Shown: positions 1-64,000 of the stretch, piece after piece
Position numbering within the stretch: position 1 is the stretch's first letter
Layout: each line of letters opens with the position of its first letter
Origin: an uncultured Pseudomonadales bacterium
GTDB taxonomy: Bacteria; Pseudomonadota; Gammaproteobacteria; Pseudomonadales; UBA7434
NCBI GenBank assembly: GCA_943788835.1
Contig: CALSRU010000001.1
Location: 66,229-130,228, forward strand
DNA length: 64,000 nt
Direction: 5' to 3'
Made by a program: the position numbers and the translations under genes
The notes under the pieces: model-generated
What the model was told of the DNA's origin: nothing
Databases searched by the model: none
The model's input: only the letters and a program-made list of their open reading frames with translations

Positions 1-108
1 CGTTACTACAGAAAAGCCCTCTCGCTGTAACAGTGTCTCAGCCGTACGCCTGATAGTTTTGCTGTCGTCCACAATCATTATAGTTGGGCTGCTAGTCATT
101 GAATCCAT
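1..108 (-). CDS. pilG: Response regulator, PilG-like, 5' part only
   Basis: This is the N-terminal 36 codons of a receiver domain, cut by the left edge of the window. The reverse-strand translation contains IMIVDDSKTIRRTAETLL, which has the acidic pair of a CheY-like fold and closely resembles the start of the twitching-motility regulator PilG. PilG acts in the Pil-Chp chemosensory pathway that controls type IV pilus extension. An AGAGG sequence lies about 10 bases before the ATG at 108; an alternative ATG at 99 is less well spaced. The divergent neighbour gshB is the usual pilG neighbour in pseudomonads, which supports the name. The phospho-acceptor Asp lies outside the window. Confidence 0.8.
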   Translation of the reverse strand, partial: MDSMTSSPTIMIVDDSKTIRRTAETLLQREGFSVVT

Positions 109-679
109 TACGATTCATCCTCTTTAAATTTTGCTTGGTGATTAGCATAGAAGCAAACAAACCCACTGCCTCAACAAGCCCTAGCGGACTTGATGAGTGG
201 CAACCTGCATTCACGCTCTATATAGCTATAGCTCATATGGGCAAGAAATACAGCAATACTACCGATTTGATCATTAGGCGATCAGGGTCTTTTGCGAAAA
301 CCGGATGGACTTAGCATTTTTGAAAATTGCCAACCTGTTCAAGCTAAAAAACGGCACTTTGAGGATGGATGACTAATCTCCATTAATAGCCAGTGCAGAA
401 TGACCATGTGACAACGGCTAAGCATGGAAGACGCCCATATTGGCTGCGAATGGGCATCTCGGATGCTTGAGCTATTTAGAATGGGCGGCAACCTGGCCAA
501 ATTTGTAAATCGAGTGGTCGTGCTAGAGGCGTTGGCTGCTTAACGCTTTTGCATTTCGATCGGCATAAACGGCAGCGATAGATCTTAGCTACTTGAGTGG
601 CTGTGGCTTTACCATTGAAAGATTCAATGTAAAATTGACCGATACACTCAAAGACCAACCGCAAAGGCAGCGCAGTAGC
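109..679. other. 571-bp gap between pilG and gshB, no convincing gene
   Basis: This divergent intergenic region must hold the promoters of pilG (leftward) and gshB (rightward). The open frames in it are short and match no family I recognise. One weak inverted repeat was noticed (GCCCAT ... ATGGGC around 430-455). No tRNA or intrinsic terminator is evident. It is unusually long for this compact window and may hold a decayed gene. Confidence 0.5.
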
Positions 680-1633
680 ATGGCAATAAAAATTGGTGTG
701 GTGATGGATCCCATTGAATCTATCAACCCCAAAAAAGATAGCACACTGGCGATGCTTTTAGCCGCTCAAAAGCGGGGCTGGGAACTTTACTATTTCACGC
801 AAAACCGCCTTTTAAAACGTGGAGACCAGGCGCTTGGGCTAGCTCAAAGCGTCAGCATCACTGATGATGCCTCTGGCTGGTACGAGCTTGGCGATATGCA
901 TGAAATGGTCTTGGGAGATTTAGACGTCATACTAATGCGCAAGGACCCGCCTTTTGACAGCCAGTTCTTATACACCACTTTCCTCCTCGATACAGCCGAG
1001 CAGCAGGGTACTCTGGTTGTCAACAAGCCGCAGAGCTTGCGTGATTGTAATGAAAAAGTCTTTGCCACACAGTTTGCTAACTGCTGCCCACCGGTACTTA
1101 TTTCTGCTGATGCGAGTCAGATTAGGGCGTTTCATCAAGAGCATCGAGATATTATTGTTAAGCCGCTAGATGGTATGGGCGGAGCCTCCATATTTAGAAT
1201 CAAAGCCGATGATGGCAATTTTAGCGTCATTATAGAAACGTTGACTGAGCATGGCTCATGCAGCGTTATGGCTCAGCGTTATATCCCTGAGATCAAACTC
1301 GGAGACAAACGGATTTTAATGGTCAATGGCTCACCTGTTCCTTACGCACTCGCTCGAGTGCCCGCACATGGAGAGACACGGGGCAATCTGGCAGCCGGCG
1401 GTTCTGGCGAGGCGCGCCCACTTACGGAACGAGACGCTTGGATATGCACTCAGGTAGGCCCTGTATTAAGAGAAAAAGGGATCCTATTTGCCGGCATCGA
1501 TGTGATTGGCGACTATTTAACAGAAATCAACGTCACCAGCCCAACCTGCATCCGTGAGTTAGATCATCAATGCGGGCTCGATATCGGCGAGATGCTTATG
1601 GCTGAAATTGAAAGCCAGCTTCAAGGTCGGTAG
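680..1633 (+). CDS. gshB: Glutathione synthetase
   Basis: This ATP-grasp ligase joins gamma-glutamylcysteine and glycine to make glutathione in the cytosol. The 317-residue length is typical of the bacterial family. The N-terminus (MAIKIGVVMDPIESI) and the ATP-grasp segment KPLDGMGGASIFRI are diagnostic, and the C-terminal part carries NVTSPTCIRE of the metal/ATP site. The frame stays open upstream to 593, but the ATG at 680 gives the canonical N-terminus and has a purine-rich AAAGG about 12 bases upstream. tonB follows after 92 bp, so the two may be co-transcribed, as in Pseudomonas. Confidence 0.96.
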   Translation: MAIKIGVVMDPIESINPKKDSTLAMLLAAQKRGWELYYFTQNRLLKRGDQALGLAQSVSITDDASGWYELGDMHEMVLGDLDVILMRKDPPFDSQFLYTTFLLDTAEQQGTLVVNKPQSLRDCNEKVFATQFANCCPPVLISADASQIRAFHQEHRDIIVKPLDGMGGASIFRIKADDGNFSVIIETLTEHGSCSVMAQRYIPEIKLGDKRILMVNGSPVPYALARVPAHGETRGNLAAGGSGEARPLTERDAWICTQVGPVLREKGILFAGIDVIGDYLTEINVTSPTCIRELDHQCGLDIGEMLMAEIESQLQGR

Positions 1634-1725
1634 TAGAAGATGCTCCGCTGCACTAATATAGCAGCTGCACCCAGCGCTCACGTTCATAAGACCTGCAATA
1701 TAAAAACCAAGTGTAAGATCCTCTC

Positions 1726-2607
1726 ATGAATTATATGCCCGGTCAAAATTACCAGATACGCTATACGCTGGCGATCGCGCTAGTGCTACACGGACTGGTC
1801 ATGCTAGCCACGACCTTGGCCATTATTTCAGGGGCAGTACAGCTCAATCAGTCGGAGGTGACTCTAGCGGTCTCTAGCAGTGAGGAAGTGCCGCTTGATG
1901 CGCAACTACTGGCGCAAAATAACCAACTCGGTAGCGGGTCTGGGGATAAGCATCAAGAGCTTACCGTAACTCAAGAAGCCCTTTTTGCCGATACCGAAAT
2001 CAATCAGATCGACCCAATCTTTGTCCCCAAAGACAATCGAGGAGCAAACGCACCGATAGAACTTCGCATCATTACTACAATGGGTGAAAGTGCATTCTCT
2101 GCGCCTAGTCGCGACATCAGTATTGAGGAGAGTGAAAAAAATGGCTCTATCAATAATGAGCGGAAAACCCTCGCCGATTTGAGTCTTGAAATAGCTAGCT
2201 TAGAGGCACGTCTGGCTGAAAAGGAACAGCCCGATAGCAAAAGGTCGCGCGTACTTATTCTTACATCAGCATCTACCTTAGCGGCCGACAACGCTGAGTA
2301 TGTTCACCAATGGCGTAACCGCGTGGAAACCGTCGGCAACATACACTATCCACGAGAAGCTCGCACAAAACAGCTTTACGGTGATGTGCGGCTATTAGTC
2401 AAACTACAAGCCTCAGGCATTGTTGAAGAAATCACCATCATGTCTTCATCAGGATCAACAGTCTTAGACAGCGCAGCGATTGAAAGTATTCGCCTTGCGT
2501 CGCCATTCGAACCGTTCCCAAAGTCACTAGCCAAAAAATATGATCGCATTGACGTGATTAGAACTTGGCAATTTCGAGAAAATCGACTGTCTGCAAAACC
2601 AACTTAA
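1726..2607 (+). CDS. Energy transducer TonB-family protein
   Basis: This 293-residue inner-membrane protein has one N-terminal transmembrane helix (about residues 13-36), a long polar linker rich in Ser and Glu, and a C-terminal TonB domain (about 205-285). The domain includes YPREARTKQLYGDV and a segment ending in ASPFEPFP. TonB proteins couple the proton-motive force, through ExbB/ExbD, to outer-membrane receptors. No exbB/exbD or receptor is nearby, and the linker lacks the usual Pro-Lys repeats. It therefore resembles the TonB3-type protein encoded beside gshB in pseudomonads, which has been linked to pilus function. A role with the neighbouring pil gene is inference. Confidence 0.88.
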   Translation: MNYMPGQNYQIRYTLAIALVLHGLVMLATTLAIISGAVQLNQSEVTLAVSSSEEVPLDAQLLAQNNQLGSGSGDKHQELTVTQEALFADTEINQIDPIFVPKDNRGANAPIELRIITTMGESAFSAPSRDISIEESEKNGSINNERKTLADLSLEIASLEARLAEKEQPDSKRSRVLILTSASTLAADNAEYVHQWRNRVETVGNIHYPREARTKQLYGDVRLLVKLQASGIVEEITIMSSSGSTVLDSAAIESIRLASPFEPFPKSLAKKYDRIDVIRTWQFRENRLSAKPT

Positions 2608-2634
2608 GCAATACGTTAGGATTGCCAGCTATTA

Positions 2635-3018
2635 TTAAACGCACAAAATAGCTTCAATTTCAATCAGAGCGTTTTTTGGCAATGCCGCTACTTGCACGCA
2701 TGCTCTTGCAGGGTAGGGTTGAGAAAAGTAATCGGCCATAACTGTGTTTACAACAGCAAAGCCCGCTAAATCAATCATCGATATATTTATTTTTACCGCG
2801 TCATTTAAATCGGCACCGGCCGCCTCAGCGATAGCCGCTAAATTCGAATATACGCGGCGCGTTTGCGTTTCAATATCTTGACCATCGAGCTCCATAGTAC
2901 TAGGCAACAATGGAAGCTGGCCCGAAATAAACAACAAATCACCCACGCGAATTGCTTGAGAGTAGGTGCCAATGGCTGCCGGTGCCGAATCGGTATGTAT
3001 TGCTTTTCGCTTACTCAT
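2635..3018 (-). CDS. ridA: RidA/YjgF family enamine/imine deaminase
   Basis: This 127-residue protein belongs to the RidA family, which hydrolyses reactive 2-aminoacrylate-type enamines and imines released by PLP enzymes. The family signature near the C-terminus is present (ARACVQVAALPKNALIEIEA). Arg105 and Glu120 fall at the substrate-binding positions of the family. It lies 22 bp downstream of spoT on the same strand, an arrangement shared with Pseudomonas, so it is probably the last gene of the spoT transcript. It is convergent with tonB across 27 bp. Confidence 0.93.
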   Translation of the reverse strand: MSKRKAIHTDSAPAAIGTYSQAIRVGDLLFISGQLPLLPSTMELDGQDIETQTRRVYSNLAAIAEAAGADLNDAVKINISMIDLAGFAVVNTVMADYFSQPYPARACVQVAALPKNALIEIEAILCV

Positions 3019-3040
3019 TACAGCATCCTATTTAAAACTT

Positions 3041-5176
3041 TTATAGCTTCACCCGCGTCACACGGGCAACGGATTTAATCACCCTAATACGCCTTATCAC
3101 ACGTGCCAAGTGGACGCGATCTTTGACTGCCAAAAATATATGGATGATACTGGCTTGTGAATCTCTTTCTTCTACCTTAATCGATTCTAAACTAGCATCT
3201 AAACTATTAACCTTACTAGCTAACAAAGCAATAATGCCGCGCCTTTGCTCCACCTCTACCTTAAGCTCTACTCGATACTCTCCAACAACATCACCGTGCC
3301 AGCGTAAAGACACACTTCGGCCTTCCTTGTCATTGCCAACAATCTCATTAAAATTTCGGCAATCAGCAACGTGAACAACAACGCCTCGACCTGCCGTAAT
3401 GTGGCCGCCAATATCGTCACCGGGTATAGGGTTACAGCACTTGGCAAAATTGATCATCATGCCTTCGGTACCCGCAATTGTTAACGGCCGAGTATGACTA
3501 CTAATTTCCAAATCATCTTGTATGGAGTCAGCCCCTAGCCCTAATAGCTGCTTAGCCGTAAGATGTGCTATTCGATCTCCCTGACCAATCTCCTCAAGCA
3601 GCTGGTTAAAATCAGCCGCCCTAGATGAATCTAATAACGAGTCAACTTGCGTATCGGTAAGTTGATCAAGCCCCGACCCATTAGTCATCAGCGACTTATT
3701 GAGTAATCGCTGCCCTAGCTCAATCGACTCACCTCGACGTAAATGCTTCAGATAATGCCTTATTTGACTGCGTGCACGGCTGGTCATAACAATATCGAGC
3801 CAACTGGGATTAGGCTTGGCGCCGGCTGCAGTAATAATTTCTACTGTTTGCCCGCTCGCCAAAGGCTGAGAAAGGGCCGCAAGGCGACGATTGATTTTAC
3901 AACCCACGCACGCGTTACCAATATCCGTGTGAACCGCGTAAGCAAAATCGATAGGCGTCGCGCCTAACGGTAATTCCATAATTTCGCCTTGTGGCGTAAA
4001 AACGTAGACCTCTTCAGGAAATAAATCGATCTTTACATTTTCAATAAACTCAAGAGAATTACCCGCGTTCGCTTGAAGCTCCAACAAACCTTGCACCCAC
4101 TGCCTCGCTCGCATATGGCTACCCATCGACGCATCACTGTCATTAGCTTTGTAAAGCCAATGCGCTGCAATGCCATTGTTAGCCATTTTTTCCATATCTG
4201 TCGTACGGATTTGTATTTCGATCGGCACACCATGCATGCCAAACAATACGGTGTGTAAAGACTGATAGCCATTGGCTTTAGGAATAGCAATATAATCTTT
4301 AAAATTGCCTGGCCGCGGCTTATAAAGGTTGTGCACAGAGCCCAAGGTGCGATAACAATCATCGACCGAATCAACAATAATCCGAAAAGCGAATACATCC
4401 ATAATTTCGGTAAACGAAATATTTTTGCTGCGCATCTTTTGATAAATGCTGTACAAATGCTTTTCGCGACCTACCACCGTGGCATGCACGGCATCTTTGA
4501 GTAAGCAATCACCAAGCTGCGAACGAATGTCATCAATGAGTTGCTTATGATGTCCGCGCACCGATGCAACTGCGGCTTGAATGCGGCGCGCACGCATGGG
4601 ATAAAGCGTTGCAAAACCCAAGTCTTCGAATTCAATACGCACATCATTCATGCCCAATCGATTAGCAATTGGCGCATAAATTTCAAGGGTCTCTTTGGCG
4701 ATGCGGCGACGCTTTTCAACACTCAATACATCAAGAGTTCGCATGTTATGCAATCGATCAGCGAGCTTGACGAGAATGACGCGCAAATCACGCGCCATCG
4801 CCATTGCCATTTTTTGAAAGTTTTCGGCCTGTTTTTCTGCATGGGTTCGAAATTCAAACTGTGTGAGTTTAGAAACACCATCAACCAGTTCGGCAACAGT
4901 TGAACCAAACTGCTCTCCCAGCGCCATTTTATCAACACCCGTATCCTCAATTACGTCATGGAGCATAGCTGCCGCTAAACTTTGATGGTCCATATGCATA
5001 TCGGCCAAAATATCAGCTACCGCTAATGGGTGCGTAACATAAGCCTCGCCCGAGCGTCGCTTTTGGCCCTCGTGCGCATCAGCCGCAAAGTAATAGGCAT
5101 CGCGAACTAACTTGATCTGCTGGGCATCAAGGTAACTATCAAGCTTATCTGTAAGGGTGTCTAAGCTAACTGACAT
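3041..5176 (-). CDS. spoT: Bifunctional (p)ppGpp synthetase/hydrolase SpoT
   Basis: This 711-residue RelA/SpoT protein makes and degrades the alarmone (p)ppGpp. The N-terminal HD hydrolase domain is intact, with His49 and His73-Asp74 in AAAMLHDVIEDT. The synthetase domain follows, with FKDYIAIPKANGYQSLHT. A TGS domain (EEVYVFTPQGEIMELPLGA) starts near residue 390 and an ACT domain closes the C-terminus. An intact HD box together with a synthetase domain points to SpoT rather than a hydrolase-dead RelA. It lies downstream of rpoZ in the order gmk-rpoZ-spoT, the classic gammaproteobacterial cluster. The 274-bp gap before it contains a GC-rich hairpin. Confidence 0.97.
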   Translation of the reverse strand: MSVSLDTLTDKLDSYLDAQQIKLVRDAYYFAADAHEGQKRRSGEAYVTHPLAVADILADMHMDHQSLAAAMLHDVIEDTGVDKMALGEQFGSTVAELVDGVSKLTQFEFRTHAEKQAENFQKMAMAMARDLRVILVKLADRLHNMRTLDVLSVEKRRRIAKETLEIYAPIANRLGMNDVRIEFEDLGFATLYPMRARRIQAAVASVRGHHKQLIDDIRSQLGDCLLKDAVHATVVGREKHLYSIYQKMRSKNISFTEIMDVFAFRIIVDSVDDCYRTLGSVHNLYKPRPGNFKDYIAIPKANGYQSLHTVLFGMHGVPIEIQIRTTDMEKMANNGIAAHWLYKANDSDASMGSHMRARQWVQGLLELQANAGNSLEFIENVKIDLFPEEVYVFTPQGEIMELPLGATPIDFAYAVHTDIGNACVGCKINRRLAALSQPLASGQTVEIITAAGAKPNPSWLDIVMTSRARSQIRHYLKHLRRGESIELGQRLLNKSLMTNGSGLDQLTDTQVDSLLDSSRAADFNQLLEEIGQGDRIAHLTAKQLLGLGADSIQDDLEISSHTRPLTIAGTEGMMINFAKCCNPIPGDDIGGHITAGRGVVVHVADCRNFNEIVGNDKEGRSVSLRWHGDVVGEYRVELKVEVEQRRGIIALLASKVNSLDASLESIKVEERDSQASIIHIFLAVKDRVHLARVIRRIRVIKSVARVTRVKL

Positions 5177-5409
5177 GGTTAAATTGCATCTAGGTTTAGC
5201 AGTTAAAATATGACTATTAAAATAGCAGGGTTTATATTAACCGACTTTACATAATAACGGACAATTAACAGGCATGGCGCCAAGCCTTGAGTGCGGTCAT
5301 TCCGTAATCGTACTTTTACAAAACACAGGCGACGAAACAGATACATCATCGTCTAACGGCAGTTTTTCTACCTAAGCGAGGCGGGAGCGTACAGAACAAT
5401 AAAGGAGCT

Positions 5410-5429
5410 CGGGCAGACAGCGCTGCCCG
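5410..5429 (-). terminator. Hairpin between rpoZ and spoT
   Basis: Perfect 7-bp arms CGGGCAG and CTGCCCG are separated by six bases, about 20 bases after the rpoZ stop in the direction of transcription. The following leftward sequence is only moderately T-rich (CTCCTTTATT), so this may be a leaky terminator or an mRNA-processing hairpin that tunes spoT expression relative to rpoZ. Confidence 0.4.
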
Positions 5430-5450
5430 AATATAAATTTACAAATTCAC

Positions 5451-5702
5451 TTAAAGTCCGAACTCAGCAGCTAACTCTTCAGTTAGCTCATCAAGATCTT
5501 CTTCTTTATCCAAGTTTTTCGGATTGACCAAGCCCAACTCGATCTCCTTAAGAGCAATCACTGCAGGTTTGTCGTTGCTGAATTCAACCATCGGGTCCTT
5601 ACCCTGAGTCGCAATTTGGCGCGCACGCTTAGTCGCCACCATCACTAGTTCAAATCGATTTTCGACGTGCTCTAGGCAATCTTCTACGGTAATTCTAGCC
5701 AT
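5451..5702 (-). CDS. rpoZ: RNA polymerase omega subunit
   Basis: The omega subunit helps assemble the RNA polymerase beta' subunit and forms part of one ppGpp site in proteobacteria. The 83-residue product starts [20 protein letters not shown], the family N-terminus, and keeps the conserved ATKRARQI helix. The frame extends 7 codons upstream, but the ATG at 5702 matches the family start. A possible -10 box (TATACT on the reverse strand, 5784-5789) lies upstream. Its place between gmk and spoT links the alarmone target and its synthetase, as in other gammaproteobacteria. Confidence 0.96.
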
Positions 5703-5868
5703 TGTTTCTAACCTTTTAGACAATATCAGTGCGCTACCGCCCCACCCTCAAACATCAGGTGATGGCCGTAAAACCGGCCGGCTAGTATAAACGCAGCCGC
5801 GACTAAAAACGAGTCTCGCTTTGCCAATTATTTGGCCTCAGCGGGACAACAACCTTGCTTGGCAAGAA

Positions 5869-6504
<636 letters not shown>

Positions 6505-6585
6505 TTAACAGCACCTAAATCATGCGAACATGGGCTTGGCCAGTTAAACGCCTCGCGACCAAAAATAGAGGGGTGTAAAGGGAAG

Positions 6586-7473
6586 CTATTCAATGTTCTG
6601 TACTTGTTCGCGCATTTGCTCAATCAAAACTTTTAACTCAACTGCCGCCTGACTAACATCCACCACAATAGACTTAGATCCCAGTGTATTCGCCTCGCGG
6701 TTGAGCTCCTGCATAAGAAAGTCAAGCCGCCGGCCACAGGGCTCAGGCTTGCCTATAGTAGTGCGCACTTCTTCGACATGGGCACACAAACGATCCAGCT
6801 CTTCGGCCACATCAACTTTTTGAGCCAACAAAACTACTTCTTGAGTGAGTCGGTCAGGGTCAAGATCCACTTCCAGTTCAGCCAGACGAGTTTCGATACG
6901 CCGCCGATGCTCGTCGAGCACCTCCGGCATGCGCCGACGAACCCGAGCCACCAGCACATCAATCTGATCAATACGCTGCTTTAACATCTGCACTAATTTA
7001 CTACCTTCACCCTCCCGAGCCAGCTGCAAAGCATCAAGCGCCCGATCAAACCCGACCAGCAAATCGGCAGCTACTGCATCATAATCAAGCTCAGCTTGCT
7101 CCAATACGCCAGGCCACTGCATTAACTGCTGGGTCGTAAGCGTGCACTCAAGATCGGCTAAATCAGCTATGTGCAGCGCCGCTTTTTTTAGTGCAATAAC
7201 TTTGTCGGCGTTTACTCCCAACTCCACATCCGCAGCACTTGTTTGAAAATGCAAATGCGTATCAACCTTTCCCCGCGCCAAGCGGCTGCGAATCTTTTCG
7301 CGTAATACCGGCTCTAGCGGCCGCAGTGATTCAGGTAATTTAAACTGTGTCTCCAGATAACGATGATTAACACTGCGCACCTCCCATGCGTAATTGCCAT
7401 GGGCACCCTCATCTTGCACCCGCGCAAAAGCCGTCATGCTATGGATATTTAACTGCTGAGCTTTAGTCGTCAT
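6586..7473 (-). CDS. yicC: YicC family endoribonuclease
   Basis: This 295-residue protein has the YicC N-terminal domain (HSMTAFARVQ and WEVRSVNHRYLE) and the C-terminal DUF1732 domain (RRLDFLMQELNREANTLGSK). E. coli YicC has been reported to act in RNA decay; the exact role here is unknown. The gene is divergent from rph, which encodes the 3' exoribonuclease RNase PH, across a 285-bp region. That head-to-head arrangement is conserved in Pseudomonas and E. coli. It is the promoter-proximal gene of the yicC-gmk-rpoZ-spoT-ridA series. Confidence 0.94.
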   Translation of the reverse strand: MTTKAQQLNIHSMTAFARVQDEGAHGNYAWEVRSVNHRYLETQFKLPESLRPLEPVLREKIRSRLARGKVDTHLHFQTSAADVELGVNADKVIALKKAALHIADLADLECTLTTQQLMQWPGVLEQAELDYDAVAADLLVGFDRALDALQLAREGEGSKLVQMLKQRIDQIDVLVARVRRRMPEVLDEHRRRIETRLAELEVDLDPDRLTQEVVLLAQKVDVAEELDRLCAHVEEVRTTIGKPEPCGRRLDFLMQELNREANTLGSKSIVVDVSQAAVELKVLIEQMREQVQNIE

Positions 7474-7666
7474 ACACAGACCTAATCAAATTGAGTGCGA
7501 GTTGTTGCTAAGCGCACTCCGCAATAATACGTTAGCTGACCTGACCTGTCACATAGCAATACCGTCAAAAAATCTACTAGCGCCGATCAACGCACCAACA
7601 CCTAAAATGCCTTAACTCAATTATGCAATAAAGCAAAAATACCGCCCTTTAATGGACGCTCATCGC

Positions 7667-7672
7667 TATAAT
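7667..7672 (+). promoter_or_regulatory. Putative rph promoter -10 box
   Basis: A perfect TATAAT lies 86 bp before the rph start codon in the yicC/rph divergent region. No good -35 box is seen 16-18 bp upstream, so the call rests on the -10 match and its position. Confidence 0.4.
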
Positions 7673-7758
7673 CAGCGGCTACAAAAAAACACCGCGCTGC
7701 ACGGACAACTTGAGCGCCTGATATCTAATAGCCATTCATCTATTCTTGAGGACTCTCC

Positions 7759-8478
7759 ATGCCAAGACCTAGCGGCCGGCGCAATGACGAATTACGCAAC
7801 ACATCTTTTGCACGTCAATTTACTAAACACGCGGAAGGCTCTGTCTTAGCAAGCTTTGGCGATACGCAAGTATTGTGCACCGCCTCAGTCACTAAAGGCG
7901 TACCGCGCTTCCTTAAGGGCAAAGGTAGCGGCTGGATTACTGCAGAATACGGCATGTTGCCGCGGTCTACGGGTGAGCGCATGCAGCGAGAAGCCGCCCG
8001 CGGGAAGCAAAGTGGTCGCACTCAAGAAATTCAGCGCCTTATTGGCCGCTCACTCCGTGCCGCAGTCAACCTAGAGCGGCTTGGCGAACACACCATTACG
8101 ATTGATTGTGATGTATTGCAAGCTGATGGCGGTACACGCACCACGGCAATTTCAGGTGCCTATGTCGCCCTCGCCGATGCGCTAACTGGCCTTCAAGAGC
8201 ATGGCCGACTCGACGAGTCGCCGCTTAACTTTATGGTTGCCGCCGTTTCGGTGGGGGTTTATAACGGCGAACCGATCCTCGACCTCGATTACATTGAAGA
8301 TTCAAATGCCGAGACCGACATGAACGTTGTCATGGCTGACTCTGGAAGCTTTATCGAATTACAGGGCACTGCCGAAGGCACCCCCTTTCATCCACATGAG
8401 CTTGAGCTAATGCTAGAACTGGCCGGCAAGGGCATTGCAGAGATCAATACGCTGCAAAAAACTGCACTAGCATTGTGA
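7759..8478 (+). CDS. rph: Ribonuclease PH
   Basis: This phosphorolytic 3'-5' exoribonuclease trims tRNA precursors and acts as a hexamer. The 239-residue length equals the family norm. The sequence begins [13 protein letters not shown] and contains the RNase PH core motif [17 protein letters not shown] and the phosphate-binding and catalytic region [18 protein letters not shown]. The C-terminus is full length, unlike the frameshifted rph of E. coli K-12. The ATG at 7759 follows a GAGG about 9 bases upstream. It is convergent with crc. Confidence 0.97.
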
Positions 8479-8546
8479 TGAATCGGGCCGCTGCATACCT
8501 TCACAACCACTACCCGTGGAACGCGCGCTCGATTACAGATAAGCCA

Positions 8547-9338
8547 TTAATAAATCGGTAGATTTTCGTCTGGGTTGATCTCGTAATCATAGTCAACCGT
8601 TACCGGACAGTGGCTAGAAAAAGAACGACTCTTGAGTATCCCGGCATACTCGACAGACTTACGCAAACCCTGTGAGACTATCTGATAATCTACACGCCAG
8701 CCGTTTTCACCCATAGTTCCATCGGGCCACCATGAAAACTCGTCGTCATCGCTAATGGCTGCCCTGAAAGCATCAACATAACCTAAATCCATCAGCATTT
8801 GATCCATCCAACCACGCTCAACTTCGGTAAAGCCCACAGTACTGCCGTGCTGTGCGGAATCTTGGACATCTCTCGCCTGATGCGCGATCTGGAAATTTCC
8901 GCAAATCACAAACTCTCGACGCTTGTGGCGAATTTTCGCTAAGTGATCGTGCAGCTGCTGGAAAAACTGGGTTTTTCGCGCCATGCTTTTCTCATCGCCA
9001 AGAATCGCTGGTGGCGCCAATAATGAGCCAAAACTAATGCGCTCAAAATCTGCCTGCATATAGCGGGCCTCCATATCAAACTCATTAAAGCCCAAACCGG
9101 TCATAATAGCTTTAGGCAAATCACGGCAGTACACCGCAACCCCGTTGGTACCTTCTGGATTATCAAAAAAGTATGCATTGAAGTCAGAAGGAAAGTAGCG
9201 ATCATCACGTAGCTTATACTCTTCAGTACGAATATCCTGAATACAAATAACGTCGGCCTCTTGATCAGCCATCCACTCATAAAAGCCTTTATCAGCGGCT
9301 TGTTTTATTCCGTCAGCACAAAAGCTGATTACTCGCAT
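8547..9338 (-). CDS. crc: Catabolite repression control protein Crc (ExoIII-like fold, active site degraded)
   Basis: This 263-residue protein has an exonuclease III/endonuclease-exonuclease-phosphatase fold but looks like Crc, the Hfq partner that represses translation of catabolic mRNAs in Pseudomonas. Crc-like traits include RHKRREFVICGNF, KAIMTGLGF and FSWWPD. The ExoIII metal and catalytic positions are changed: the N-terminal Asn of FNxNG is Cys7, the Glu of LQETK is Asp35, GDxN reads GNFQ, and SDH reads SSH. The neighbour is pyrE, as in pseudomonads where crc and pyrE are divergent. A true DNA repair ExoIII is less likely but cannot be fully excluded by eye. Confidence 0.85.
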   Translation of the reverse strand: MRVISFCADGIKQAADKGFYEWMADQEADVICIQDIRTEEYKLRDDRYFPSDFNAYFFDNPEGTNGVAVYCRDLPKAIMTGLGFNEFDMEARYMQADFERISFGSLLAPPAILGDEKSMARKTQFFQQLHDHLAKIRHKRREFVICGNFQIAHQARDVQDSAQHGSTVGFTEVERGWMDQMLMDLGYVDAFRAAISDDDEFSWWPDGTMGENGWRVDYQIVSQGLRKSVEYAGILKSRSFSSHCPVTVDYDYEINPDENLPIY

Positions 9339-9638
9339 GGGATTCCCTCTCAGGTGAAAACGATACCGTTACACAATCGCAACAGGTTACGGTGCCTGCA
9401 AACATCCATTCCATATGAATTAATTGTATTATTATCAGCCGCCAATAAGGAATCTGGGCGCTGGGAAAGATGCCTGTTTCGATTACCTAACTGCTCCTAA
9501 TATTGAAGCTTGCGTTCAATGATCTTCAGTCAAGCACGCTTATTTAATTGGGTTTATAATGATTTTGCAAGGTCATATTGCCTTTTATCACTTTCTTGCT
9601 TTCACGCTGCTTATCACTACGAAAAAAAACCATCCACT
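9339..9638. promoter_or_regulatory. crc/pyrE divergent intergenic region with TATAAT
   Basis: This 300-bp region separates crc (leftward) from pyrE (rightward). A perfect TATAAT at 9555-9560 is a good candidate -10 box for pyrE, giving a leader of about 70 nt; a matching -35 is not obvious. The stretch from about 9415 to 9440 is AT-rich and could serve crc. I see no gene or terminator. A pyrimidine-sensing attenuator of the E. coli pyrE type was not evident. Confidence 0.45.
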
Positions 9639-10313
9639 ATGCAAAACTTTCAAATAGAATTTATCAACTTATGCATTGCCGCCAACGCCCTGCGCTTTGG
9701 TGAGTTCACCCTCAAATCCGGCCGTATAAGCCCTTACTTTTTTAATGCGGGAGAATTCAACCGAGGTTTACAACTGGCGCAACTCGGTGAATGCTACGCT
9801 GCAAAAATCGTCGAATCTGGCATACAGTTCGACGGCTTATTTGGCCCCGCCTATAAAGGCATTCCATTGGTCGCAGTTACTGCAGCAGCACTCGCCAAAT
9901 CGTACAATATCGATGTACCTTATACCTTCAACCGCAAAGAGGCCAAAACCCATGGAGAAGGCGGTGAATTAGTGGGCAGCGAATTACGCGGGCGAATCCT
10001 AATAGTAGACGATGTAATCACTGCTGGCACAGCCGTTCGTGAAGTAATCAGCTTACTTAACCACTATCCAGGTGCCGAGACAGCCGGCGTATTAGTTGGA
10101 CTAGACCGGCAAGAATGCAGTGCTGGCAAGTTATCCGCTGTTGAAGCACTGGCTCAAGATTTTAACATCGAAGTCGCTAGTATTATTGGTGTTGAACATT
10201 TACTAGAGTATTTGTCTAAAGAGGCACAAAGTGTTGCAGACTCATCGAAAATATTAGCAACCATGCGGCAATATCGGCAGAAATATGGCACCACTCCCAC
10301 CTCACAGGCGTAA
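9639..10313 (+). CDS. pyrE: Orotate phosphoribosyltransferase
   Basis: This enzyme transfers the phosphoribosyl group of PRPP to orotate, giving OMP in pyrimidine synthesis. The 224-residue product has the family N-terminus (FGEFTLKSGRISPYFFNAG), the flexible-loop basic segment FNRKEAKTHGEGG, and the PRPP-binding motif RILIVDDVITAGTA. The frame is open 43 codons further upstream, but the ATG at 9639 yields the standard length and start. It is divergent from crc and is followed after 6 bp by a periplasmic protein gene on the same strand. Confidence 0.96.
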   Translation: MQNFQIEFINLCIAANALRFGEFTLKSGRISPYFFNAGEFNRGLQLAQLGECYAAKIVESGIQFDGLFGPAYKGIPLVAVTAAALAKSYNIDVPYTFNRKEAKTHGEGGELVGSELRGRILIVDDVITAGTAVREVISLLNHYPGAETAGVLVGLDRQECSAGKLSAVEALAQDFNIEVASIIGVEHLLEYLSKEAQSVADSSKILATMRQYRQKYGTTPTSQA

Positions 10314-10319
10314 AAATCT

Positions 10320-10985
10320 ATGATAATAAGCTGCACTGCAACATGGTGGCGCCTCTGGACATTAGCCTTAGCATTGTTAATTACGCCCGCCATTAATTCA
10401 TCGCCAACCGACGCTGACCATCATAGCAAAACTTTTTTCCGAATTACGAATGAACAAGGCGGCGTTGAACTCAAAGCAAACATCACCCCAAAAGAGGCAA
10501 AACGCGGCTATTCAGTGGTAACACTCGGTGGAATCGTTGTTAAGACAGTGGCCGCAGAGCTATCCGCTGAGGAGTACGCGCAACTCAGTGAAACTATAAA
10601 AACAGAGCGTGACGAACGCGAGCGATTGCGAAAAGAACGACTGTATGACGAGTCATTACTGCTTCGCTACAGTGCGGTGATTGACCTTGAGGCCGAACAA
10701 AAAAGAAAACTCAGTGAATTTGATTTACGCATCAGTATTTTGCGCAGCAACCTCTACAGCTTAAAAGAAAAAATGCTTACCCAGCAAGCGCTGGCAGCCA
10801 ATATAGAGCGCCGGGGGATTGTCGTTCCAACTAAGCTCAACGACAACATCGCCGATATTGAAGCTGAAATGAAAGAGGCCGAAACATCTATTGCCGCACG
10901 CACCGCGGAGAAGGCGCTGATTGATAAGCAGTATAATGAGGATGCCAAACGTCTAGCCGCTCTATTAAAAGCAGTCTCTCGTTAG
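10320..10985 (+). CDS. Secreted DUF4124-like protein with long coiled coil
   Basis: This 221-residue protein has no certain function. Residues 1 to about 27 form a signal peptide, predicting a periplasmic location. Residues about 40-75 (FFRITNEQGGVELKANITP) resemble the DUF4124 fold, usually a small beta-rich periplasmic domain. Residues about 85-215 are highly charged and helical, with heptad-like Leu/Ile spacing, so probably a coiled coil. It starts 6 bp after pyrE, so the two are probably co-transcribed. A role in envelope organisation is only a guess. Confidence 0.75.
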   Translation: MIISCTATWWRLWTLALALLITPAINSSPTDADHHSKTFFRITNEQGGVELKANITPKEAKRGYSVVTLGGIVVKTVAAELSAEEYAQLSETIKTERDERERLRKERLYDESLLLRYSAVIDLEAEQKRKLSEFDLRISILRSNLYSLKEKMLTQQALAANIERRGIVVPTKLNDNIADIEAEMKEAETSIAARTAEKALIDKQYNEDAKRLAALLKAVSR

Positions 10986-10991
10986 CTGAGG

Positions 10992-11663
10992 CTAGCTGGC
11001 GCCATGCGCCTTAGCGACAATCGGTGCATTTTGTCGTGATACGGAGTGACGCGGTGCCTGCGACAGGCTCTCTCTAAAAAAGCCATCCATCAACTGCTGC
11101 CACTGCTCCGGCCAATATTGGGTAGGCGTTCGCTGAAACTTGCTGCGAACGTATTGCGTGATTTTACCTTCAACAAGCGACATCAACATATTGCTAGCTG
11201 CCGCTGCAGTAATACAGGTGCGCAGACCTTCATTGAGCTCGGCATCACGCAGCACCTGCTTAATTTGAGTTTCTAAGCGCCCATAAAATTGCGTGACTCG
11301 CCCACGCACCCTCTCAGTTTCACCGGCGAGCGCATCGCCATTCAAAATGCGCGAGATACCGGGATTTTTTTCAGAAAAACCCAGCAGTAACGCCAAAATT
11401 CTCTCTAAGCGGGTGTACGCATTAGCCTCTTCTTTTAAAATGATCGCCACGCGTGAAAAGATCGCTTCTTCGACAAAGTCTATCAAGCCTTCAAACATTT
11501 TTGCCTTGCTAGGAAAATGTCTGTAGAGGGCCGCTTCAGAGACGCCAACAGTTCTTGCCAGCCCCGCAGTCGTGATGCGCTCTCCCGGAGAGGCTTCAAG
11601 CATGCTAGCTAGCGCTTCAAGTATTTGTTGTCGCCGCGGCGTTTTTTGTGCAAGTCTCGGCAT
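10992..11663 (-). CDS. slmA: Nucleoid occlusion factor SlmA (TetR family)
   Basis: SlmA binds specific chromosomal sites and blocks FtsZ ring assembly over the nucleoid. The 223-residue product has a TetR-type helix-turn-helix at about residues 30-50 (VGVSEAALYRHFPSKAKMFE) and the SlmA-specific C-terminal part with VRSKFQRTPTQYWPEQWQQL. Its place near pyrE and coaBC matches the E. coli neighbourhood of slmA (pyrE-slmA-dut-coaBC). It is convergent with the secreted protein gene, with 6 bp between them. A 417-bp gap lies upstream. Confidence 0.92.
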   Translation of the reverse strand: MPRLAQKTPRRQQILEALASMLEASPGERITTAGLARTVGVSEAALYRHFPSKAKMFEGLIDFVEEAIFSRVAIILKEEANAYTRLERILALLLGFSEKNPGISRILNGDALAGETERVRGRVTQFYGRLETQIKQVLRDAELNEGLRTCITAAAASNMLMSLVEGKITQYVRSKFQRTPTQYWPEQWQQLMDGFFRESLSQAPRHSVSRQNAPIVAKAHGAS

Positions 11664-12080
11664 GGGATTTTTAAACTCAATGGCAACTTAGTTTTATACG
11701 GGCAAAAAAATTATCAACGAAACACCTATTCTTCCAAGATTTTAATCTAACGACACCTCTATCAGCCCTGCCTAATTATTATCAATGGTGCGCCTGCATA
11801 TCTATTGCGCGAAACCAACTGAGGCTAAAGCAAATCGCTGTTTGATTAAATCATTAAGTGCAATGATGCTGAACAACTACAGTGTGAAAGATACTCCTAA
11901 TTCACCGGCAAATGAAGTAGTTTGGGGTATTTAAACTAAAATATTTTAATATTTTATATCGCGCGTAAAATATCGATCAAAATAGCTGACAGATGAGCAG
12001 AAAGTCCGCTGCACAAATCAGAAACCCAGCACCCAAAGTATCAAGGCGTTATGGCGCAAATAAAATCCGAATACTATCGG
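11664..12080. other. 417-bp AT-rich gap between argB and slmA
   Basis: No gene is recognised. The region holds a near-palindrome at 11938-11955 (AAAATATT, two bases, AATATTTT) and nearby TATATC and TAAAATAT boxes. A small hairpin (CCGA/TCGG, 12067-12080) directly after the argB stop is followed leftward by ATTTTATTT and may act as a weak terminator for argB. The slmA promoter must lie in the left half. Confidence 0.5.
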
Positions 12081-13022
<942 letters not shown>

Positions 13023-13108
13023 TTAATTATATATTAGGACGAGCGATTTATTGGTGCCTAAATGGAAACACACGTGAGGGGCGGCAAAATTGCAGTGCAT
13101 TTAGCGTC

Positions 13109-15643
13109 TCAAGCTTCACCGATAAGCTTAAGCGTCGGATCAATGTCGGCGAGCGCAGCGGCAAAAGTCTGTTGGATTTTTTGAAGCTCCGCTTCGGAGT
13201 CGGCTTCAAATCTAGCGGTGAGCTTCGATGAGGTATTGGACGCACGAACCAGACCCCAGCCCTGAGCATAATCGACTCTAAGCCCATCTAATTGGGATGT
13301 CTCACCGCCAACTAACAGTGCACTGGCTGCTAACTTCTGAATAATATTGAACTTCGCGCCCTCTTCAACAAGAATATCAATTTCTGGCGTGCACACACTA
13401 CTAGGCAATTCGGCTAACGCAGCATCGAGCGACAACCCCTCAAGCGTGAGTATCTCAATCAAGCGAGTACCACTGTAAAGGCCATCATCAAAACCAAACC
13501 AACGCTCTTTAAAGCAAAAGTGTCCAGAAAACTCTCCGCCCAACAACGCACCGGTTTCAAACATTTTTTGCTTAATGCGTGAATGCCCACTTTGCCACAT
13601 CACCGGCCTACCGCCCTGTGAAGAAATAACTTGGCTCAAGTTGCGCGTGCACTTAACGTCATACACAACGTCAGCCCCAGGGTTGCGGGTCAATACATCC
13701 TTGGCAAATAACATCAATAATAGATCGGCATCCACGACGCGCCCAGTGCCGGTGACCGCAACAACGCGGTCGGCATCGCCGTCAAAAGCCAAGCCAAGAT
13801 CAGCCTCCTGCCGCATCACCTCAGCGATCAGCGCCTCAATATTTTCAGGCTTACAAGGATCTGGCAGATGATTAGGGAAGTTGCCGTCGACCTCGGCAAA
13901 CATGGGCACCACCTCACAGCCTAACGAGGCAAACAACATCGGGGCGATATCACTGGCCGCGCCATTTCCGCAATCCAACACCACCTTTATCTGCGATGCA
14001 AAAACCACATCATCGGCTATTTGATCAATGTAGCGATCAACTAAATCTTGCCGCGTCAGATCGCCAGCGCCCGTCGCGAACTTGCCCGACATGGCTAGCG
14101 CATATAAGTCTTGGATTTGTTTATCGGCTAATGCCTGCCCACTGAGCACGACCTTAAAGCCGTTCATGTCTGGCGAATTGTGGCTGCCAGTAATCATGAC
14201 GCCCGCCTGCGTTTGCAAATGTTCGATGGCAAAGTAGACCAGTGGCGTAGGCACCAAACCAATATCAACAACATCGCAGCCGGTAGCTAACAAGCTGCTA
14301 ATCAGCGTCTCACGGATTCGGGCCGAAGAAAGCCTGCCGTCACGACCAATCACTAGCGTGTTGCTACCTGCCTGTAACGCTGCAGTGCCAATGGCCTTAC
14401 CAACGAGCTCGACGGTATCCTCATCGAGCTCTGTCTCAGCGATGCCTCGTATATCATAAGCTCTAAAAACATGGGCGGGAATCGATTGCATGGCAATATC
14501 GAGCCCTGCAGCCTGAGCAGCGGGTTGTGCCATCTCGGCAGCTCCTGCACTTTCAGCTGCTTGAGGTCCAATATCCTCGTCCCTAGCCTGCGCCACTGCA
14601 ACTGCAGCGATATCTAAGCCGGCTGTCTTCTGTGCCAGCGCTCGCTTGGCGCGGTAGTTTTCCAGCGCCTGCGCAAAATCTCTCGCGACCTGCTCAATCC
14701 CTGAAAATGCAAACGACGGTAATTTAACTGTTTGATCAAAAGACTCCTTCACATAATCTCTCAATAAGCTCGCGTCACCATCAACCAACTTACCGTTGGT
14801 CGTTATTTGTTTTCGCAAAGCTAGTAAGCCCAAAGCCATAATTAAAAGCAATGCGCTGAGTATTACAGAGGAAAGTACACCTAGTATTGAAGGGGCCTTA
14901 AAAAGCGAATATTCCAGCGAAACACTCGGAATAATGCGCAGCGGCTGACTAGCCGTTGCCACTGGCCGCTGCGATGAAGGCCGACTAAGATCCGACGGAA
15001 TTGCCGCCGGCCTTGCATTGGGTATACTGTAAAAAAGAGTGGTGGCGGTATCGCTAGCGAGCTGGTCTCGGCCTTTGAGCAGATCAAATTGAGCAAAGAC
15101 CCAATCGGCTTTTAGCGTCAACATAATGGCCCCTACACTGCGACTACCGACCTTAACCGCTCGAGCCAAACTCACCACATACTCGCCATTGAGCCGGTAC
15201 ACATCGACCACTACATGTTGATCGCCACGCGCACGCTCAACCATATTCTTTTCGATATTGTTGCGCAGCTTGTGTTTATAGGCTCCAAGATCTGCCGTAC
15301 CCAAGTCACCCAAAGGCAAAATAACTAACTGATTGAGGTGTGGAAACATGGCGGCCCAATCATCGCCCATGCTATCGAGCGCTGCCTGATCGCCCGCGTT
15401 TAATGCCATATGCAGTGAATTCAGGCGACTCAAGCCTTCTAACTGATGGCTAAGCATTTGCAGGCTATTGTCGATAGCGCCCGCCTGTATTTTTACCGCT
15501 GTATCAGCTTTAAGCTGTGCTGCATCGCTATTAACCCAAGGGCTCAACACAGCAACATACAGCCCGGCAAGCACCACGCTAGGTACTAAAACCAAGAGCA
15601 AGCTAGACCAAAACTTTAACAGGCTTGGTGAGTTAACCGACAA
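13109..15643 (-). CDS. algC: Membrane-anchored phosphomannomutase/phosphoglucomutase (long AlgC)
   Basis: The C-terminal 450 residues form a complete alpha-phosphohexomutase that interconverts hexose 1- and 6-phosphates for LPS and exopolysaccharide precursors. The phosphoserine loop is TGSHNSPDMNG (Ser487), the metal loop is DGDADR, and the sugar loop is GEFSGH. The preceding 390 residues are an extra module: a transmembrane helix at about 10-32, an extracytoplasmic sensor-like domain, and a second helix at about 248-272. The start is TTG at 15643 with GGGAGG about 8 bases upstream; no ATG is available before the first helix. The order coaBC-algC-argB matches Pseudomonas apart from the missing dut. 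Confidence 0.93.
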   Translation of the reverse strand: MSVNSPSLLKFWSSLLLVLVPSVVLAGLYVAVLSPWVNSDAAQLKADTAVKIQAGAIDNSLQMLSHQLEGLSRLNSLHMALNAGDQAALDSMGDDWAAMFPHLNQLVILPLGDLGTADLGAYKHKLRNNIEKNMVERARGDQHVVVDVYRLNGEYVVSLARAVKVGSRSVGAIMLTLKADWVFAQFDLLKGRDQLASDTATTLFYSIPNARPAAIPSDLSRPSSQRPVATASQPLRIIPSVSLEYSLFKAPSILGVLSSVILSALLLIMALGLLALRKQITTNGKLVDGDASLLRDYVKESFDQTVKLPSFAFSGIEQVARDFAQALENYRAKRALAQKTAGLDIAAVAVAQARDEDIGPQAAESAGAAEMAQPAAQAAGLDIAMQSIPAHVFRAYDIRGIAETELDEDTVELVGKAIGTAALQAGSNTLVIGRDGRLSSARIRETLISSLLATGCDVVDIGLVPTPLVYFAIEHLQTQAGVMITGSHNSPDMNGFKVVLSGQALADKQIQDLYALAMSGKFATGAGDLTRQDLVDRYIDQIADDVVFASQIKVVLDCGNGAASDIAPMLFASLGCEVVPMFAEVDGNFPNHLPDPCKPENIEALIAEVMRQEADLGLAFDGDADRVVAVTGTGRVVDADLLLMLFAKDVLTRNPGADVVYDVKCTRNLSQVISSQGGRPVMWQSGHSRIKQKMFETGALLGGEFSGHFCFKERWFGFDDGLYSGTRLIEILTLEGLSLDAALAELPSSVCTPEIDILVEEGAKFNIIQKLAASALLVGGETSQLDGLRVDYAQGWGLVRASNTSSKLTARFEADSEAELQKIQQTFAAALADIDPTLKLIGEA

Positions 15644-15862
15644 CGAAGATACCTCCCTCTACTTCAATTGATGTTCGAATCGACACTGTGAACACACTAA
15701 GCTCAAAGCTAATGGGCATCATCAACCCTAATCAGAACGCCTGGTTGAGATTATAGTAACGGCCAACAGGCCAGACCGATAAAATAATACCAATTGCCTC
15801 AAAACGCTGCGCTTATACGTATTTTTGCAGTCTCTTATATCTTCGCATGTAACCAATGCTGC

Positions 15863-17059
15863 CTAGACCTGCTGAGCAATTAATTTAATCAGCTCACGCG
15901 CGAGCTTATCTTTGCTCATTTTAGGCAGCTCAACCTGCTCGCTTCGAGTCAACACAATCACCTCGTTGCTATCGGAGCTAAATCCAATGTCATCACGCGA
16001 CACATCATTGGCCACAATCATCTTTAAATTTTTGCGCTGCATCTTGGCAGTGGCATGCTCTAAAAGATCATGTGTCTCAGCTGCAAATCCCACTACCATA
16101 GGCGGGCTAATCAAATCACTAACAGCGGCGATAATGTCGGGGGTCTTTTCCAACTCAAGTGTCAAGGTTTGTGCTGCAGCGGTTTTTTTTATTTTTTGCG
16201 GCTCACTGGCTACCGGGCGAAAATCAGCCACTGCCGCCGCGCCAACAAAAATATCTGCTTGATCAATAACTTCCATCACCGCCTCCAGCATATCTTGTGC
16301 CGAAACCACATCAACACGCTGCGCACGCGCGTCAGCCTGTAAGTAAACAGGCCCAGCAATGAGCGTTACTTTTGCGCCAGCCTCAATGGCAGCAGTTGCC
16401 AGCGCAAAACCCATTTTACCTGAAGAGTAATTACTGAGATAACGAACTGGGTCGAGTGCTTCGAGACTTGGCCCTGCAGTAATGACGACATGCCGGCCAT
16501 CGAGGATGCCGCTACCGAAACAATCAGCTACCGCCTGCGCAATCTCTGCAGCCTCGCTCATTCGCCCTGCGCCTGTATCACCGCAAGCCTGCGCGCCTTC
16601 GCCTGGACCAACTGTACGGTAGCCACGCTCAGCTAAGCGCTGCAAATTAGTTTGATTGGCCTGATCCCGCCACATTGCCTGATTCATAGCAGGCGCTAAT
16701 AATATCGGCGCATCGCTGGCGCACAGTACAGTCGCCAACAGGTCGTCCGCTCGACCCACAGCAAAACGCGCTAAAGCATCGGCTGTGGCTGGCGCTACAA
16801 CAATGGCGTCACCCCAACGAGCCAGCTCAATGTGGCCCATTGCCGCTTCGGCCTCGGCATCGAGTAGTTCGGTATGCACACGGTGGCCAGATACCGCTTG
16901 AAGCGTAAGTGGCGTTATAAACTCACAGGCGCCACGCGTCATAATCACCTTAACTTCTGCACCAAGATCACGCAGCCGCCTAACGACATCAGGCGCCTTG
17001 TAAGCAGCAATACCACCGGTAACGCCAACGAGTATTCTTTTGTTTTGAAGTGACTGCAT
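15863..17059 (-). CDS. coaBC: Bifunctional CoaBC (phosphopantothenoylcysteine synthetase/decarboxylase)
   Basis: This fusion performs two coenzyme A steps: joining phosphopantothenate to cysteine (CoaB) and FMN-dependent decarboxylation (CoaC). Residues 1-185 are the flavoprotein CoaC half, with GVTGGIAAYKAPDVVRRL and the active-site Cys in GAQACGDTGAGRMSE. The remainder is CoaB, with NYSSGKMGFALA for the nucleotide/dimer region. The 398-residue length is normal. In most relatives dut lies next to it and is absent here. It is divergent from radC across 216 bp, as in E. coli and Pseudomonas. Confidence 0.97.
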   Translation of the reverse strand: MQSLQNKRILVGVTGGIAAYKAPDVVRRLRDLGAEVKVIMTRGACEFITPLTLQAVSGHRVHTELLDAEAEAAMGHIELARWGDAIVVAPATADALARFAVGRADDLLATVLCASDAPILLAPAMNQAMWRDQANQTNLQRLAERGYRTVGPGEGAQACGDTGAGRMSEAAEIAQAVADCFGSGILDGRHVVITAGPSLEALDPVRYLSNYSSGKMGFALATAAIEAGAKVTLIAGPVYLQADARAQRVDVVSAQDMLEAVMEVIDQADIFVGAAAVADFRPVASEPQKIKKTAAAQTLTLELEKTPDIIAAVSDLISPPMVVGFAAETHDLLEHATAKMQRKNLKMIVANDVSRDDIGFSSDSNEVIVLTRSEQVELPKMSKDKLARELIKLIAQQV

Positions 17060-17275
17060 ACTTTTATCTACTTAAATCGACGGTTTATTAACAGGGGTGC
17101 CCGCTCAACTTTAGCCGTTCTTGGGTATCGCCGCACAACAACTCAATCCTAACGGACAGGGAAGTGACATTGTGCTGGTATCTTAGGCAAGAGTACAATA
17201 TTGGCTAAGATACAACATTGGTAAACAAGGATTGACCGATGTCTATTGCAAATAGCGCACATCATGGAGGATTTT

Positions 17276-17950
17276 ATGTCTATTGCAGCCTGGCCGACAA
17301 CCGAACGGCCTCGAGAAAAACTCATTGCACGCGGCCCCCAAGCATTAAGTGACGCCGAATTACTGGCTATTTTTTTACGCACAGGCAGCCCCAGACACTC
17401 CGCCATAGAAATCGCAGGCCAACTGCTTACCCAGTTTGGTGGTCTCGCGCCATTGCTGCATGCCTCACGCCGCGATTTTGTTTCTCTACATGGGCTGGGA
17501 GACGCCAAATACGCTATGTTACAAGCGATCCAGGAAATATCGCGGCGCAGCATGCTCGAGGCCCTGCAACGCAGCTCAGCACTCACTAGCCCAGAAAAAA
17601 CGCGCGGCTATTTAAAAAACATCCTCGCTCACCAACCACGCGAAATTTTTTGGGCGCTTTTTTTAGACAGCCAGCATCAAGTCATCGCCAGCGAAGCCCT
17701 CGCCTACGGTACCATTGACAGCGCTAGTATTTATCCACGTGAAGTGCTCAAAGCCAGCCTCTCGCACAACGCTGCGGCGCTAATCTTTGCCCACAACCAT
17801 CCCTCAGGCTCACTGACACCCAGCAAGGCCGACCAAGACATCACGCGAAGGCTGCAAGAAGTACTGGCAATGGTCGACATACGCGTGCTCGACCATATTA
17901 TTATCGGTGGTAACCGTACCGTTTCGATGGCAGAACTTGGCCTCATTTAA
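17276..17950 (+). CDS. radC: RadC family JAB/MPN-domain protein
   Basis: This 224-residue RadC-family protein has an N-terminal helix-hairpin-helix-like region (QALSDAELLAIFLRTG) and a C-terminal JAMM metalloprotease-like domain. The metal ligands are in AHNHPSGSLTPSKAD, fitting HxHPxGxxxxSxxD. The cellular role is unsettled; the old DNA repair assignment was withdrawn. The start is chosen at the ATG at 17276 because GGAGG lies 6 bases upstream, although the frame opens at 17246. The first 12 bases of the gene also occur 37 bp upstream. It is divergent from coaBC. Confidence 0.93.
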   Translation: MSIAAWPTTERPREKLIARGPQALSDAELLAIFLRTGSPRHSAIEIAGQLLTQFGGLAPLLHASRRDFVSLHGLGDAKYAMLQAIQEISRRSMLEALQRSSALTSPEKTRGYLKNILAHQPREIFWALFLDSQHQVIASEALAYGTIDSASIYPREVLKASLSHNAAALIFAHNHPSGSLTPSKADQDITRRLQEVLAMVDIRVLDHIIIGGNRTVSMAELGLI

Positions 17951-17979
17951 TTCTATGGCGACTCTTTCGCCGCTTTGAC

Positions 17980-18008
17980 TTGTACTTGAGGCGCTGTTTT
18001 GGTATAAA
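17980..18008 (+). promoter_or_regulatory. Putative rpmB-rpmG promoter
   Basis: TTGTAC (17980-17985) and TATAAA (18003-18008) are separated by exactly 17 bp, ahead of the ribosomal protein genes. The -10 is a 5/6 match and the -35 is weak. The leader would be about 175 nt long. Confidence 0.45.
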
Positions 18009-18021
18009 GCGCCTCCTTTTT
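17988..18021 (+). terminator. Intrinsic terminator after radC
   Basis: Arms GAGGCGCT and AGCGCCTC (8 bp) are separated by 12 bases and followed by CTTTTTG. It lies about 40 bp beyond the radC stop. The loop contains TATAAA, which may also serve as the rpmB -10 box, so terminator and promoter overlap here. Confidence 0.65.
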
Positions 18022-18190
18022 GCAGAGCATCTCACACTGATGGGCGACTCATACGCAAATTGCCGGCGAATGTGGTCGGAGATGTTGAACGCCTCTTTGA
18101 GCGCGATCAACAGTTCAAGATCAACTATTTAAGCGGCTGGCGCGCCAACTAAGGCGGCTTAGTTCGAACCAAGAATTGCGGAGATATACC

Positions 18191-18427
18191 ATGTCAAAAG
18201 TTTGCCAAGTTACCGGTAAGCGCCCGATTACCGGGAACAACGTTTCCCACGCCAAAAATCGCACCAAACGTCGATTTTTGCCTAACCTGCATCGCCATCG
18301 TTTTTGGTTAGAAGCTGAGAAACGTTTTGTAACGCTGCGAGTTTCATCAAAAGGCATGCGCATTATCGACAAAAAAGGCATAGATACCATTGTGGCCGAG
18401 TTGCGCAATCGTGGTGAAGCGGTCTAG
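18191..18427 (+). CDS. rpmB: 50S ribosomal protein L28
   Basis: This 78-residue basic protein of the large ribosomal subunit starts [20 protein letters not shown], the classic L28 N-terminus, followed by [12 protein letters not shown]. The frame opens at 18176, but the ATG at 18191 matches the family, with GGAGA about 8 bases upstream. It is followed by rpmG after 62 bp, the near-universal rpmB-rpmG operon, and is embedded in the conserved radC-rpmB-rpmG-mutM order. Confidence 0.98.
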
Positions 18428-18489
18428 CCGAAAGTTAATCTACATCACTAGAAAACAATTACTGAAAAAATTCCAAGAGATAAAAGGTT

Positions 18490-18645
18490 ATGAGAGAAAA
18501 AATTCGACTTAATTCTTCTGCCGGTACTGGCCACTTTTATACAACAGATAAAAACAAACGTACCATGCCTGAAAAAATGGAGATCAAGAAGTTTGATCCA
18601 GTGGTTCGCAAGCATGTGACCTATAAAGAAGCCAAAATTAAGTAA
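18490..18645 (+). CDS. rpmG: 50S ribosomal protein L33
   Basis: This 51-residue protein reads [20 protein letters not shown] at its start and ends in VTYKEAKIK, the standard L33. It lacks the two CxxC pairs of the zinc-binding L33 form, so it is the zinc-independent type. A TAAAAGGT sequence precedes the ATG. A strong terminator follows 23 bp after the stop, closing the rpmB-rpmG operon. Confidence 0.97.
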
Positions 18646-18668
18646 TTGTCTTTCGACTAAAGACAATC

Positions 18669-18695
18669 AAAACCCGCCCTCTAGGCGGGTTTTTT
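18669..18695 (+). terminator. Intrinsic terminator of the rpmB-rpmG operon
   Basis: AAAACCCGCC and GGCGGGTTTT form a 10-bp stem around the loop CTCTA, and the T-run continues for two more bases. It sits directly behind rpmG. Confidence 0.9.
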
Positions 18696-18786
18696 GTATG
18701 GGTTCTTTTTTAAATTGCAGTCTTTATTGTGCAATTATGAATAACGAAAATGACGCCTTAACTAATACACTCGCGTAGTCCATCAA

Positions 18787-19602
18787 ATGCCAGAGCTACC
18801 TGAAGTAGAAACCACCAAGCGAGGCATTGCACCTCACGTAGTTAACAAAACCATTGTCCGTGTTGAAGTGCGCAACAAAAATTTACGCTGGCCGGTCACC
18901 ACTGCATTCAGAAAAAATATTGCCGGTCAAAAAGTACAAGCTATTTCTCGCCGAGCAAAATATTTGCTTTTTAAGCTGCAGGGTGGTTACTTCATGCTGC
19001 ACTTAGGTATGTCCGGCAGCTTGCGCTTGGCTAACAGCAGCGAACCTTTACTCAAGCACGACCACTTGGTTTTTCATTTGTCGAGCAACCTAACTCTGCG
19101 CCTCAATGACCCTCGACGCTTTGGTTCTGCACTATGGCTCGGCTACCATCCCGAAGAGCATTCGCTGCTAAGCACTTTAGGCCCCGAACCTTTTGACTCA
19201 AGCTGCACCGCCCAGCGCTTATTTAAACTTTCGCGTAAGCGTAAAGTTGCTGTTAAAAATTTTGTCATGGACAATAAAATTATTGTGGGCGTCGGTAATA
19301 TTTATGCCAGCGAGGCATTGTTCGCCAGCGGCATTAGACCACGCCGAGCAGCAGGGAGAGTCACGCAAGCACAGTACAGCAAACTACTACAAAACATTCA
19401 AACCATATTGCAAGCCTCAATCACAATGGGCGGAACCACGCTGCGCGACTTTGTCGGCGGCGATGGCAAGCCAGGCTATTTCCAACAAACACTGAGTGTC
19501 TATGGACGTGAAGGCTTGCCTTGTACTATATGCAGCTCGACCATCAAACAAATCACCATAGGTCAGCGCAGCAGCTTTTACTGCCCGCAGTGCCAGCAAT
19601 AG
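18787..19602 (+). CDS. mutM: Formamidopyrimidine-DNA glycosylase
   Basis: This base-excision repair enzyme removes 8-oxoguanine and formamidopyrimidines and nicks the abasic site. After Met removal the catalytic N-terminal Pro is exposed: the protein starts MPELPEVETTKRGI. The H2TH region includes NKIIVGVGNIYASEALF, and the C-terminal zinc finger has four Cys in LPCTICSST and FYCPQCQQ. The 271-residue length is normal. The position after rpmG is conserved in gammaproteobacteria. It ends 17 bp from the convergent ggt. Confidence 0.97.
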   Translation: MPELPEVETTKRGIAPHVVNKTIVRVEVRNKNLRWPVTTAFRKNIAGQKVQAISRRAKYLLFKLQGGYFMLHLGMSGSLRLANSSEPLLKHDHLVFHLSSNLTLRLNDPRRFGSALWLGYHPEEHSLLSTLGPEPFDSSCTAQRLFKLSRKRKVAVKNFVMDNKIIVGVGNIYASEALFASGIRPRRAAGRVTQAQYSKLLQNIQTILQASITMGGTTLRDFVGGDGKPGYFQQTLSVYGREGLPCTICSSTIKQITIGQRSSFYCPQCQQ

Positions 19603-19619
19603 TCGCTAACAGCTAACGC

Positions 19620-21470
19620 TTACTGCCCTGCAGCCGCACCCTCTCGCCGCGGATCTGCCACACCTTGCCAGCCCAGCGATGTTTTATAGATGGCATGAAT
19701 GCCGCTAGTCTGCTCGCGCACATCCAGCTCGTGGCCCATATCACCTAACGTTTTCACTGTGTCCTTGCTAGCTGCGCTCTCAACACGAACCTTATTGCCC
19801 GCCTCAACCACATGGCTCGCAGCTACAGATTGGGGTAATGACTGACCGAGCACTAACACCTCATACAATACTCGAGCCACATAACTAATAATACTTCTCC
19901 CACCTGGTGAGCCCACCGCGAGAACAGGCTGATTCTGCGCATCAAATACAATCATTGGTGACATCGAACTTAGCGGGCGCTTACCACCTTGCACGCGGTT
20001 CGCTATTTTTTGACCACTTACATCCATCGGTGCAAAAGAAAAATCAGTCAGTTGATTATTTAAAATAAAACCGCCTGACATAAGTCGCGAGCCAAAAGCC
20101 GTTTCGATACTATTGGTCATGCTAACAATATTGCCCGTCGCGTCCATAATGGTCAGATGCGTGGTAGAGGGTAACTCTAGCGAAAGCCCCGTCATAAAAT
20201 CGTCAGTATCAACAGCAGATGGGCTGCCAGACGGCATTAATTCATTGCGTCGGGCTAAGTCAATCATGGATGCGCGTTGTGACAAATAATCAGTAGCAAG
20301 CAAACCCGCAACGGGCACGCCAACAAAATCCGGGTCGGCCACATATTTGTTTCTATCGGCAAACGCCAATCTCGACGCTTCAATAAAAGCGTGGGCAAGA
20401 ACTGCATCCCCAGCCACACCAGTGCCAACTAAGCTTGGATTGTGATGCGACTCAATTCCCAGAGACTCCAGCATGGCCAATATACTTAGCACGGTCGTCG
20501 CCCCCGAAGACGGTGGCCCCATGCCGCAAAAACGGTATGCAAAAATCAATTTACAAACTGGCGTACGCATGACTGACTGATACTGCGAAAAATCGCGGAC
20601 CGATAATTGTCCAGGATTGGAGTCATCAACAACCACAGCCACCATCGCGTCAACTATATCGCCGAAATAAAAAACTTTAGGCCCACCCGCGGCCAAAGCC
20701 TTTAATGAAAGGGCGTAGTCTTTATTTTTTAGCAAGCTACCTTGTAGCAAGCCCTGCCCATCAGGATAAAGATAGCGCGCTATTTGCGGCCGGGCCTGCA
20801 AGGCAGGCACTTTTTTTATAAGTGTACTGAGGCGTTCAGAAACAATAAAGCCATTTTCGGCAAGCTCAATAGCTTCATCAAATAGCAGCGGCCATTCCAT
20901 GACTCCATGGTTATTATGTGCACGGCCTAACATATGAACCATGCCGGGCACGCCGACACTGCGCCCGCCTATCAACGCCTCAACAAACCCCATCGGCTGC
21001 CCATCACCAGCGTTTAAAAACAAACTCTCATCAGCGCCTAGCGGAGCTGTTTCACGACCATCATAACTACTTAACTGTTGACTTTTAGCATCCCAAAACA
21101 ATAAAAATCCGCCTCCGCCTAAACCAGAAGACTGAGGCTCCACCAAACCCAGCACCATTTGTGCAGCAATGGCAGCATCAATCGCTGAACCGCCTTCGAC
21201 GAGTATTTTTGTGGCTGCAGCCGTTGCATAGGGATTAGCGGTGACTGCTAGGTAGTCTTGCGCTAACTTGACCTTCTGCGCCGATGCTGTGATTAAACTA
21301 GCAGGCTCAGGGGCGAGCTGTTCATTTACAAAAGTAAACTCGCTGGCCGTTTTCACCTGTGTTGCGTCTAACGAGCGACAACCACTCGCCAGCAAAAGCA
21401 ATAGAACTAGAGCACTCAGCGCACCTAAATAAGCACTGCTAGTTAGGCCTTTTAAGCACCAACTCCGCAC
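19620..21470 (-). CDS. ggt: Gamma-glutamyltransferase, probable lipoprotein
   Basis: This 616-residue Ntn-hydrolase cleaves the gamma-glutamyl bond of glutathione and transfers or hydrolyses it. The precursor is expected to self-cleave before Thr436 in LPSTTHLTIMD, yielding large and small subunits; the small subunit then shows the family stretch SGGFILNNQLTDFS. The N-terminus is hydrophobic and ends in LLLLASGC, a lipobox-like signal, so the enzyme may be lipid-anchored rather than soluble periplasmic. The start is GTG at 21470, two bases after the coaD stop, suggesting translational coupling. Confidence 0.94.
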   Translation of the reverse strand: MRSWCLKGLTSSAYLGALSALVLLLLLASGCRSLDATQVKTASEFTFVNEQLAPEPASLITASAQKVKLAQDYLAVTANPYATAAATKILVEGGSAIDAAIAAQMVLGLVEPQSSGLGGGGFLLFWDAKSQQLSSYDGRETAPLGADESLFLNAGDGQPMGFVEALIGGRSVGVPGMVHMLGRAHNNHGVMEWPLLFDEAIELAENGFIVSERLSTLIKKVPALQARPQIARYLYPDGQGLLQGSLLKNKDYALSLKALAAGGPKVFYFGDIVDAMVAVVVDDSNPGQLSVRDFSQYQSVMRTPVCKLIFAYRFCGMGPPSSGATTVLSILAMLESLGIESHHNPSLVGTGVAGDAVLAHAFIEASRLAFADRNKYVADPDFVGVPVAGLLATDYLSQRASMIDLARRNELMPSGSPSAVDTDDFMTGLSLELPSTTHLTIMDATGNIVSMTNSIETAFGSRLMSGGFILNNQLTDFSFAPMDVSGQKIANRVQGGKRPLSSMSPMIVFDAQNQPVLAVGSPGGRSIISYVARVLYEVLVLGQSLPQSVAASHVVEAGNKVRVESAASKDTVKTLGDMGHELDVREQTSGIHAIYKTSLGWQGVADPRREGAAAGQ

Positions 21471-21472
21471 GC

Positions 21473-22027
<555 letters not shown>

Positions 22028-22081
22028 CTAGCCGTGCGATAGTAAACCGATTTCGATAAAGCCTCAAGACTCCCTCATGGC

Positions 22082-22693
22082 CTAGCTGCCAGACTGCTCA
22101 GCAACAAACAAGAGATATTGAACATTTCCTGCTCGGCGCTGCTTAAGTAATTGCCAATGAGCCGGAATCGCAGGTAAATCGGCCTCGCCAGGCAGCTCAA
22201 TATAAATGCGGGCATCCACTGCCAGCATGCCGCTGTGTTCCAGCGCAACAACCACTTCAGGTAAGAAACTGCTCGCAAAGGGCGGATCTAGAAACACGAT
22301 GTTGAAGCGTGGTTCGCCATCAGCTAAGGGCTGGCTGGCTAACCAGCGCAGCGCATCCGCAGAACAAACACTCAACTCAGTAGCGCCTAGCCGACGGGCC
22401 TCTGACTGCATAATAGCCACTGCCTGTCGGTTGGTGTCAATTGCATACGCGGTGGCGGCACCACGAGAAAGCGCCTCGAAAGCCAACGCACCAGAGCCTG
22501 CAAATAAATCAAGGCAGTGTGCGCCCTTCATGTGAGGCGCTAACCAATTAAACAGGGTCTCTCTTACCCGCTCAGATGTTGGCCGAAGACCATTACCGTC
22601 AGCAAAATTAAGCTTAGAGCCACGCCAGACACCGGCGATCAGACGCAGTTGATTGATAACGGGCTTTTTACGCGGATTTTTTTTCGAGCTCAT
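22082..22693 (-). CDS. rsmD: 16S rRNA (guanine966-N2)-methyltransferase
   Basis: RsmD uses S-adenosylmethionine to methylate G966 of 16S rRNA. The 203-residue protein has RPTSERVRETLFNWL, the SAM-binding motif CLDLFAGSGALAFEALSRGA, and the catalytic FLDPPF. The N-terminal tail is lysine-rich. The ATG at 22693 is preferred over an in-frame TTG two codons upstream. It is divergent from ftsY across about 160 bp, the conserved arrangement. Confidence 0.96.
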   Translation of the reverse strand: MSSKKNPRKKPVINQLRLIAGVWRGSKLNFADGNGLRPTSERVRETLFNWLAPHMKGAHCLDLFAGSGALAFEALSRGAATAYAIDTNRQAVAIMQSEARRLGATELSVCSADALRWLASQPLADGEPRFNIVFLDPPFASSFLPEVVVALEHSGMLAVDARIYIELPGEADLPAIPAHWQLLKQRRAGNVQYLLFVAEQSGS

Positions 22694-22856
22694 AGCCAAC
22701 TAGCTTAAAGACTTTTTTTGGTCTGACAAGTTAATAGTATTTGCGCGCACAATGTTTGTCCGTCAGCGTATAATTTGCCAGCTGCCTGCCTGCGAACGCT
22801 CGAAAACATTCGAGCCCGCCGCGCGGCCTTTTAAATTTTTTAAATAAGTGAACAAC

Positions 22857-23966
22857 ATGTTGAGATTTATTAAGCGTCGCAAGTCGCAGTCCGTCGACCC
22901 CTCTTCCGATGCGGGCAATCACAAGCCGGCCACAGCTAGCGAGCCTGACGCAACTGCACAGCCCGTCATGGACGATGCTACAAGCGGCCTTAGCGCCACC
23001 AATATTAGCCAAGAAGAGCCAGCATCAGCAGAGCCTAATAGAAAGAGCTTTATTAAGCGGCTAGCCAGCAAAATCAGCAAAACCAGCAGTAATCTCGGCG
23101 ATGGGCTCGGACAAGTACTGCTGGGCAAGAAGGAAATCGATGATGAGCTACTTGAAGACATTGAAACACAGCTGCTCTTGGCTGACGTAGGCATCGATAC
23201 CACCCGCAAAATAATTGATGCTCTTACCACCGCTATCGAGCGAGATGCATTGACGGACTCACAGGCGCTTTACAAAAAGCTTAAAGCCGAGCTCAAAAAC
23301 ACACTGGGCGGCAGTGAAAATGACTTTGTTATTGATGCCAACCAGGCACCCTATGTCATATTGGTGGTGGGCGTTAATGGGGCTGGCAAAACAACGACTA
23401 TAGGCAAGCTGGCTAAGCGACTCCAAAATAATGCATTTCATGTGGCTTTAGCCGCTGGCGATACTTTCCGCGCCGCTGCCGTAGAGCAATTACAAGTATG
23501 GGGCGACCGCAATGATATCCCCGTTATTGCCCAGCACACGGGTGCAGATAGCGCCTCAGTAATATTTGATGGACTAGAAGCAAGCAAGGCGCGCGATATT
23601 GATGTACTGATCGCCGATACTGCCGGCCGACTGCACAACAAAGAAAATCTCATGGAAGAACTGAAAAAAATCGTTCGCGTTATGGGTAAAATCGATGCCT
23701 CTGCCCCGCATGAAGTTCTGCTGGTGCTCGATGCGACCACAGGCCAAAACGCAATTGCCCAAGCACAAAAATTTCAACAAGCCGTTGGGGTTACTGGCAT
23801 TGCCATAACCAAACTGGATGGCACCGCCAAAGGAGGTGTGGTTTTTGCAATCAAAGATCAACTCAAACTCCCCATCCGCTTTATCGGCGTGGGTGAAAAA
23901 ATTGAAGATCTGCGCCCGTTTGAGCCCGACGACTTTGTCGAAGCACTGTTTTCTGGTATTGATTAA
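22857..23966 (+). CDS. ftsY: Signal recognition particle receptor FtsY
   Basis: FtsY is the membrane-associated GTPase that docks SRP-ribosome complexes at the translocon. The 369-residue protein has a short charged N-terminal A domain (about 1-75), the helical N domain, and the SRP GTPase G domain. G1 is GVNGAGKTTTIGKLA, the IBD has AAGDTFRAAAVEQL, G3 is DTAGRL, and G4 is TKLDGTAKGG. The C-terminal RFIGVGEKIEDLRPFEPDDF is typical. An in-frame GTG at 22848 is an alternative start; neither has a strong Shine-Dalgarno. It is the first gene of ftsY-ftsE-ftsX. Confidence 0.97.
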   Translation: MLRFIKRRKSQSVDPSSDAGNHKPATASEPDATAQPVMDDATSGLSATNISQEEPASAEPNRKSFIKRLASKISKTSSNLGDGLGQVLLGKKEIDDELLEDIETQLLLADVGIDTTRKIIDALTTAIERDALTDSQALYKKLKAELKNTLGGSENDFVIDANQAPYVILVVGVNGAGKTTTIGKLAKRLQNNAFHVALAAGDTFRAAAVEQLQVWGDRNDIPVIAQHTGADSASVIFDGLEASKARDIDVLIADTAGRLHNKENLMEELKKIVRVMGKIDASAPHEVLLVLDATTGQNAIAQAQKFQQAVGVTGIAITKLDGTAKGGVVFAIKDQLKLPIRFIGVGEKIEDLRPFEPDDFVEALFSGID

Positions 23967-23968
23967 CC

Positions 23969-24685
23969 ATGATTGAATTCAAGTCAGTGAGCAAGGTTTA
24001 CCGCGGACAGCGGGCATTGGCGGACCTTAGCTTTTTGCTTGATCGCGGCGAGATGGCTTTTTTAACGGGGCATTCTGGCGCTGGTAAAAGCACCCTGCTC
24101 AAACTCATAATGCTGATAGAAAGGCCGAGCGCTGGCGAGGTTTTGATTGATGGCAAAACACTCACCAAGGTACGCGGCTCCAATATAGCCAGGCTAAGAC
24201 GCAACATTGGCTTCGTCTACCAAAGCCATCACCTATTATCCGATCGAAATGTCTTTGAGAATGTAGCGCTACCACTTATGGTGGCAGGCTTTCACCATCG
24301 CGATATTGCTCGGCGCGTTCGGGCTGCACTTGATAAAGTTGGCCTGCTAAGTAAAGAAAAACAAAGCCCGGCAACACTTTCGGGTGGCGAACAACAGCGA
24401 GTGGGCATTGCTCGGGCAGTCGTCAACAAGCCCCCTATTTTGTTGGCAGATGAACCAACCGGCAACCTTGACCCCCAACTCAGCGCCGAAATCATGCAGC
24501 TATTACACGATTTTAATAACGCCGGAGTAACGCTTCTCATCGCAACCCACGATTTAGCACTTATTGCGAAAATGCCTCACCGTTCGCTAATTTTGCGCCA
24601 AGGCCAATTAATTGGGGGCACCCACCTTAGCGATAACGTCGCCAGTGAGCGAGCCGCGCCTGTCGACTTGAGTGGTCACTTATAA
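23969..24685 (+). CDS. ftsE: Cell division ATP-binding protein FtsE
   Basis: FtsE is the ATPase of the FtsEX complex, which activates septal peptidoglycan hydrolases through periplasmic partners. The 238-residue ABC protein has Walker A GHSGAGKSTLL, the signature LSGGEQQRVGIARAV, and Walker B PILLADEPTGNLD with the family tail TLLIATHD. It begins two bases after ftsY and abuts ftsX, so the three genes are surely one operon. It is slightly longer than E. coli FtsE (222), with a polar C-terminal extension. Confidence 0.97.
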   Translation: MIEFKSVSKVYRGQRALADLSFLLDRGEMAFLTGHSGAGKSTLLKLIMLIERPSAGEVLIDGKTLTKVRGSNIARLRRNIGFVYQSHHLLSDRNVFENVALPLMVAGFHHRDIARRVRAALDKVGLLSKEKQSPATLSGGEQQRVGIARAVVNKPPILLADEPTGNLDPQLSAEIMQLLHDFNNAGVTLLIATHDLALIAKMPHRSLILRQGQLIGGTHLSDNVASERAAPVDLSGHL

Positions 24686-25690
24686 ATGCGTGACACGCCT
24701 CTCAAGCAAGGTGCAACCTCCCCCGCGCTCAGTTGGCGTGACCAACTGCGTGTTTGGCGGGATTCGCATCGACTTTTCGCAAAGCAAAGCTTCGACCGCC
24801 TGTGGGAAAAACCACTCGCGACATTGGTGACGTTGACGATGCTTGCCATCGCCATCGCACTCCCCACGCTGTTACATTTAGGGGTAAAAAATGTTTCCAG
24901 CTGGGTCAGTTATTCAGACAGCGGCTTAGAGATGACTGCCTACTTACACATGCCCACATCTCAGGTCCAAGCCAACACTGACTTTAATAGTGAGGGCCAG
25001 GCACTAGCGCTGCGTGTCGCGCAACTAAGTGGCGTTAAACAAGTTGAATTTATATCGGCTCAAGACGCACTCCTTCGGCTCGAGGTTATTGCCGGAGCTG
25101 GGAGCATCGATATTATCGACAGCCTCCCCGCCAACCCATTGCCGGCCGCCATCAGAGTGGTGGTTGGGCAAGGGCCAGAGCTGGCCTCCACAGCCAATGC
25201 TCTCGCCCAAAAAATAGAAGCATTACCCGAAGTCGAGTCTGTGCGCTTTAATCTTGAGTGGTTCCAAAAGGCGCAAGCCATTGTGCAACTGGTGCTAAGA
25301 ATCAATCTGGCCGCATCGGTGTTGCTGGGCATGGGCGTTGTGCTCGTCATCGGGAACACCGTGCGCGTGTCCATAGCTAGCCGGCGCGAAGAAATCTTGG
25401 TGGCCAAGTTAGTGGGCGCCACCAATGCTTATGCAAGAAGGCCCTTTTTATACTTAGGGGTCTGGCTGGGCGCAACAGGCGCAGCAATGGCATTGATCAT
25501 CTCGTTCGCATGTATGTATGCACTTACATACTACATGAAGCCTTTAGAAGCTGCTTACAGTACCAATATCAGCATACAGCACTTAAGCGCCAATACCGCA
25601 TTAGTCATTTTTTTGGCCAGCGCAAGCCTTGGCTGGGTAGGATCTTGGGTGATTTGCAGCAATCAAATCAGTAAACTTGAGCCCGAATAA
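24686..25690 (+). CDS. ftsX: Cell division membrane protein FtsX
   Basis: FtsX is the permease-like partner of FtsE. The 334-residue protein has a cytoplasmic N-terminus of about 45 residues, a first helix (ATLVTLTMLAIAIALPTLLH), a periplasmic domain (about 75-205) that recruits hydrolase activators, and three further helices. RREEILVAKLVGATNAYARRPFL before the last pair is the conserved FtsX segment. The ATG directly follows the ftsE stop codon, consistent with coupled translation. Confidence 0.95.
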   Translation: MRDTPLKQGATSPALSWRDQLRVWRDSHRLFAKQSFDRLWEKPLATLVTLTMLAIAIALPTLLHLGVKNVSSWVSYSDSGLEMTAYLHMPTSQVQANTDFNSEGQALALRVAQLSGVKQVEFISAQDALLRLEVIAGAGSIDIIDSLPANPLPAAIRVVVGQGPELASTANALAQKIEALPEVESVRFNLEWFQKAQAIVQLVLRINLAASVLLGMGVVLVIGNTVRVSIASRREEILVAKLVGATNAYARRPFLYLGVWLGATGAAMALIISFACMYALTYYMKPLEAAYSTNISIQHLSANTALVIFLASASLGWVGSWVICSNQISKLEPE

Positions 25691-25707
25691 CAGGCTAGCT
25701 CTTTTTT
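25679..25707 (+). terminator. Possible weak terminator after ftsX
   Basis: AGCC and GGCT arms flank the ftsX stop and are followed by AGCTC and a run of six T. The pairing is short and interrupted, so leaky read-through into rpoH is possible. Confidence 0.35.
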
Positions 25708-25825
25708 ATGGGATTTTTGACTCACTTTGGACCAGATAGCAACTTTTAAGCGCTTTTACCGGCAGTTGAATTTATTCCTAGATTGATATAGCCAACCGCT
25801 AAGACGGCAGTTCTAGAGCCCCGCA

Positions 25826-25854
25826 TTGAACTATTTCTGCATTAGCACTCTAAC
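25826..25854 (+). promoter_or_regulatory. Putative sigma70-type rpoH promoter
   Basis: TTGAAC (25826-25831) and TCTAAC (25849-25854) are separated by exactly 17 bp; each matches four of six consensus bases. The -10 box lies inside the CIRCE element, so a bound repressor would occlude RNA polymerase. The predicted leader is about 120 nt. Confidence 0.5.
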
Positions 25855-25868
25855 GCTGAGAGTGCTAA
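25842..25868. promoter_or_regulatory. CIRCE element (HrcA operator) upstream of rpoH
   Basis: The perfect inverted repeat TTAGCACTC, nine bases, GAGTGCTAA equals the CIRCE consensus with no mismatch, and the arms extend by one further complementary pair (A/T). HrcA binds CIRCE and represses chaperone genes at normal temperature; GroEL keeps HrcA active. Here it lies 114 bp before the rpoH start codon and overlaps a plausible -10 box. No chaperone gene is adjacent, so rpoH is the only sensible target. hrcA itself is not in the window. Confidence 0.93.
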
Positions 25869-25982
25869 TATTGCTGTAATGAGGCAGCGCATCCCATCCA
25901 ATCATTCCACCCGCGCTCCCAATGATTACCAATCGCCAACGCCGAGCAAATGCTCGGGCGCGAGAAGGAGGACAATGCCAAC

Positions 25983-26846
25983 ATGAATACACAACTACAA
26001 GCGATACCGGTGCTGACACCCGGAAGTAATATCAATGCCTATATGGCTTCGGTCAATAGTTTTGAAGTACTGAGCAAGGACCGCGAGCAAGAACTTGGCC
26101 GCCGACTAGTCGAGCAAGGTGACCTGGAAGCCGCGCGCGAGCTGATACTTTCACACCTTCGGTTCGTTGTCCGTGTGGCCAAATCTTACAATGGTTATGG
26201 GCTTGGTTTGGGCGATTTAATTCAGGAAGGCAACATCGGCTTGATGAAAGCAGTTAAGCGTTTCAACCCTGAAAAAGGTGTGCGGCTAGTATCATTTGCC
26301 GTGCACTGGATCAAAGCCGAAATCCATGAGTTTATATTGCGCAACTGGCGCATCGTTAAAATCGCCACAACCAAAGCGCAGCGCAAATTATTTTTCAATT
26401 TACGCAGCAAGAAAAAAGATTTAGCTTGGCTGAGCAACGAAGAGGCACAGGTCATAGCCGAAGATTTAGGAGTGGCAGTTTCAGACGTCCAGCAAATGGA
26501 AGGTCGGCTGTCATCCTATGATATGGGCTTCGATGCGCCGGCAGATGCCAGTGAAGAAAAAGCTGCCCAATCTCCTGCCTATTTTTTACAAGACCAGTCA
26601 GCCGACCCAGCATTAGCTACTGAAGATTCTCAGTGGGCACAACAGCAAGGCACTGAATTGCGACAGGCGCTACTTTCTTTAGATGATCGCAGCCGCCATA
26701 TTCTTCAAGCGCGCTGGCTCAATGAGTCTTCGAAAGTTACCTTGCATGATCTGGCTGCTGAATATAGTGTGTCCGCTGAGCGCATACGCCAGCTCGAAAA
26801 AGAAGCCATGAAAAAGCTCAAAGCGGCTATGCAGGCGTCCGCCTGA
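25983..26846 (+). CDS. rpoH: RNA polymerase heat-shock sigma factor sigma32
   Basis: Sigma32 directs RNA polymerase to heat-shock promoters. The 287-residue protein has region 2 with FVVRVAKSYNGYGLGLGDLI and EGNIGLMKAVKRF, the RpoH box QRKLFFNLR that distinguishes it from RpoD and RpoS, and region 4 with VSAERIRQLEKEAMKKLK. The ATG at 25983 is chosen over the open frame from 25950. AAGGAGG lies 11 bases upstream, with a tiny ATG-CCA-ACA-TGA reading frame in between whose stop overlaps the rpoH ATG. The ftsYEX-rpoH order is conserved. A CIRCE element controls it. Confidence 0.96.
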   Translation: MNTQLQAIPVLTPGSNINAYMASVNSFEVLSKDREQELGRRLVEQGDLEAARELILSHLRFVVRVAKSYNGYGLGLGDLIQEGNIGLMKAVKRFNPEKGVRLVSFAVHWIKAEIHEFILRNWRIVKIATTKAQRKLFFNLRSKKKDLAWLSNEEAQVIAEDLGVAVSDVQQMEGRLSSYDMGFDAPADASEEKAAQSPAYFLQDQSADPALATEDSQWAQQQGTELRQALLSLDDRSRHILQARWLNESSKVTLHDLAAEYSVSAERIRQLEKEAMKKLKAAMQASA

Positions 26847-26916
26847 GTCGGCCAGCAAATCAACAGCAATACAGTAAGCGGTGGTAAAGCCATTTTCGAT
26901 CGGTGATGACCCGCGC

Positions 26917-26922
26917 TATAAT
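26917..26922 (+). promoter_or_regulatory. Putative -10 box for the DUF423 gene
   Basis: A perfect TATAAT follows the rpoH end by about 70 bp and precedes the next start codon by about 145 bp. The -35 region is poor. The context CGCTATAAT is the same as at the rph -10. Confidence 0.35.
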
Positions 26923-27066
26923 ATGCAAGCAGAGCAGGGCGCTAATGGATAGTAAGTGCCGGCATTTAATGTTCTGCTGTTATCAACGACGATCGTGCTT
27001 ACAGACACTTTTGTAGTAACACCTCAACTTTATCGCCCAGCACCATCAACTATTGACCGGCTTACT

Positions 27067-27456
27067 ATGACCCACGTATTCCTTTTAATGGGCGCTATTT
27101 TTGGCATGCTCGCGGTAGCCTTCGGCGCTTTTGGTGCTCATGCATTAAAATCACGACTGACCGTCGAGCTCTTGAATAGCTATCAAACTGCTGTACAGTA
27201 CCAATTCTGGCATGCATTAGCGCTGCTGGCCGTTGGCCTGTTAGTACTTCAGCTCAATCCATCTCGGCTACTACAAAGTAGCGGCTGGTTATTTTTTCTA
27301 GGCACGCTAATGTTTAGCGGATCAATTTATCTGCTAACACTGACCAATATTCGCCACATTGGTGCTTTAAATATTGGCATACTGACTCCAATTGGCGGGC
27401 TGAGCCTAATGCTAGGTTGGTTGCTACTGATATTGGCCCTTTGGCGCAACCAATAA
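27067..27456 (+). CDS. DUF423 family membrane protein (YgdD-like)
   Basis: This small 129-residue inner-membrane protein has four predicted helices. The N-terminal part has FGMLAVAFGAFGAHALKSRL and the middle has YQTAVQYQFWHALALLAVGL, both hallmarks of DUF423. The function is unknown. The frame opens at a GTG at 26956, but the ATG at 27067 gives the standard family start. It is followed by trmB after 74 bp on the same strand. Confidence 0.88.
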   Translation: MTHVFLLMGAIFGMLAVAFGAFGAHALKSRLTVELLNSYQTAVQYQFWHALALLAVGLLVLQLNPSRLLQSSGWLFFLGTLMFSGSIYLLTLTNIRHIGALNIGILTPIGGLSLMLGWLLLILALWRNQ

Positions 27457-27530
27457 ATTTTTCATAGTCGTCAACCCATCATCGGTGCGCTGACAGGCCA
27501 TTCAACAAACCTTCCACGACCTAGCCACCA

Positions 27531-28259
27531 ATGTCTCAATCGCCCAAAGCTAACGCCGACAGCCACGCCCGCAACCGACCCATTCGTAGCTTTGTTATTC
27601 GCAGCGGCCGCATGACCGAGGCGCAACGCAAAGCACTCGACTCTCATATGCGTCGGTGGGCCCTGCCACAAGATCGGCAGCCAGAAAATTATGAAGAGGT
27701 GTTTGGCAACCTAAACCCTCTAACGCTAGAAATTGGTTTTGGCATGGGCGACTCACTCGCGACCATGGCGCTGGAAAGCCCCAATAAAAACTTTATCGGC
27801 GTTGAAGTGCATCAAGCAGGAGTAGGGCGCCTACTCGCATTAGCCGATGAATATCAGTTAAGCAATCTACGTGTATACTGTCACGATGCGGTTGAGGTTC
27901 TGAAACAAAACATTAGCCAACACAGTCTTGACCGCGTCAATATTTACTTTCCTGACCCTTGGCATAAAACCAAGCATCATAAACGCCGTTTGATTCAACC
28001 AGAATTTCTAACACTGCTGCACAGCCGCCTAAAAGACAAAGGCTTATTGCACATTGCTACCGACTGGGAGCCCTATGCCAAGCATGCCATGACGGTTATC
28101 AACAAACATGCAGGGTTCACTAACATTGCCGGCTCAAAAATTTACATGGATCCTGCTGAGCTAGGCAGGCCGGAAACAAAGTTTGAGCGTCGCGGCGTCA
28201 AGCTCGGCCATGGCGTATGGGACATGGCTTTTAAAACCTGCCATTACGCCGACAAATGA
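27531..28259 (+). CDS. trmB: tRNA (guanine46-N7)-methyltransferase
   Basis: TrmB methylates G46 in the variable loop of tRNAs using SAM. The 242-residue protein has the SAM-binding motif TLEIGFGMGDSLATMA, the conserved GVEVHQAGVGRLL, and the signature YFPDPWHKTKHHKRRL. The N-terminal 45 residues are a basic extension of the type seen in gammaproteobacteria. Length is normal. Confidence 0.96.
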   Translation: MSQSPKANADSHARNRPIRSFVIRSGRMTEAQRKALDSHMRRWALPQDRQPENYEEVFGNLNPLTLEIGFGMGDSLATMALESPNKNFIGVEVHQAGVGRLLALADEYQLSNLRVYCHDAVEVLKQNISQHSLDRVNIYFPDPWHKTKHHKRRLIQPEFLTLLHSRLKDKGLLHIATDWEPYAKHAMTVINKHAGFTNIAGSKIYMDPAELGRPETKFERRGVKLGHGVWDMAFKTCHYADK

Positions 28260-28347
28260 TCATCATGATTAAACTTGTGAAAAACCCTGCCTGCGTGTAA
28301 GGTTTGGCTTATTACTGACAATCGCAAGAATAATAAAGGGAGAGAAA

Positions 28348-28731
28348 ATGCAAACGAAACGCGTGCGTGATTTTATGGCCAAGCATTATGCGACAGTGAC
28401 ACCTGATCAATCGATTGCAACGGCCGTGCGTATTATCCTTGAATACCATCAATCAGCTGCGCCAGTAATAGACGAACAGCAACAACTTGTTGGCTTGCTT
28501 TCGGAGGCCGACTGCATGCGGTCAACGCTAGTTGAAGGCTACTTTAATGAGGGCGTAACGCTAGTGCGCGAACAAATGAGCGTCGACCTAGAATCGGTTT
28601 CACCCGACCTAGAACTCAGCGCGGTATCAGAAAAGTTTTTACAAAATAACCGCCGCTTAATGCCTGTAGTAGAAGCCGGCACGCTGGTGGGTATTTTATC
28701 AAGACAAGATATATTAAAAGCCCTGATATAG
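28348..28731 (+). CDS. Two-CBS-domain protein
   Basis: This 127-residue protein is made of two CBS domains (about residues 8-60 and 72-127), which commonly bind adenosine nucleotides and act as regulatory modules. The first starts VRDFMAKHYATVTPDQSI, and the second ends NRRLMPVVEAGTLVGILSRQ. No catalytic domain is attached. AAAGGGAGAG gives a good ribosome site. Its partner is unknown; similar stand-alone CBS proteins occur in this neighbourhood in related bacteria. Confidence 0.85.
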   Translation: MQTKRVRDFMAKHYATVTPDQSIATAVRIILEYHQSAAPVIDEQQQLVGLLSEADCMRSTLVEGYFNEGVTLVREQMSVDLESVSPDLELSAVSEKFLQNNRRLMPVVEAGTLVGILSRQDILKALI

Positions 28732-28774
28732 CGCGCTTCATAGACCTCGCTCTTATCATGCCAGCCAGTTCAAG

Positions 28775-29944
28775 CTAGCTAAATTCTGCAATAAGATCAT
28801 TAAGAAATCGCCAGCCATGCGCACTAGCGACGATCCGATGGCTATCTTGTATGAGTAAATGGCGCTCAACTAAAGAATCAATTTTGCCAGCCACGGCTTT
28901 TAAATCAAGACCTGTTCTGGCCGCGAAAAGCTCCTTAGCAAAGCCATTTTTTAAGCGCAGCGCATTGAGCATAAATTCAAGTGGCAGCTCTGCAGCATCA
29001 ATAGCTTGCTCGCCAGCGAGCTTATTACTATTAGCCAAATAATGATTAGGCATGCGCGTTTTCCAACGGCGGGTTACTTTGCCTTGATAGCTCAATTTGC
29101 CATGTGCCCCTGCGCCAATGCCTAAATAATCACCGAACATCCAATAGTTAAGATTATGCATCGACGCTCGACCGGCTTGAGAAAATGCCGACACCTCATA
29201 CTGCTCATAATTATTCTTTGCCAATAACGCAAAACCCGCATTTTGGATCGCAGCGAGAGTCTTTTCATCGGGTAAGGTCGGCGGGAAATTATAAAACGCG
29301 GTGTTTTGCTCGATAGTTAATTGATACCAAGAAATATGTTCTGGCTGCAAATCAATAGCTTGTTGTAAATCAACTTCAGCATCAGTCACAAGCTGCGTGG
29401 GCAGCCCATGCATTAAATCAAGGTTAATGTTGTCGAAACCTGCATCTCGAGCCTTCACATAGGCTCGCACCGCATCATCACCGTTATGTATACGCCCTAA
29501 CTTTTGTAATGCATCATTTGAAAAACTTTGTACACCTATGGACAGTCGATTGATGCCAGCCCTGCGAAAACCTGCAAAATTCGCTTGATCGACTGTACCA
29601 GGATTAGCTTCGAGCGTAATTTCAATATCACTGGCAAAAGTTATTTGCTCCCGTAGCGCATCGATAAGGCGCGCATAAAAATCTGCAGATAATAAAGAAG
29701 GCGTACCTCCACCAATAAAAATTGACTGCAAGGGGCGGGGCTCCTCGAGCAATTGAAGGTCTTGCTTAAAATCTTGCAGCAGAGCCTGCCAATAATCCAT
29801 TTCAGGTAGCGGCACAGGAGACGAGATCGATTGATCGCCCGTCAAAGGCTCGCCTGACACATGCACATGCGAATTAAAATCGCAGTAAGGACACTTTTTG
29901 ATACACCAAGGCACATGTATATAAAGCGATAGTGGTAGAAGCAT
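28775..29944 (-). CDS. hemW: Radical SAM heme chaperone HemW
   Basis: This 389-residue radical SAM protein resembles coproporphyrinogen dehydrogenase, but the family with this length and N-terminus is HemW, a heme-binding protein proposed to deliver heme. The cluster motif is in YIHVPWCIKKCPYCDFNSH (CxxxCxxC). IFIGGGTPSLL and RLSIGVQSFSNDAL are family segments, and the C-terminal HemN-type domain is present. Its GTG/ATG context is clear: ATG at 29944, four bases after the rdgB stop. The order rdgB-hemW is widespread in gammaproteobacteria. Confidence 0.94.
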   Translation of the reverse strand: MLLPLSLYIHVPWCIKKCPYCDFNSHVHVSGEPLTGDQSISSPVPLPEMDYWQALLQDFKQDLQLLEEPRPLQSIFIGGGTPSLLSADFYARLIDALREQITFASDIEITLEANPGTVDQANFAGFRRAGINRLSIGVQSFSNDALQKLGRIHNGDDAVRAYVKARDAGFDNINLDLMHGLPTQLVTDAEVDLQQAIDLQPEHISWYQLTIEQNTAFYNFPPTLPDEKTLAAIQNAGFALLAKNNYEQYEVSAFSQAGRASMHNLNYWMFGDYLGIGAGAHGKLSYQGKVTRRWKTRMPNHYLANSNKLAGEQAIDAAELPLEFMLNALRLKNGFAKELFAARTGLDLKAVAGKIDSLVERHLLIQDSHRIVASAHGWRFLNDLIAEFS

Positions 29945-29948
29945 TGTG

Positions 29949-30575
29949 TTAGGCCAAGCTACCCTGTGATTTTAATAGCGCAAGTAATTGCCGCATGGCA
30001 ATACCACGATGACTATGCGCATTTTTGATAGCCGGACTCAAACTAGCCGAACTCAGATTAAATTCAGGAACGAAAAATAACGGATCATAGCCAAAGCCTG
30101 CATCGCCTTGCGGCGCGTCAAGGATTCGGCCAGACCATTGCCCTACACAAACCACTGGCGTAGGATCTTTTTGATGCGTTAAAAAAGCCAATGCACAAAT
30201 AAATCGAGCACCGCGATTTTCTGGGGCAACGCCGTGCAGCGCTCGCAAAAGCTTTTTATTATTGGCGCTATCGCCAGCTCCATCACCATGCTCATCTTCA
30301 CTATAGCGAGCGGAATAAATACCTGGCGCACCATCAAGCCAATCTACAGCTAAACCTGAATCGTCAGCAATGGCAGGTAAACCCGTATACTGAGAAGCAT
30401 TGCGCGCTTTAATAATTGCGTTTTCAATAAAGCTCAAGCCACATTCATCGGCCTCTGGCACATCATAAGCACTTTGCGCAATAACATCGCAAGCATAATC
30501 AGCTAACAGTGTTCGAAACTCGCGTAGCTTACCTTGATTGCCACTTGCGATAACCACTTTATTCAGTATGGGCAT
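29949..30575 (-). CDS. rdgB: XTP/dITP diphosphatase
   Basis: RdgB hydrolyses non-canonical purine nucleoside triphosphates such as dITP and XTP to monophosphates, preventing their incorporation. The 208-residue protein has VIASGNQGKLREFRTLL at its start, and DDSGLAVDWLDGAPGIYSAR, the metal/nucleobase site. FGYDPLFFVPEF is also typical. It sits 11 bp downstream of the DUF4426 gene and overlaps nothing, within the compact metX-metW-DUF4426-rdgB-hemW run. Confidence 0.96.
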   Translation of the reverse strand: MPILNKVVIASGNQGKLREFRTLLADYACDVIAQSAYDVPEADECGLSFIENAIIKARNASQYTGLPAIADDSGLAVDWLDGAPGIYSARYSEDEHGDGAGDSANNKKLLRALHGVAPENRGARFICALAFLTHQKDPTPVVCVGQWSGRILDAPQGDAGFGYDPLFFVPEFNLSSASLSPAIKNAHSHRGIAMRQLLALLKSQGSLA

Positions 30576-30586
30576 TTCTTACCTAA

Positions 30587-31066
30587 TTAATTATGAAAAA
30601 AGCGACGTTCTAGCCTGATTGCAATACTTTGATCACTTGTAACGGGAGTGACATCAACCTGAATAATAATCATTTCATTATCATTGGTTATTTTGAACGG
30701 CGCTAAGTAGTAGCGAGCATCAGTCTCGACCACCTCTTGAAAATCTAAAGACCTGCGGTGCAGTAAATCGTAAGAGCTGCCGCTTATCGTTTTAGCGGCG
30801 ATGGGGTGACTACTGCCATCAGGAAAATATTCAAGCACCGAGACATTTAACAAGCCTCGATCGTCACCGCGCACAATACCCAACGAGCTCGCAACCTTCG
30901 GGCTTAAGAAGCTCGTGTTAAATGCACTATAAAAGACCTCGTAACGACCTTCACGCACAGAAATATTTTCTTGCGCCGTCAGTGTGCATGGCCAGAGTAG
31001 AATGCTTGCTAGGATGGTGCACAAAGCTATCTTCAGATAAGTTGAAAAGTGATTAGCTAGTAACAT
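30587..31066 (-). CDS. Secreted DUF4426 protein
   Basis: This 159-residue protein has an N-terminal signal peptide (about 1-32, ending CTLTAQ) and one DUF4426 domain (REGRYEVFYSAFNTSFLSP onward). Function is unknown; the family is found almost always between metW and rdgB in gammaproteobacteria. The frame opens at 31108, but the ATG at 31066 gives a proper signal sequence and overlaps the 3' end of metW by 14 bases, implying translational coupling. Confidence 0.88.
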   Translation of the reverse strand: MLLANHFSTYLKIALCTILASILLWPCTLTAQENISVREGRYEVFYSAFNTSFLSPKVASSLGIVRGDDRGLLNVSVLEYFPDGSSHPIAAKTISGSSYDLLHRRSLDFQEVVETDARYYLAPFKITNDNEMIIIQVDVTPVTSDQSIAIRLERRFFHN

Positions 31067-31670
31067 GGTAAACCGCCTGCGCTGCGAATAGATTGGGCCA
31101 ACGATCAATTATTGGCGAAAAAGCCGAAGGACGGCTAGCTGTTGCATCACGATAATTAGCGGCCTGAAAGTTTCGGTGCAGTACGCTAATATCACGTTGT
31201 TCACACAGCACTTCAAAATCGTTAACCGTGCAAAAATGAATGTTAGGCGTGTTATACCACTCATGCGGCATGAACTTACTAACCGGCATTTTTCCGCGGG
31301 TGAGTAAATATTTGCGAGCTTGCCAATGCCCAAAATTAGGGAACGTGATAATACACTCCTTACCGACGCGCAACATTTCTTGTAAAACAAAATCAGGCCG
31401 ATGCACCGCTTGCAAAGTTTGAGTTAGCAGTACCGTATCAAAACTATTATCAGCGAAATTTGCCAAACCTTGATCGAGGTCTTGCTCAATGACATCAATG
31501 CCATTACCAATACAGGTCGCAATATTGCTCGCATCAATTTCAACGCCGAGCGAGCGCACCTGCTTTTTCTGTTGTAAAAACTTTAAAAGGGCGCCGTCAC
31601 CACAACCTAAATCTAAAATTCGAGAATTCGGCTTAACCCACTGTTCGATAGTTAAAAAATCAGGACGCAT
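31053..31670 (-). CDS. metW: Methionine biosynthesis protein MetW
   Basis: This 205-residue SAM-methyltransferase-fold protein has ILDLGCGDGALLKFLQ and the MetW segments ECIITFPNFGHWQARKYLL and MPVSKFMPHEWYNTPNIHFC. MetW is required with MetX for homoserine acylation in several bacteria, probably as a partner or activator, although its catalytic activity is unclear. It starts one base after the metX stop, a strong sign of coupled expression. Confidence 0.94.
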   Translation of the reverse strand: MRPDFLTIEQWVKPNSRILDLGCGDGALLKFLQQKKQVRSLGVEIDASNIATCIGNGIDVIEQDLDQGLANFADNSFDTVLLTQTLQAVHRPDFVLQEMLRVGKECIITFPNFGHWQARKYLLTRGKMPVSKFMPHEWYNTPNIHFCTVNDFEVLCEQRDISVLHRNFQAANYRDATASRPSAFSPIIDRWPNLFAAQAVYHVTS

Positions 31671-31671
31671 T

Positions 31672-32886
31672 TCATTCGCCTCCTTTCATTTCGTACTCTT
31701 CAGAAATTTTACGCATGTAAGCAGAAAAAACTGTTTGGTAGCGCGGTACGGGAAGCAAAAAAGAATCGTGGCCTAAGCTAGATTCTATCTCGACGTAACT
31801 GACTGGTTTTTCAGCCGCAATGAGTGCATCTACCATTTCCCTGGATCTAACAGGCGAGAATCGCCAGTCGCTGGTGAAAGAGGCAACAAAAAATTTGCAT
31901 TGCGCTTCTCGAAATGCAGTCACAGGATCATCACCGTATTCACGGGCCAGATCAAAATAATCAAGTGCACGGAGCATAAGCAGGTAGGTATTGGCATCAA
32001 AACTGGCAGCGAATTTGTCACCTTGATGGCGTAAGTAACTTTCAACTTGAAACTCAAGATGACTCTCAACGCCCTGCGTAAAGCTTCCAGCTCGCAGCTC
32101 ACGACCAAATCGCTCACCCATCAAATCGCCCGACAAATAAGTAATGTGCCCGATCATCCGCGCAATGGCCAAACCATTTTTCGGTCGAGTCTGGTGATCG
32201 TAGTAGCGACCATCATGAAAATCTGGATCATTTGTGATGGCCGTGCGAGCCGTATTATTAAAGCCAATATTTTGCGCGGTCAGTTTCATGGCCGATGCCA
32301 GCACCACACAATGCCGAAGCAGCGCGGGATATTCGAGCGCCCAACGCAAGGCCTGCATACCGCCTAAACTGCCGCCAATCACGGCGGCCCATTGTCCAAT
32401 GCCCAAATGCCCCATTAAAAGATGCTGGCTGGCGACCCAGTCTCTCACACGCAATGTCGGAAAATCAGGGCCCCACGGTGCCTGAGTACTAGGGTTGATT
32501 GAGCTAGGCCCAGTGCTTCCACTGCATCCGCCAAGATTATTAACGCTCACTACGTAAAACCGATCGGTATCGATAGCTTTACCTGGACCGATATAGTGAT
32601 TCCACCAGCCGGGCTTTTTATCGTCGCTATGATGATAGCCTGCCGCATGATGGTCGCCAGATAAAGCGTGGCAAACGAGTACCGCATTGCGGCCATCACT
32701 ATTGAGCGCGCCATAGGTTTCATAAGCCAGCTCAATAGAGGGAAGGTCACGGCCTGATGACGTGCGGAAAGGCTGATCGTAAAAGAAATGCTGAGTTTCT
32801 ACCAAGCCAACCGAACTTTTATCGGCAGCATCGTACTGACCGCTGGCGACAGCTTCGCTATTGCTTTTAATTCTATCCGCCTTCAC
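31672..32886 (-). CDS. metXS: Homoserine O-succinyltransferase, MetX type
   Basis: This alpha/beta-hydrolase acyltransferase activates homoserine in methionine synthesis. The nucleophile Ser is in [14 protein letters not shown], the oxyanion region is [17 protein letters not shown], and the catalytic His is in [11 protein letters not shown]. In gammaproteobacteria with adjacent metW this protein usually uses succinyl-CoA, so the name MetXS is inferred; acetyl-CoA use cannot be excluded. The start is GTG at 32886, giving 404 residues, about 25 longer than the P. aeruginosa protein; no in-frame ATG lies nearby. Confidence 0.92.
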
Positions 32887-33063
32887 TTACCAAGCTCCGC
32901 ATAACCAATACCAAGATGTAATCGTTAATTGAATCTAATACGCCCGAGCAGGCGTCTTTCACAATTAAAGTGGTAGTTTAACGCAATAAACTTGCCGCTC
33001 TGCACGATGCCACCAAGGCAATCCACCGAAATAGTAACTCTCTGCCAAAGTGAAACCCAGCCA

Positions 33064-33936
33064 TTACGAGGCATAGCCTTGACGAAAATCAGCAAAAAGC
33101 GGGGTAAACCCTTCATTACACAAGCGTGCAGCCCGGCAACGCTTATTACCTCCGCGTGTAGGCCGATAGTCATCAATCAGTCCCTGCAGCGCAATCCCTG
33201 TATCTTCAGCAAGCCACTCCATCACCTCGCGCAGTGGTGCCGGATGACCATCCGATGCCAAATACACCGATTCAAGTGGCTCACCCCGTACGTGGCGATC
33301 AATTAGATGAATCAACACGGCAACGCAATCGTCTACATGTATACGATTACTGTATTTGTCAGGTCTAACCGGGCATATACGACCCTGCTCAAGCACTTGC
33401 AAAAGATGATTATGCCGCTGGGGGCCATAAATACCACTGAATCGAATAGCACAACTAGGCAAGTTAGCCGCCTCTAAAATAGCTTCGGCCGCCAACATGG
33501 TCAGCCCTGAATAGCCAGTTGGCTGCGTATCGCTAAGTTCATCAACCCAGCACCCGTCGTTATGTGCATAAACACTGGTCGACGAAGCAAACAGCACCAA
33601 TGGTTGCCTGCCCTGGCTTTGAATAACGCGCAGCACATTCCTCAGGCCATCCACATAAATAGCCTGATAAGACGAAGCGCTAGGAGGCGCAGTCAGCGTA
33701 ATAATAACGATATCCCAATTGCCCGAAGCCAATGAGCTCAATGTTTCGGGCTGCGTTACATCAACAGTCAATTGGGCAAAGTCACCGGGTAAATCAACCG
33801 CAGAACGCTGGGCAGCCGTCACCTCGTGGCCCCGGGCAAACAATACCGGAGCCGCCACTTTACCCAGCCCGCCACACCCCACCCACAAAATGCGTTGCGG
33901 CTCAGTTTTGCTGTCAGACGTATTTTGATGCAACAT
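33064..33936 (-). CDS. NAD(P)-binding SDR-family epimerase/dehydratase-like protein
   Basis: This 290-residue protein has an extended SDR Rossmann fold similar to the YeeZ group. The dinucleotide motif is WVGCGGLGKVAAPVL near residue 17, with VLFASSTSVYAHNDG and IRFSGIYGPQR further on. At the usual YxxxK active site it reads YSGLT, lacking the catalytic Lys, so a canonical dehydrogenase reaction is doubtful. Substrate is unknown. It precedes metX by 178 bp on the same strand and is divergent from recG. Confidence 0.8.
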   Translation of the reverse strand: MLHQNTSDSKTEPQRILWVGCGGLGKVAAPVLFARGHEVTAAQRSAVDLPGDFAQLTVDVTQPETLSSLASGNWDIVIITLTAPPSASSYQAIYVDGLRNVLRVIQSQGRQPLVLFASSTSVYAHNDGCWVDELSDTQPTGYSGLTMLAAEAILEAANLPSCAIRFSGIYGPQRHNHLLQVLEQGRICPVRPDKYSNRIHVDDCVAVLIHLIDRHVRGEPLESVYLASDGHPAPLREVMEWLAEDTGIALQGLIDDYRPTRGGNKRCRAARLCNEGFTPLFADFRQGYAS

Positions 33937-34046
33937 CTTTGAGTTCTCTACGAATAAATGAAATCTTAGTGGGCCGCCTGTTTCTTACCCAGCACCTGTT
34001 GTGCTTGACGGCATTCAACCACTGTAAAAATAATCAGTAATCATTC

Positions 34047-34052
34047 TATAAT
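34047..34052 (+). promoter_or_regulatory. Putative recG promoter -10 box
   Basis: A perfect TATAAT lies 112 bp before the recG start in the divergent SDR/recG region; no convincing -35 accompanies it. Confidence 0.35.
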
Positions 34053-34164
34053 GCCTGCATTGGGTTATATAGTGCTATCTAATACTGCCTGCTGCCAATT
34101 CAATCACAGGCTGATAAGCATCTATTTAACTAGTGAATAAATAACTCTCCACATAAGCCCTCTG

Positions 34165-36303
34165 ATGAAAAAAGCCAACCCGGCAAGTACAACAGTTGCT
34201 AACAAGCCCGCTGGCCCTACGGGCCTCCATATCACGCGCATCAAGGGCATTGGGCCTGCAATAGCCGAAAAACTTCAACGTTTAGGTATCTTGTCGGCAC
34301 TCGACTTATTATTCCATTTACCGTTGCGCTATGAAGACCGTACTCATGTACAAACCATTCAAGAATTGCGTAATGGGCAGAGTGCCGTAATAGAAGGCGA
34401 AATCACCAGCAACAGTGTGCAATTTGGCAAGCGTCGCTCATTAGTGTGCCGGTTGAAAGATAGCAGCGGAGTTATTGATTTACGATTTTTTTATTTTTCT
34501 GCAGCACAGCAGAAAAATCTTGCGGTTGGCACGCAGCTAAGGTGCTTCGGAGAAGTCAGCTTAGGCCGTAACGGACTGACGATCATTCATCCAGAATACA
34601 CCACGTTCGATGAGCTAGCCGCTCAACATCCAGCGATGCAAGACGACCAACACTTAACCGCTATTTACCCAAGCTCAGACGGCCTCCATCAAGCAAGATG
34701 GCGAGCATATATGCAGGCTGCATTCACTCTTATAAAACCCGGTGATTTAATTGACTTGGTAGACGTTGAGCAACTCAACCATGCCGGACTAACCACCCAC
34801 CATAGCCTCTATGACGCGCTAAAAACACTGCATTTTCCACCTAACACAATCAATACGCAGCTATTATATGAAGGCTTGCATCCGGATCAACGCCGCTTAG
34901 CGTTTGAAGAATTAATCGCGCAGCGACTATCTCATATGGCAGTAAAGAATTCGCAGCATGCTATCAATGCACACCCTCTCCGGGCAGAGTCTCAATACGC
35001 TCGAAGAATGATACAACAGCTGCCTTTTTCACTCACTCGTGCTCAAGAAAAAGTGCGCCGGGAAATCACCAGCGACTTGCAAAGACCCATTGCAATGCTT
35101 CGGCTGCTGCAAGGTGATGTCGGCTCAGGTAAAACCGTGATTGCTGCCTTTGCCGCACTGCAAGCCATCGCCAACGGTATGCAAGCCGCTATCATGGCAC
35201 CCACCGAAATATTAGCCGAACAGCATGCATTAGCCATGACCGCGTGGCTTGAACCTCTTCAAATTAATGTGGCTCTACTGGTCAGTAAAATGCCAGCACC
35301 AGCCAAGGCCTCAGTGATACAGCGCGCTGCAAATGGTGATATTCAGCTACTTATCGGCACGCATGCACTCATCCAAGAGGAGGTCCATTTTAATAATTTG
35401 GGCCTTGCTATCATTGATGAACAGCATCGCTTTGGAGTCGAGCAACGCCGCTTGCTCAGTATGAAGCGCGACGATGGTTACGCCGTGCATCAACTCGTAA
35501 TGACTGCTACACCCATCCCTCGCACGCTAGCAATGACTTTTTATGCTGACCTTGAATATTCGGTGATTGACGAATTGCCGCCTGGTCGAACGCCGGTGCA
35601 AACAGTAGCCATAGCCAACAACAAGCGCGAGGATGTTATTGAACGCGTCAAGCAAGCCTGCGCCGATGGGCGACAAGTGTATTGGGTCTGCACACTGGTT
35701 GAAGAATCTGAGGTGCTGCAATGCCAAGCTGCCGAGACCACGGCCGATGAATTAGCTCTCTGCCTGCCCAACGTTAAAATTGGCTTGGTACATGGACGAC
35801 TTAAAGCTGAACAGAAGCAGCAAGTCATGCGTGCCTTCAAGGGAACCGATCTGCAATTATTAGTGGCCACCACGGTGATTGAGGTGGGGGTTGATGTGCC
35901 TAATGCTAGCCTTATGATCATTGAAAATCCAGAGCGGCTGGGGCTTGCACAACTGCACCAATTGCGCGGCAGAGTAGGGCGCGGCAGCGTGGCTAGCCAC
36001 TGCGTCTTGCTTTACCAAAGGCCGCTGTCTAAGCGTGGCCAGCAACGACTCGATATCATGCGCCAAACCAACGATGGCTTTGTTTTGGCCGAACAGGATT
36101 TGAAAATGCGCGGCCCAGGTGAAGTGTTAGGCACGCGGCAGTCCGGCGCCATGTCTTTGCGGCTGGCTGATTTAGAGCGCGACAGCGACTTAATCACTCC
36201 GGTTGTTGAATTAGCTGACACAATAAGCCAGCGGCACCCCGCCAAAGCGGCAGCTCTAGTACAGCGCTGGTGTCCAGATGCCGAAAAATTCAGCCGGGCT
36301 TAG
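34165..36303 (+). CDS. recG: ATP-dependent DNA helicase RecG
   Basis: RecG remodels stalled replication forks and Holliday junctions. The 712-residue protein begins with an OB-fold wedge domain (IKGIGPAIAEKLQRLGIL, then PLRYEDRT). Helicase motif I is LLQGDVGSGKTVIAAFAA, the Walker B box is IIDEQHRFGVEQR, motif III is VMTATPIPRTLAMT, and motif VI is QLRGRVGRG. The C-terminal RecG-specific part is present (DLKMRGPGEVLGTRQSG). Length is about 20 residues above the E. coli protein because of an N-terminal tail. Confidence 0.97.
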   Translation: MKKANPASTTVANKPAGPTGLHITRIKGIGPAIAEKLQRLGILSALDLLFHLPLRYEDRTHVQTIQELRNGQSAVIEGEITSNSVQFGKRRSLVCRLKDSSGVIDLRFFYFSAAQQKNLAVGTQLRCFGEVSLGRNGLTIIHPEYTTFDELAAQHPAMQDDQHLTAIYPSSDGLHQARWRAYMQAAFTLIKPGDLIDLVDVEQLNHAGLTTHHSLYDALKTLHFPPNTINTQLLYEGLHPDQRRLAFEELIAQRLSHMAVKNSQHAINAHPLRAESQYARRMIQQLPFSLTRAQEKVRREITSDLQRPIAMLRLLQGDVGSGKTVIAAFAALQAIANGMQAAIMAPTEILAEQHALAMTAWLEPLQINVALLVSKMPAPAKASVIQRAANGDIQLLIGTHALIQEEVHFNNLGLAIIDEQHRFGVEQRRLLSMKRDDGYAVHQLVMTATPIPRTLAMTFYADLEYSVIDELPPGRTPVQTVAIANNKREDVIERVKQACADGRQVYWVCTLVEESEVLQCQAAETTADELALCLPNVKIGLVHGRLKAEQKQQVMRAFKGTDLQLLVATTVIEVGVDVPNASLMIIENPERLGLAQLHQLRGRVGRGSVASHCVLLYQRPLSKRGQQRLDIMRQTNDGFVLAEQDLKMRGPGEVLGTRQSGAMSLRLADLERDSDLITPVVELADTISQRHPAKAAALVQRWCPDAEKFSRA

Positions 36304-36338
36304 TTAAACTAGCTTGTGCTAAAAGCGATTAAAGCGAA

Positions 36339-37802
36339 CTAACTGGCGCGCTTTTTTACTCTTTCATCAGCATGATCTAATACTTCTTCTTCATACTCAC
36401 GCAAGATGTCGCCCAGTGCCGCGCCTATCTTAGTTTGCGTGCGAATCATTTCAAGCTTCGGCCAGGTGGATCGCTCACCCATAGTAAGCAGCCGCTGCAC
36501 ATCATCCGGTGCTCGAATACGCAACAGCTTCAACGGATTCATAAAACGCTGATTGGGCAAAATCGTAATATCGCCCTGATATTCTTGATTAATCACTGAC
36601 AATGCCACACTCGACAAACGACTGAGCGTTTGGCTTCGCGCAATGGGCTTTCTGGCAATTTCTGCACTCGCATTCAGCCATGTACGCACGGTTTCCATAC
36701 TCGCGCGAGCCATCTGCATAAACGGGCCCGGATCATCGCGATCGCCGGCCAAAAACGGCAATACATGGGGATTTGTTTGACTAACGATATAATGATTAGC
36801 ACCGTATAAGCGCGCTAAACGCTTGGCTGGCAAATCATCACTCACCGAACCGTCAACCCACTGCCGCGACGGCAAATACGCTTGGCGCTCACCGTGATCA
36901 TTTTTCGCCATCAATGTAACCGGCGGATAAATACCGGGGATCGCACATGAAGCCATAACAGCTTCACGAATATAAACATTCGGTGAGGTTATTGCGTTGA
37001 GCAAGCGCGATGTTTGCATGGTTTCTAAAGGAGCAACTGATACATTTAGCTGGCGACCCGTTTGTTCAAAAGCCTCTTCGAAAGTCAGGTCGGGTAGTAT
37101 GGCTACCAAGCTTTCCAGCAACTCTTCAGAGGTAATGTTTTGATCGGGATGGCGGTTGGCATCATCGCCAGCGAATACAGACGCGATCTTCTCGGGTGCA
37201 AACATCGCCTCATAGGCTGTGCTATTTTGGGTTGCAATGTAAGCGCCTACCAAAGAACCGCCACTTGAGCCCGAAATAATATCCGGCAACAAATCATGCT
37301 CAAGCAGCGTTTTAACAACACCCATATGAAAATAAGCCAAACTACCCGAACCGCTCAACATTAGTGCTGAGCAGCCGAAGCAATGTTGAGCGCGGCGAAA
37401 AAATTCTATTTTTTCTTCAAAGCGAATATCATCAACTTGGGGGCTAGCAAGATAATGCAGTGAATCAACAATTTCATCAACATAATCGATAATCAGATTT
37501 TTAGTGCCTGATTTAGCTTTGTTGTATAGGCGAGAGTTGCCCATCCCGCCCATATTGCCATGAATGCCTTCGTTAAGCGTGAACAGTAAGCCGCGAGCAT
37601 CATGCCGCGCACGCATAGCACGCAACTTATCGAGGCGGATGCGAATGGAAACATAGTCATAGCGACGCGACTGATCCATTAAGCGCCAGCGATAATCACC
37701 CGCCGCTTTATCGTAATCGGTGGCCGCTTCAAGCCACTCTTCATACTGATGCGCCTGGGCCATCGCTTTTTGAAATTTTTTACTGCTCAACACACCCATC
37801 AT
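36339..37802 (-). CDS. Patatin-like phospholipase with DUF3336 N-terminus
   Basis: This 487-residue protein combines an N-terminal DUF3336 region (about 1-130) with a patatin domain. The catalytic Ser lies in ISGSSGGSLVGAYIA (GxSxG), the oxyanion glycines are in MLSGSGSLAYFHMGVVK, and the catalytic Asp is in WVDGSVSDDLPAKRLA. The same architecture occurs in eukaryotic triglyceride lipases and in bacterial patatins associated with storage lipids. Substrate here is unknown. No signal peptide is visible, so a cytosolic or membrane-surface enzyme is likely. It is convergent with recG. Confidence 0.9.
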   Translation of the reverse strand: MMGVLSSKKFQKAMAQAHQYEEWLEAATDYDKAAGDYRWRLMDQSRRYDYVSIRIRLDKLRAMRARHDARGLLFTLNEGIHGNMGGMGNSRLYNKAKSGTKNLIIDYVDEIVDSLHYLASPQVDDIRFEEKIEFFRRAQHCFGCSALMLSGSGSLAYFHMGVVKTLLEHDLLPDIISGSSGGSLVGAYIATQNSTAYEAMFAPEKIASVFAGDDANRHPDQNITSEELLESLVAILPDLTFEEAFEQTGRQLNVSVAPLETMQTSRLLNAITSPNVYIREAVMASCAIPGIYPPVTLMAKNDHGERQAYLPSRQWVDGSVSDDLPAKRLARLYGANHYIVSQTNPHVLPFLAGDRDDPGPFMQMARASMETVRTWLNASAEIARKPIARSQTLSRLSSVALSVINQEYQGDITILPNQRFMNPLKLLRIRAPDDVQRLLTMGERSTWPKLEMIRTQTKIGAALGDILREYEEEVLDHADERVKKRAS

Positions 37803-37988
37803 CTCTCACCGTTTTGAATCCACTTACACGGCATCTTATACCAAGCAACCTCTGGGTAGAATAGTACCTATGCAGATGTTTGTCACTGTAAACCCGCCGC
37901 CTTTGAAAGCGGCGTCAAGCCCATACAGTCAATGCAGCTGGGCTACATGAGCGCATTGACTTATATAACTTTTAAATGAGTAATGCTT

Positions 37989-38453
37989 TCATATCCAGCG
38001 GCGAACACGGCTGCAATAATCGCGATAAGCGTCACCAAATAACAGCTGCATGGCGCGCTCTTCAGGATAGATTTGGAAGCATTGAATGTAGAGCATGAAA
38101 ACAGCCAGCCACAACAATCCCAGCCAATTACCAAGAAAAAACATTAGTCCTATTAAGATTGTGGTGAGTGATAAATACATCGGATTGCGCGTAACAGAAA
38201 AGATACCACTGCTCACCAGTTGGCTGGCTTGACTTGGACGCAGCGGGTTAACCGTAGTTTGATGCTGCTTAAACTGCCGAATGCTCAATACAATGAGGAT
38301 TAACGAAAGGCATAACCAGGACAAACCAATCCCATAATGTGAGGCAAAAGCTAAAGTCGATTCGCCGCCAGCCCCAGAGGTAAAAGACATACCTGCCCCA
38401 CAAACTAAGCAAACCAGCGGCGGCGGCACACGATTATCCAAGATAGCGGTCAA
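37989..38453 (-). CDS. Isoprenylcysteine methyltransferase-like (ICMT/PEMT fold) membrane protein
   Basis: This integral membrane protein of about 154 residues has four hydrophobic helices and the family signature [20 protein letters not shown] and [18 protein letters not shown]. Members methylate unknown small or lipid substrates using SAM; the bacterial function is open. The TTG at 38453 overlaps the polA TGA (TTGA) and has GGAGGAGG five bases upstream, so it is preferred over the TTG at 38468. Translation is thus coupled to polA. Confidence 0.8.
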
Positions 38454-41236
38454 TGCGCCTCCTCCCAATTTTCGCCCACACCGGCGTCAACAATTAATGG
38501 CACCGATAATGTTGCAGCGCCCGACATCAAATCGCATACCTTCCTTTGCACATCCTCAACCAATATTTTAGGAACTTCAAAAACCAGTTCATCGTGCACT
38601 TGCATAATCATTTTTATATTTGGATCTTGCGTCGCTAACCACCGGTCAACATGCAGCATCGCAATTTTTATAATGTCAGCAGCTGTACCTTGCATAGGTG
38701 CATTAATCGCCGTACGCTCAGCTGCTTGCCGGCGCATCCCGTTACTGGCATTAATTTCTGGCAGATACAGGCGTCGGCCAAAGAGAGTTTCGACGTAGCC
38801 ATTTTTAGCCGCCGCAGCCCGCGTATTTTCCATATAGCTCAACACACCCGGATAGCGCTCAAAGTAACGGTCAATATACTGCTGAGCGTCATTGCGACCA
38901 ATATCTAACTGCCGAGCCAAGCCAAAAGCCGACATACCATAAATCAAGCCAAAGTTAATTGCTTTGGCTCGTCGACGCTGCTCAACACTGACCTCTGCAA
39001 TACCGATATTAAATACTTCGGCCGCAGTAGCTTTATGTACATCCTGACCGTGATTAAACGCGTCCAGCAATCCTTTGTCTTGGGAAAGATGCGCCATAAT
39101 ACGCAGTTCAATTTGCGAATAATCAGCCGCTAGAATACAAGCATCGGTTGGCGCAATAAAAGCCTTACGAACACGGCGACCCTCCTCAGTGCGAATAGGT
39201 ATATTTTGTAAATTGGGGTCAGACGACGACAAGCGCCCAGTAGCAGTGACTGCTTGATGATAAGAGGTATGCACTCGCCCAGTATTTGCATTGACTTGCT
39301 CAGGCAAGCGGTCTGTATAGGTCGATTTGAGTTTACTCAAGCCTCGGTATTCCATAATAACTTTGGGCAATGGGTAATCAAGTGCCAATTCTTGAAGAAC
39401 CGGCTCAGCTGTTGAGGGCTGCCCTTTTGGCGTTTTTTTAAGAACAGGCAAACCCAGCTTTTCAAATAGAACAGCTTGCAACTGCTTAGGCGAACCCAAA
39501 TTAAATTCCCCCCCAGCTAATTCGTGGGCTTGCGATTCAAGCGCCAATAAGCGACTACCTAACTCTTTGCTTTGAGCCAGCAATAATTTGCTATCAACTA
39601 GCGCTCCATTTTTTTCAATCAAACAAATGACTTCAAGCAACGGCAGTTCAATTTCGCGATAAAGCTTTGCAAGCGCTGGCAGCTGATCAATTTTTTTACG
39701 CAACACGCTCTGCAGGCGTAGCGTAATGTCAGCATCTTCAGCGGCATAGGGTCCGGCTGTTTCTAGCGGAACCTGATTAAATGTCAGTTGTTTTGCGCCC
39801 TTACCGGCAACCTCTTCAAAATGAGTGGTGGTATACGAAAGATGCGCCAGCGCCAGGGAATCCATATCATGACGGGACGCAGTTGAATTCAGCACATATG
39901 AAAGCAGCATGGTGTCGTCACCGATACCTCGAAGTTCTATGCCGTGATTTGCAATAACATGCTTATCATACTTAAGATTCTGACCCACTTTTTTAATCGC
40001 TGGGTTTTCAAGCAAGGGTTTCAACCCTCCTAAAACGACCTCCTCGCTGAGCTGGCTAGGCGCGTCTAGATAATCATGTGCAAAAGGGATATAAATCGCT
40101 AAGCCACATTCAATGGCTAATGAAACGCCAACAACACGAGCAACATTGTAATCAAGGCTTGTCGTCTCGGTATCAAATGCAAACGCTTGGCACTGCTCAA
40201 GTTTAACCAACCAAGCGTCAAAGTCTTCTTGCTCAGTAATTATCTGATATTGGCCGGGCTGATTATGTTGCTCGCAATTTTCTTTTGGTAAAGCGTCAGC
40301 AGACGCGTCTAACGATTTTTTTATGGGTGATTTGGATGCCTCAGCTTGGCCGGCTCCCAGCTCTTCCAACCAGCTTCTAAATTCCATCTCGGCAAAGAGC
40401 TCACGCAAACGATCATCATTAGGCGCTTCAGCTCCTTCACCGGCGAACAACGCAGAAGCATGATAATCCAACTCAACATCACACTTAATGGTTGCTAATG
40501 TGTACGACAATCTGGCGTCAGCCTCAGCTGCTGCCAGCTTAGCGCCAAGTTTTTTAGCCCCGCGGACCTCGATATCACAAACTTTATCAAGATTATTATA
40601 AATATCTTCGACGCCACCTAAGTTTTGCACAAGCGCTAATGCTGTTTTTTCGCCCACGCCAGCCACACCTGGAATGTTGTCGACTTTGTCGCCCATCAAA
40701 GCCAAAAAATCGATAATATATTTAGGCTCAATACCAAATTTTTCTACCACGCCGGCAGGGTCGAGAACAGTGTTACTCATGGTATTCACTAAAGTAACCG
40801 ACTCGTTAACCAGCTGCGCCATATCTTTATCGCCAGTAGAAACAACTACCGGTATAGAAGTCTCGCTCGCCTCACGCGTGAGGGTACCAATGACGTCATC
40901 AGCCTCGACACCCGTCACCGATAGAAGCGGCAAACCCATGGCGTGGATGATGTTATGTATCGGTTCAATTTGCAGTCGCAAATCATCCGGCATAGGAGGG
41001 CGCTGCGCCTTATACTGAGAAAATATCTCATCGCGAAACGTTTTTCCTTTGGCATCGAACACTACAACGAGCTGGCTTTGCGGAAAATCCTTTTGCAAAC
41101 GGCGCAACATACTAATGACGCCTTTTACTGCGCCAGTAGGCTGCCCTTTAGAATTGTTCAGCGGCGGTAACGCATGAAATGCACGGTACAAATAGGATGA
41201 TCCGTCAATCAAGACCAAGGGGGGAAGAGTTGTCAT
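38450..41236 (-). CDS. polA: DNA polymerase I
   Basis: PolA fills gaps and removes RNA primers. The 928-residue protein has all three domains. Residues 1 to about 290 are the 5'-3' exonuclease ([18 protein letters not shown] and the metal site region [12 protein letters not shown]). A 3'-5' proofreading domain follows, with its acidic motif intact ([11 protein letters not shown]). The polymerase domain carries [34 protein letters not shown] and [11 protein letters not shown]. Length equals that of E. coli PolA. It is followed by the overlapping ICMT-like gene and preceded by a 155-bp gap. Confidence 0.98.
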
Positions 41237-41391
41237 GAATAATAATCTGCTCGTTGAATAACAAGAGGGAGACCCGTGTTGATTCTAACGCAAGCACACG
41301 CTGATTTCTTCATTGGCGGGCAATACAATGACGTATATCAGGAACATCGCCCATAAGCCCAAGCGAACTGAGCCCACAGCCTTGTTTTTTA

Positions 41392-41865
41392 TTAGCAGTG
41401 GCCGTAGAAACCCTTAGAAAACCAACAGTATTCTTGGGCAACACCCTCATCAATAAGAGCCCTATTGATCTCCTTGCCTACAGTATCGCCGGCGTCGATG
41501 CTCGGTGTTTGAACTGAAAAACAGCGCGCCACCCAGCGCCCATATTTATCCACATCTTTCATCTTACAATGCAGTGTCTGCCTTTGGGCTAACAGCTCTA
41601 GGGCTCTTTTAGCTGCGCCATAGCCTTGCTCATTTCGTTCGGGGGCATCTACGCCCCAAAGGCGTACCTGCGGCTTAAAGCCCTTCAAATAAAGGCTATC
41701 GCCGTCCACTACATGGGTGCACAGAGCAATGATATCAGATGGGTGGGCTGTGGGAACGAGGCTATCGGTGCTCGCTTGCGCAGCGCCCACTATAGACACT
41801 ACAAAAGAACCGATAAGCAAAAGCAGTGGCCGATCCAACAAGTGATTGCTGGTTGAGGACAACAT
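41392..41865 (-). CDS. Secreted thermonuclease-like (SNase) protein
   Basis: This 157-residue protein has an N-terminal hydrophobic signal (about 5-32) and an SNase-fold domain. Motifs VVDGDSLYL, RLWGVDAPERNEQGYGAAKRAL and DKYGRWVARCF keep the Arg, Glu and Arg positions of staphylococcal nuclease, so calcium-dependent nuclease activity outside the cytoplasm is plausible. Several Cys near the end (YCWFSKGFYGHC) may form disulfides. A GTG three codons upstream (41874) is an alternative start. It follows the SCO gene by 24 bp. Confidence 0.88.
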   Translation of the reverse strand: MLSSTSNHLLDRPLLLLIGSFVVSIVGAAQASTDSLVPTAHPSDIIALCTHVVDGDSLYLKGFKPQVRLWGVDAPERNEQGYGAAKRALELLAQRQTLHCKMKDVDKYGRWVARCFSVQTPSIDAGDTVGKEINRALIDEGVAQEYCWFSKGFYGHC

Positions 41866-41889
41866 TAAAAACACCGTTTTTTAACCCGT

Positions 41890-42561
41890 TTAACGGTTAC
41901 TCATACGCACCGATTTGTAGGTCAGTGCCATTTTGTTAGCGTCCAAAGGTGGCTTATAAAAACCATGATAGTGGCCTTGCGGATTAATCAGCGCCACATT
42001 TCCCCCGTGGTCAATCGTGTAATCACCGGTCTCATGATTGGTCACTACCTTTTGAAAAGCTACGTTCAACTGCGTGGCCATTTTTCGCAATGGCAAAAAA
42101 TCACCGGTGACGCCAACAAAGGCCGGATTAAAGTATTGAATATAATTTTCTAGCGCCTCGGGTGTATCTCTAGCGGGGTCGAGCGAGACCAGTAAAAACT
42201 GAGTGTCGGCAAAAAAGTCACTGTCTTGAAGCTTATTTGAAAGGCTATTGAACAATGCGAGTGTTGTAGGGCAGATATCTGGACAGTGAGTAAAACCAAA
42301 AAATACAAATGTCCATTTGCCTTGCAAGCGCTCTAGCGTAAAAGGCTCTCTGTATTGATCAAGTAAATTAAAAGCCGATATCTCCCGTGGTGTGGAAAAG
42401 ATCACCGCGCCATTGTTGACCATTTCAACAGGGCTCAAAATACGAGGCGTAAAGACCCGATTAAAAAACAAACCAACCAAAACAACTATGATTGCAACTA
42501 ATATCAGTACCGTTCTACGAATACCATCTTTGCGATCGGCGTGGGTAAATTCAGCAGTCAA
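41890..42561 (-). CDS. SCO1/SenC copper chaperone for cytochrome oxidase
   Basis: SCO proteins deliver copper to the CuA centre of oxidase subunit II. The 223-residue protein has an N-terminal membrane anchor (about 14-35) and a thioredoxin fold facing the periplasm. The copper ligands are the CxxxC of FGFTHCPDICPTTLALF and the His of TIDHGGNVALINP. The start is TTG at 42561; the next in-frame Met lies beyond the membrane anchor. It is at the distal end of the oxidase assembly genes, 30 bp after ctaB. Confidence 0.94.
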   Translation of the reverse strand: MTAEFTHADRKDGIRRTVLILVAIIVVLVGLFFNRVFTPRILSPVEMVNNGAVIFSTPREISAFNLLDQYREPFTLERLQGKWTFVFFGFTHCPDICPTTLALFNSLSNKLQDSDFFADTQFLLVSLDPARDTPEALENYIQYFNPAFVGVTGDFLPLRKMATQLNVAFQKVVTNHETGDYTIDHGGNVALINPQGHYHGFYKPPLDANKMALTYKSVRMSNR

Positions 42562-42591
42562 AGCACAATACTCTTTTTGAGGAAGCTCAGC

Positions 42592-43557
42592 TTAACTATC
42601 ATTTTCAAGAATGAGTTGCTGGCCTGCCGGTGGGTTATACCAACTCTGCTCACCATATTGAGGATAAATATAGTGATCGGCGAGCATAATAATGAACAGT
42701 GCAAACAAGTAAATTATTGAGTATCTAAAAGTTTCCATCGGGGCATTAGCATTTTTTTCACGCACCGTTTCAATCGACCAGTAGAGAAAACCAGCTCCAA
42801 GAACTAACGCGCCCAATAGATAGAGGGGGCCAAACATATGGGTGGCAAAAGGCAGCAGCGTGACCGCAATCATAACCAAGGTGTACAACAAAATATGTAA
42901 TCGCGTGTAGCGATCGCCGTGTGTGACCGGCAGCATTGGAATTTCGGCCTTAGCGTAATCTTCACGACGCGCCACAGCCAGCGCCCAAAAGTGCGGCGGC
43001 GTCCACGCAAATATGATTAAAACCAGTAGCAGCGCATGACCATGGATTTCACCAGTGACGGCTGTCCACCCTAATAGTGGAGGTGCAGCGCCAGCTAAAC
43101 CGCCAATCACAATATTTTGCGGCGTAGCGCGCTTGAGCACGCACGTATAAATAATCGCATAGCCGATTAAGGCGCCAAAGGTAAGCCAAGCGGTTATTGC
43201 ATTAACAAAAGCAAACAAAACTCCCATGCCAGCCACGCCAAGTATTGTGCTAAACAGTATGGCCTGGACATCGCTGATTCGGCCCTGAGCGACCGGTCTG
43301 TTTTTAGTTCGCTGCATAAGCGTGTCAATGCGCTTATCGACCACATGATTGATAACCGCAGCAGAGCCAGCACATAGCGCGATCCCAAGGTTTCCGGCCA
43401 CAATGATGATAGGAGGCACCATGCCGTCAATGGCGAGAAACATCCCCACTAACGTGGTTAAAATCATCAACGCCACAACATTCGGCTTACAGAGCTCTAA
43501 ATAGTCGCGCCACAACGGCCGAGTTAGTGTGCTTGATGCTGTAGGTGGTGTACTCAT
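42592..43557 (-). CDS. ctaB: Heme O synthase (protoheme IX farnesyltransferase)
   Basis: This UbiA-type prenyltransferase adds a farnesyl group to heme B, giving heme O. About nine membrane helices are present, with the first Asp-rich motif in NHVVDKRIDTLMQRTKNRP and the second near YAKAEIPMLPVTHGD. The ATG at 43557 gives a 321-residue product; the frame continues to a TTG at 43593. It works with ctaA, just upstream, to supply heme A to the aa3 oxidase. Confidence 0.95.
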   Translation of the reverse strand: MSTPPTASSTLTRPLWRDYLELCKPNVVALMILTTLVGMFLAIDGMVPPIIIVAGNLGIALCAGSAAVINHVVDKRIDTLMQRTKNRPVAQGRISDVQAILFSTILGVAGMGVLFAFVNAITAWLTFGALIGYAIIYTCVLKRATPQNIVIGGLAGAAPPLLGWTAVTGEIHGHALLLVLIIFAWTPPHFWALAVARREDYAKAEIPMLPVTHGDRYTRLHILLYTLVMIAVTLLPFATHMFGPLYLLGALVLGAGFLYWSIETVREKNANAPMETFRYSIIYLFALFIIMLADHYIYPQYGEQSWYNPPAGQQLILENDS

Positions 43558-43651
43558 CGCATTAATAGTCAGAAGAATAGAGGCTGCCAACAACCGTTTA
43601 ATACAACGGCTCTTTAGGCTAGATAGTACGAGCCCAGTAGGTTGCCCGCTA

Positions 43652-44707
43652 TCAAGTTAATAGGTTATTTGTTTTAACCGAAAATAATCGGTGGCACAGC
43701 CCAACCACTGTCATGAGCAGCAGCGCGCCGCACACATTGTGCGCTACCGCTACGTAAAGTGGAAGCGCAAAAACTACATTGCTGATTCCTAAGCTCACCT
43801 GTAAAGCAAGCAATGCCAGCAACGCTAATGCCCAGCGACGCGCCGCTGGCACCTGCAGGCGCACTAATTTCACGATGAGCACCAGCAATACCGCACTGAC
43901 AATCAATGCGCCAATACGATGGCTGTAGTGAATAGCTGTTCGAGCCGCGCTGTCCATCACTCCACCTAAATAATTAGGCCCAATATCTTGCAAAAAGTTA
44001 AAACCCTGGGCAAAGTCCATTGCAGGCCACCAGGTGGTTTGGCAATGCGGGAAGTCCGGACAAGCTAGGGCCGCATAATTTGAGCTAGTCCATCCACCCA
44101 AAGCAATTTGTAAAACCAGCAGACACAAACACAAGACTACCCAACGCCGAATACGCAAGGCTGCCATCACAGAATCTTGGCCCAACTGCCACTGGACTCC
44201 TTGCAAGCGCAAGGTCAACAGTGCCAGTAATGATACCGTTGCAAAACCACCCAGCAAATGAGCGGTTACCACCTGGGGCCAGAGTTTTAGCGTGACCGTC
44301 CACATGCCAAACATACCCTGTAAAATAACCATACCCAGTAACAACAGCGGTAACTTGAGCGGGTAGTCGTGCTGCTTTTTAGCAAAACGCTGCCAACAAG
44401 CAAAACTCAACAGCACAATGCAAAACAGGCCGAGACTGGCAGCAAGTAGGCGGTGCACTTGCTCAGGCCAAGTCTTGTCCATTTCTACCGGAGTATCAGG
44501 AAACAGGGCATTAGCCTGCGCAATTTCGTGCGCCTCCATCGGCCACAGCACATGGCCGTAGCACACGGGCCAGTCAGGGCAGCCAAGGCCAGCATCAACC
44601 AGACGCGTAAACGCGCCCAAGAAGACCACGCACAGGGCAAAGGCGGTAGCGCTGGCAGCAAATATGAAACCTGGCTTACGACTCGTTTTAGGTTGATGCT
44701 CTAACAT
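43652..44707 (-). CDS. ctaA: Heme A synthase (CtaA/COX15)
   Basis: CtaA oxidises the C8 methyl of heme O to give heme A. The 351-residue protein has eight helices in two homologous halves, with conserved His in WPEQVHRLLAASLG and AIHYSHRIGALIVSAVL, and the external Cys pair segment LGCPDWPVCYGH. The start ATG overlaps the last base of the upstream gene stop codon (TAATG), so translation is coupled. It is part of the assembly run SURF1 - SCO-like - ctaA - ctaB - SCO. Confidence 0.95.
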   Translation of the reverse strand: MLEHQPKTSRKPGFIFAASATAFALCVVFLGAFTRLVDAGLGCPDWPVCYGHVLWPMEAHEIAQANALFPDTPVEMDKTWPEQVHRLLAASLGLFCIVLLSFACWQRFAKKQHDYPLKLPLLLLGMVILQGMFGMWTVTLKLWPQVVTAHLLGGFATVSLLALLTLRLQGVQWQLGQDSVMAALRIRRWVVLCLCLLVLQIALGGWTSSNYAALACPDFPHCQTTWWPAMDFAQGFNFLQDIGPNYLGGVMDSAARTAIHYSHRIGALIVSAVLLVLIVKLVRLQVPAARRWALALLALLALQVSLGISNVVFALPLYVAVAHNVCGALLLMTVVGLCHRLFSVKTNNLLT

Positions 44708-45366
44708 TAGCGATCTCTTGAATATTTTAATAAATGCTTAAGGTCTTTTAACATGCCATTGCCCGAATGCTCCGAACTGTAGGACATCATGGCCCAACCC
44801 GCAGGGTCTACTAAGAAAAAGCTAGCCGCTTCACCCGAAGGTGTTCGCAGCGCGCTATCTAGCGATGCAAGACTCTCTTCATCAGCCACATAAAATTTAG
44901 TGAGGCGATGCTCCTCCTGTAAAAACGCGGAAAGATCGGCATCAACGTTACTCTTATGCGTTAAATAAACGCGCTGCACCCGGTTGGCGTTTTTATCTAA
45001 GCGGATATGCAATTGACGCGTGGCATACAGGTTATCTCGACAGCGCTGGCTGCATTGCTCTGCGCCATCAATATCGCCGCGAACCACCATGGTCCACTGA
45101 CCCTGCCATGGGGTATCAAGGTCCAAAGGCTGCCCATTCGAGCCTTTGTGTTGGATTTTTCCCAGTAACTCATTGAGCTGCAGGGGCGGCTGAATAAGGT
45201 TGCCATGATTTTTACTGGTCACGGTCATTTGACCAGACTGGACGAGGTAATAACAAAACCCAGCAATCGCCATCAAACCAAACGGAATCAGCCACAAGAC
45301 CATCAACTTGATCCGATTGTTGCGGCGCTGTGAGGCCGTCAATGGTGTAGCGCTATTTTTAGTCAT
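44707..45366 (-). CDS. SCO-like membrane protein of the oxidase operon
   Basis: This 219-residue protein has one N-terminal helix (about 20-43) and a periplasmic domain. I do not recognise a named family beyond the conserved protein found at this place in Pseudomonas oxidase operons. Its core looks thioredoxin-like: QGQWTMVVRGD, then AEQCSQRCRDNLYATRQLH with a CxxxC spaced as in SCO proteins, and a C-terminal FFLVDPAGWAMMSYSSEHSG. A copper or redox role in assembling CuA is inferred from that motif and from its place between SURF1 and ctaA. Confidence 0.75.
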   Translation of the reverse strand: MTKNSATPLTASQRRNNRIKLMVLWLIPFGLMAIAGFCYYLVQSGQMTVTSKNHGNLIQPPLQLNELLGKIQHKGSNGQPLDLDTPWQGQWTMVVRGDIDGAEQCSQRCRDNLYATRQLHIRLDKNANRVQRVYLTHKSNVDADLSAFLQEEHRLTKFYVADEESLASLDSALRTPSGEAASFFLVDPAGWAMMSYSSEHSGNGMLKDLKHLLKYSRDR

Positions 45367-45413
45367 AAATCATTAGTCCGGCGTGAGTAGTAAAGTTTAG
45401 TTACGCAGAGTAA

Positions 45414-46193
45414 TCACTTGTCTTCTTGCGTTTTCACTTTCTCAATTGAAGAGTACAACCAAAGAATCAGCAGCGCCGCCGCCATCACAAACCATTGCAC
45501 CGCATAACCGGTGTGCTTCTCTGGACGAGTATTTATTGCAGGCCAACTGACTCGTTGGCTGCCGGGGTAGCCTGGTTGGATACGTAATTCATAGTCGAAG
45601 AGATCAACACCGAGCGCTTGCGCGGCACGCTCAACATCAACGCTTTGCACCACCACGGGCCAAGTAACAGACCATTCATCTTGACCCAATACAACCGATT
45701 CACCTTGAGGAACGTAAATACTTGCAACGAGTTCTACTACACCGTGTTGCGCCGGCAATGAAGGGATGCGACGATCGGCATGACCGCCAATCCAGCCACG
45801 ATTAACCAACACACTCGAACCGGATTCTAACGTCAATGGAGTTAATAGGTGATAGCCAACGGCACCATTTAAAATTTGATTATCAAGTAAAAAATGGCGG
45901 TCATTATCGAAGGTACCGCGCAATACGACATGACGAAAAGCCAGCGCAGTTAAGTCGGCCTCTGGGATCGCTTGCAACTCATTAGAGGAAAGATGAGGCT
46001 GTGCCGCACGACTAGCATAGAGCTGTTGTAAATGACGTTTTTCATCCGCTCTATCGAGCTGCCAGAAACCTAACTTCAACAGTAGCGGCAGCAATAACAG
46101 GACCAGTGCAGTCACTTTCCAGTTGGCATCCAGGCGGTAAGCTGATTTAATCACCCAAGAACCTACGACAATCACAAGCAACTTTCCAGCCAC
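45414..46193 (-). CDS. SURF1 family oxidase assembly protein
   Basis: SURF1 proteins help insert heme A into subunit I. The 259-residue protein has two membrane helices, at about residues 28-45 (LLLLPLLLKLGFWQLDRADE) and near the C-terminus (about 230-250), with a periplasmic domain between, including GAVGYHLLTPLTL and LVNRGWI. The start is GTG at 46193, only 17 bp from the divergent DUF2909 start; in-frame GTGs a few codons further in are possible alternatives. Confidence 0.9.
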   Translation of the reverse strand: MAGKLLVIVVGSWVIKSAYRLDANWKVTALVLLLLPLLLKLGFWQLDRADEKRHLQQLYASRAAQPHLSSNELQAIPEADLTALAFRHVVLRGTFDNDRHFLLDNQILNGAVGYHLLTPLTLESGSSVLVNRGWIGGHADRRIPSLPAQHGVVELVASIYVPQGESVVLGQDEWSVTWPVVVQSVDVERAAQALGVDLFDYELRIQPGYPGSQRVSWPAINTRPEKHTGYAVQWFVMAAALLILWLYSSIEKVKTQEDK

Positions 46194-46210
46194 GCAATAG
46201 GCAAACCCTT

Positions 46211-46507
46211 ATGCTTTTAAAAACCATCATCGTTATTTTATTAATCGGTCTCGTGATTAGCTTAGGCAGCGGTTTAGCCTTTTTGTTCAAAGACGTAGGC
46301 TCAACAAGACGAACGTTGCATTCGCTGGGCGTTCGTATCACTTTGGCAGCCGCTCTTATGGCCACCACCGTATACGGATTTTTTTCAGGTCAACTTGAAG
46401 TGGGCGCACCTTGGGACGAGCGCAAATTTTCTAATTTGCAAGCTCTACCCCAAGAGCAAACGGTCAACGACAAGCCTAATTTAGATGATGTAAACAAAGA
46501 AAAATAA
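46211..46507 (+). CDS. DUF2909 twin-transmembrane protein
   Basis: This 98-residue protein has two helices (about 5-27 and 40-62) separated by a short charged loop with KDVGSTRRTLHSLG, the DUF2909 pattern. Function is unknown, but the gene is typically found beside cytochrome oxidase assembly genes. It is on the opposite strand, starting 17 bp from the SURF1 start and overlapping the 3' end of subunit III by 27 bases. Confidence 0.85.
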   Translation: MLLKTIIVILLIGLVISLGSGLAFLFKDVGSTRRTLHSLGVRITLAAALMATTVYGFFSGQLEVGAPWDERKFSNLQALPQEQTVNDKPNLDDVNKEK

Positions 46508-47431
46508 GCACACCCAAACGACATCGACAAAGTGCCAATACCATGATGCCGCCTCAAAACCAAAGGCTTCCTCATGCGAAAAGTGCCCTTTGCGAGCGCG
46601 CAGCCACATGATGGCCAGCATGGTCATACCCAAAAACACATGGAAACCGTGAAAGCCGGTAAGCATGAAGAAAGTAGTCCCGTAAATACCGCTCTCCAAT
46701 GTTAAGCCAAGATCAACATAAGCTTCATGGTATTCGGCGTACTGAAGGTATAAAAAGCCCACCGCCAACAAAACGGTAATACCCAGCCATCGAGTAAACT
46801 TTTGGCGGTTATCGTCTTTTAAGCCTACGTGCGCAATATGCACTGTGACCGAAGATGACAAAAGAATAATAGTGTTCCACATGGGCAGCCATTTCAGTAA
46901 ACCGCCATGTGCGTCAGCCGGATACATACTGTGGCCTTCACCAGCGCCTACAAATACTGCCTTAGCGCCGTTAACTACCTGATCGGGCGTTTCCATCATC
47001 GGCCATGCGTAACGATAGTTTTCCCAAAGTAAATGGATAAACTTGCCCTTGTCGCCTTCGCCGCCAAGCCAAGGACCGGCGAGGTTACGCACATAAAAGA
47101 GGGCGCCGAAAAAGGCTACAAAAAACATCACTTCAGAAAAAATGAACCATCCCATGCCCCATACATAACTGCGCTTCATTTGAGCGCTGTTGAGACCCTG
47201 CATGTTTTCGGTAATAGCCTGCCTGAACCAATAGAAGAGCGTAGTAAACAAAATGCCTAGGCCCGCCAAGCTTAAGTAGCCGCCGATACCGCCATCGCCT
47301 GACTGAAGCTCATTAAAAAATGTAGCCGCTCCAAACACAGTAAAAAATAATCCGACCGTTGCCACAATGGGAAAGGCCGACTGTTCGGGCACATAATAAT
47401 GTTCGTAACCGTCTGCAGACTTTGTTGCCAT
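46481..47431 (-). CDS. ctaE: Cytochrome c oxidase subunit III
   Basis: Subunit III stabilises the aa3 oxidase and supports proton uptake. The 316-residue protein has seven helices, with FFTVFGAATFFNELQSG early on, FIFSEVMFFVAFFGALFYV, and the C-terminal HVFLGMTMLAIMWLRARKGHF and SWYWHFVDVVWVCLFFFVY. The ATG at 47431 has GGAGAAAAGAG upstream and gives the family start; the frame opens at a TTG five codons earlier. It lies 102 bp downstream of ctaG; a perfect 7-bp inverted repeat lies in that gap. Confidence 0.96.
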   Translation of the reverse strand: MATKSADGYEHYYVPEQSAFPIVATVGLFFTVFGAATFFNELQSGDGGIGGYLSLAGLGILFTTLFYWFRQAITENMQGLNSAQMKRSYVWGMGWFIFSEVMFFVAFFGALFYVRNLAGPWLGGEGDKGKFIHLLWENYRYAWPMMETPDQVVNGAKAVFVGAGEGHSMYPADAHGGLLKWLPMWNTIILLSSSVTVHIAHVGLKDDNRQKFTRWLGITVLLAVGFLYLQYAEYHEAYVDLGLTLESGIYGTTFFMLTGFHGFHVFLGMTMLAIMWLRARKGHFSHEEAFGFEAASWYWHFVDVVWVCLFFFVYII

Positions 47432-47533
47432 TACTCTTTTCTCCAAAAAAAATCTGATTGAGCTTAATTCAATTACACTTTTCGTTGTTGTGTCTATCCA
47501 ACCGACACAAACTGTCTAGACTTTCAACTCTAC

Positions 47534-48154
47534 TTACGGCGTGACTGTATTCACATAGCTTGCCATACTGACACTTGCGGCACTGAGCACTTGCTCAGGC
47601 TGGTCGGCCGTCACATCAAACAATGTATAAGACAGCGTTATGGTATTCACACTAGTCGGCAGGTCTCGGTCGACAATAAAGCGCAATGGCATATCAACCG
47701 TTCCGCCAGCTTCGAGTAACTGCTGGTTAAAGCAAAAACACTCGGTTTTATGAAAGTAAGCAGCCGCCCGACCTGGCGACACACTCGGTATAGCTTGCGC
47801 GACCATAGTCATTCGCTGGGGGTTCCGAGCAAAGAAGGTAGTCTCTATTTCTTCGCCGGGATGAACCGACAGCTTAAAAATTTCGGGGCGAAACTCCCAG
47901 GGCATTCCTTCATTGTTCGTTGCCACAAACTGCACAGTGACATTCCGAGAAGTATCGACCAATTCAGTGGCAGGAATAAATGCCGTTGAATTGGTTTTAC
48001 CATTGAGCCCGGTCACATCACAAAACAAATCATACAAGGGCACTAAAGCAAACCCAAAAAAGAACATACCCACCACAACCGCGACTAACCGCGTAATAAG
48101 GCGACGCAGATCAATTTTGGCGCTTAATGGCCCTGTTGGCTGCTCATGCTGCAT
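47534..48154 (-). CDS. ctaG: CtaG/Cox11 copper chaperone
   Basis: CtaG delivers copper to the CuB site of oxidase subunit I. The 206-residue protein has one N-terminal helix (about 21-42), then LYDLFCDVTGLNGK, and the copper-binding segment HKTECFCFNQQLL with CFCF, both diagnostic. The gene lies between subunit I and subunit III, its normal place in proteobacterial oxidase operons. Confidence 0.95.
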   Translation of the reverse strand: MQHEQPTGPLSAKIDLRRLITRLVAVVVGMFFFGFALVPLYDLFCDVTGLNGKTNSTAFIPATELVDTSRNVTVQFVATNNEGMPWEFRPEIFKLSVHPGEEIETTFFARNPQRMTMVAQAIPSVSPGRAAAYFHKTECFCFNQQLLEAGGTVDMPLRFIVDRDLPTSVNTITLSYTLFDVTADQPEQVLSAASVSMASYVNTVTP

Positions 48155-48200
48155 AAATCTCTCTACATATCCAAAGCAATATGAATAAGGCTGCTCAAGA

Positions 48201-49754
48201 CTACTTAACCGCCGGAGGCGTGGTAAACGTATGGTAAGGAGCAGGAGATGCTACAGTCCACTCAAGACCTTCTGGGCTTTCCCACACTTCGTCAGTTGCC
48301 TGAGCGCCGCCGCGTATCGTTTTTATCACGATAAACAGGAAGAACACTTGGCTGAAGCCAAACAAAAAAGCTCCCATCGATGCAATCTGGTTAAAGTCAG
48401 CAAACTGCAGTGCGTAATCGGGGATGCGTCGCGGCATACCGGCTAATCCTACAAAGTGCATAGGGAAGAACGTCACGTTCAAGCCGATAAAAGACAGCCA
48501 AAAATGTGCTTTGCCCAAGCGCTCGTCGTACATGTTGCCGCACCATTTAGGCAGCCAATAGTAAACAGCCGCCATAATAGAGAAGATCGCTCCAGGCACT
48601 AACACATAGTGGAAATGCGCCACTACAAAGTAAGTATCGTGGTACTGAAAATCAGCAGGTGCAATGGCCAACATCAAGCCCGAGAAACCGCCAATTGAAA
48701 ACAAAATAACGAAGGCAATGGCGAACAACATCGGCGTTTCGAAAGTCATCGAGCCGCGGAACATGGTAGTGACCCAGTTGAAAACCTTCACCCCTGTAGG
48801 CACCGCAATAAGCATCGTTGCATACATAAAGAAAAGCTCGCCCGCAATGGGCATGCCCACTGTAAACATGTGGTGAGCCCAAACAATAAAGGATAAAAAC
48901 GCAATTGAAGCGGTTGCATAAACCATCGACGCATAGCCAAACAAAGGCTTGCGCGCAAAGGTTGGGATGATGGCCGACACGATGCCGAAGGCCGGCAAGA
49001 TCATGATGTAAACTTCAGGGTGCCCAAAAAACCAGAACACGTGCTGGAATAAAACGGGGTCACCGCCGCCGGCCGCACTAAAGAAGCTTGTGCCAAAGTG
49101 AATGTCCATAAGCATCATCGTCACACAGCCTGCCAAAACTGGCATAACGGCAATCAACAAGTATGCGGTAATTAACCAAGTCCAGACGAACAACGGCATT
49201 TTCATCAACGTCATACCCGGTGCACGCATATTGAGAATGGTCGCAATAATATTAATGGACCCCATGATCGATGACGCACCCATAATATGCACGGCAAAAA
49301 TAAAGTAAGTAACGCTGGGGGGCGCATAGGTTGTAGACAAGGGCGCATAAAACGTCCAGCCGAAGTTAGGCCCGCCACCTTCCATAAACAATGTTGAAGT
49401 CAGCATGGCAAAGGCAAATGGCAGTATCCAAAAGCTCCAGTTATTCATGCGTGGCAGAGCCATATCAGGAGCACCAATCATCATCGGGATGAGCCAGTTA
49501 GCCAAGCCAACGAACGCTGGCATAACCGCACCAAAAACCATCACCAAGCCATGCATAGTCGTCATTTGGTTAAAAAATTCAGGCTCAACCAACTGTAAGC
49601 CAGGCTGAAATAGCTCAGCTCGGATAACCAGCGCAAATACGCCGCCCATCAAGAACATTGCAAAGCTGAACCACAAATACATCGTGCCAATATCTTTATG
49701 ATTGGTGGTATATAACCAGCGCCCAAAACCTTTTGCAGGACCGTGATCACCCAT
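48201..49754 (-). CDS. ctaD: Cytochrome c oxidase subunit I (aa3 type)
   Basis: The catalytic subunit carries heme a, heme a3 and CuB and pumps protons while reducing oxygen. The 517-residue protein has about 12 helices. The His of TTMHGLVMVFGAVMP, the CuB/crosslinked-Tyr motif FWFFGHPEVYIMILP, the second CuB pair WAHHMFT, and the heme-ligand pair VVAHFHYVLVPG are all present. The GHPEVY box with its Glu places it in the A1 class with a normal D-channel exit. It is 70 bp downstream of ctaC. Confidence 0.98.
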   Translation of the reverse strand: MGDHGPAKGFGRWLYTTNHKDIGTMYLWFSFAMFLMGGVFALVIRAELFQPGLQLVEPEFFNQMTTMHGLVMVFGAVMPAFVGLANWLIPMMIGAPDMALPRMNNWSFWILPFAFAMLTSTLFMEGGGPNFGWTFYAPLSTTYAPPSVTYFIFAVHIMGASSIMGSINIIATILNMRAPGMTLMKMPLFVWTWLITAYLLIAVMPVLAGCVTMMLMDIHFGTSFFSAAGGGDPVLFQHVFWFFGHPEVYIMILPAFGIVSAIIPTFARKPLFGYASMVYATASIAFLSFIVWAHHMFTVGMPIAGELFFMYATMLIAVPTGVKVFNWVTTMFRGSMTFETPMLFAIAFVILFSIGGFSGLMLAIAPADFQYHDTYFVVAHFHYVLVPGAIFSIMAAVYYWLPKWCGNMYDERLGKAHFWLSFIGLNVTFFPMHFVGLAGMPRRIPDYALQFADFNQIASMGAFLFGFSQVFFLFIVIKTIRGGAQATDEVWESPEGLEWTVASPAPYHTFTTPPAVK

Positions 49755-49824
49755 TGTGTTTGCCTCTACTTTTAAATCGAATTCAATAAAAAATGTTTAA
49801 CATCTATTGTGCAAAAGAATCGTA

Positions 49825-51009
49825 TTATTGATTCTTTTTGTAATTGAGCACGTCAACCGCTTGTACCATGTCACCCATGTTATTGCCCCAAGCGTTGCGC
49901 TCATAAGTGACCACCGCGGCCAAATCAAGCTCACTGAGCTGGTTGCCAAAAGCCTGCATTGCAGAACCTTGCACACCATTCACCAACACATCAACATGTC
50001 CTTGCATCGGCCCAGTGGTTATTGCTGTACCCACCATCGATGGACCAACGCCGCCTTTACCGTCAACACCGTGACAAGCGGCGCAGCTTTGGAGGTACAC
50101 CTCTTCACCGCGCGCATACATTTCATCAAGCGGCAAGACCAGCTCGTTCATCTTGGCAATCTCTAGCGCCTCTTTTTTCTTCTCGACTAACCAGTCGCTG
50201 TAATCCTGCTCTTCCATGGCGTGAACGACGATTGGCATAAAGCCGTGGGCCTTGCCACATAACTCTGCACATTGGCCGCGATAGATTCCTGGCTCCTCAA
50301 CAATTGTCCAAGCATCATTGATATAGCCTGGAATAGCATCGCGCTTAACCGCTAACGCAGGAACCCACCAGGCGTGCAACACATCATTAGCAGTAATTAA
50401 AAAGCGTACTTTCTTGTTAATGGGAATCACTAACGGCTCATCGACCTCTAGCAAATAATGCTCACCACGAGGTGCGCGGCCATATATTTCGTCTTGCGAG
50501 GTAGTTAAGTTGCTAAAGAAACTAACATCTTCACCTAGGTACTCGTACTGCCACTTCCACTGGTAACCAACAATTTTGATATCGATATCAGCTTCGCTAG
50601 TATCGTAAATTTTAATTAACGAGGAAGTAGCGGGGATAGCCATCAACACTAAAATCATGAATGGAAGTACCGTCCAAGCGATCTCAACCATCGTACTCTC
50701 ATGAAATGAGGCCGCTTTGGCGCCAGCTGACTTGCGGTGCATCAGCATTGACCAAAACATAACGCCAAATACGACGACCGCAATGGCTACACAGATCCAG
50801 AAAATCAACATATGTAGGTCGAAGATTTCACGACTAACCGCCGTAACGCCTTCCGTCATATTCAAGACCCAGCGCTGCGCTTCATCAACGACCGCATCGC
50901 CAGGAGCAGCCCACGTAGCAGCACTAGTCGCCAATAAAGCGGGTAAAGCCGCCACTCGGCTTAATACCAACAGGCCCTTGCGAGCTAGCTGTGTGGTTAT
51001 TAAACGCAT
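49825..51009 (-). CDS. ctaC: Cytochrome c oxidase subunit II with fused cytochrome c domain
   Basis: Subunit II accepts electrons at its CuA site. The 394-residue protein has a signal peptide (about 1-33), two helices, and a CuA domain with NDVLHAWWVPALAVKRDAIPG and the CuA loop RGQCAELCGKAHGFM. A C-terminal cytochrome c domain (about 305-380) carries the heme motif SCAACHGVDGKGG, with a distal Met probably in GSAMQAFG. The fusion is of the caa3 kind seen in Pseudomonas. It is the promoter-proximal gene of the operon; a 507-bp gap lies upstream. Confidence 0.96.
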   Translation of the reverse strand: MRLITTQLARKGLLVLSRVAALPALLATSAATWAAPGDAVVDEAQRWVLNMTEGVTAVSREIFDLHMLIFWICVAIAVVVFGVMFWSMLMHRKSAGAKAASFHESTMVEIAWTVLPFMILVLMAIPATSSLIKIYDTSEADIDIKIVGYQWKWQYEYLGEDVSFFSNLTTSQDEIYGRAPRGEHYLLEVDEPLVIPINKKVRFLITANDVLHAWWVPALAVKRDAIPGYINDAWTIVEEPGIYRGQCAELCGKAHGFMPIVVHAMEEQDYSDWLVEKKKEALEIAKMNELVLPLDEMYARGEEVYLQSCAACHGVDGKGGVGPSMVGTAITTGPMQGHVDVLVNGVQGSAMQAFGNQLSELDLAAVVTYERNAWGNNMGDMVQAVDVLNYKKNQ

Positions 51010-51516
51010 AAGTCCTGATCTCCAAAAATTGATACAACTGATTCTTTACATTGCGCCGACTGCGCTATTTCAAACTGCAACGCCTTACACTTATAACGAA
51101 CCATTTCCGAGCTCATTGTTAAAGCATTAGCGCGCCGCATTCAATGCCTGGGCAATCGAATTTGAGCTAGCTGGGTAATGAGCAAAAAGCCGCTGAATGC
51201 ACACTTGCTTACCGGTATGCCGTTTACTCATACGCATACACACTAAGATTGGGCCATCGTGAAGGTTTTGGGCGATTTCGGGCCGTAGCCTTCGAAATCG
51301 CGGCGAAGTATACCAAAGGATCGCTGGCGCTCCAATCGCGTAGATGAATATAGTTTATGATTGGTGCCGATCTCTGGAGAAATACCAACATGTAGTAGGG
51401 GCGCGAGGACGATTGAGCTTTTTTGCAAACAATTTACGCTAACACACCGGTGTTTTAGCGCGCCTGCGAAGGCTATTTGAATAGCCAGCCGCCTCAACCA
51501 TTACAGTTAACACACT
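51010..51516. other. 507-bp divergent gap between ctaC and the MATE gene
   Basis: No gene is convincing. The region contains a strong hairpin-forming repeat at 51272-51301: arms GCGATTTCG and CGAAATCGC with a further GGC/GCC pair inside. It also contains an AT-rich T-run around 51419-51425 and must carry the oxidase operon promoter and the MATE gene promoter. A reverse open frame covering much of it has no recognisable domain. Confidence 0.5.
51272..51301. repeat. Perfect 9-bp inverted repeat (hairpin)
   Basis: GCGATTTCG and GGC on the left pair with GCC and CGAAATCGC on the right around CGTA, with a small bulge. The stem is long for a random occurrence. No T-run follows closely on either strand, so a terminator is unlikely; an RNA leader element or a protein-binding palindrome is possible. 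Confidence 0.6.
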
Positions 51517-52890
51517 ATGCGCACCACAATTCGTGGCCACAACCACAAAATATGGTCCATTGCCTGGCCGATGATGCTATCAAGTGTCTCCGTGCCATTA
51601 CTTGGGCTCGTTGATACCGCCTTACTGGGCCATCTTGGCAGCGCGCAGTTTTTAGGCGCAGTGGCCATTGGTGCCAATATTATTGGGCTTATGTACTGGA
51701 GCTTTGGCTTTCTGCGCATGGGCACCACTAGCTTGGCCGCAAGACAGCATGGTGCAGAGATGCATTTGAACGAGGAAAACGGCCCAAGCCGATCCAAAAA
51801 TGCCCGCAGTGCCGATGGTATTTTATTCCGCGCCTTGGTTCTTGCGGCCATCCTTGGTTCAGCTGTCTGTTTAGCGGTTCCGCTACTCATTGATACCGTT
51901 TTGCTATGGATGCATTCCAGCGCACAGGTTACGCCGCTGGCCTACGAATATATTGATATTCGACGCTTCTCGGCGCCGGCAGTATTCATGACTTTTGCTA
52001 TTTCAGGATGGCTTATCGGCACGCAGCGCACGCACAGCGCACTAGCGCTAGTACTTACCACCAACAGCGTCAATATCGCTCTGGACATCATCTTCATCAA
52101 GCATCTAGGCCTAGAGAGCGCTGGGGCTGCTTGGGCTACACTGATCGCCGAATCTATGGGGCTGATTCTAGGCCTGTACTTAGTGAGCAATCACAGCCAA
52201 GTGGGTAAATCCTCGCTCTGGCGTGGCTGGCTGAGATTCAGCCATTTTCAAAGTATGCTCAGTATTAACTACCATCTGCTGATCCGCACCATACTGCTGC
52301 TGTTTGTGTTCAACTTTTTTACTGCCCAAGGCTCAACAATGGGCGATGAAACGCTCGCCGCTAACGCAATCTTACTACAACTAATTCTGCTTACCGCATT
52401 CATTCTCGACGGCTTTAGCTTCGCAGCCGAAGCATTATGCGGCGAGGCCTATGGCGGCAAGCAGTGGTCCACGCTCGCTACAATCGTCAAGCTATGCGGT
52501 TATTGGTCTGCCGGAGCGGCACTAGGCTTCGGCATAGTGTACGCCCTTTTTGGCGAGACCATTATTGCGCTATTTAGCAATCTCGATTCGGTGATCGATA
52601 TTGCCCATCAATACCACTGGTGGATGATTGGCATAACCATCAGTGGCTGCGCTGCCTACCTAATGGATGGAGTATGCATCGGCACAGGCAAAACGCGCGC
52701 AATGCATTACTCAATGTGGTTCGCGACGGTTATTGTCTTTTTACCAGCCTGGTGGCTTGGCAGGGCGTGGGGAAATCACGGGCTGTGGCTGGCCTTTGCT
52801 ATGTTCACGGTGGCCCGAGGGCTTACGCTAGCAGCTTATTGGCAAGGCCTGCGCTTAGGCAGATCACACACCCACTCGATAGCCGAGTAA
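51517..52890 (+). CDS. MATE-family efflux transporter, DinF-like
   Basis: This 457-residue integral membrane protein has about 12 helices in two related halves. The first has SIAWPMMLSSVSVPLLGLVD and the start of the DinF/MATE signature LVDTALLGHLGSAQFLGA. The second half contains AANAILLQLILLTAFILDGF and FAAEALCGEAYGG, typical of the DinF branch. Such proteins export organic cations or drugs in exchange for H+ or Na+; the substrate here is unknown. It is divergent from the oxidase operon. Confidence 0.92.
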   Translation: MRTTIRGHNHKIWSIAWPMMLSSVSVPLLGLVDTALLGHLGSAQFLGAVAIGANIIGLMYWSFGFLRMGTTSLAARQHGAEMHLNEENGPSRSKNARSADGILFRALVLAAILGSAVCLAVPLLIDTVLLWMHSSAQVTPLAYEYIDIRRFSAPAVFMTFAISGWLIGTQRTHSALALVLTTNSVNIALDIIFIKHLGLESAGAAWATLIAESMGLILGLYLVSNHSQVGKSSLWRGWLRFSHFQSMLSINYHLLIRTILLLFVFNFFTAQGSTMGDETLAANAILLQLILLTAFILDGFSFAAEALCGEAYGGKQWSTLATIVKLCGYWSAGAALGFGIVYALFGETIIALFSNLDSVIDIAHQYHWWMIGITISGCAAYLMDGVCIGTGKTRAMHYSMWFATVIVFLPAWWLGRAWGNHGLWLAFAMFTVARGLTLAAYWQGLRLGRSHTHSIAE

Positions 52891-52911
52891 AACAACGCCA
52901 AAGGCGCCGTG

Positions 52912-53169
52912 CTACGGTTTTTTTATATCAACCAAGACGACAGGCTCTGTCGGTGTTTCATGCTGTAGCGCCTGCTCACCAACACGGTGCTGATTGACTC
53001 GTGTCGGCAACTCATCTGCTGAGCGCCGAACTTTTTCTTCGAACTGCTCGTTAAAATCACAGTGAGCGCAAGCACGCCATTTTTCATCGAGCTTAGAATA
53101 AGTAAAAATTTTATCCGCCTGCTTACATGCTGGACACACAGCACCAGCTATAAAACGTTTATTTTGCAT
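52912..53169 (-). CDS. YheV-family zinc-ribbon protein
   Basis: This 85-residue protein has an N-terminal zinc ribbon with two Cys pairs, AVCPACKQADKIF and RACAHCDFNEQF, and a polar C-terminal tail. This is the YheV (DUF2387) pattern. Function is unknown. It lies 52 bp downstream of prlC on the same strand, a pairing conserved in gammaproteobacteria, and is convergent with the MATE gene. Confidence 0.85.
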   Translation of the reverse strand: MQNKRFIAGAVCPACKQADKIFTYSKLDEKWRACAHCDFNEQFEEKVRRSADELPTRVNQHRVGEQALQHETPTEPVVLVDIKKP

Positions 53170-53221
53170 AGCTGACGCCTTCGCCGCCTTAATTTAAAAA
53201 ATTTACTGATTATGTGCGCTG

Positions 53222-55291
53222 TTAACTGGCTATACCGCTGTGCCTGAGAAGCGCATCATTTTTTGCTGGGCGCCCTCTAAAATGCTCAAACAGCTCAGCT
53301 GGCTCACAGCTACCGCCCAGTGCAAGAATATCGGCGTAAAATTTCTGGCCTGTCTCACAATCAAAGATACCGCGCTCCTCAAACAAAGAAAACGCATCGG
53401 CCGAGAGCACTTCGGCCCACTTATAACTGTAGTAGCCAGCCGCATAGCCACCAGCAAAAATATGGGAGAAGCCATGCTGAAAACGGTTGATATCTGGTAT
53501 GACATAGGCCGCAACGCTTTTGCGAACCTCAGATAATGTGTTAGTAATGCCCTGCCAATCGGGGTGGCCACAATTCTGATGTATTAAAAAATCAAACAAA
53601 GAAAACTCAATTTGCCTAACCATCTGCATTGCCGACTGAAAATTCTTTGCTGCCAACATTTTATCGAGCAAACCCTTTGGCAGCGTCTCACCCGTGGAAA
53701 AATGCCGCGTAATTAATTCCAGGGCGGGCTCCTGCCAACACCAATTTTCCATAAATTGGCTAGGTAACTCAACGGCATCCCACGCCACACCGTTAATACC
53801 AGAGACTGCAGCATAATCAATCTTTGTCAACATATGATGCAAGCCATGGCCAAACTCATGGAACAGCGTGGTCACTTCGTTGTGCGTTAACAACGCCGGC
53901 TTGTCGGTTGCAGGCGGCGTGAAGTTGCAAACTAAAAAAGCTACCGGCAGCTGCAACTCACCGTCTAATGACAAACGGCGCGACTTACAATCAGCCATCC
54001 AGGCGCCGCCTCGCTTACCTGCTCGAGCATACAAGTCGAGATAAAACTTTGCCTGCAGCTGCTCATTAGAATCAAACACCTCATAAAAGCGTACGTCGCT
54101 ATGCCAGCTACCCGAAGGCACTTGAGCGCGAATGTCTAAGCCATAAAGCCGCTTAACCACTTCGAACATGCCGTCTATAACGCCGTCTATAGGAAAATAA
54201 GGTTTCAGCTCCTCTTGCGAAACGTTATAGCTCGCAACGCGAAGTTTTTCGGAGGCATAAGAAACATCCCACGCCTGGAGCTGCGTCAGCCCAAGCTCGG
54301 CACGTGCAAATGCCTCAAGTTCGCTATATTCACGCCGCGCAAACGCAACGCTTTTATTTGCAAGATCGTTAAGGAAATCCAACACCTGCTCGGTTGACCC
54401 AGCCATTTTTGTCGTTATAGAAAGCTCCGCATAGTTGTTGTAACCCAGCAAAGTAGCAAGCTCATGGCGCAAAGCAAGAATCTCTTCCATCGGCTGACTG
54501 TTATTATATTCGCCTGCGTTAGGCCCTATGTCCGAAGCTCGAGTGACATAAGCGGCGTACATTTCTTCGCGCAACTGACGATTGTCACAATACTGCATGA
54601 GCGGTAGATAATCAGGTATATCCAGAGTAAACAAGTATCCCTGTAAATTATTCGCCTGTGCACGCTCTCGCGCCGCTTGCATTGCACTTTCAGGCAAGCC
54701 CTGTAATTGATGGGCATCGTCAACTTGCTTAGTGTACGCGCGCGTCGCATCGAGCACGTTATTAGAAAATGTAGTAGTGAGCTTAGCCAAGCGAGTTTTA
54801 ATCTCGGCATAGCGCTTCTGCTCAACCGAATCTAAATCGACGCCCGCTAATTTAAAGTCACGCAAACTATTATTAATGACTTTCTGCTGCGCTGTATTGA
54901 GCTGAGTAAAAACGACGCTATTACGCAAATTTCCCGTCGCCTCAAACAAACCCTTATGTTGGCCCATATAAGTATTGAACTGCGTAAGAAGCGGTAAACA
55001 ATCACTATGTGCTTGACGAATGTCGTCCGTGTTGCTCACCCCGTTCAAATGGCTGATCACAGCCCATACCTGCTCAAGCCGATCAAGCGTCTGCTCGATG
55101 GGTGCCATCAACGTATCCCAGCCAACAGCAACACCCGAAGCAGGATCATTCACAGCCGTGACTGTCGCTTCAATAGAAGCCTCACTCTGGCGAATAATTT
55201 CCTCAACGGCAGGCAAAAAATGCTCGGACTTTACCGTATCAAACAATGGTAGAGCATTGAGCGGGCGGGTACTTAATAACGGGTTCGTCAT
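53222..55291 (-). CDS. prlC: Oligopeptidase A
   Basis: This cytosolic M3 zinc metallopeptidase degrades short peptides, including cleaved signal peptides. The 689-residue protein has the zinc motif in TLFHEFGHGLHHMLT (HExGH) and the third ligand Glu in the helix about 30 residues later (VELPSQFMENW). The long helical N-terminal half is normal for the family. No signal peptide is present. It is followed by the yheV-like gene and is divergent from the gamma-carbonic anhydrase gene. Confidence 0.96.
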   Translation of the reverse strand: MTNPLLSTRPLNALPLFDTVKSEHFLPAVEEIIRQSEASIEATVTAVNDPASGVAVGWDTLMAPIEQTLDRLEQVWAVISHLNGVSNTDDIRQAHSDCLPLLTQFNTYMGQHKGLFEATGNLRNSVVFTQLNTAQQKVINNSLRDFKLAGVDLDSVEQKRYAEIKTRLAKLTTTFSNNVLDATRAYTKQVDDAHQLQGLPESAMQAARERAQANNLQGYLFTLDIPDYLPLMQYCDNRQLREEMYAAYVTRASDIGPNAGEYNNSQPMEEILALRHELATLLGYNNYAELSITTKMAGSTEQVLDFLNDLANKSVAFARREYSELEAFARAELGLTQLQAWDVSYASEKLRVASYNVSQEELKPYFPIDGVIDGMFEVVKRLYGLDIRAQVPSGSWHSDVRFYEVFDSNEQLQAKFYLDLYARAGKRGGAWMADCKSRRLSLDGELQLPVAFLVCNFTPPATDKPALLTHNEVTTLFHEFGHGLHHMLTKIDYAAVSGINGVAWDAVELPSQFMENWCWQEPALELITRHFSTGETLPKGLLDKMLAAKNFQSAMQMVRQIEFSLFDFLIHQNCGHPDWQGITNTLSEVRKSVAAYVIPDINRFQHGFSHIFAGGYAAGYYSYKWAEVLSADAFSLFEERGIFDCETGQKFYADILALGGSCEPAELFEHFRGRPAKNDALLRHSGIAS

Positions 55292-55556
55292 CTTAATTGT
55301 TCTACTCGCTTAATAAAATTGATATCTAGAGCCTAGCCAAACAAAGAAAACTAGCAGACCAACAAAATCCTAGCATACTAACTTGGCCTGCATTGGCTTG
55401 GCCGCTTACTGAAAGACCATGACACGTGTGATCAGCGCGTAGCCATGTTAGCAAGATCGCTAATTAGCTGATACGCTTGAATTCAACTTCACTGGCATCA
55501 GCCATGACTTAGCAGAAACACAACGCCTCTAACGCCCCAACCATAAGACGTAGTCG

Positions 55557-56111
55557 ATGACGATGAGTAACTTACGTAAATACCGCAACAACAGCCCACA
55601 AATAAGCAGTACTGTGTATATTGATTCGACCGCGACAATCATTGGCGATGTGGAAATTGGGGCGGACAGTTCGGTATGGCCACAGAGCGTGATTCGGGGT
55701 GATGTTAATCGTATTCGCGTGGGTGCGCGCAGTAACATACAAGATGGCTGCATCATCCATGTTTCGCGACCAACATCTAGCTTACCCGATGGTCACCCAA
55801 CATTAATAGCCGACGATGTGACCATCGGTCACGGCGCAATTCTGCATGGCTGCTCGATTGCCTGCTGCGTATTAGTCGGCAACGGTGCGATAGTGATGGA
55901 TGGCGTGTGCATTGAAAGCCATGTGATAGTGGGCGCCAATTCTCTCGTGCCCCCTGGAAAGACGCTCAGCAGTGGCTACCTTTACATCGGCTCGCCATGC
56001 CAACAAGCACGCAAACTCACCGACGCTGAAATTCAAAACCTACAAACATCGGCTAATAACTATGTTGCATTAAAAGATGAGTACCTAGATGCCGAAAAAA
56101 TTAATCCGTAG
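55557..56111 (+). CDS. Gamma-class carbonic anhydrase-like protein
   Basis: This 184-residue left-handed beta-helix protein is built from hexapeptide repeats (for example IIGDVEIGADSSVWPQSVIR). The trimer's metal-ligand His residues are present in CIIHVS and in TIGHGAILHGC. The closest named relatives are YrdA and CaiE-like proteins, which may act as carbonic anhydrases, but activity is often untested. ATGs at 55557 and 55563 are both possible starts. The prlC neighbourhood is conserved in pseudomonads. Confidence 0.9.
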   Translation: MTMSNLRKYRNNSPQISSTVYIDSTATIIGDVEIGADSSVWPQSVIRGDVNRIRVGARSNIQDGCIIHVSRPTSSLPDGHPTLIADDVTIGHGAILHGCSIACCVLVGNGAIVMDGVCIESHVIVGANSLVPPGKTLSSGYLYIGSPCQQARKLTDAEIQNLQTSANNYVALKDEYLDAEKINP

Positions 56112-56171
56112 GGGTTGTTGCAACTTATCTGGCTTAAAGTAACTGCGTATGAAAATGCTGCCAGTCGTTAG

Positions 56172-57419
56172 TTAGCGTAATCGCTCCAAGCGATAATGTC
56201 CGCTATACGGCGGCCACAACTCTATATACGGTTGCATCGCGTTAACCACGTGTACTTTGCGCATCCGCTCTATGCCAAAATCGTTCGTGTAAATCTGATA
56301 GCGCCCGGTTCGTAATACCGGCGAGTGAATGCGCAGCGCTCTACCCACTCGCTGCAACCTATAGCCCCTAAAAGGCGCCGCCAGCGGCTCACCAATAAAA
56401 TTACCTTGCCCTGGCATATGCACGCTCTTCCAGTAAGCTTCCATTAAAGTGCTGCCCGAACCGTAATGCCACATCGCTAAAAGCGGATTTGGAAACTTTT
56501 GCACAAAGGCACAGGGCTCAATAGCCGTACCGTATGAACCGGTGGCTCCCGCTTCAAGCCAGCGCATTGCACTCATCTGTCCAGAATCGGTTAACATCCC
56601 TCCGTACGATGTTAAATGATCAGCCATCGCACCAGATAAAAATTTCAGCGTGTCTATGCCTTCAACAGACTGCGCGCCTGTGAAATAAAAAAGAACATCA
56701 CTTTTATTTTCAATCGTATCCTGCTGTAGAACCTGTACATCAAACCGGTCACCAAACGTTTGTCGAACCTCAGAGAAAAATTGCTTGCGCACAGAGCGGG
56801 CCTGATCACTAGTGGCTAACAAAAAAGCTCGGCCAAGTGGCTGGGTATCGTCGGCAGCCACGCCACGATCAATTAACGCCTTAGCTTGGTCTAGACTATC
56901 AGCCGCTAATAACATAGTCGGCCGGATGCCAAAGTCAGTATAAGGTTTTACGCTGCCGGAATGATAATACGCAGTGGTTCTTGTAAGTTTGCAGCCTACC
57001 GCGCAATACGCCACATCGTACCCAAGCGTAAAAGCCGCCGACATACTCATACAACCTACACGATATGGCTGCGCCCATGCCAAAGCATAAGCCTGAATAT
57101 TTTCGCCTAGCTTTGCATCAATAACTTTTTTTTGTACCGCGAAGACGCCAGGGTCAACGACCTGCTGCTCAGGATCAAATGAAATACTAACGATATTTTC
57201 AAGGGGTATATTACGAGCAGCTTGATAGTATTGCGCTATTTTTTCGCTTAAAAGATCTCCCTCAATAAAAACAACGGCAACTTGGCGCGGTGACAAGCCA
57301 GAAGCAGGCAGCTCGATCGTTGGCATAGATGCCACAGCTATAGCTGGCGGCAAGGTAAGCAACATGAGCAGGGTGAGCCGCTTGATAACAACAATGAGAC
57401 GCCACGTCATATTTACCAT
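56172..57419 (-). CDS. TIGR03790-family secreted protein
   Basis: This 415-residue protein has a signal peptide (about 1-30) and belongs to a conserved family of unknown function recognised by SPRQVAVVFIEGDLLSEKIA, then AWAQPYRVGCMSMSAAFTLG, and the strongly conserved C-terminal half SAMRWLEAGATGSYGTAIEP plus CAFVQKFPNPLLA. Several Cys (GC, YC, GC, EPC) are spaced as if disulfide-bonded. It starts 6 bp after aroE and may share its transcript. A hydrolase or peptidase-like role is speculation. Confidence 0.83.
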   Translation of the reverse strand: MVNMTWRLIVVIKRLTLLMLLTLPPAIAVASMPTIELPASGLSPRQVAVVFIEGDLLSEKIAQYYQAARNIPLENIVSISFDPEQQVVDPGVFAVQKKVIDAKLGENIQAYALAWAQPYRVGCMSMSAAFTLGYDVAYCAVGCKLTRTTAYYHSGSVKPYTDFGIRPTMLLAADSLDQAKALIDRGVAADDTQPLGRAFLLATSDQARSVRKQFFSEVRQTFGDRFDVQVLQQDTIENKSDVLFYFTGAQSVEGIDTLKFLSGAMADHLTSYGGMLTDSGQMSAMRWLEAGATGSYGTAIEPCAFVQKFPNPLLAMWHYGSGSTLMEAYWKSVHMPGQGNFIGEPLAAPFRGYRLQRVGRALRIHSPVLRTGRYQIYTNDFGIERMRKVHVVNAMQPYIELWPPYSGHYRLERLR

Positions 57420-57425
57420 AAAAAA

Positions 57426-58295
57426 CTACAAGCTTGATCGAATTCGATCGATAACGGGGGCCGCTTGGGGCCGGACCCCGCGCCACAAAGTAAATGACTC
57501 CGCCGCCTGCTCAACAAGCATGCCTAGGCCATCAGCAATACTGCGAGCACCCTGCTGCGCCGCCCACTGTAAAAACGGTGTAGGGCTTGAGCCATATACC
57601 ATATCGTAACAACGCGCATGATTGACTATTGCTGCTGAAATATCAGGGCGGTCACCGGCTAGGCTTGCGCTGGTGCCATTGATAACGATATCAAAATCGC
57701 CTTCAAGCTCAGCAAAGTTGTTAGTTGAGAGCGCGACCGAAGCTAGCTCTGCGTCCGCAGCGAACTGCTCTTGTAAAACAACTGCCTTAGCATGTGTGCG
57801 ATTAGCAATCACGAGACTCGAAGGGCAGCTGGCAATAAGTGGAGCGAGCACTCCACTTACTGCGCCCCCCGCCCCTAAGACTAACAGGCGCTTACCGGCC
57901 ACAGGCCAATGTAAGTTATTAGTCAAATCTCGACACAAGCCAGCACCGTCCGTGTTATCGCCATGGAGTTCATCATTTTGGCAATAAAGTGTATTGACCG
58001 CACCAGCCTGGGCGGCTGCGTCACTAAGCACAGTTGCCATAGCAAATGCCCGCTGCTTAAAAGGAACAGTAACATTAAGGCCGCCGCCGCCACTGTTAAA
58101 AAATTGATGTACTGCCGATTCGAACCTAGGTAATTCAATACATTTTTTATCATAGCGAATGGGCTGCTGGGTCTGCTGCGCAAATGCTGCATGAATAGCT
58201 GGAGATAAGCTGTGCGCTATCGGATTGCCAAAAACCGCATAGCTTGTGAGTTCATTAGAGTCGGTGGGTCGAGCAACATTATTATTATCAGGCAT
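57426..58295 (-). CDS. aroE: Shikimate dehydrogenase
   Basis: AroE reduces 3-dehydroshikimate to shikimate with NADPH. The 289-residue protein has YAVFGNPIAHSLSPAIHAAF at the substrate site, NVTVPFKQRAF with the catalytic Lys, NTDGAGLCRDL with the conserved Asp, and the Rossmann motif VLGAGGAVSGVLAP. Length is about 15 residues above E. coli AroE because of an N-terminal tail. It starts 6 bp after hemF, the usual hemF-aroE pairing. Confidence 0.96.
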   Translation of the reverse strand: MPDNNNVARPTDSNELTSYAVFGNPIAHSLSPAIHAAFAQQTQQPIRYDKKCIELPRFESAVHQFFNSGGGGLNVTVPFKQRAFAMATVLSDAAAQAGAVNTLYCQNDELHGDNTDGAGLCRDLTNNLHWPVAGKRLLVLGAGGAVSGVLAPLIASCPSSLVIANRTHAKAVVLQEQFAADAELASVALSTNNFAELEGDFDIVINGTSASLAGDRPDISAAIVNHARCYDMVYGSSPTPFLQWAAQQGARSIADGLGMLVEQAAESFTLWRGVRPQAAPVIDRIRSSL

Positions 58296-58301
58296 AAGAC
58301 A

Positions 58302-59348
<1,047 letters not shown>

Positions 59349-59381
59349 CTAGACATCTAGTTTAACGCAATTAGAGGCCAC

Positions 59382-59954
59382 TCAGCGCAATCGTTGCCCC
59401 GATGCAAGGTCAATAATTTTCGAGGGGTTGCGCATGCCACTGGTAGAGCCGGCCACATAGCTGGCAACGCGCGACCCAAAATAAGCTCGGGCCCGCAGCT
59501 CATTGTCGGCTGGCAATTGGCCAGCCCGGTTTGCAGAGGTCGACACCAGCATACCACCAAAACCTTCACATAACGCTTTTACAATGGGGTGATGTGAGAT
59601 GCGCACTGCAACGGAACTATGCGACCCGCTAATCCAGCTGGGCACGCGAGCGCGGTGAGCAATTAACCATGTAGTAGGCTGGGCGCTTTGCTGAGCCAGA
59701 AAGCGACGCTGTTCAATAGGCAGACCGTCGACTAAATCGCCGAGCTGGCTGTAATCGGCCGCTACCAAAATCAGGCCCTTATCGACGCTGCGGTGTTTTA
59801 AAGCAAGCAACTGCTCAACAGCATCGACATTCCAAGGATCGCAACCTAGGCCCCAAACAGCTTCGGTTGGATAGGCGATAAGCCTGCCTTGCCGCAGGGC
59901 AGCCAAAGCTGCCTGATGGCGCCATGACTGATGCAAATAATGCCGATGCGTCAT
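59382..59954 (-). CDS. tsaC: Threonylcarbamoyl-AMP synthase TsaC
   Basis: TsaC makes threonylcarbamoyl-AMP from threonine, bicarbonate and ATP for the t6A37 tRNA modification. The 190-residue protein has the YrdC signature RLIAYPTEAVWGLGCDP at the N-terminus, KHRSVDKGLILVAADYSQ, and VSTSANRAGQLPA. It lacks the extra Sua5 C-terminal domain, so it is the short TsaC form. It lies between purE and hemF on one strand. Confidence 0.95.
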   Translation of the reverse strand: MTHRHYLHQSWRHQAALAALRQGRLIAYPTEAVWGLGCDPWNVDAVEQLLALKHRSVDKGLILVAADYSQLGDLVDGLPIEQRRFLAQQSAQPTTWLIAHRARVPSWISGSHSSVAVRISHHPIVKALCEGFGGMLVSTSANRAGQLPADNELRARAYFGSRVASYVAGSTSGMRNPSKIIDLASGQRLR

Positions 59955-60007
59955 ACAGCTATAGCCCTGCGTAAAAGCCGCGCCGCCAACGCGATAGACG
60001 GCCGGTA

Positions 60008-60520
60008 TTAACTCGCGTTCTGGTTAAGTTTGGCTTGTAGGGCCGCATCTTTGGCTTGCACTGCTTTAGCTGACTCTGCTCGCTCAGCCTTGACCAACTC
60101 GGCCAAGCTGGGGTCAGCCGTAGCAAGAATTTGTGCCGCCAAATAAGCAGCGTTTTTAGCGCCCGCCTTACCTATCGCAACGGTCGCTACAGGAATGCCG
60201 CCCGGCATTTGCACAGTCGATAATAAAGCGTCAAGACCCTCAAGCGAAGCATTGATAGGAACACCAATAACCGGCTTAACAGTAATCGCCGCCACGGCAC
60301 CAGCAAGATGCGCCGCCATACCAGCAGCAGCAATAAAAACGCCGCAACCCCGCTGGTCGGCATCAGTAACGTAAGCATGCGTAGCCGCTGGTGTGCGGTG
60401 CGCAGAAGTTACCTTGACTTCAACGCCCAGGCCAAATTTCTTTAAGGTGTCGATAGCTGGCTGCATTTGGGGAAGGTCAGAATCGGACCCCATAAGTACT
60501 GCTACAAAAGTGTTACTCAT
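60008..60520 (-). CDS. purE: 5-(carboxyamino)imidazole ribonucleotide mutase PurE
   Basis: PurE converts N5-CAIR to CAIR in purine synthesis. The 170-residue protein has [14 protein letters not shown] at the phosphate site, [15 protein letters not shown] with the catalytic His, and a core loop reading [13 protein letters not shown] instead of the common [30 protein letters not shown] is typical. The C-terminal 20 residues are an Ala/Lys/Gln-rich helix. No purK follows, unlike Vibrio-type clusters where purE-purK-tsaC-hemF-aroE are contiguous. Confidence 0.93.
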
Positions 60521-60755
60521 ACTGTTTCTCGTTCTAAATTAAAAATGTCGAATGTTACCGCCACACGACGATGCCTGTGTGAACAGCTTGTTTAAACATA
60601 GGCCGATCGCTGATTATAGGCCCTAGCATGGGCTCGCCGTGTATTGAGCTCAAGGCGGGGCAAATTACAGAAAAGTGCGGCTGCTTGCAAGTGATGCCGA
60701 CACATAGCGCCGCTTTTTACTGTATTGCGCCCGATCATTAGGGGTCAATTATGGG

Positions 60756-61976
60756 CTATATTTTCAAACTATACTGGCCGCCCACCACAATAATGAACCC
60801 CAATAGCTCTAAATCTACTAAAGCCATGTTGAGTTGGTCCGCCGGCAGACCACAACTTCGACTGACCATTTCAAATGAAGCCGAATCGCTCTGAATGGCC
60901 GCTAATACGCGGCGTAATTCTGTCGAAAGCGTTGAACTATCCAACCCAGGCTCCTGCCCGCAACTAGCTGCGGCATCAGCAGGTAAGGTCAAGGAGCGAA
61001 AGCCTCGCAACACCGCCAGAACATCTTCAGCCGACTCAATCAAGTGCGCCCCGTCACGGATCAATTGGTGGCATCCTTTACTTTGACTGTTATTGACCGC
61101 GCCAGGCACCGCAAACACCTCCCGACCCTGCTCTGCAGCGCAGTTCGCGGTGATCAACGAACCGCTGGGCAAGCCGGCCTCAACCACCACCACGCCAAGA
61201 CTCAATGCTGCCACAATCCGATTACGGCGGGGAAACAAGCCCGGGCGGGCGGATGTTCCAAGGGGCATTTCAGTCACTAGGGCACCGCTGTGTTTAATTC
61301 GCTGCGACAACTGGAAGTTGCTAGCCGGATACATTACATCAAGCCCTGTGGCCATCACAGCAACGGTTCGGCCGGAGCTGTCTAGAGCGCCCTGATGGGT
61401 CGCCGTGTCTATGCCTAAGGCCATACCACTAGTCACCACCAAGCCTGCCTCGGCAAGGTTGCAAGCCAAACGTTGGGCAAATTGGCGCCCGGTAACTGAA
61501 GGTTTGCGAGTGCCTACTATCGATATGCCCTCTGAAATAAGAAGGTCTGCTTGTCCATGAACGAAAAGCAATGGCGGACAATCAGCCAACTCACGTAGCA
61601 ACGGAGGAAAGCGCGAATCATCTTTGGTTAGCGCCACCCCTCCGTGGGTCTCGAGCCAAGCCAAAGTTTGCTCGGCAATCTGCCAGTACACACTGCTGCG
61701 CGGTCTACGTAAAAATCCGGTCAAACGACGCCTTACGGACGCGCTTAAAAACTCCAGTTGGCGCACGTTCGGGCCTATTTCGAGCAACTGTGATACGGTC
61801 GCTTGAGAAGCCAACAAGTGGTTCAGCCCTATCGCGCCAAGCCCATCAATTTGCTGTAGCGCAAGCAGCGCAAGAAGCGCCTCGCGAGAGGTAGCAGAGC
61901 GATCGTGGCTAGTGGAAGATTGGCTGGGGTGAGCACGGGCAAAATTTAGAAAAGAGGGGGGGCGTGTATTGGTCAT
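60756..61976 (-). CDS. dprA: DNA processing protein DprA
   Basis: DprA binds incoming single-stranded DNA and loads RecA in natural transformation. The 406-residue protein has an N-terminal SAM-like helical region (LLALQQIDGLGAIGLNHLLA), the central Rossmann domain with ISIVGTRKPSVTGRQFAQRL, VVTSGMALGIDTATHQGAL and FPRRNRIVAALSLGVVVVEA, and a C-terminal winged helix (about 340-405). It is in the conserved dprA-LysM-def neighbourhood. Competence itself is not shown by this gene alone. Confidence 0.95.
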   Translation of the reverse strand: MTNTRPPSFLNFARAHPSQSSTSHDRSATSREALLALLALQQIDGLGAIGLNHLLASQATVSQLLEIGPNVRQLEFLSASVRRRLTGFLRRPRSSVYWQIAEQTLAWLETHGGVALTKDDSRFPPLLRELADCPPLLFVHGQADLLISEGISIVGTRKPSVTGRQFAQRLACNLAEAGLVVTSGMALGIDTATHQGALDSSGRTVAVMATGLDVMYPASNFQLSQRIKHSGALVTEMPLGTSARPGLFPRRNRIVAALSLGVVVVEAGLPSGSLITANCAAEQGREVFAVPGAVNNSQSKGCHQLIRDGAHLIESAEDVLAVLRGFRSLTLPADAAASCGQEPGLDSSTLSTELRRVLAAIQSDSASFEMVSRSCGLPADQLNMALVDLELLGFIIVVGGQYSLKI

Positions 61977-62118
61977 CGGATCATCCTTGATCGCAAAAAA
62001 ATTGTAAGCGCCTAAGCTACGCTGCTGACACAGTGGCGATCAGCTAATCATTGAGCCTAAACCACACTGCTGGGTCTGAATTATAAACCTGATAAAGAGC
62101 CTAGCCAACTACTTAAGG

Positions 62119-63138
62119 TTAAGGGTTGGTCACTTCATCCATTACAGACAAAGGGCGCTCAGCTTCAAGGATGATCCCATAACTGACCTTATCAAACACC
62201 TTAAAGATCATCATCAAGCCAGCTCGCTCGCTCGGTAACTTCACGCTGCCACGCTTGACCGGATCACGCACCGTCTCACCGGCACGATCAATGCCTAATA
62301 CGTCGCCAATCATCATACCCTCCCGGGCACCACGGTTAATTGTCACTACATCGTAGCGGCCAACATTAGCCACCCCAGACTCAACCGAAATAATATTGCC
62401 GTTAATGTCATCCTCGGGAGATTTAGGGTAATAGACCGATGGCACATCTTCATTGGGCAGCGCCAAAAAGCGATCGCCAGTGCGAACTTCCTCTTTACTG
62501 TAATTCAGCCCAATCGTAGCAACGTCCTCATTTTCAGCCTTAATTTGGCCCGCACCAATTTCTATGGCTTGCACACCCAATTTTTCGCCAGTTTTGGGGT
62601 CATAGTAGGTCTTGCCCTCACGATAAATCCCAAAAAAGCGGCTTTGCTGATCAAAGTCGCCACGGCCGTAAACAGTATCGCCTGCGGCACTGACCAAACG
62701 GTGGTCTGACCCAGCTACAACGTAGGGAGCGGCCTCAAGCAGGGCGAGATCAACAACACGGCTGCGCGATAGAAAGCTGCTCAGCACATCAGCAGGAATA
62801 GCAGGGATGGCGGCACCTAACGGTGAAGTGCGAATACTTGGCGACAACTTCATCGGGCCCCGATTAACCACTAAGCGAGGCCGGCCATCGATGTAGATCA
62901 TGGTTAAGATATCGCCCGGATAGATTAGATGCGGGTTGGCAACTTGCGGATTAACTTGCCAAATTTCCGGCCACATCCATGGGCTACTGAGATATAAGCC
63001 TGATATATCCCACAGGGTATCGCCTTGTACAACCGTATAAGTGCTGGGGTAATCAGACCGTAATTCGACTTGTGCATGCACTAACGGGACAGACCATGAA
63101 GCCAACAATACCAGCAACCTAAAGCAGATTTTTTTCAT
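62119..63138 (-). CDS. Secreted LysM peptidoglycan-binding protein
   Basis: This 339-residue exported protein has a signal peptide (about 1-22) and one LysM domain (about 30-80: TVVQGDTLWDISGLYLSSPW, then NPHLIYPGDILTMIY). The rest is a conserved region of unknown fold with no obvious catalytic motif. LysM binds peptidoglycan, so a periplasmic cell-wall role is likely. The frame opens at 63159; the ATG at 63138 matches the signal peptide start. It is divergent from def, as in Pseudomonas where it separates dprA and def. Confidence 0.9.
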   Translation of the reverse strand: MKKICFRLLVLLASWSVPLVHAQVELRSDYPSTYTVVQGDTLWDISGLYLSSPWMWPEIWQVNPQVANPHLIYPGDILTMIYIDGRPRLVVNRGPMKLSPSIRTSPLGAAIPAIPADVLSSFLSRSRVVDLALLEAAPYVVAGSDHRLVSAAGDTVYGRGDFDQQSRFFGIYREGKTYYDPKTGEKLGVQAIEIGAGQIKAENEDVATIGLNYSKEEVRTGDRFLALPNEDVPSVYYPKSPEDDINGNIISVESGVANVGRYDVVTINRGAREGMMIGDVLGIDRAGETVRDPVKRGSVKLPSERAGLMMIFKVFDKVSYGIILEAERPLSVMDEVTNP

Positions 63139-63448
63139 CGTAAAGTTCCTTTCGCGCAATTTGTACTGGCTTGACGTGAATGCCGCAGCTTGGCCGTAGA
63201 TTATTTTTTCGTCAGCTGATACGAAGTTACCCCGAGCATCTGTATAATATAGCAGGCGACACTCTCACAAGCGGCAAATATTCCGCATAAATGTCGGTAA
63301 TTACTCGTTTTTTTGCTCGCGGTTATTTGAACGTGATGTAATTCGCGAGACAATTAATCACACATCACAGAATTGATTGCTAAGGCTCTTCAATTCATTT
63401 TTATAGACTGCCCAGCATCAAGCAGGCCCTCAATTAAAATGTATACGC
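63139..63448. promoter_or_regulatory. Divergent LysM/def intergenic region with TATAAT
   Basis: This 310-bp region holds a perfect TATAAT at 63243-63248, a candidate def promoter -10 with a leader of about 195 nt; the -35 is weak. An AAAGGAACTTTA-type ribosome site for the LysM gene lies at about 63140-63150 on the reverse strand. No gene is seen. Confidence 0.45.
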
Positions 63449-63952
63449 ATGGCTATTCTCGACATCCTCGAATTTCCTGACCCTCTGTTGCGCACCATCG
63501 CGCGACCCGTTGAGCAGGTGGACGACCCTATTCGCCAACTCGTGGCTGATATGCTCGAAACCATGTATCACGCCGAAGGTATAGGGCTAGCTGCAACGCA
63601 AGTGAACGTTCACAAACGTGTGGTGGTAATCGACACCTCAGAGGATCGCAACCAGCCGCAAGTTTTTATCAATCCGCGTATTAAAATACTCAATGACGCA
63701 ACTATGGAGTACCAAGAGGGCTGCTTGTCAGTACCGGGGTACTATGAAAAAGTGGAGCGCCCTAGCGCTATCAAAATTGCAGCGCTCGACACGCAGGGCG
63801 AAAAGTTTATCCTCGAACCCGATGGTGTTCTTGCTGTGTGTATTCAGCATGAAATTGATCACCTCAATGGCAAGCTTTTCGTCGATTATATATCCACGCT
63901 GAAGCGCAACCGTATTAAACAAAAATTGCAAAAAGAACGCCGCTTAGCGTAA
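63449..63952 (+). CDS. def: Peptide deformylase
   Basis: Def removes the N-formyl group from nascent proteins. The 167-residue metalloenzyme has the three signature motifs: [18 protein letters not shown] with the metal Cys, and [12 protein letters not shown] with the HExxH metal site. Length matches the E. coli enzyme. The ATG at 63449 is preceded by no strong Shine-Dalgarno. fmt is expected next, and a candidate start lies 33 bp beyond the stop. Confidence 0.97.
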
Positions 63953-63985
63953 GCATTATTAACTAGTTGTTCGCTAACGCGGCGC

Positions 63986-64000
63986 ATGCAAAGCCAAGTC
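63986..64000 (+). CDS. Possible start of fmt, cut by window edge
   Basis: An ATG at 63986 opens a frame of five codons (MQSQV) before the window ends. The only reason to call it is position: methionyl-tRNA formyltransferase (fmt) almost always follows def in gammaproteobacteria. The sequence itself is too short to confirm it. Confidence 0.3.

Follow-up and report, generated by a model that had tools for sequence, protein, structure and literature searches.

Two bacterial answers to heat shock, the HrcA repressor with its operator CIRCE and the sigma factor sigma-32, are usually presented as separate systems, and sigma-E is added to them as a third, envelope branch. The rpoH locus analyzed here raises the question of how these branches could meet at one gene. 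It lies in a stretch of 64 kb from an uncultured gammaproteobacterium, hereafter called the window, in which a CIRCE is situated in the promoter region of rpoH, the gene for sigma-32 itself. An earlier note on this DNA had described the repeat as a perfect CIRCE and had proposed a two-tier cascade, with HrcA standing above sigma-32. A combination of motif searches, protein family searches and genome comparisons was used to ask what accompanies the operator in its own genome, which type of promoter it covers and how widely the arrangement is shared.

The operator and the heat-shock genes of the same genome

The inverted repeat TTAGCACTC-TAACGCTGA-GAGTGCTAA (25842-25868, forward strand) agrees with the CIRCE pattern TTAGCACTC-N9-GAGTGCTAA without a mismatch, all 18 of the 18 arm bases being identical. 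It is the sole match in the window at up to three mismatches, where 0.03 matches are expected by chance. The repeat sits between ftsX and rpoH in the gene order ftsY-ftsE-ftsX-rpoH and ends 114 nt before the rpoH start codon (Table 1). The earlier note was therefore correct about the perfect operator, and the protein family match to TIGR02392 identifies the downstream gene as rpoH. An alignment of the rpoH upstream regions of relatives, which the note had recommended, comprised 23 loci with a CIRCE from the order sample described below (window included) and revealed that the repeat is conserved.

The start of rpoH was selected from the position of the Shine-Dalgarno sequence and the N-termini of relatives; the ATG preceded by AAGGAGG is the likely start codon, and a longer open reading frame beginning at 25950 was set aside in its favor. 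A mini-ORF, ATG-CCA-ACA-TGA (25975-25986 of the window), overlaps this start as ATGA, and the equivalent position in the close relative G007 reads ATG-CAG-ACA-TGA; translational coupling of the mini-ORF with rpoH is possible.

Table 1. Features of the rpoH locus, numbered from the first base of the window
Feature	Position	Strand	Basis
ftsE, context gene	23969..24685	+	TIGR02673, 282 bits above cut-off
ftsX, neighbor upstream of rpoH	24686..25690	+	TIGR00439, 261 bits above cut-off
Putative sigma-E -35 element, GAACTA	25828..25833	+	5/6 to GAACTT; GAAC in register among relatives
CIRCE (HrcA-binding inverted repeat), perfect	25842..25868	+	0 mismatches; conserved in relatives
Putative sigma-E -10 element, TCTAA	25849..25853	+	TC is the end of the CIRCE left arm; spacing 15
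Shine-Dalgarno sequence of rpoH, AAGGAGG	25965..25971	+	read in the sequence
rpoH, heat-shock sigma factor sigma-32 (likely start)	25983..26846	+	TIGR02392, 393.2 bits (cut-off 323); NF005143, 417.6 bits

The genome that contains the window (2.76 Mb in 17 contigs, 98.97% complete) was searched for hrcA and for further CIRCE copies, as the note had also suggested, and both were found. The hrcA gene (TIGR00331, 309.9 bits; PF01628, 208.4 bits) belongs to an hrcA-grpE-dnaK-dnaJ cluster. At up to three mismatches only two CIRCEs were detected in the whole genome, both of them perfect, one before rpoH and the other before groES in the groESL operon; a reversed control pattern also gave two matches per strand at this threshold, and none at up to two mismatches. 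The 16 kb around hrcA-grpE-dnaK-dnaJ contain no CIRCE at up to three mismatches. A perfect sigma-32 site, CTTGAAA-N13-CCCCAT, was identified ahead of dnaK, and sigma-32-like sites with 11 of 13 matches each were identified ahead of grpE and groES; the respective site scores were reached in 0, 4 and 1 of 300 shuffles for dnaK, grpE and groES. The genome also carries rpoE-rseA-rseB, with RpoE scoring 298 bits above the cut-off and with matches to the RseA_N and MucB_RseB domains. The positions of the CIRCEs and of the sigma-32-like sites thus suggest a wiring in which HrcA controls rpoH and groESL, and sigma-32 controls grpE, dnaK and, once more, groESL.

A putative sigma-E promoter merged with the operator

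The earlier note had described a candidate -10 box overlapped by the CIRCE. The overlap is confirmed by our analysis, and the sigma-70 reading of this box was rejected: a sigma-70 scan of positions 25600-27000 yielded no forward-strand site and a single site on the opposite strand, within rpoH, and the register of GAAC among relatives favors sigma-E. The promoter of the window can be read as GAACTA-N15-TCTAA. It differs in one base and by one unit of spacing from the published AlgU consensus, GAACTT-N16/17-TCTNN (PMC7641640), which many relatives match fully.

Comparison of the rpoH-CIRCEs with the groES-CIRCEs of the order sample separates the two promoters. Upstream of rpoH, 22 of 23 loci (window included) have GAAC at a gap of 8-10 from the repeat, as GGAAC or TGAAC at a nearly constant position and often extended by TT; spacer position 12 is A in 22 of 23, and TAA directly follows the left arm in 16. 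Upstream of groES, the registered GAAC was found in 0 of 15 loci and the A at spacer position 12 in 1 of 15. The sigma-70 -35 sequence TTGAC, in turn, is present at 9 of the 15 groES-CIRCEs versus 0 of the 23 rpoH-CIRCEs. Judged from these sequence patterns, the rpoH promoter is very probably a composite, namely a promoter of the sigma-E (RpoE/AlgU) type in which the HrcA operator lies across the -10 element and the start region.

Spread of the composite element and its association with hrcA

The composite was sought in the genome_contigs collection, with one genome per species and 84,980 species, by means of the pattern GAACT-N9/10-TTAGCACTCTAA-N6-GAGTGCTAA, which carries no information about rpoH. 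At least 117 stretches were obtained, and of the 117 matches listed 113 are followed by rpoH in the same orientation; in the four remaining stretches among these matches the available DNA stops 47, 64, 157 and 195 bases past the repeat, and ftsX is located upstream in two of the four. The cultured species Chromatocurvus halotolerans (DSM 23344) and Halioglobus pacificus are among the carriers of the composite. In a class-wide sample of 232 gammaproteobacterial genomes, of which 172 contain hrcA and 218 gave an rpoH match, GAACT-N9/10 precedes an exact CIRCE with a free spacer in 35 genomes. All 35 possess hrcA (background 172/232; p 1e-5). Thirty loci are listed for these genomes, and 29 of them precede rpoH. 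The remaining one (L284:1501-1542 in G117) is a sigma-E-like/CIRCE composite that precedes clpB, so that this switch is found at another heat-shock gene besides rpoH.

Upstream regions of rpoH were collected for 129 of the 218 class genomes with an rpoH match, comprising 29 class loci and 100 taken in list order; a few listed loci were skipped and one further locus, from the same order, was excluded. A CIRCE with up to three mismatches was present at 104 of the 129 loci, in a set where the best-scoring end is over-represented because the 100 upstream regions were taken in list order. Of these 104 rpoH-CIRCEs, 66 have GAAC at gap 9 and 81 have it at gaps 8-10, and none has it at gaps 0-7 or 11-13. 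Gap 9 corresponds to N16 between GAAC and TC, which matches the published AlgU spacing (PMC7641640), and A at spacer position 12 completes TCNNA in 76 of the 81 loci with a registered GAAC. In the 23 loci lacking GAAC at gaps 8-10, GAAC-N16-TCNNA lies just upstream of the repeat in seven (G094, G106, G114, G192, G194, G210 and G220), which leaves 16 of the 104 with neither sigma-E arrangement. The pattern GAAC-N15..17-TCNNA was found in 81 of 100 upstream regions that have a CIRCE and come from hrcA-containing genomes, versus 4% in shuffles. It was also found in 4 of 8 hrcA-containing and 6 of 17 hrcA-lacking class genomes that have no CIRCE at rpoH; the sigma-E half therefore occurs on its own in some genomes that lack the operator, although not in all of them.

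The operator itself follows the distribution of hrcA. In the class sample, a CIRCE with up to three mismatches was observed at rpoH in 100 of 108 genomes with hrcA versus 4 of 21 without it (p 7e-12), and with one genome per family (82 class genomes) the counts were 67 of 72 versus 3 of 10. Eight of the 108 hrcA-containing genomes have no CIRCE at rpoH; the four hrcA-lacking genomes that keep one do so at 1-3 mismatches, two of them at a single mismatch. The earlier note had taken a CIRCE at rpoH to be unusual. Rarity among the bearers of hrcA is rejected on the basis of the 100 of 108, and hrcA is itself present in 172 of the 232 genomes.

The order sample comprised 57 genomes, 19 of which contain hrcA (PF01628), in addition to a fragment at a contig end in G003; G032, which gave no rpoH match, was excluded from the association. 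At up to two mismatches, a CIRCE was found at rpoH in 18 of 19 genomes with hrcA versus 5 of 37 without (p 2.6e-9). The hrcA-containing genome outside this threshold, G038, has an rpoH CIRCE with three mismatches. G026, which lacks hrcA, has an rpoH CIRCE with one mismatch, and so does G013 with two mismatches; the latter genome is 75% complete, and its recN-grpE gap of about 1.1 kb contains no hrcA match. No CIRCE at up to two mismatches was detected anywhere in the genomes G018, G024, G028, G044, G051 and G052. G038 also contains a perfect CIRCE (L424:7244-7270) about 55 nt ahead of a gene for a TRIP13-like AAA ATPase (PADLOC TRIP13, 441 bits), which adjoins a bacterioferritin-like gene (named by eye).

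Within the genus of the window, grpE comes next after recN in the hrcA-less G001, G002, G004, G006, G008 and G011, and no hrcA match lies between the two genes; in G005 grpE was not found. Since some members of this genus have no hrcA where it normally stands, they provide a natural experiment in operator decay. The rpoH site has eroded to 4-5 mismatches in the hrcA-less G001, G005, G006 and G008, versus mostly 7-9 mismatches for the best chance matches in comparable upstream regions; the sigma-E -35 element is intact in G005 and lost in the other three. A tree of rpoH places the hrcA-less genomes in a single clade with a support of 80. The likewise hrcA-less G002 (L033), G004 (L031) and G011 (L029) retain a CIRCE with 0-1 mismatch at rpoH. 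Their groES CIRCE has been lost in G004 and G011, and G002 retains one with two mismatches. Either hrcA was lost recently from these three genomes or the site is under some other protection.

Proposed control of rpoH by two inputs and its relation to known systems

In Bacillus, titration of HrcA by GroEL is an established mechanism. At the rpoH promoter of the window, envelope stress would free sigma-E from RseA and thereby supply the polymerase. HrcA bound to the CIRCE would cover the -10 element and the start region and hold rpoH low as long as HrcA is kept active by GroEL. Once GroEL is occupied by unfolded proteins, HrcA would leave both CIRCEs, releasing groESL and rpoH. Sigma-32 would then drive grpE, dnaK and, from a second promoter, groESL. 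The output of rpoH would accordingly approximate the product of sigma-E activity and HrcA vacancy: no transcription would be expected without free sigma-E, and little with HrcA bound. If HrcA gates a sigma-E promoter in this way, stress in the envelope and stress in the cytosol should be combined at rpoH. The two-tier cascade of the earlier note can thus be retained in part. HrcA above sigma-32 agrees with the presence of hrcA, the CIRCEs at rpoH and groESL and the sigma-32 sites, but with a sigma-E-like promoter the release of HrcA alone need not raise sigma-32, and sigma-E activity should be needed as well.

Three other explanations were weighed against the HrcA-gated sigma-E promoter. HrcA could repress rpoH through the CIRCE at an ordinary sigma-70 promoter, the match to GAAC and TCNNA being incidental. 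The association of the CIRCE with hrcA would hold without any claim about sigma-E, TTGAC promoters do carry CIRCEs at groES (9/15), and both sigma-E arrangements are missing from 16 of the 104 class rpoH-CIRCEs. We nevertheless regard this explanation as unlikely, given the lack of a forward sigma-70 site in 25600-27000, the distribution of TTGAC (0/23) and registered GAAC (22/23) at the rpoH-CIRCEs, the excess of the sigma-E pattern over shuffles (81% versus 4%) and the occurrence of the same pattern upstream of rpoH in E. coli.

More doubtful still is that the repeat is kept for something other than HrcA, such as another repressor or a structural role. This has to be considered because some hrcA-less genomes retain the repeat intact, namely G002, G004 and G011 (0-1 mismatch, hrcA absent from its usual place) and the two class genomes with a one-mismatch site. 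The strong overall association of site and hrcA argues against it, as do the eroded copies in the sister clade without hrcA; in the retaining genomes, moreover, hrcA may have been lost recently, and the promoter would partly hold the left arm in place. That the CIRCE works at rpoH in the mRNA leader, as a hairpin affecting stability or translation, and not as a DNA operator is hardly credible. CIRCE often lies within the leaders of other genes. However, neither an RNA thermometer nor another structured leader is supported here, the segment 25860-26120 being not unusually structured (z +1.05), and from TCTAA at 25849-25853 a start at about 25859-25861 is expected, which would leave the left arm untranscribed. 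The composite of a sigma-E-type promoter and an HrcA operator remains the preferred reading. Points that weigh against it are the deviations of the window's own -35 element and spacing, the class rpoH-CIRCEs without a registered GAAC, the lost -35 element in three of the four genomes with an eroded site, the low share of the sigma-E pattern in hrcA-lacking class genomes without a CIRCE (6 of 17), the hrcA-lacking genomes that retain the operator and the hrcA-containing ones that have none.

In E. coli, rpoH is transcribed in a sigma-E-dependent manner from the P3 promoter. The 217 nt before rpoH of E. coli K-12 contain one sigma-E match, GAACTT-N16-TCTGA, which we take to be P3, and no CIRCE (the best candidate has eight mismatches). 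Control of rpoH by AlgU/sigma-E is established in Pseudomonas aeruginosa (PMC7641640). The pattern GAACTT-N16-TCNNA before rpoH, which the window's GAACTA-N15-TCTAA approaches, links these systems to the composite; the difference is that in the window the putative -10 element is fused with an HrcA operator. Compared with the known HrcA/CIRCE regulon of groESL and hrcA-grpE-dnaK-dnaJ, the operator is identical, hrcA is present and groESL is under CIRCE here too; the second target, however, is rpoH, and hrcA-grpE-dnaK-dnaJ has no CIRCE (16 kb, up to three mismatches). The nearest precedent is Geobacter sulfurreducens, a Deltaproteobacterium for which a CIRCE was predicted before rpoH (PMC545781, Table 8). 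A perfect CIRCE at rpoH and groESL in the regulon is common to both, but in Geobacter CIRCE also precedes hrcA-grpE-dnaK-dnaJ, and the available part of the same source names no sigma-E promoter at the rpoH site (PMC545781). Among the publications listed in the literature searches, a CIRCE at rpoH was found for Geobacter only, and none was found to describe the sigma-E/CIRCE composite, how widely it occurs or its link to hrcA. The 2003 paper by Permina and Gelfand, which reportedly surveys beta/gamma/epsilon regulons, may already list a CIRCE at rpoH.

For the Gammaproteobacteria that bear hrcA (in the GTDB sense), we lean towards the HrcA-gated sigma-E promoter of rpoH as the default wiring, an envelope AND cytosol switch held in one overlapping motif, with the HrcA-free scheme of E. 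coli and Pseudomonas as the remnant left after the loss of hrcA. The 41-base element at 25828-25868 would then join the three branches of the heat-shock response, with sigma-E transcribing rpoH, HrcA blocking it and sigma-32 running the chaperones. With the composite, heat-shock control by two inputs can be tested directly, and E. coli would represent a stripped-down version of this system, provided that the class survey holds.
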